From a virus, in the IMG/VR virus record IMGVR_UViG_3300001460_000225, positions 1-23,035 of that record: a stretch of 23,035 nucleotides of DNA; one strand, 5' to 3'. This document shows positions 1 through 23,035 of the stretch, in pieces. Both the position numbers and the translations under genes were made by a program. Under the pieces are notes generated by a model. The model searched no databases and was not told where the DNA came from. It saw only the letters and a program-made list of their open reading frames with translations. Every line of letters starts with the position of its first letter. The first letter of the stretch is position 1.

Positions 1-719
1 TCTTTTACTGCCATTACTGTTTTCAATTGACTGGCTTTCTCGATATCTACCCGAACACCTAGGTGGCGCATATCAACTAAACAAGGAAACAGATCAGTCT
101 CGAGATTAAATATATCTTGAAGATCATCTTCAATAATAATTTTTTTTAAGTGATGCCATAATAATAAAGTTAATTCAGCATCTTTTTCTGCGTATCCACC
201 TACTTCACTTGCAGGTAGTTTCCACATTTCTGCTTTAGGATCTAAACCTCTTTCTTTAGCTGCTTTAGTTAGTAAAGACTCATTCTTACCTTGTTTTAAA
301 TAAACCCAAGACAAAGAGTTTAATGAATATTGAAATCTATTTTCATCAATAATAGATGCTGCAATCATTGTATCTATAATTAAACCATTAATTTTAATTC
401 CTAAATTCTTAATCCAACACACATCATACATAGCATTGTGAAATATTTTTGTAGCAGGTGATTCACATACGTCTGTAAACCAATCTAAAACTTTTTTACG
501 ATCCATGTTTGGACCTTCACCATGTGCAATAGGAAAGTATGCTTTATAACCATCTACAGCTACAGCTATACCTACAACTTCGCCACTACCTTTAATGGCC
601 CCTGAACCCAGTTTCTTTAATTCTGGATCTCTTGTCTCCAAATCAATTGCAATTTCTTCTGCTTTTCTTAAATCAGGAAACTCCGTAGGTGCTACCCATT
701 CTGTAGTTGGCATCAACAT
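1..719 (-). CDS. DNA polymerase A family, N-terminal 3'-5' exonuclease part (3' end cut by window)
   Basis: My own translation from 719 downward stays open to base 1 and gives 239 residues starting MLMPTTEW. It carries the three exonuclease motifs of family A polymerases: D26 and E28 (ExoI, IDLET), N95 and D99 in FHNAMYD (ExoII), and Y176-x3-D180 in GYAEKDAE (ExoIII). The last part, LVDMRHLGVRVD, resembles the segment that leads into the polymerase domain in this family, so the palm and fingers should lie beyond base 1. It would copy the phage genome with proofreading. The start ATG at 719-717 overlaps the TAA of the DUF3310 gene by one base (TAATG); an in-frame ATG at 713 is a possible alternative. 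Family assignment is firm; the polymerase half is not visible here. Confidence 0.9.
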   Translation of the reverse strand, partial: MLMPTTEWVAPTEFPDLRKAEEIAIDLETRDPELKKLGSGAIKGSGEVVGIAVAVDGYKAYFPIAHGEGPNMDRKKVLDWFTDVCESPATKIFHNAMYDVCWIKNLGIKINGLIIDTMIAASIIDENRFQYSLNSLSWVYLKQGKNESLLTKAAKERGLDPKAEMWKLPASEVGGYAEKDAELTLLLWHHLKKIIIEDDLQDIFNLETDLFPCLVDMRHLGVRVDIEKASQLKTVMAVK

Positions 720-967
720 TATTTTTTCTTACCTGTATCTTTCATCTTTTTAATTTCTAATTCACAGTAATGAATTATCTTCTCTATATCTTGTATTCCA
801 TTTTTATTCAAGTATCTACAAACGTACTTCACAACGTTCCCTTGAAAAAATGAGAGATCATTTTTAGAAATAAATTCATAGGGTTGAATATGAAAGTCTT
901 TATAGTGACTCCCACCTATCTGCTTATCTTGTGGAAATGATTTATCAAACATATCTTTATTACTCAT
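719..967 (-). CDS. DUF3310 family protein
   Basis: This 82-residue protein shows the DUF3310 signature: GGSHYKDFHIQP at residues 18-29, followed by a helical region with GNVVKYVCRY at 43-52 and a charged C-terminus. DUF3310 proteins are common in phages and are often annotated as related to the T7 gp1.7 nucleotide kinase; the family link is remembered, and a kinase role here is only inference. A strong ribosome binding site (AAAGGAG) lies just upstream, at about 974-980. The gene sits directly before DNA polymerase, with TAATG coupling, and follows a 159-base leader holding a GC-rich structured element. A role in nucleotide supply for replication would fit the context. Confidence 0.85.
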   Translation of the reverse strand: MSNKDMFDKSFPQDKQIGGSHYKDFHIQPYEFISKNDLSFFQGNVVKYVCRYLNKNGIQDIEKIIHYCELEIKKMKDTGKKK

Positions 968-989
968 ATTTTTCTCCTTTAAGTTATTT

Positions 990-1105
990 GTGGCAGTAGT
1001 TGGTTTAACGGCTTAAAAACAAATGGGGTCCGCGAACCGAACCAACGTCGCCCGCTAGAGCAAGATGCTGCCACCCACCCCATAGGAAATGTCGCTACCC
1101 CGTTC
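990..1105. other. GC-rich structured intergenic element, candidate pseudoknotted RNA
   Basis: The 159-base gap between the helicase stop (1127) and the DUF3310 start (967) is far richer in GC than its surroundings. It holds three sets of complementary arms: 990-996 (GTGGCAG) with 1068-1074, 999-1005 (GTTGGTT) with 1040-1046 (extended by CGG 1009-1011 with CCG 1037-1039 past a 3-base bulge), and 1023-1029 (ATGGGGT) with 1077-1083. The third pair crosses the other two, so the element could form a pseudoknot or two exclusive folds. ACCCC at 1097-1101 offers GGGGT (1025-1029) another partner. Read as plus-strand RNA the outer stem extends to 9 pairs with one G-U wobble (990-998/1066-1074); on the minus strand that position is a C-A mismatch. 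It could be an mRNA leader element of the DUF3310-polymerase message or a separate small RNA. I recognise no known family. Confidence 0.5.
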
Positions 1106-1126
1106 TGTTTACACTGTTGTGTAATT

Positions 1127-2560
1127 CTATAATTTGTATGCATTAACTTTTTTCTTAGCTTTTAATTTATATAAATTATTTCTAGCACGTGTGATTCCTA
1201 CGTACCAAACTCTATGTTCTTCATCACTTTTGTTTTTACTCTTACGAACTGCTTTTTTAATTTTGTTTGGTTGGTCTAAACAAAGTATTACATTGTCTTG
1301 TTCACCACCTTTAAATGCATGTATAGTTGATATAAATATTCTAGCAGGTAAATCTAAATCTTCTCCATTTTCCATCATCTCTTTAATGTATTCCTTATCT
1401 TCATATTCAACCTCTTTGAATGCATCAAACCAATCTAAATCTGGTTCCCAATCTTCCATTTTTTTTCCAATGTATTCTTCAATATCTTTCCATTCTTTTT
1501 CATCTAATATCTTTCCTCTACACCAGGAGTTATAATTAATATGTGCATTGTATACCCTAACTTTAAAAGATTTTTCTTTCTTTGTCTGATAATATAAATT
1601 TCTTTCTCTTAATTCTTTTTTCATACTAACTAATCTACTAATGGTTCTAGTTAATATAACCCATCTTTCTTTTGTTAAATCTACGTGATCTAGATTATTT
1701 ATATACTCACATTCACCTTCATAGTCTCTTGGGTAATAATCTTTTTGTTTTCTTAATCCTTCTATTTTCTCAATAGGTATTTCTGATTGTTCCTGAACTG
1801 ATTTAGATATTCTTTTTGAATACTTTAAAACTTTTTCTTTATCAGATTTTTGACTTATAAATCTATCTACATCAGCACCAGCCCAAGCAAAAATAGCTTG
1901 ATCATCATCACCTGCTAAATAAATATCATCAGTATGTTCTTTTAGTTTATCAAATAATTTCCATTGTAATGGTGATAAATCTTGAGCTTCATCAATAAAT
2001 ATAACTTTAAATTTAGGTAAAGATTCTTTTTCAATTAATTGTTTTATCATGTCATTGAAATCTAATTTCTTTTTTACTCTTTTGTATTCTTTCAAATTGT
2101 CATCAATTGTTTTTAGTATCTTCCATTTAATTTCTTTTTTATTGTGTTCTCCTCTATCATATTCATCTCTAATACTAATATCTCTATTAATTGCTCTACC
2201 AATCATTTGAAAATATGGACTGTCGCAGTTTAGATAATTAATATCTTCCTTATTATACTTGTCGTAATATTTTACTTTAACACCTATCTCTTTACCTATT
2301 GCTTCATAGTCTGATGGTTGCATAACTTTTCCATCATTTAATTCTAATTGATCATATGCAAATGAATGTATTGTTCTAAAGTATGATAGTTTATCATTGT
2401 CTGCAGGCATTCTATCTCTTGCTTCACCTGCAGCTTTTTTAGTAAATGCAAAGTATGCAATGTTATCTAAAGGTGTACCTATTCTAACATAAGCTTTAGC
2501 TCTACTAATTAGTCTGTATGTCTTACCTGTACCTGGTGGTCCATAAAACTTATATATCAT
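1127..2560 (-). CDS. UvrD/Rep-like superfamily 1 DNA helicase
   Basis: A 477-residue SF1A-type helicase with all main motifs visible: Walker A GPPGTGKT at 7-14, motif Ia FTKKAAGEA at 39-47, TIHSFAY near 63-69, LDFNDMI at 166-172, motif II DEAQ at 190-193, motif III GDDDQAIFAW at 217-226, motif V TIHAFKGGE near 412-420, and motif VI VGITRAR at 454-460. It should use ATP to move along single-stranded DNA and unwind duplex, during replication or recombination. It is shorter than bacterial UvrD (about 720 residues) because the inserted domains are small. Its start overlaps the primase stop (TAATG at 2560), so the two are probably translated together. Confidence 0.93.
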   Translation of the reverse strand: MIYKFYGPPGTGKTYRLISRAKAYVRIGTPLDNIAYFAFTKKAAGEARDRMPADNDKLSYFRTIHSFAYDQLELNDGKVMQPSDYEAIGKEIGVKVKYYDKYNKEDINYLNCDSPYFQMIGRAINRDISIRDEYDRGEHNKKEIKWKILKTIDDNLKEYKRVKKKLDFNDMIKQLIEKESLPKFKVIFIDEAQDLSPLQWKLFDKLKEHTDDIYLAGDDDQAIFAWAGADVDRFISQKSDKEKVLKYSKRISKSVQEQSEIPIEKIEGLRKQKDYYPRDYEGECEYINNLDHVDLTKERWVILTRTISRLVSMKKELRERNLYYQTKKEKSFKVRVYNAHINYNSWCRGKILDEKEWKDIEEYIGKKMEDWEPDLDWFDAFKEVEYEDKEYIKEMMENGEDLDLPARIFISTIHAFKGGEQDNVILCLDQPNKIKKAVRKSKNKSDEEHRVWYVGITRARNNLYKLKAKKKVNAYKL

Positions 2561-4203
2561 TATACAATTTCCTCTTCTGTAAAGTCAGCAGTCTCTTCTA
2601 CGTCCTCTTCTTCTTTATCAAATAAATATAAAGGTATGGATACACATCCATTAACACCTGGATATGGTTTACCAGTCTTTTTATGTTTACCAGGGAATCT
2701 TTTCTTTTTACCAAACTCTGGTTGAGGTAATGAATCATCTTTTGTATCAAACATTTTTTGAATCATGTGAGAAGTTCTTGATGAGTCTTTTCTCCAACCA
2801 TTTTCTTTTAGTTCATTGTAAAATTCGTCATAAACAAAATAAGAATACACTTCATCTTTTAAAACATTACCACTTTCAAATGATGCATATGTTTTTGCTT
2901 GTGTACCATTTATATATTCTTTTAAATGTTTTTTTAATATTTCCATTGGTCTGGTTCCTGGAGCCGGTTGCACTGTATCAAGAGTATCTAGTAATCCATT
3001 AATCATTACATGAAAGTCTAAAGGTTTTATAGGAGGAGGTAACACATTTACCTGTGCCATTATTAAACTACCTAATTCTTTTTGATCTCTGAGTTGTATT
3101 ACATTTTTTGCATGCACTACTACAGACTCCCCAGTTTTATTTTCTACTGTAAAATAATATTCAGGATCTGGTTTAAAATCTACTTTGATTAAATTAGTCA
3201 TCATTGGCCAATCAATTTTTTTATCAGAGATAACACCAAATCTTCTTTTAACACATTCAGACTTAACACAAACCGGTGCAAGTAATTGATCATTACAAGT
3301 ATGACCTTTGGTATCTTTCTCCCAGTTTTTTATTTTCTTTTTAATATAATCATCGGTCCAAGTTTCATTGAACTCAAAATAATTTCTACCTGCTTGTAAT
3401 ACTTTCTTAGCCCAATCGTCAGCATATTTCTTTTTAGCAAACACCATGTAGTTATATAAAAATCTATCTCTACCATCATCCATTTTTTCTTTAGATAAAA
3501 TTTCCAGACATGGTGGACCATCTTTAAACTCTTCTGCACCACCTGTAAGTTCTATTTTAACTATGTTTTCAGATATATCTTTTAGTTTAGTTGATGTCAT
3601 TAAATTCATTCCAACAACTTTTAAAAATAAATCTAATGTCATTTCTTGACCAGATGGATCTAATGCAACTCTTTCATTTTTATTAAAGTATGGAAGATTA
3701 ATAAAATTACCATTTACTTTTTGATCATCTGTATTTGTTCCTAGTTTAGTTTGTTTAGGAAATATCTCTGTTGTAATAGGTAGTTTAAATAAAAATAATA
3801 CTTGTTCTAAAAAATCTTTTACTACTTTTGCTTTGACTAATTCTTCTGTAAATACATATAAATGAAGTCCACCACTTTTAGATTTAATAGGTATTAATGG
3901 TAATTTTTTTTCTTGGATTGTATCTAAATAAAATTTTATATCTAAATTCTTATATACTTTAGGATCAATATCTATTGCACCAAATCTTGCTAAACCATTA
4001 TCATCACATGGTTGTATACCAATAGATTTAGTTCCATTTAAATGTTGAGCATAATCTTCTTCAGTAATTAATTTTCCTGACCAACCATAGTCACCAGGAT
4101 TAAATTTTAATTTACCTGTATCTGGATCTTTGTAACCATTTTTAATGTTACAAAAACCAAAGTTTCTTTTTAAACCTGTAAAATATTTTATAAAGTCTTT
4201 CAT
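2560..4203 (-). CDS. Archaeo-eukaryotic-type primase (PrimPol-like), with possible PriL-like cysteine region
   Basis: This 547-residue protein has the features of an AEP catalytic domain: a metal-binding DxD in FGAIDIDPK (D78, D80), SGGLHLYVF with H114 as the nucleotide-binding histidine, and EIFPKQ (146-151) followed by INLPYF (168-173). After the catalytic domain comes PPC (C232), a helical stretch, then HTC (C303), PVC (C312) and SEC (C317). These four cysteines recall the iron-sulfur domain of the primase large subunit PriL; that is inference. The C-terminal third contains a segment around YDEFYNELKENGW that looks like a winged helix, then an acidic tail. It would make primers, and might also extend them, for the neighbouring polymerase. 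AGGA stands about six bases before the ATG. No helicase motif is fused to it. Confidence 0.8.
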   Translation of the reverse strand: MKDFIKYFTGLKRNFGFCNIKNGYKDPDTGKLKFNPGDYGWSGKLITEEDYAQHLNGTKSIGIQPCDDNGLARFGAIDIDPKVYKNLDIKFYLDTIQEKKLPLIPIKSKSGGLHLYVFTEELVKAKVVKDFLEQVLFLFKLPITTEIFPKQTKLGTNTDDQKVNGNFINLPYFNKNERVALDPSGQEMTLDLFLKVVGMNLMTSTKLKDISENIVKIELTGGAEEFKDGPPCLEILSKEKMDDGRDRFLYNYMVFAKKKYADDWAKKVLQAGRNYFEFNETWTDDYIKKKIKNWEKDTKGHTCNDQLLAPVCVKSECVKRRFGVISDKKIDWPMMTNLIKVDFKPDPEYYFTVENKTGESVVVHAKNVIQLRDQKELGSLIMAQVNVLPPPIKPLDFHVMINGLLDTLDTVQPAPGTRPMEILKKHLKEYINGTQAKTYASFESGNVLKDEVYSYFVYDEFYNELKENGWRKDSSRTSHMIQKMFDTKDDSLPQPEFGKKKRFPGKHKKTGKPYPGVNGCVSIPLYLFDKEEEDVEETADFTEEEIV

Positions 4204-4221
4204 AATTTCCTATGTTATGAA

Positions 4222-4253
4222 AGAGGCGAAGCCACTCTCGCGCCATCGCCTCT
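4222..4253 (-). other. GC-rich hairpin between ssDNA-binding candidate and primase
   Basis: AGAGGCGA at 4222-4229 is perfectly complementary to TCGCCTCT at 4246-4253, with a 16-base GC-rich loop. On the minus (sense) strand two more G-U pairs (4254-4255 with 4220-4221) extend the stem to ten pairs; on the plus strand these would be mismatches, so the sense RNA is the better fit. No U-run of terminator quality follows. It could be a processing site, a stabilising stem or an element controlling translation of the primase, whose ATG lies 17 bases further on. Confidence 0.55.
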
Positions 4254-4263
4254 CCTCTAGAGT

Positions 4264-4278
4264 ATTCACTTAGTGAAT
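4264..4278. repeat. 15-base palindrome at the end of the ssDNA-binding candidate gene
   Basis: ATTCACT (4264-4270) and AGTGAAT (4272-4278) are perfect inverted arms around a single central T. The right arm runs into the stop codon of the upstream gene. It sits just before the GC-rich hairpin at 4222-4253, so the message would carry two successive stems here. Confidence 0.5.
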
Positions 4279-5054
4279 TAGATAATCTCTTCAGTTGGTT
4301 TAGCAATTTTCTCTTCATACTTAGGTTTTGCTTGACCTTTAGACACAGTCTTTTGAAGTTCTTGTGCCATTAAGTATAATTGAGTGTCAGCTTCAACAGA
4401 AATATCTAATGCTCTGTTCATTGAAGGTTTATAGACATGCCAACTCTTACTACCTGCAACTTTACCTGCAGTTTTTAAAGTATAAACTGCTGCATATGCT
4501 GCCGGATTGTATTTACCTTTTTCATCTTGGAACCTGAGATTCTTAATCATTTGATTAATTTCTCTAGCAGGTGTTAAGTTAGATGATCTCATAGTAATTA
4601 CAGCAGGTCTAGGTTCATCACCTAAAACAACTACATAAAAATATGCAGTCTTTTCTAAATAGTTACCATTTGATAATCTCCACTTACCATTTCTTTCCTC
4701 AACGGCATCTGAAGGTACTGACATATGAGTTGCAACAGGCGGAGCTGCTGTATCTCCCATTTCTTGCCATTCTGGATATCTTGTCTGCACGTGTGCAACT
4801 AATATATCCACACCTTTGTCACCATCTATTAATGTACCAAGACCTTTTGCATAGATCATACCAGGTTTAGAACCTTCTACGTACTTTGCATTGCTCTGAT
4901 TACATTCAGGCGATAGTTGATGTAGGATTTTTAAAATCGGTGTAGATACATCATCCGATTTTATTTCTTCACTACCTTTCCCAGAATCATTTCTAAGACT
5001 GATAGTTGCCAGTGCGCCTGCACTGTTCTTCTTCTCAATAGCTGTATTAGCCAT
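4278..5054 (-). CDS. Putative phage single-stranded DNA-binding protein
   Basis: A 258-residue soluble protein. The pattern DVSTPILKILHQLSPECN near residues 35-52, then GVDILVAHVQTRYPEW, resembles a phage protein found near replication genes and sometimes annotated as ssDNA-binding; I recall this from similar phage genomes and cannot confirm it by search. The C-terminus (from about residue 235) is lysine and glutamate rich (KYEEKIAKPTEEII), a loosely acidic tail like those through which many phage SSBs touch partner proteins. I cannot assign an OB fold by eye. A clear AAGGAG site precedes the ATG, and the gene lies between a coiled-coil protein and the primase, which supports a replication role. 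Confidence 0.5.
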   Translation of the reverse strand: MANTAIEKKNSAGALATISLRNDSGKGSEEIKSDDVSTPILKILHQLSPECNQSNAKYVEGSKPGMIYAKGLGTLIDGDKGVDILVAHVQTRYPEWQEMGDTAAPPVATHMSVPSDAVEERNGKWRLSNGNYLEKTAYFYVVVLGDEPRPAVITMRSSNLTPAREINQMIKNLRFQDEKGKYNPAAYAAVYTLKTAGKVAGSKSWHVYKPSMNRALDISVEADTQLYLMAQELQKTVSKGQAKPKYEEKIAKPTEEII

Positions 5055-5083
5055 AATATAACTCCTTATATTTAGTTATTAGT

Positions 5084-5632
5084 TTATTTTTTATTTTTAA
5101 TATACGTTTGATTTCCATCGAACGTATTGAAAAGTTCCTCGGGAATTTCTAGACCTTTGTCTTTTTGTTCCTCTAAAACTTTTTTGAGTGTCGATGGGTG
5201 AACCTTCTCTTCTTGAGTTGGTTCATACCCATTCGACCTCGCAAGGCTAGCATAATCGACAGCCTTGTTATCTTCGCCTTGACCAAATGATACAGTAATA
5301 TTATTTTTTACTATATCACCTAAGCCATTGTCTCGAAGCCAGTGTATGCCTTCAGCTTTTTTATCAGCTTTTAATGTGGCACTATAAATTTTTTTAACTT
5401 TTAAAAATGAACCATCCTTTAAATTTAAAGACTCTAAATTTTGATCTGCCATTATTTTTGGAATAATAACACAACTGTAATGTCGTTCATCTTCTTTTAA
5501 ATCTTTTGCTTGATCTTCTAAAAGTTTTATTTTTTTTTGTATTGATAATAACTTTTCTATTTCTTCTGATAATGTTTCTGTCTCAACAGATTTCATTTGA
5601 TCAGGTGCATCTTTTCGTAGGTCTATTAACAT
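5084..5632 (-). CDS. Conserved phage protein with N-terminal coiled coil, function unknown
   Basis: This 182-residue protein starts with a charged heptad-like helix (about residues 20-50, SEEIEKLLSIQKKIKLLEDQ) that should form a coiled coil. It continues into a compact region with LKDGSFLKVKKIYSAT and WLRDNGLGDIVKNNITVSFG, and ends with HPSTLKKVLEEQKDKG then EIPEELFNTF. I recall this architecture in many phages upstream of replication genes, without an assigned function. It is the first gene after the promoter-dyad region at 5674-5719, has a strong AAAGGAG site 5' of its ATG, and leads into the ssDNA-binding candidate. An early role in DNA handling is plausible but not shown. Confidence 0.8.
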   Translation of the reverse strand: MLIDLRKDAPDQMKSVETETLSEEIEKLLSIQKKIKLLEDQAKDLKEDERHYSCVIIPKIMADQNLESLNLKDGSFLKVKKIYSATLKADKKAEGIHWLRDNGLGDIVKNNITVSFGQGEDNKAVDYASLARSNGYEPTQEEKVHPSTLKKVLEEQKDKGLEIPEELFNTFDGNQTYIKNKK

Positions 5633-5673
5633 AATTTAACTCCTTTAAGTATTTTCTGTTTAACTTTCATAGT

Positions 5674-5719
5674 GATATAAATAAGATCGATTATATCTTT
5701 TGTCAAGACTATTTGTGAA
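5674..5719 (-). promoter_or_regulatory. Promoter with internal dyad upstream of the replication genes
   Basis: Reading the minus strand, two sigma70-like box pairs overlap: TTCACA (5719-5714) with an 18-base spacer and a perfect TATAAT (5695-5690), and TTGACA (5706-5701) with a 17-base spacer and TATTTA (5683-5678). Inverted arms GATATAA (5674-5680) and TTATATC (5691-5697), ten bases apart, cover both -10 boxes. Such a placement is typical of an operator, so a repressor or activator could act here. The message would start within the 76-base gap and run into the gene at 5632. Box matches in AT-rich DNA can arise by chance; the combination with the dyad raises my confidence. Confidence 0.5.
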
Positions 5720-6062
5720 AAATATTTACTTCAATTGGGTAGTAAGTTTTTTCTTGCCTATCCCATTTTAATAAATTGTATTTTCCATTTGTAATATCAG
5801 ATACAACAGAACAAACTACGCCAATAATTGCAGGATCTCCTGATAATAATAAGTAATCATCCGTTGTATAATCTTTTAATAGTGTTCTTAATTTTTGAAT
5901 TAGTGGGCCAGGTGATAAAATAATTTGACTTTTTTCTGGCAAAAGTGTGACAATATGTCCGAACTTTTGTGCTCCTACAACATTGTATTTTGGCTGTCCA
6001 ATTGAACTGCCTGGTATATCTTGTGTTAAATAAACTTTGCTCATTGACTTTTTCTTTTTCAT
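5709..6062 (-). CDS. Small conserved phage protein, function unknown
   Basis: The reading frame codes for 117 residues. The pattern SKVYLTQDIPG, then FGHIVTLLPEKSQIILSPGP, then DDYLLLSGDPAIIGVV and a C-terminal LLKWDRQEKTYYPIEV resembles a small protein I remember from other phages, with no known function. The first six residues are MKKKKS before a second methionine (MSKVY, ATG at 6044-6042). I prefer the inner start: the likely -10 box TATAAT (6072-6067) would start the RNA near 6060, at or inside the outer ATG, and remembered relatives begin near MSKVY. Neither ATG has a good Shine-Dalgarno site. The gene is divergent from the SNF2 helicase gene, with only 44 bases between the outer starts. 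Confidence 0.75.
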   Translation of the reverse strand: MKKKKSMSKVYLTQDIPGSSIGQPKYNVVGAQKFGHIVTLLPEKSQIILSPGPLIQKLRTLLKDYTTDDYLLLSGDPAIIGVVCSVVSDITNGKYNLLKWDRQEKTYYPIEVNIFHK

Positions 6063-6071
6063 AACTATTAT
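6044..6071 (+). promoter_or_regulatory. Candidate plus-strand promoter of the SNF2 helicase gene
   Basis: TTGACT (6044-6049), a 16-base spacer and TATTAT (6066-6071) each match the sigma70 boxes in five of six places. Transcription would start near 6078 and leave a leader of about 29 bases before the ATG at 6107. The -35 box lies inside the divergent gene, and the -10 box overlaps the minus-strand TATAAT at 6067-6072, so the two promoters could not be occupied at once. Confidence 0.4.
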
Positions 6072-6093
6072 AGTAATTAGAAAGAAAAGTAAA
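6067..6093 (-). promoter_or_regulatory. Candidate minus-strand promoter overlapping the divergent one
   Basis: On the minus strand TATAAT spans 6072-6067, with TTTACT (6093-6088) 15 bases upstream. The spacer is short and the -35 box matches four of six bases. The predicted start near 6060 would make the message leaderless for the outer ATG at 6062, or leave a leader of about 16 bases for the ATG at 6044. Confidence 0.3.
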
Positions 6094-6106
6094 CAGAGTA
6101 TATATT

Positions 6107-7540
6107 ATGAATTATAAATTTAAAACTAAGCCTTATGGCCATCAATTAGATGCATTAAAAGCATCTTGGGATAAAGAAAATTTTGCGTACTTTATGGAAA
6201 TGGGTACAGGTAAATCAAAGGTATTACTAGATAATGCTGCAATATTATATGATAAAGGCCAGATAAATGGCCTCCTTCTTATTGCACCTAAAGGTGTTTA
6301 TAAGAACTGGTATGATCAGGAGGTGCCTGTGCATTTACCTGATCATATCGAAAAAAAAATGGTGCTATGGAAAACATCAGATAAATCTTCAAAACAAAAA
6401 CAATTACTTAATACTTTATTTGAAACAGGAACTGATTTTCATATTTTAATTATGAATGTTGAAGCTTTTTCATCTGGTAATGGTACAGAGTTTGCACAAA
6501 AATTTTTATCTTGCCACAAAGCAATGATAGCAATTGATGAGTCTACTACAATTAAAACTCCAACATCTAATAGAACAAAAAACATTTTTGAACTAAGAGA
6601 ACATGCTAAGTATAGAAGAATATTAACAGGTTCTCCTGTAACTAAATCACCATTAGATTTATTTTCTCAATGTGCTTTTCTTGATCCATGGTTATTAGGT
6701 CATGATTCTTATTGGATATTTAAATCAAGATATGCTGTTACTAAAAAAATTGAAGTACAAGGTAGACGTGTTGAAATAGTTGTTGGATATAGAAATCTTG
6801 GTGAGTTATCAGAAAAAATAAAACCTTTTTCTAGAAGAATATTAAAACAAGACTGTTTAGATTTACCAGAAAAAACTTTTGTAAAACATTATGTTGAACT
6901 AACAGCTGAACAAAAAAAAGTTTATAAACAAATGAAACAAGAAGCTATTGCATTTCTTGATGGTAAAATGCAATCTTCAGCAACTGTTATGACTCAATTA
7001 ATGAGACTACATCAAATTACTTGTGGTCACTTCACTGCAGATGATGGTACTATAAAAGATTTACCTTGTTCTAGACTAGGTGAATTAATGAATATACTTG
7101 AGAACGTAGAAGGTAAAACTATTATATGGTCTCACTATACTCACGATGTAAGAAGAATTATTTCTGAAATTAAAAAAGTATACGGTGAAGATTCTGTTGT
7201 AGATTATTATGGTGCAACAGATACTGATACTAGATCAGTTAATATTAAAAAATTTCAAACAGATGATAAGTGTAGATTTTTTGTAGGTACTACTCATACA
7301 GGTGGTTACGGTATTACATTAACTGCAGGTAGTAATATGGTTTATTTTTCAAATGGTTATGATTTAGAGAAACGTCAACAATCAGAAGCACGTATTGATC
7401 GTATTGGTCAAACACAAAAAATGACTTATATTGATATTATGAGTCAAGATACTATTGATGAAAGAATTGTAAAAGCTTTACGTAATAAAGTTAATATTGC
7501 TAATACGATTATGGATGAAGATTTTAGAGAATGGATATAG
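6107..7540 (+). CDS. SNF2-family (SF2) DNA helicase/translocase
   Basis: A 477-residue two-lobed SF2 ATPase. Lobe 1 shows a Q-like YGHQLDAL (10-17), Walker A MGTGKS (32-37), LLLIAPKGVYKNW (57-69), a DEST box at 144-147 (the DExx motif) and LTGSP (173-177). Lobe 2 shows TIIWSHYTHDVR, VDYYGATD, GGYGITLTAGSNMVYF and motif VI QSEARIDRIGQ (425-435), which is characteristic of SNF2 proteins. It has no extra nuclease or DNA-binding domain and is near the minimal length for the family. Similar short SNF2 proteins occur in many phages; they may remodel protein-DNA complexes or help replication or recombination, but the substrate is unknown. It is the only plus-strand gene, lies between the replication and virion modules, and has a poor ribosome site. 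Confidence 0.92.
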   Translation: MNYKFKTKPYGHQLDALKASWDKENFAYFMEMGTGKSKVLLDNAAILYDKGQINGLLLIAPKGVYKNWYDQEVPVHLPDHIEKKMVLWKTSDKSSKQKQLLNTLFETGTDFHILIMNVEAFSSGNGTEFAQKFLSCHKAMIAIDESTTIKTPTSNRTKNIFELREHAKYRRILTGSPVTKSPLDLFSQCAFLDPWLLGHDSYWIFKSRYAVTKKIEVQGRRVEIVVGYRNLGELSEKIKPFSRRILKQDCLDLPEKTFVKHYVELTAEQKKVYKQMKQEAIAFLDGKMQSSATVMTQLMRLHQITCGHFTADDGTIKDLPCSRLGELMNILENVEGKTIIWSHYTHDVRRIISEIKKVYGEDSVVDYYGATDTDTRSVNIKKFQTDDKCRFFVGTTHTGGYGITLTAGSNMVYFSNGYDLEKRQQSEARIDRIGQTQKMTYIDIMSQDTIDERIVKALRNKVNIANTIMDEDFREWI

Positions 7541-7541
7541 C

Positions 7542-7592
7542 GACTATAGTCCCCACTACAATCAATCCCGGCAGCTGAGTGCCCAACCTCCC
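7542..7592. other. GC-rich intergenic island at the convergent junction
   Basis: Right after the SNF2 stop comes a palindrome GACTATAGTC (7542-7551), then a C-rich, GC-rich stretch up to 7592 with a short hairpin GGCA (7570-7573) / TGCC (7580-7583). The core ACTATAGT recurs at 7598-7605 in the next palindrome. Composition differs sharply from both flanking genes and no reading frame explains it. Confidence 0.4.
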
Positions 7593-7593
7593 A

Positions 7594-7609
7594 AAAAACT
7601 ATAGTTTTT
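7594..7609. terminator. Possible bidirectional terminator between convergent genes
   Basis: The 16 bases form a perfect palindrome, AAAAAC-TATA-GTTTTT. Read on either strand it gives an A-run, a small stem and a T-run, as expected of a two-way terminator between the SNF2 and holin genes. It overlaps the last codons of the holin gene. The stem is weak because it is mostly A-T, so function is uncertain. Confidence 0.45.
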
Positions 7610-7793
7610 CAAATAAAATAATTATTATAGCAAACATACCACCAACTAAAGCTGTCATTGCATATCGCATATGATTTTTTATTTCTTTAATATCTGTTTC
7701 TATACTAGTAATTTTTTGATGAGTTTGTTTTTGCATAATACGACAAAGTTTTTCGTGAGATTCTATTCTATCTAAGGCAGTGTTTTTAGCCAT
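7599..7793 (-). CDS. XhlA-like holin or holin accessory protein
   Basis: This 64-residue protein has an N-terminal charged helix with ETDIKEIKNHM (32-42), a probable coiled coil, and a single hydrophobic segment at about 45-61 (AMTALVGGMFAIIIILF), ending with a short charged tail. This layout matches the XhlA (hemolysin/holin) family, whose members sit in the inner membrane and help release the cell wall lytic enzyme. It is the last gene of the virion module, as holins often are, and starts on a TAATG overlap with the preceding gene. No endolysin is visible in the window. A non-lytic membrane anchor remains possible. Confidence 0.65.
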   Translation of the reverse strand: MAKNTALDRIESHEKLCRIMQKQTHQKITSIETDIKEIKNHMRYAMTALVGGMFAIIIILFEKL

Positions 7794-8875
7794 TATCTTC
7801 CTCTGAAACTTTCTCTATTAGAGTCGGATTTAGTGTATCCACCTCCACCTACGCCTTTTGATTTTGCTGCAGATGATTTTGTAACTGACTTTCTATTTCT
7901 ATCGGGTGTTCTAGATGTAGAGTCTCCTCTTCTATTGACTTGTGTTTGAATTCCTCTAGCTTCTCTCATAGTTGTAGATGCTTTTCTATTTCTTGCATCA
8001 AAGCCACCATATTTTTTCATATCAAAATAATCAGTCAAACTTTTAGATTTTCCAAAATCTGAATTTTGTAATCGTTGATTCAAACTTCTAATACCTCTCA
8101 TACTGTCTTTTCCTTTGTTTAAAAGAAATCCTGCTCCCGGTATTAAAAAACTAAGTAATGCTCTAAATAAACCTGCTAAACCCTCTCCCTTAGATTTAGT
8201 TTTATCAAGAGGTGATCCTAATTTTTCTACTTGTTCAACATCTTCATCTTGTCTTCCTAAATCACTTACACCTTCAAATCTTTTCATGTCTAAAGGTGTC
8301 ATACTTTGTGAAGGTATTGTTTCTTGTTGATTAAAAAGAAAAGGTGATTTGTTAGGAAAATTAGTATTGGCAAAAGGATCATTTAATGGAATATTTTCAT
8401 TATCTTTAAGTACCTCTACAATATTACCATTTGAATCTACAGATAATTTTGTTTTCTTTTGATTTGCTGCAATTATTTCATCAACTAAATTAGTGTTTTG
8501 TAAACGTTGATTCACTGCACCTGTATTAATTATTGGAACACCATTTATATTTGGTATAGCATTAGATGCACTTGTAATTCCAGTATTAAAATTAATTTGT
8601 GGATCTCCTAAACTGAGACTAGGAATTTGAGGCATTTCTGCTGCACTAGCAGAACTAAAAGGGTTTAGGAAATCTACCATTCCAGCCATCATTCCTTTTT
8701 CAGGAACTTGTTGCTGTGCGTTATAAACAGATTTCATTTGATTATAAGCAGGCTGAGAAGATAATTTTAAATTTTGTTGATTAGGATCATATTTTTTTTG
8801 AAACTGTTGATCATAAAACATTTTGTCCATAGGACTTAATTGATTATATAAATTATTAAAGTTTATTTCAGCCAT
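7793..8875 (-). CDS. Probable virion-associated protein, low complexity, function unknown
   Basis: A 360-residue protein with an Asn/Gln-rich N-terminal half (start MAEINFNNLYNQL) and a glycine/leucine hydrophobic piece near residues 232-255 (GLAGLFRALLSFLIPGAGFLL) that could contact membrane. Its C-terminus is basic, rich in Arg, Ser and Gly (NRRGDSTSRTPDRNRKS, ending ESFRGR) and probably disordered and nucleic-acid binding. The motif NQRLQN(T/S) occurs twice. It lies between the 1544-residue ejection-type protein and the holin, with TAATG overlaps on both sides, which suggests it is made with the virion proteins. I do not recognise the family. Confidence 0.75.
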   Translation of the reverse strand: MAEINFNNLYNQLSPMDKMFYDQQFQKKYDPNQQNLKLSSQPAYNQMKSVYNAQQQVPEKGMMAGMVDFLNPFSSASAAEMPQIPSLSLGDPQINFNTGITSASNAIPNINGVPIINTGAVNQRLQNTNLVDEIIAANQKKTKLSVDSNGNIVEVLKDNENIPLNDPFANTNFPNKSPFLFNQQETIPSQSMTPLDMKRFEGVSDLGRQDEDVEQVEKLGSPLDKTKSKGEGLAGLFRALLSFLIPGAGFLLNKGKDSMRGIRSLNQRLQNSDFGKSKSLTDYFDMKKYGGFDARNRKASTTMREARGIQTQVNRRGDSTSRTPDRNRKSVTKSSAAKSKGVGGGGYTKSDSNRESFRGR

Positions 8876-11800
8876 TATGCCAATCCTCGTTGTCTTAATC
8901 TAATTTGTTTCTCTTCTTCAGATAATAAAGCATTTTCTGTTGCAGTCAATCCTTGATTTAGGACCCCTGATGCCGGAAGCGCTGCTGTTTGTATCACTTG
9001 AGCATTAGGTGCAGGTGTATCAGGTAATGGTGCAGTCTGTGGTTTTTGAGAAACTTTTTGAGGTTCTTGTTTTATAATTTCATCTGTTTTTTGACTTTGT
9101 TTATCAATAACACTTGGAAGTTCTTTGTTAAAATATCTATCTAAGTCTTCATCAGACAATCCAAGTGGAACACCATTCCATTTACCTACTATCTCTTGCA
9201 TCTGTGCTAATGGAAATACATCTTCAAATTTTAAATCAGGATAAGTTTTCAATAATTTTCTATAAGATTTTTGTGTTATATCCGTATACTCTTTAAATCC
9301 AGGTATGTTTGATGGTCTATATCTATTTGCAAATAGATACTTCATTGTTTTTTTACCAAAGTTTTGTCTATCTTTAAACTGTAAAGCTATTTCTCCTTTA
9401 GGAAATAATCTTTCAGCTACTTTTAAAAAATCACTTACTCTACTCATTTCTCTATATCTGTTTTTTTGTAGTAAATCCCATTGTTCTAAAATATTTGTAG
9501 GGTCTTTAAATATTTGATTTAAATCATAAGTGCTTCTTTTGAAAGTACCATCCGCTGCTTGTAATCTGGTACTAAAATCACTAATGATATAAGTCATGCT
9601 AGTTTTAGGATTTTGTTCAGTGATACCAATACCAAGAAACATTTTTAACAGTTCATTTGTAGTATTATATTTATCACCTGCTTTATTAACTTCTTCATCA
9701 TAGGCAGATAAAACTTTACCTGCACTTCTAAAGGTAGTTGGATTAATAGTTTGTATTAAATGATTAAATATTTTACCAACTACTACATCATATGGTTCAT
9801 TAGCTGCATCATATATTATTTTATCTTCTTTAGTTTTACCACCTCTTGCACCTGGAATAGGCGTCCATTTAGGAGCTACATCTAATATTGCTTCAGTTAA
9901 AATTGACTCAGTAATAAACGGTTCAAATATTTGTGTTAATGCACCATTCTTTTTTTCTTCATAATCATAAAACATTGATTTAAAAAATCTTGTAAACATT
10001 GATTCATCACTTTTATCTGGATTAAACATTCCTTCAGTAAATGTATTAAATCCATCTGAAATTGATGCAAAAGGTTGTTCTTTACTCCAATCAATACTTT
10101 GAAATTTTCCGTCTTTCCCTGGTTTTGATACAGGTATAATTTTATCATTCTTAGCATACCATGGTGAAAAGAATCTTTGGTATCCTTTTATAAACTCTTC
10201 ATCTAAACCTGTTAGTGTACTAGATATACTTTCTAATCCTTTATCAAATCCATACATTACACTTCCAAAACCTAAAAGTCTTCTAGCGCCTATTTGTCTT
10301 ATATATGGATTACTAGATGATATTTCTCTAGTTGAGTATGTTAATATATTATAAATATTTCTAATAATTTCTGATTGGAAAGCTACAAAGTTACCAAGAG
10401 GTAAACGTCTCCATTCTTTTACAATTTGTGGAACCATTGAATAGTTTGGATAAACATCTCTAGTATATTTACCTGCTATATCTCTTAAAGCTTCAGAATA
10501 AGTTTTTGGATTACCCGCAAAATCAAGAGGATCCCATTTCATATTAAATACTTCTTTGTACTGTTGATTAACTAAATCTTGCCATGTATAAGCAGTTTTT
10601 TTTCCAGGTTCTATTTTATAACCTAATTTAGCGGCATCATCTAAACTTAGACCTCTAATTGGAATAGCAGGAACCATTTGTGATTTAGTAAACTCATATC
10701 CATATGCCTTCCATAAATTATCTGAAGCTTGATAAAATTCTGTAGCTTTCCTAAAAACTGGATTATTTAATAAATATTTCATTAATTGTTCTGATGTAGA
10801 AAATCTATTTTTTACAATATCTTTCAACACTGCTTCTACTTCACCAGCAACTACTGAATTATCAAATACACCATATTGAAGATATTCTTCTAATTTTTTT
10901 TTCATGACTTCAGGTTTTACACTTCCTTTACCTATAACATCTTGAAATGCTATTTTCATAGAATCAATAAGACTTGCATTTCTACCCATGTGGCCATTAA
11001 TAAAAGAAAAGAAAGCTGCGGTTTCAACGTTACGCATTTGAGTCATTACTGATAACACAGTTTTAGATAATTGTGATGTTGTTTTAGCTGCTAGGTAAGC
11101 TTTATACATTGGTATTTTTAATAAAAAATCTGTAACTAAATTATCTCCATTCATTCCTTGAGCTATTTCTTTTGTTGTAAGATAAGGTGCTCTAGTTTTT
11201 CCTATTTTATAAGAATAAACATTTGTTAAATCTACATTCATTCTATTTTTAGACATAGTAATTGGAACTAGTGATGGAGCTACTTCTTGTTGAAAACCTC
11301 TTCTAATAAAATCTTTTTCATCTTTAAATATCCAACCATTTTTTAAACCATTTCTTGCTAAAGTTTTATGATACCTTATATGCGCTAATAAATTAGCTTG
11401 TTGAGTAACTGTATCTAATACAATAGCTCTTGGATCATTTACTTTTCCTAATAAATCTTGAACAACTTTTGGTAAGGAAGGATTTTTTTTATCTAAAAAA
11501 GGAGCCACTACGGATGTAATAGCGTTCATTCTATCTTTTGGACTACTACCTTCTTGACCAACATTTAATATTTCATCTACTTTAGAAGATGCATATCTAG
11601 ACAATTGGTTATCTAAATCAGTTCCCGAACCTATTTTTACATTTCTATATTCAGGATCCATTCTTTTAATTTGTTCTTTAAAATAATCTGTAGCTGATTT
11701 TATTTGAGATGAATTTGGTCTAAATGAATTACTTCTAAATACTTCATATGAATTTCTTAAATATTTTCCAATGTTATCTATAAATTCTTTTTGTAATTCA

Positions 11801-13509
11801 CCAGACTTAATATAGGGTTGTAATTCTTTTGTTAAATCATCAATAACTATTTTAACTTCTTTAGAAGAATTTCTTAAAACTTGAGGTAAATCATTAATTC
11901 CAATTTTGCCTTGTAAAAATAAAACAATATCATCTAAATATGCTTTTGCAGCAACAGGAGTCGAATCTGTAATAATTTTATCAATCAAACTTTTTTCAGT
12001 TAAAGTATATAATTTATTTTCTAATTGTTTCATTTTCATATCAACTCTTTTTCTATATTTATTAACTAATCCCTCAGACTTAATTAATGCATCTTTTGCT
12101 TCTTGAGTTAACGGACCTCTTGTTCTTATTGGAGTTAATATAAATTTATCAGCAGCTTTCATAATTCTTTCTTTTAATGGACCTGCTGTCATAGAAAAAA
12201 ACTGCCAGTCTTCCATTTTAGGAATACCTGCTTTAGTTAAAGCTTTATTTTTTGATTCAATTATTTTTCTTGTTAATTGAGGTATGCCAGTTTTTTCACT
12301 TGCAGCAACTTTACTTAAAATATCTAAACCGCTACCCACTTTTCTAAATCCTGGAGCTAAAAGATATTTGTTACCTGCTCTTAAAACAGGCATTGCAACT
12401 GTTTTACCTGCAACAGTTAAACCACCTACTAAAGCAGTTCCATCTGCGCCATATTTTAATTTATTTGCTAGTATTTGTGTTGCTTTTGCTCTACCTGTTA
12501 ATCCTTCTGTATCTTTTAATTCAAGTTTCTCTGTACCAATACCAAAAGGTTTAACATCTCCAAGTATAGTTTTATCATCTTCTGAGCCTCCAGTGACTGC
12601 TTCACCCACACCATAAGCAACTGCACCACCTACACCCCAATAACCTAATTTTTGAGCAATACTTGATCTTAATTTAATATTTCCACTTTTATCTTTTACT
12701 ACTTTTCCTTTTTTTAAAGTTTTGTCAAATCTATCAAGTATTTTTCTAGTAGAATCAAATTTATTACCTGTAAGTCTAGCTATTTTACCAAAACCATTAA
12801 GTATTTTTTTACCTGCAAATATAGAAATACCAAATTGAGTTAAATCTTCCGCTAATTGTTCAACACCTTGTCTAGATTTTTCTACTTCAGGCCAATTTTG
12901 TTCTAAGAAATCTAACATCTCAGTATTAAAACCTGCGTCACTTAATGCAGCTACAGTTCTAAATGTTTCACGAGCTGACTCTTCTATGGCCATACCAACA
13001 CCACGCATAGCTTTAGTTTTTTTACTACTTAAATATTCTTTTTGTCTTTGTTGTCCTACAAAATCATCACGTTTTGATACATCATATATTTCATTCCCTA
13101 ATATTAAATTAGATGTAAATCTGTTTAAATCTTCTTCGTCACCTTCTTTACTAAAATCTTTTAAAAATTTATTTGGATTTAATAAACCAGATGTGGCCCC
13201 TGCTTCTTTTGCTTTTTTAACAGAACCATATTTTTTTATATCTTCTATATAAGATACTACTGGAGCATTATTATTTCTAAATACATCTAAATAACGTAAA
13301 ACGTTATCTTTTTCATTTTCAGGTAAAGATCTAACAAAACTTCTTAATTCTGATGTAGGGAGTTTATTTTCTACTACACTGTCTGGATTTAATTCTTTAA
13401 TGTCTTCTTGAGTTTCTTTATTTATATTTTGTGTGCCTACGTTATTTACTACGTCATTAATAACGTTTTTTAAAATTTCATCCCTATTTTGTTTTCCCAA
13501 ATCAGCCAT
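8875..13509 (-). CDS. Very large internal virion / DNA ejection protein (T7 gp16-like position)
   Basis: At 1544 residues this is the largest gene. Size, place at the end of the internal virion cluster and mostly helical, lysine-rich composition fit the large ejection proteins of podoviruses, which leave the capsid with the DNA and form a channel across the envelope. Near the N-terminus there are glycine-rich hydrophobic segments at about 289-308 (GYWGVGGAVAYGVGEAV) and 353-375 that could enter membrane. The last 90 residues are Pro/Gln-rich and end in a charged helix, ALLSEEEKQIRLRQRGLA. I found no lytic transglycosylase or peptidase motif, although T7 gp16 carries a transglycosylase domain. 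The role rests on context, not on sequence identity. Confidence 0.7.
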   Translation of the reverse strand: MADLGKQNRDEILKNVINDVVNNVGTQNINKETQEDIKELNPDSVVENKLPTSELRSFVRSLPENEKDNVLRYLDVFRNNNAPVVSYIEDIKKYGSVKKAKEAGATSGLLNPNKFLKDFSKEGDEEDLNRFTSNLILGNEIYDVSKRDDFVGQQRQKEYLSSKKTKAMRGVGMAIEESARETFRTVAALSDAGFNTEMLDFLEQNWPEVEKSRQGVEQLAEDLTQFGISIFAGKKILNGFGKIARLTGNKFDSTRKILDRFDKTLKKGKVVKDKSGNIKLRSSIAQKLGYWGVGGAVAYGVGEAVTGGSEDDKTILGDVKPFGIGTEKLELKDTEGLTGRAKATQILANKLKYGADGTALVGGLTVAGKTVAMPVLRAGNKYLLAPGFRKVGSGLDILSKVAASEKTGIPQLTRKIIESKNKALTKAGIPKMEDWQFFSMTAGPLKERIMKAADKFILTPIRTRGPLTQEAKDALIKSEGLVNKYRKRVDMKMKQLENKLYTLTEKSLIDKIITDSTPVAAKAYLDDIVLFLQGKIGINDLPQVLRNSSKEVKIVIDDLTKELQPYIKSGELQKEFIDNIGKYLRNSYEVFRSNSFRPNSSQIKSATDYFKEQIKRMDPEYRNVKIGSGTDLDNQLSRYASSKVDEILNVGQEGSSPKDRMNAITSVVAPFLDKKNPSLPKVVQDLLGKVNDPRAIVLDTVTQQANLLAHIRYHKTLARNGLKNGWIFKDEKDFIRRGFQQEVAPSLVPITMSKNRMNVDLTNVYSYKIGKTRAPYLTTKEIAQGMNGDNLVTDFLLKIPMYKAYLAAKTTSQLSKTVLSVMTQMRNVETAAFFSFINGHMGRNASLIDSMKIAFQDVIGKGSVKPEVMKKKLEEYLQYGVFDNSVVAGEVEAVLKDIVKNRFSTSEQLMKYLLNNPVFRKATEFYQASDNLWKAYGYEFTKSQMVPAIPIRGLSLDDAAKLGYKIEPGKKTAYTWQDLVNQQYKEVFNMKWDPLDFAGNPKTYSEALRDIAGKYTRDVYPNYSMVPQIVKEWRRLPLGNFVAFQSEIIRNIYNILTYSTREISSSNPYIRQIGARRLLGFGSVMYGFDKGLESISSTLTGLDEEFIKGYQRFFSPWYAKNDKIIPVSKPGKDGKFQSIDWSKEQPFASISDGFNTFTEGMFNPDKSDESMFTRFFKSMFYDYEEKKNGALTQIFEPFITESILTEAILDVAPKWTPIPGARGGKTKEDKIIYDAANEPYDVVVGKIFNHLIQTINPTTFRSAGKVLSAYDEEVNKAGDKYNTTNELLKMFLGIGITEQNPKTSMTYIISDFSTRLQAADGTFKRSTYDLNQIFKDPTNILEQWDLLQKNRYREMSRVSDFLKVAERLFPKGEIALQFKDRQNFGKKTMKYLFANRYRPSNIPGFKEYTDITQKSYRKLLKTYPDLKFEDVFPLAQMQEIVGKWNGVPLGLSDEDLDRYFNKELPSVIDKQSQKTDEIIKQEPQKVSQKPQTAPLPDTPAPNAQVIQTAALPASGVLNQGLTATENALLSEEEKQIRLRQRGLA

Positions 13510-13515
13510 ATCATT

Positions 13516-14601
13516 TTAGGTCGTCTCGGTATTAAAAGGTAATGTTAAATTCACATCATATTTTGAGTTAAACGAATAAACGTCATCTTGTGTTTCAATA
13601 TTTGCAAAATCTGCAAATGCACTAGAATTATAATATATTATATTTGCTATATCATCTGTAATATTAGCAGGTAGTTTTTGTCTAAATTCTTCAAAAGGCA
13701 TATCAATACTTTTAGCTCTAGATTCAACTGCAGGTGCATTCATAGTAGGTTCATTAACCATTGGTGCATCTACTTTTTCAGGAGTTCCCATAGCATAACC
13801 TATTCTACCGCCATCAGCTTTTTTAACTTTAATACCTGAAGCCATGTCGATAATAGATTCTGCTTCAGCAATAATTTGTTCATTTGATTTGCTACCACCA
13901 AGATCATTTTCTTTAATAATTGCAGCCATATCAATTATTTGTTCCGATCTTGATTTTCCAGGTACTAATACATCTAAGTAAGCATTTTCTGATTGTGTTT
14001 TTAAATTTTCTAATTCTATTACTAATGGACTTAATACATCATTTCCAGCTCCTGATTGTTTAGCTTCAATTATTTTGTCTTCTATAGCTGTTATTTTAGG
14101 AGCAAATAAAGATCTAACTGCACTAGCAGTTTGCATTTTAGCTGAATCAGATGCTCCTAATTTAGCTGCAGCTATGTCACCTTTAGTTTTAATTAAATCA
14201 CTAAATAAATCAGCTTCAGTTAAATATCTTTCTCTCTCCTCTTCTCTTTTTTCTTTTCTTTTAGAAGCTAAGTCTTGAAATAAACCAGCTGTTGGTTGTT
14301 TAAATGCTTCTGCAGCTGTACTCAATATACCTCCTGTAGGTCTTTGAGACATTAAACTTAATCCACCTTGTATAAGAAACTGTGATAATGGATCCATACC
14401 TTCATCTTTTACTTTTTCTCTTTCAGGTAATTGAGATGAAACATAAGCTAATTCTTCTTTAGTAGGAATGTAATTTTTTAAATCTCCAACAAATGGATCA
14501 TCAGCATGCATTTCTCTGTCTACAATACCAGTCATAATACCATTCATACCAGAAGTAGGACCACCTTTTCTAAACATTGGTCTTTTAAATATTCTACTCA
14601 T
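13516..14601 (-). CDS. Internal virion-type protein with GGR motif
   Basis: A 361-residue protein starting with a basic, glycine-containing leader (MSRIFKRPMFRKGGPTSG) like leaders I remember in marine podovirus virion proteins. A highly charged helix follows (about 112-130, KRKEKREEERERYLTEA). The middle has two related helices, SEQIIDMAAII (219-229) and NEQIIAEAESIIDMA (240-254). A glycine motif GGRIGYAMG (264-272) matches motifs in the 354-residue protein encoded at 15409-16473. It lies six bases before the 1544-residue gene. T7 gp15 occupies a comparable place, but no sequence match can be claimed. Confidence 0.65.
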   Translation of the reverse strand: MSRIFKRPMFRKGGPTSGMNGIMTGIVDREMHADDPFVGDLKNYIPTKEELAYVSSQLPEREKVKDEGMDPLSQFLIQGGLSLMSQRPTGGILSTAAEAFKQPTAGLFQDLASKRKEKREEERERYLTEADLFSDLIKTKGDIAAAKLGASDSAKMQTASAVRSLFAPKITAIEDKIIEAKQSGAGNDVLSPLVIELENLKTQSENAYLDVLVPGKSRSEQIIDMAAIIKENDLGGSKSNEQIIAEAESIIDMASGIKVKKADGGRIGYAMGTPEKVDAPMVNEPTMNAPAVESRAKSIDMPFEEFRQKLPANITDDIANIIYYNSSAFADFANIETQDDVYSFNSKYDVNLTLPFNTETT

Positions 14602-14602
14602 A

Positions 14603-15409
14603 TTAACTAAACGCTCTATATACTCCAGCTAGTGTAGCACCCGCACCTAAAGCAGTTTGTAAAGCTGTTGGAGATGGTTGCATTTGAGTTTGAGTTGAAC
14701 CAGGGTAACCTGCAATTAATCCAGTGATCCCTGAACCCAGAGCCTGTGTAGCTTGAAGTGGTTGATTTAATTGTTGTTGTAATAATTGTTGTTGTGCAGA
14801 TAATTGTGCTTGTAGTTGAGCTTGGTTAATACCACCTAGTGTAGATAAAGCTCCAACATCTTGACCTAAGAAAGCTTGACCAGCTTGACCTAGTTGTAAT
14901 TGATTTCCAATATTTTGTTGAGCTAATTGTTGTGCTTGTTGAAATCCTTGTTGCTGTAACTGCGCTTGTAAACCTGCTCTGTTTCTATCAGATGATGATT
15001 GATATTCTGCTCTTTGCACGCCTTCTCTACCACCACCAAAGGCACCGGCTGCAATTGCTGCTGCTGGTACACCTTGTGCACCTTTTTGAGCTTGAACATC
15101 AAATCCTTGTAAAGTTGTATCAATGACATCTTGTTGATACGGAGACATAAATTGTTTGTAAGCATTCGGCCCTGCTGAAGCTGCTGCTGCTTGTAAGAAA
15201 GGTTTATAACCACCTATACCCGCAAGTGCTGTTGATTGAGCTTGTTGTTGTAATGGACTAAGTCCTGCTACAAATTGTGGACCAAATATTTTTGAAAGAT
15301 CTGCTTGAGATAAAGCACCTGTTACTTGTTGTAATTGAGTAATATATGGTTTCGCTGCCGCTTCTATAAACTCAGGTGGTTGTTGAACTACTGTTGATAC
15401 TTCAGCCAT
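14603..15409 (-). CDS. Gln/Ala-rich internal virion protein (T7 gp14-like in character)
   Basis: This 268-residue protein is dominated by Gln, Ala, Gly and Leu. After an N-terminal EFIEAAAKPYITQLQQ helix it contains FMSPYQQDVIDTTLQGF (87-103), AAGAFGGGREGVQRAEY (120-136), and long Gln-rich helices (LQAQLQQQGFQQAQQLAQQ, then QLQAQLSAQQQLLQQQ). It ends in a Gly/Ala hydrophobic segment (TALGAGATLAGVYRAF). The MSPYQQ...AFGGGR pattern recurs in marine phage virion proteins as I remember them. The shape suggests a membrane-inserting ejection protein like T7 gp14. It begins on a TAATG overlap with the upstream gene. Confidence 0.65.
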   Translation of the reverse strand: MAEVSTVVQQPPEFIEAAAKPYITQLQQVTGALSQADLSKIFGPQFVAGLSPLQQQAQSTALAGIGGYKPFLQAAAASAGPNAYKQFMSPYQQDVIDTTLQGFDVQAQKGAQGVPAAAIAAGAFGGGREGVQRAEYQSSSDRNRAGLQAQLQQQGFQQAQQLAQQNIGNQLQLGQAGQAFLGQDVGALSTLGGINQAQLQAQLSAQQQLLQQQLNQPLQATQALGSGITGLIAGYPGSTQTQMQPSPTALQTALGAGATLAGVYRAFS

Positions 15410-16473
15410 TATGCCCTACCATTCTTTTCTAATTGTTTCATCATACTGTACATACGTTGTGCACCTTTATTAACATTACCATCTCCAAATTCTTTTACAG
15501 CATCTGCTGTCATTACAAATTCATTGTTTGCTAACATCGCTGGAATGTCATCTGCCTTTTCTTTTACACCAACTGGAGGAATAAATCCACCTGTTTCTCT
15601 AAGATCTAATTCTGTAACCCCTGCAGGATTTTGATTTAAAGGCAAACCTTCTATTAGAGAAGCTGCCATAGCATTTTGTTCTGGATTATTGGATCCTCTT
15701 GCAAATCCGATTCTACCACCATAAGCTGCTTCTTGTCTATCATCTATACCATTAAAATTTTCATCTATAAAATAATTACTATTATTAGAATTACTTGTTT
15801 TTAATTTTTCTAAAATATTAGGATTATTATTAAGTAATTTAGCAATCATTCCTCCCATACCACTATTTTTTGTAACAGGACTATCTCCTGCTTTCATTGA
15901 AGCTGAAACTAAATTACCCAAACCGTATTGCATACGGCCACCATAAGCAACGTTTGTTCTATTCATATCTTGATTATACTCTGATAAATCTACTTCTACT
16001 TGATCAGCTATAGCTGCATCTTCATTTTCTGAGTTAGCAAATGTTCTTTGATTTTTATATGCATTAGTTAGTTTAGCTCTTAATGCTCCAACATCTCTAG
16101 TAATACCTTCAGGATCACCTTCTTCTTCAGCGTCATTTAATAATCCACCTAATAAAGAACCACCTGCAAATGCTGCTAATGTACCACCTAAACTTTTTTC
16201 ACCTGTTTTTTTTGCTCCACCTGAAATTAATGAAGTTATTCCAGGTATAGTACCTACTCTACCTGTTAAACTTCCCATTCCAATAAAAGGAGCGCCACCT
16301 CCAAACATAGGTAACATAGGTGCAAAATTTAATGCAGCTAAAGATAGTAAAGGATTTTCTTTTACAGTATTAGCTATACCTTTAATACCAGTCTTAACAC
16401 CTTTTTTTATAGATTTAACTAGGCTTCCTAAGCCGTATAATTGTCTTGGTTGTAATCCTCGTGATATTGCCAT
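15409..16473 (-). CDS. Virion protein with paired GGR motifs and conserved C-terminus
   Basis: A 354-residue protein. The N-terminal third is Gly/Leu/Pro-rich and hydrophobic (SLAALNFAPMLPMFGGGAPF, 44-63; AFAGGSLLGGLL, 101-112), so it may associate with membrane or pack inside the virion. The middle holds two copies of YGGR(M/I)xxxxG (177-186, 251-260), and YGLG(S/N)LV occurs twice (13-19, 183-189). The C-terminus DDIPAMLANNEFVMTADAV (308-326), then GAQRMYSMMKQLE, is a signature I recall from marine podovirus structural proteins. It starts the internal virion cluster after a 67-base gap and has no recognisable Shine-Dalgarno site. Confidence 0.7.
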   Translation of the reverse strand: MAISRGLQPRQLYGLGSLVKSIKKGVKTGIKGIANTVKENPLLSLAALNFAPMLPMFGGGAPFIGMGSLTGRVGTIPGITSLISGGAKKTGEKSLGGTLAAFAGGSLLGGLLNDAEEEGDPEGITRDVGALRAKLTNAYKNQRTFANSENEDAAIADQVEVDLSEYNQDMNRTNVAYGGRMQYGLGNLVSASMKAGDSPVTKNSGMGGMIAKLLNNNPNILEKLKTSNSNNSNYFIDENFNGIDDRQEAAYGGRIGFARGSNNPEQNAMAASLIEGLPLNQNPAGVTELDLRETGGFIPPVGVKEKADDIPAMLANNEFVMTADAVKEFGDGNVNKGAQRMYSMMKQLEKNGRA

Positions 16474-16483
16474 AATTTAAATA

Positions 16484-16491
16484 TATTTATA
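16484..16491 (-). promoter_or_regulatory. TATAAATA box before the internal virion genes
   Basis: The minus strand reads TATAAATA ten bases before the ATG of the virion gene at 16473, inside a 67-base gap. It equals the T4 late promoter core and is also a near match to a sigma70 -10 box. No convincing -35 box stands upstream and nothing else here is T4-like. In DNA this AT-rich the match could be chance. Confidence 0.25.
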
Positions 16492-16540
16492 CTGTTAAGC
16501 AGGCATAGAATCCTGTAAATATAATACTTTATTTGATTTT

Positions 16541-17449
16541 TTAACTATCGTCAACAGGTTTTGCGTTCTCTAATAAATCATAAAATCTACCACAATATTG
16601 ATGGTCACCAACATGAGTTATATTATCTAAAGCATAGATATATATTTCTCCTCCCATATCACCCCATCTTTGACAAAAACCAAAATCTTCACCAAAATAT
16701 CGTTTAGTCTCTATATCATGTAATGTATCAAATAAGTTAAACATATTTTCTTTTTTAACTTCTTCACCATTTATAACAGTTGGTTGATATATCTCTAATT
16801 CTGGATGATTCTTAATCATCTTTTCAATAACTTTTCTTTTAATTAACATACATCCTGTGGGAGCATGAGTTACTTTAATAACACCATGTTCCATTTTTAA
16901 TTCATTATCTCCTATTTTTAATGGAAACACATGAGCTGATTTTAATACATCATCTTTTGTTTTAATCATATTTGTCTCTTTCATTGTTCTCCACATCTTA
17001 TCTGTATCAAATGTTTTCATTGGATATGGACAAGAAATAATATCTTTGTCAGCTCCAATCATTTTAAATATAGTGTTTGATTGAAAATCAATATCAGAAT
17101 CAATAAACAATAAATAATCATAATGATCTTTGTGATTTAAAAATTCAGCTACACATAAATTCCTACCTTGTGTAACTAAAGAAGATTTTAATAAAGTAAA
17201 ACTAACTAATATACCTTGTTGCATACATTCTTGTTGAAATTTTAAAACAGCTTGAGTGTAATGCATAGATACTTCACTATGACAAGGAGTACAAACCATT
17301 ATCTTTGCTTTTGGATTATCTAACATAGCACCTATATTAATAGTTTTAACACTAGAGTTTACCTGTTCTATTTTTTCAGTTTGATAAGTATCTGAATTAA
17401 TGTTTGTTTCTTTTTTTTCAGAAAACCATATTGGTTCATTATTTTGCAT
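16541..17449 (-). CDS. GT-A fold glycosyltransferase
   Basis: A 302-residue protein. After a 45-residue polar leader it shows a nucleotide-sugar binding start (KIMVCTPCHSEVS, 49-61), then GRNLCVAEFL and the metal-binding DxD motif in LLFIDSDIDF (DSD at 117-119). Further on come CPYPMKT, APTGCMLIKR, and GEDFGFCQRW (253-262), which includes the usual catalytic acid region of GT-A enzymes, and H279 in THVGDH. It should transfer a sugar to an unknown acceptor in the cytoplasm: phage protein, host glycan or DNA base. A GGAG site precedes the ATG, and the gene overlaps the GT4 gene by 11 bases, so the two enzymes probably act in one pathway. Confidence 0.85.
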   Translation of the reverse strand: MQNNEPIWFSEKKETNINSDTYQTEKIEQVNSSVKTINIGAMLDNPKAKIMVCTPCHSEVSMHYTQAVLKFQQECMQQGILVSFTLLKSSLVTQGRNLCVAEFLNHKDHYDYLLFIDSDIDFQSNTIFKMIGADKDIISCPYPMKTFDTDKMWRTMKETNMIKTKDDVLKSAHVFPLKIGDNELKMEHGVIKVTHAPTGCMLIKRKVIEKMIKNHPELEIYQPTVINGEEVKKENMFNLFDTLHDIETKRYFGEDFGFCQRWGDMGGEIYIYALDNITHVGDHQYCGRFYDLLENAKPVDDS

Positions 17450-18377
17450 TTATTGCTCCTCTCAAAAATCTTGTCCAAGATTGGCCTTTATCTTCCCAAT
17501 TATAAAATTTATTTACGTAATTTTGTTGCATCTTTAAATGTTCCTGGATATCTGAATTATGAAGCATGTCTGCAGAAGCTTCTATAGCTTGAGCAAATTT
17601 CCTAGCTAAACTTTTATAATTATTTGAGTAAGGTATATAAATTGGAAAATCTGCACCTGTTTCATATATAGCACCAAAGTTAGTAGTAATACAATATAAA
17701 CCCGCTGACATAGATTCTAATAATGATATACAAGATGTCTCTTCCCAAATACTAGGGTATACAAACATTCTATAATTTTTTAAATTTTCTTTAATATATT
17801 CATTTGGCTTGTAACCAATATAATTTACATTAGGTAGTTGTCTTGCTTGTTCATATAAAGCTTTATATGATTCATCATTAGCTTCTGCAAAATCTTTTCC
17901 ATATACTTCACAAGAAGAATAAACATCTAAACTAATTAATGGATTCTTAACTAATTGCATTGCACCTAACAATACAGATAAACCTCTCCAAGGTGTACAG
18001 TGATGTATTATTTTTATAGGATCACTTTTTTTATATTGAGTTAAAACAGGTTGTACTTCTTCAATACCATTTTTAATAACTACACATTTCTCTCTAGGTA
18101 AATCAAATCTTTTTGTAAATTGTTCAAAGTTCCAATTAGAGTTAAACACATACCAGTCGTATTTATGGTGGTTTGATTTATTATCAAACCATGGTTTTAA
18201 ATTAGGTTGGTCCCATGAATTTTTTTGCCAAAGAATATTTAGCTTAGTTGGATGTAATGGTGTTTTTTCTGGTACAGATGTACAAATTTCTACTTGATTA
18301 AGTAAACTTGTTTCAACATGTTTTCTTAAATATTCTAATTGTAACTCTGTTCCGCCTCTAGGATTTTGGTTTTTCAT
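17439..18377 (-). CDS. GT4-family (group 1) glycosyltransferase, short N-terminus
   Basis: A 312-residue GT-B enzyme. It starts almost at the glycine loop (RGGTELQLEYL, 7-17), so it lacks the usual first strand before that loop and is shorter than typical GT4 proteins (about 370). KNGI is at 102-105, the second Rossmann domain begins with WRGLSVLLGAM (130-140), and the donor-binding E-x7-E lies in EETSCISLLESMSAG (E213, E221). It should use a nucleotide sugar as donor; the acceptor is unknown. It overlaps the preceding small gene by 20 bases and the GT-A gene by 11 bases. Location between nozzle and internal virion genes suggests it modifies a virion component or host surface sugar. Confidence 0.88.
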   Translation of the reverse strand: MKNQNPRGGTELQLEYLRKHVETSLLNQVEICTSVPEKTPLHPTKLNILWQKNSWDQPNLKPWFDNKSNHHKYDWYVFNSNWNFEQFTKRFDLPREKCVVIKNGIEEVQPVLTQYKKSDPIKIIHHCTPWRGLSVLLGAMQLVKNPLISLDVYSSCEVYGKDFAEANDESYKALYEQARQLPNVNYIGYKPNEYIKENLKNYRMFVYPSIWEETSCISLLESMSAGLYCITTNFGAIYETGADFPIYIPYSNNYKSLARKFAQAIEASADMLHNSDIQEHLKMQQNYVNKFYNWEDKGQSWTRFLRGAINAK

Positions 18378-18591
18378 TATTTTGATTCATTACTTTCTGT
18401 AAAATATTTAATCCTTTCGGAGATACTACCACTGTAAGATCTTGTGCAACATGTTCTGCAACTGTTTCAGTGTTAGGATCTGCTATATCAGCTTCTTTCT
18501 CTGTTTCATCTTTATATACTTTATTAGTTCTAGTATTTCTTAAAACTATTGTTGTTGTACAATCAATTTTTAATACATCTTCGTTAGCCAT
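18358..18591 (-). CDS. Small conserved virion-module protein, function unknown
   Basis: This 77-residue protein begins MANEDVLKIDCTTTIVLRNT, with strand-rich sequence, then KVYKDETEKEADIADPNTE, an acidic stretch, and ends in a helical Lys/Asn-rich tail. No motif identifies it. It is made between the nozzle-like protein and the glycosyltransferases, with TAATG coupling upstream and a 20-base overlap downstream. A minor tail or assembly role is possible. Confidence 0.7.
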   Translation of the reverse strand: MANEDVLKIDCTTTIVLRNTRTNKVYKDETEKEADIADPNTETVAEHVAQDLTVVVSPKGLNILQKVMNQNNEKPKS

Positions 18592-18932
18592 TATCCATTC
18601 TCCTGTGATCTATCTACTAAAGCGTAACCAACTACTACTTCAAGTTTATTAGCGGTTTCTGCTTGAACTTTTATAGCATCTCCTGCTTCTAAATTCAACC
18701 CCTGTTCAACAGCATTTACTGTGCTTGTAGCAGGTATATCTTTTCTAAAAAATTCTATGTCTGTACTAGCAGAAGAATCTCTTAAATCACAGTTAGCTAA
18801 TACAGCTCCTGTGCTATTATTAGATATATACACAGATTTTACAATAGCGATAGATGAGGTACTTATAGTTAAAACAGTAGTCATAGCTGTACCACTTAAT
18901 ATCTTACTAGCGTTTTTATATTGTATAGTCAT
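18591..18932 (-). CDS. Small beta-rich structural protein candidate
   Basis: This 113-residue protein has alternating hydrophobic and Ser/Thr residues (MTTVLTISTSSIAIVKSVYISN) and later TSTVNAVEQGLNLEAGDAIKVQAE, a pattern of short beta strands like phage tail or head decoration sandwich folds. There is no signal peptide or membrane segment. Stop-start overlaps of one base join it to both neighbours, so it is translated as part of the tail protein cluster. Exact role unknown. Confidence 0.7.
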   Translation of the reverse strand: MTIQYKNASKILSGTAMTTVLTISTSSIAIVKSVYISNNSTGAVLANCDLRDSSASTDIEFFRKDIPATSTVNAVEQGLNLEAGDAIKVQAETANKLEVVVGYALVDRSQENG

Positions 18933-19096
18933 TAGGATAAAAAGTAATTATATGTATCTTGCTCTTCTTTCAAGTCATTTTGAAAAGCAAAATTAAGTTG
19001 GTTTTGTAATGTAGTTAAAGACTCTAATATCTGTCTTTGATTTTCTACATCATATTCTGGTTGCGGTTCAGGTATGTATGCAGTTATTTTAGCCAT
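18932..19096 (-). CDS. 54-residue helical protein following the nozzle gene
   Basis: The frame opens earlier (19147), but I place the start at the ATG 19096-19094 (MAKITAYIPEPQPEYD) because it overlaps the stop of the nozzle gene as TAATG, the rule in this window; the longer version would run 51 bases into that gene. After a Pro-rich start comes one amphipathic helix (ENQRQILESLTTLQNQLNFAFQ), probably a coiled coil. Function unknown; co-made with tail proteins. Confidence 0.7.
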   Translation of the reverse strand: MAKITAYIPEPQPEYDVENQRQILESLTTLQNQLNFAFQNDLKEEQDTYNYFLS

Positions 19097-21057
19097 TATC
19101 TTCTTCCATCTGGTTGTGCATCTAATCTTAAAGTTCCATATCTCCAAGTCTCACCAGTACCATCATTTTCTATTTTAATTGATACTAATCTTCCTCTTGC
19201 TCTTGTATCTACTTTACTAGTAGAACTTGTAATTGTAAATGGGCCAAGAGGTGAACTAGATGCAGTATTATTTGGATAATCATTTAATAGTAAAGTAATT
19301 TTTGAATTACCTGTTAATACTTTAAAATCAGGTATAAATCTTTTTACAGACATAAAGACTTCTCCATCTCCTTTATAATCAATCGTGCCGGTTCCTCCTC
19401 CAAAGGGACTTTGTCTTGCAGTAATATCAAAGTCTCCTGATTGAATAAATGCATCAATAGAGGTTGTACCTGAACTGTTAATTTGATCAGTTCCTTTTTC
19501 ATGTTCGTAATAAATAGATGCTCCAAATTTATTTGTAATTCCTTGTATTGGAAAATTAGGTGTAGCACCTTTGTCATAATCAGTTGCGTAAGGTAACTCA
19601 TAAATTCCTTGATCAATATAGCTTGATCTATCAAGTGAACTTGTAGTCCAGATATTTTCTCCATAATTATATACTACACATCTATTAATTTGTTCTGAAC
19701 TTGCTGAAGGATAAAACCAATTTATTTCATTATATAAACTATTATGTTCACAATAAATTAATTGACTAGAACTATAATTTACACCTAAATTATCTCCAGT
19801 AGTTGTAAATACAAAATCTTCTACTAAACATGGTAAAGCTTTTACAGTACCATCAAAAACAAAAAAACCACCTTCACCCGACATCCAAAATACTTTACCA
19901 TCAGAATAACTTATTGCGTTCTGTCCTATTAAACCACAGTTAGTACCAACTTGTCTTACAGAAAAAGTAAACGGTGGACCAACATATTGAATTACATATG
20001 CAGATGTATCTGTTAAAACTAATGTATAATCTTTACCTGATACTGCTCCCATAATTTCATTACCTTTATCTAATCTAAATGTTCCTGCAGTATTTGTTGC
20101 AGTGGGTAAGTACGTATTTAAATCTTCTTGGTTTGAAAATCTAATAAACATTGGATCTTGAGTTGTTGCATTACCAATAGTTGTTTCAGTTCCAAAATGA
20201 AATAAATGTCTATCTCTATCAGATACTTGCGTTAATATTGTAGCAGTTGGATTACTACTTGTTGGAATACCAGAAGTAGTTGTAGATGCTCTAACAGTCC
20301 TCGGATTACCTGCACCTGCATTCCATGTAAATGTTTTACCATTACGAATAGTTGCAACCAACACTTGACCAAAATTATCAAGAGACCAGATTCCTGGATC
20401 CAGAACTACATTACTAGTTGCACTTGCAGTTCCCCATGTACTTGATCCCCATGTAGATGTACCCCATCCTAAACCAGCAGTTTGAAACGTTGGTCCTACT
20501 ACTTCATATGGATCAATTTGCGCTGAACCTGTAGTTGTACTAGCACCTGCTGAGTTAGAAGGCATAGTAATTTGAAATGTATTATTTGTTTTGTTTAATA
20601 CTTCAAAAGTATTTCCAGTAAAATCTGCTATTGCATAACCTGAGTTTGTTGGAACAGTTACACTTGAAAATGTTATATATCTTCCATCTAATAATCCATG
20701 AGCTGTTTTATTTACAGTTACAGTTGCTGATCCAGAGGTAACTGTAAAAGTTGCTCCTGTAATTACGTCATCATCTATTGGAGAAATATCAAAAAAACTA
20801 CCTTCATAATATAGAAATAAACCTTGTGAGGTTCCTATAGCTACATATTTTTCACCAGCGATACTAGTAAAAGCATGTTGTGCTCTTGCTGCACCTGGTA
20901 ATGTATTATTTGAATTAGTAAGTTGACTCCATCCACCTATTTTTTCAGGTAAACCATATCTAAATCTAACAAAATCTCCATCAACCCATTGTGATTCACC
21001 ACCAGAGTCTGTGATCATTTTATTAAAACCAGGTTTGAAAAAAAGTTTTTGTAGCAT
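19096..21057 (-). CDS. Tail nozzle-like structural protein (beta-propeller type)
   Basis: A 653-residue protein with an N-terminal block FFKPGFNKMITDSGG then WVDGDFVRFRYGLPEKIGGW (24-43), which I recall in many marine podovirus structural proteins. It continues with repeated beta-rich units of the kind found in propellers: YVAIGTSQGLFLYYEG, VLVATIRNGKTFTW, YTLVLTDTSAYVIQYVG and KVFWMSGEGGFFVFDG. This fits the distal tube or nozzle protein of short tails (T7 gp12, P22 gp10), which closes the tail before infection. That role is inferred from the pattern and from its place before the internal virion genes. About 20 residues after the N-terminal block there is an unusual Thr/Ser-rich run (residues 96-190). 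Confidence 0.65.
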   Translation of the reverse strand: MLQKLFFKPGFNKMITDSGGESQWVDGDFVRFRYGLPEKIGGWSQLTNSNNTLPGAARAQHAFTSIAGEKYVAIGTSQGLFLYYEGSFFDISPIDDDVITGATFTVTSGSATVTVNKTAHGLLDGRYITFSSVTVPTNSGYAIADFTGNTFEVLNKTNNTFQITMPSNSAGASTTTGSAQIDPYEVVGPTFQTAGLGWGTSTWGSSTWGTASATSNVVLDPGIWSLDNFGQVLVATIRNGKTFTWNAGAGNPRTVRASTTTSGIPTSSNPTATILTQVSDRDRHLFHFGTETTIGNATTQDPMFIRFSNQEDLNTYLPTATNTAGTFRLDKGNEIMGAVSGKDYTLVLTDTSAYVIQYVGPPFTFSVRQVGTNCGLIGQNAISYSDGKVFWMSGEGGFFVFDGTVKALPCLVEDFVFTTTGDNLGVNYSSSQLIYCEHNSLYNEINWFYPSASSEQINRCVVYNYGENIWTTSSLDRSSYIDQGIYELPYATDYDKGATPNFPIQGITNKFGASIYYEHEKGTDQINSSGTTSIDAFIQSGDFDITARQSPFGGGTGTIDYKGDGEVFMSVKRFIPDFKVLTGNSKITLLLNDYPNNTASSSPLGPFTITSSTSKVDTRARGRLVSIKIENDGTGETWRYGTLRLDAQPDGRR

Positions 21058-21097
21058 ACTTTAAAATATACCAGTTTGTTTGTTATAGCAAGTTGTC

Positions 21098-22177
21098 TTA
21101 TCTAGCTGGAGTTGGTATACCAGTTGACGTTACAAAAGGGTTTTCAGCAAAAGCCATATACATATATGTTCCACTACTGTTATTAAATTCATCTTTTGTA
21201 TCTCTTATTTTAATACCATTTGAAACAAAATCGACTACACCATCATTTGTATTTTCTCCTTGAGATAAATTAGGTAGTAGTAATACATTGTTACGATTAA
21301 ATCCCTGAGATGTACTTCTTCTATTATCAAACGTAATCCAGTTATTAGTCGCATTAGTTCTTTTGACTATCCATACTGCAGGTTTAAAACCGGTGTAAAC
21401 AAATGCTCCATTGGAATTTCCATTACCATTATAAGTTCCAAATTTGCTAAATCCTTTTTTCTCAGCGAAACAATACATAACATAATTATTTGAACCAGCA
21501 TTAAAAAAATTAGAAAATTTTACAAGGGTACTTGTTGGTGCTGCATTCCATACTGTACCACCAGCATCAGTAGATTTTCCACCACCATCATTAAGAACTA
21601 TATAATCATTGGCAAAATTAAAAGAAGGATCTACACCTAAACCACCAACCATCCATCTTCCTGCACCAGTTCTGTTTTTACCTATCATTAATTTAGGAGC
21701 TACACCTAAACCATGACCGACATTATCAGCTAAACCACTTCCATTTCCAGTATAAGTTACAATACTAAACCCAGCAGTAGTATTAGCAGATACAGTAGAG
21801 TTTATACCTCCAGCAGTATTTGTTACAGTTCCATTAGCACCTAACCAATTCCATGAAACATAGTTTTCACCATTATTATTTACATCTTGTATACTTGTAC
21901 TTCCTGCAGTAAGTGTAAATCCATCACTATTAAAAGCTGATAAATAACCATTTTCTTCATTACTTGCTTCTGCATCAGTTGAATTTGACTTTAATGATTT
22001 ACCAACTCCTCTTACCGCATCAAAAAGTTTATGTGGATCACCATCATTTCTATTTTTTATCCAAGCCCAATCTGGTTGAAACCCAACACCTGTTACACTT
22101 CTTCCTGAAGTACCGTTACCTGCATATATTAATGTATTAAAATAATCGTCTGATTTATCTATATCTGTGTAAGCCAT
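21098..22177 (-). CDS. Tail fibre or adhesin with three DUF7483-like repeats
   Basis: The frame opens at 22210, but I choose the ATG at 22177-22175 (MAYTDIDKSDDYF), which overlaps the stop of the upstream fibre gene as TAATG; this gives 359 residues. The sequence is Gly/Asn/Thr-rich and beta-rich. Three related units appear: GVGFQPDWAWIKNRNDGD, GHGLGVAPKLMIGKNRTG and YTGFKPAVWIVKRTNATN, each a strand pattern ending in W/M-I-x-K-x-R. This resembles the DUF7483 type found in marine phage fibres. It probably contributes to host recognition. The next gene downstream is the nozzle-like protein, so the fibre genes precede the tail tip gene in the transcript. Confidence 0.7.
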   Translation of the reverse strand: MAYTDIDKSDDYFNTLIYAGNGTSGRSVTGVGFQPDWAWIKNRNDGDPHKLFDAVRGVGKSLKSNSTDAEASNEENGYLSAFNSDGFTLTAGSTSIQDVNNNGENYVSWNWLGANGTVTNTAGGINSTVSANTTAGFSIVTYTGNGSGLADNVGHGLGVAPKLMIGKNRTGAGRWMVGGLGVDPSFNFANDYIVLNDGGGKSTDAGGTVWNAAPTSTLVKFSNFFNAGSNNYVMYCFAEKKGFSKFGTYNGNGNSNGAFVYTGFKPAVWIVKRTNATNNWITFDNRRSTSQGFNRNNVLLLPNLSQGENTNDGVVDFVSNGIKIRDTKDEFNNSSGTYMYMAFAENPFVTSTGIPTPAR

Positions 22178-23035
22178 TATCCATACTCCGCTAGGTTTTT
22201 TGTGTTCCACGAAAAATAACCAGAAGGCACTGCATACTCAAAGTTTCCATAGCCATCACCATCTGCGTTGCCTGATGAGATTGCGAAAGATGGATTGCCA
22301 AAGTTTATTGAACCAATTGCAGCATTTTGATAAATACTAAGTGCTGGTATAGCAAATAATCCAGCCGTATCATAAGGTGTACCTATATCAATTCCACCAG
22401 TACCAGTTGCACCTGATGCTGGATTACCACTTTTCATCCATGTTCCATTTTTACCAAAATATAAAAATTTATTATCCATATCTAAAGCAATATTAACTAT
22501 ATCGTTTGTTGTAAATGAAACACCTACACTTGATGTGTCCCAACCAGATATAGCAGATTCCTGATATCTAGCTTGAAATTGACCATTATCAATATAACCA
22601 CCATAACCACCAACAACAACAGCAGCATCATGTACAGCAGCATCAGCATTACTTATATCAGAAACAATACCATTTATGTGATATGCTCCACCTAAAAGTT
22701 TATATTCCCAATACCATTTTCCAGCAGTAGAACCAATACTTCCAACTGTTCCTTGCCAATCATTATGAGCAGCAGTATATTTTGTGTTACCTTCTGAATA
22801 AGAACCAATATTTCCACCAATACTTCTTAAAGGATTTAGAGTACAAAAATTATTTGTGCAAGTATCAGTAAATTGATCAGTTGATGAAATATTCGTAAGA
22901 GTAAAATCATTGTTATTACCAGATACGTCTTGTCCTAGATCTGAACTATCTTCAAAATCTAAATAATATCCATTGTCTCCAAAGGTTAAACCAGATACAG
23001 ATATTGGTTTCCATACTCCACTATCTTCATCAAAT
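22177..23035 (-). CDS. Tail fibre protein with SPRY-like domain (5' end cut by window)
   Basis: Translating upward from the stop at 22179-22177 the frame is open to base 23034, giving at least 285 residues; the methionine at 22479 is internal, not the start. The first part, GDNGYYLDFEDSSDLGQDVSGN (from about residue 19 of the fragment), resembles concanavalin/LamG-like repeats of marine phage fibres. A SPRY-like domain follows: GKWYWEYK (105-112), SAISGWDTSSVGVSF, and LDMDNKFLYFGKNGTW (184-199), then a Gly/Asn-rich end with NFGNPSF and PSGYFSWNTKNLAEYG. It likely binds the host surface. TAATG links it to the next fibre gene. Confidence 0.8.
   Translation of the reverse strand, partial: FDEDSGVWKPISVSGLTFGDNGYYLDFEDSSDLGQDVSGNNNDFTLTNISSTDQFTDTCTNNFCTLNPLRSIGGNIGSYSEGNTKYTAAHNDWQGTVGSIGSTAGKWYWEYKLLGGAYHINGIVSDISNADAAVHDAAVVVGGYGGYIDNGQFQARYQESAISGWDTSSVGVSFTTNDIVNIALDMDNKFLYFGKNGTWMKSGNPASGATGTGGIDIGTPYDTAGLFAIPALSIYQNAAIGSINFGNPSFAISSGNADGDGYGNFEYAVPSGYFSWNTKNLAEYG

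Follow-up and report, generated by a model that had tools for sequence, protein, structure and literature searches.

A candidate accessory non-coding RNA with two interlocked pseudoknots behind helicase genes of aquatic phages

Results and discussion

A GC-rich block between a helicase gene and a DUF3310 gene

The window analyzed here is the whole 23,035-nt stretch of IMG/VR record IMGVR_UViG_3300001460_000225. On its minus strand it carries a gene for a UvrD/Rep-type (SF1) helicase (1127-2560; Pfam PF00580, 3.1e-30, and PF13361, 4.9e-15) and, downstream of it, a DUF3310 gene (719-967; PF11753, 7.8e-10). The two are separated by a 159-nt gap (968-1126). Within it the block at 990-1101 has a GC content of 0.554, versus 0.312 window-wide, and is the most GC-rich of all 112-nt blocks of the window. 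An earlier note on this DNA had described a 159-base gap with a GC-rich block ahead of the DUF3310 gene, and both the coordinates and our GC scan agree with that description. Read along the minus strand, the stop codon of the helicase gene is followed by a lineage-specific hairpin (1109-1124; UUACAC-aaca-GUGUAA), which also occurs in some other contexts and is missing from the KERYGYS, NKAY and SNF2 contexts. Next comes the core of the putative RNA (990-1101), delimited by two covariance models (R1 and R2) and an alignment of 67 sequences. It extends from the first strand of helix A to the 3′ strand of helix C, and it is followed by the ribosome-binding site AAAGGAG of the DUF3310 gene (974-980, minus strand). 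This site is seen in those alleles of the lineage that carry the element (filled alleles); alleles lacking it (empty alleles) have an ATGA stop/start overlap in its place.

We searched IMG/VR with the helicase and obtained 79 loci, about half of which had the block directly behind the helicase stop codon; in the others the next gene starts immediately, mostly as an ATGA stop/start overlap. A pattern scan of IMG/VR found the element in more than 100 contigs or loci among the matches listed. In this pattern helices C and E were specified in part, and helix D, the distal part of E, the 5′ strand of B and the A pairing were left free. Model R1 recovers these loci at 90-140 bits and matches the window at 986-1114 (122 bits, E 2.3e-28), with R2 matching at 988-1079. 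Pairing is also kept in two loci that were found through the helicase, without the pattern (L346 and L355), and L355 has compensatory changes in helices C and E.

Five covarying helices on the minus strand

The folding energy of the single sequence was not significant on either strand (z = -1.1 for the minus and +0.2 for the plus strand), so the case for an RNA rests on comparison. From the alignment of 67 homologues RNAalifold independently yielded three helices, with the consensus GUGGYAG/CURCCAC for C, GCUCUAACGAGC for D and GUUGGUU-CGGGN/NCCCG-UUA-AAYCAAC for E. On the minus strand of the window, C is formed by GUGGCAG (1068-1074) and CUGCCAC (990-996), D is the hairpin GCUC-UAGC-GGGC (1050-1061), and E is formed by GUUGGUU-CGGUU (1035-1046) and AGCCG-AACCAAC (999-1013), the latter strand interrupted by a uua bulge. 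A fourth helix, B (consensus GGNG/CNUC), pairs GGUG (1076-1079) with CAUC (1064-1067). Taken together, B, C, D and E have canonical pairs in 98.4% of 1,790 pair cells, versus 90% in shuffles, and 165 cells are changed on both sides, versus 58 in shuffles. Sliding the partners along the alignment reduced the canonical cells to 31-55% and destroyed the signal.

On a tree of the homologues, pairs changed several times independently. All four pairs of D and all five distal pairs of E include changes on both sides, and C occurs in the compensatory forms GUGGUAG/CUACCAC and, in L355, GCGGUAG/CUACCGC. The third pair of B is A-U in 38 sequences, U-A in 24 and C-G in five, with no exceptions, a pattern that takes at least six independent double changes on a tree from which the variable pair columns were left out. 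The fifth helix, A, joins the 5′ flank (GGGRUnnGNN) to the loop of E. In the window its 5′ strand is GGGGU-A-GCGA (1092-1101, minus) and its 3′ strand, A′, is UCGC-GG-ACCCC (1025-1035, minus); 1025-1029 pairs with 1097-1101, extended by 1032-1035 with 1092-1095, and position 1035 is common to A′ and distal E in the window sequence. Across 45 distinct strand combinations, strands scored 21.5 with their own partner and 17.7 ± 0.34 with permuted partners (z = 11.2).

In this comparative model, all five helices are backed by compensatory change, and C, D and E form a three-way junction. Since B crosses C, and A crosses both C and E, the predicted fold contains two interlocked pseudoknots. Some of its unpaired residues are invariant. 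The earlier note had proposed a structured, pseudoknot-forming RNA with complementary arms in a crossing arrangement, and had set covariation of the arms in homologues beforehand as the test that could refute it; the structure passed. For the particular crossing pair that it named, 1023-1029 with 1077-1083, homologues gave no sign of conservation: own partners scored no better than permuted ones (z = -1.2). The crossing was right in kind, as 1025-1029 does pair across other helices, but the partner is 1097-1101; the second crossing, 1076-1079 with 1064-1067, is an addition of the present analysis. A two-state switch, which had also been suggested, is not indicated, as the five helices are mutually compatible.

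Read as the minus strand, the 67 homologues contain 97 G-U cells versus 5 A-C cells, which assigns the RNA to the minus strand. The proposal of a plus-strand or antisense RNA, drawn from a G-U pair in the outer stem, was therefore mistaken. We also considered that the block might be a small protein gene, since a 54-codon open reading frame (979-1143) is open in the window and in the same frame of 42 of the 67 homologues. We rejected this reading because the frame is not conserved: it contains stops in the other 25 homologues, indels between homologues are not multiples of three, and the lengths from anchor to anchor vary in all three phases. The compensatory changes track the helices, and the frame has no Pfam match. 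A small protein gene is thus barely credible. One context has a slippery UUUAAAC close to the element, which was dropped from consideration as it is missing from the other contexts.

Relation to known RNAs and known genomes

At the Rfam 15 gathering score the window has no match. A search of Rfam 15 with three diverse members at a permissive E of up to 10 gave chance matches alone, with no ribozyme among them, and no tRNA or tmRNA was found. We found no description of the element in the literature. A putative self-cleaving ribozyme, which would cut apart the helicase message and the one downstream, would fit a small, doubly pseudoknotted RNA with invariant unpaired residues that is present in single copy in phage genomes. 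HDV-like ribozymes are of similar size and also have an interlocked double pseudoknot, with their strands in the order P1 P2 P3 P3′ P1′ P4 P2′. The phage RNA departs from this order (A5′ B5′ C5′ B3′ D E5′ A3′ E3′ C3′), as it puts the 3′ strand of its long helix inside the loop of hairpin E. Given this and the lack of an Rfam ribozyme match even at the permissive threshold, we regard a ribozyme as quite improbable.

Judged by flanking genes, the nearest isolate is pelagiphage HTVC027P, which uses the host RNA polymerase and has none of its own (PMC12753301). Searching the INPHARED isolates by blastn with five queries returned the gene flanks of HTVC027P and chance matches, without the element, and the element was found neither in the complete HTVC027P genome nor in the 41-63 kb relatives searched. 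Among 84,980 bacterial and archaeal genomes, a moderately strict pattern found nothing credible; we took a lone pattern match in an archaeal MAG (GTDB contigs) as chance. The same applies to weak model matches in L396-L398, which lie within coding sequence.

One copy behind a helicase gene

The upstream gene could be identified in 78 loci, and in all of them the RNA stands behind the stop codon of a same-strand helicase gene, at a distance of 11-31 nt. This distance is constant per lineage, at 11, 13, 25, 28 or 31 nt (the 11 nt of SNF2 loci being read by eye), and the longer spacers hold an extra hairpin. The upstream helicase is mostly UvrD-type, with several C-terminal variants, and in a few loci SNF2-type. 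In the SNF2 context the element ends the operon of the SNF2 helicase, with a convergent gene next; two of these loci (L254 and L363) have other small genes between the SNF2 gene and the element, which is still at the operon end.

In 18 records that bear the element, which are genome fragments, R1 and R2 gave a single credible copy per record. In the records examined the element lies either after UvrD or at the end of the SNF2 operon, never both. Records with the element after UvrD, including the window, had none at the SNF2 3′ ends inspected, and for records that carry it at the end of the SNF2 operon each UvrD/DUF3310 junction found was a plain ATGA overlap. One copy in two alternative places speaks for a function independent of position and against the regulation of DUF3310 or polymerase; the argument comprises few independent relocations because the SNF2-type carriers are interrelated.

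These arrangements bear on whether the RNA could be a leader or riboswitch of DUF3310 and DNA polymerase. The earlier note had raised a leader of the polymerase message, and in the window and most UvrD-context loci these two genes do follow the element, with a new ribosome-binding site. Elsewhere, however, other genes follow it, so that DUF3310 is not a constant partner. A leader role is excluded for copies in the SNF2 context, which abut a convergent gene, and no alternative expression-platform pairing was seen. We therefore consider a leader or riboswitch very unlikely.

A stronger rival is a cis-acting 3′ UTR element of the helicase operon. Such a knot at the edge of the terminating ribosome would block exonucleases or ribosome run-on and set the dose of the upstream helicase, and would also break the ATGA translational coupling to the next gene. 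Consistent with this are the constant position just past a same-strand stop codon, the location at the operon end in the SNF2 context, and the ATGA coupling that is seen in empty alleles and in none of the filled ones. It accords less well with the single copy per record even though both helicase genes are present, with the movement of the RNA between unrelated helicases, with the other small genes that precede it in L254 and L363, and with a sequence conserved far more than a roadblock requires. On balance a cis-acting role is unlikely, but it is the main alternative; behind it, in order of decreasing likelihood, come a selfish element, a ribozyme and a leader.

A more distant variant, without helix A and with its own B, C, D and E, stands at the same end of the SNF2 operon (seven matches), and also occurs behind small genes inserted after SNF2. 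It was located at L202:5435-5531, L254:4087-4175, L361:9057-9139 and L363:5478-5568 and in L359, with B as GAGG/CCUC, C as GUAGUGG/CCACUAC and a UAAG bulge in E. In several loci it overlaps the stop codon of the convergent gene.

Presence and absence between near-identical phages

Within one UvrD lineage the element occupies 17 of 80 loci, a distribution that takes eight changes on the helicase tree. Near-identical phages differ by the exact presence or absence of the element at the ATGA stop/start overlap. L280 and L281 share 99.2% identity in the 1.5 kb before and the 1.2 kb after the site, and differ by a 135-nt insert. L291 and L293 differ at exactly the same site: L293 is empty (GATATGACAAATAAAG), L291 is filled (GATATGA-element-ATGACAAATAAAG), and ATGA stands on both sides. 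Comparing the empty L349 with the filled L088, we found 21 mismatches within 163 nt of the junction and one between -164 and -2243. The L349 flank is 98% like that of an empty relative, which suggests that the element was lost there by a short recombination event. L281-L283 compared with L280 look similar to L349 compared with L088/L350, with very short recombination tracts at the junction.

This precise presence and absence, together with the lack of the element in HTVC027P and the 41-63 kb relatives, indicates that the element is accessory. Exact alleles and loss by short tracts also imply that it behaves as a swappable, dispensable unit.

A selfish mobile RNA could also produce such a pattern. 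Lacking an ORF, it would insert at the ATGA overlap and rely for its movement on machinery encoded at another place, much as HEARO/IscB or TnpB guide RNAs do. This idea fits the filled and empty alleles, which correspond exactly and have ATGA on both sides, as well as the patchy spread and the short replacement tracts at the junction. We considered homing by gene conversion as the source of the mismatch tracts beside the insert and rejected it, since the empty alleles carry the foreign flank and the events are thus losses. In the two clear cases, the exchange tracts indicate loss through recombination with empty alleles. Moreover, two copies were never found in one record, and only two genomic locations were observed. 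A comparison can be made with the HEARO or IscB-associated RNA (RF02033), likewise a compact pseudoknotted RNA in mobile or phage DNA with insertion beside ATGA. HEARO prefers insertion sites directly upstream of ATGA or GTGA; we found such a site at L291/L293 and none at the SNF2 3′ end. The phage RNA differs from it further in its helix order, its single copy, the lack of an Rfam match and the lack of an HNH/IscB ORF alongside: HNH (PF01844) exceeded the cut-off in none of 13 records, and the neighbouring ORFs are DUF3310, polymerase and small genes. A selfish element is hence improbable.

A possible trans-acting RNA

We consider it most likely that the RNA works as a non-coding RNA in its own right. 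The fuller reading that we favour, to which we give nearly an even chance, is that of an accessory non-coding RNA of the phage, produced as the 3′ tail of the helicase mRNA and probably acting in trans. A minus-strand RNA of ~110-130 nt would be transcribed as this tail and fold into the C, D and E three-way junction, with the short helix B threading C and the 9-10 bp helix A tying the 5′ flank to the loop of E. The compact, presumably nuclease-resistant fold may then act in trans as a binding partner of a protein or ribonucleoprotein from either host or phage. Expression of one copy along with the replication genes seems to be what counts, rather than the identity of the gene downstream.

Phage RNAs of known function offer two further comparisons. 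HK022 put and EAR-type antiterminators resemble the RNA described here in being structured RNAs of phages or operons that are transcribed within early or replication operons; in the early phage genes, put suppresses both pausing and termination (PMC9378689). However, put is shorter and acts on downstream terminators, whereas the RNA described here, which has no Rfam match to these types, is also found at operon ends facing convergent genes, into which read-through would run antisense. The location at the SNF2 end thus argues against read-through of terminators in cis of the put/EAR type. The pRNA of the phi29 type likewise has a three-way junction, is present in single copy and is flexible in position, and its action in trans is what we propose for the RNA here. 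It comes from an unrelated phage group, and the phage RNA has neither an Rfam match to it nor a tie to packaging genes.

More speculatively, and with the balance clearly against it as yet, the element may belong to a class of trans-acting phage RNAs that has not been described before. Each genome would then bear a single double-pseudoknot RNA, attached as an exchangeable cassette to the 3′ ends of helicase messages in several abundant aquatic phage lineages, and this RNA would be an effector in host takeover or anti-defence. Pelagiphage-related phages are among the most numerous biological entities. Their genomes are packed with protein genes, and a conserved, elaborately folded single-copy RNA in them, which near-identical phages gain or lose as a whole, suggests a function at the RNA level that protein-centred annotation has overlooked. 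Because the family is sharply defined by two covariance models, a strand, boundaries, and empty and filled alleles, its function is directly testable.

Other features of the neighbourhood

Different small genes lie between the element and DUF3310 in L010, L011, L008, L028 and others, and these varied insertions suggest a hot spot for gene gain. In L135 and L350 a 159-aa ORF lies between DUF3310 and polymerase; its N-terminus is CxxC...KPLxxF-like and resembles phage HNH endonucleases. Another GC-rich block of the window (7541-7598) lies between the SNF2 helicase gene and a convergent gene for a small membrane protein, where relatives have the more distant variant of the RNA. It is near-identical in G001 (L384) and conserved in G009 (L387), and with its CTATAGTCCCCACTATAAT arms it may be another structured element. 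Finally, three consecutive genes of the window (4278-6062) match Pfam families named after gp34, gp33 and gp32 of phage Pam3, and are adjoined by a TOTE-type archaeo-eukaryotic primase domain (2560-4203).
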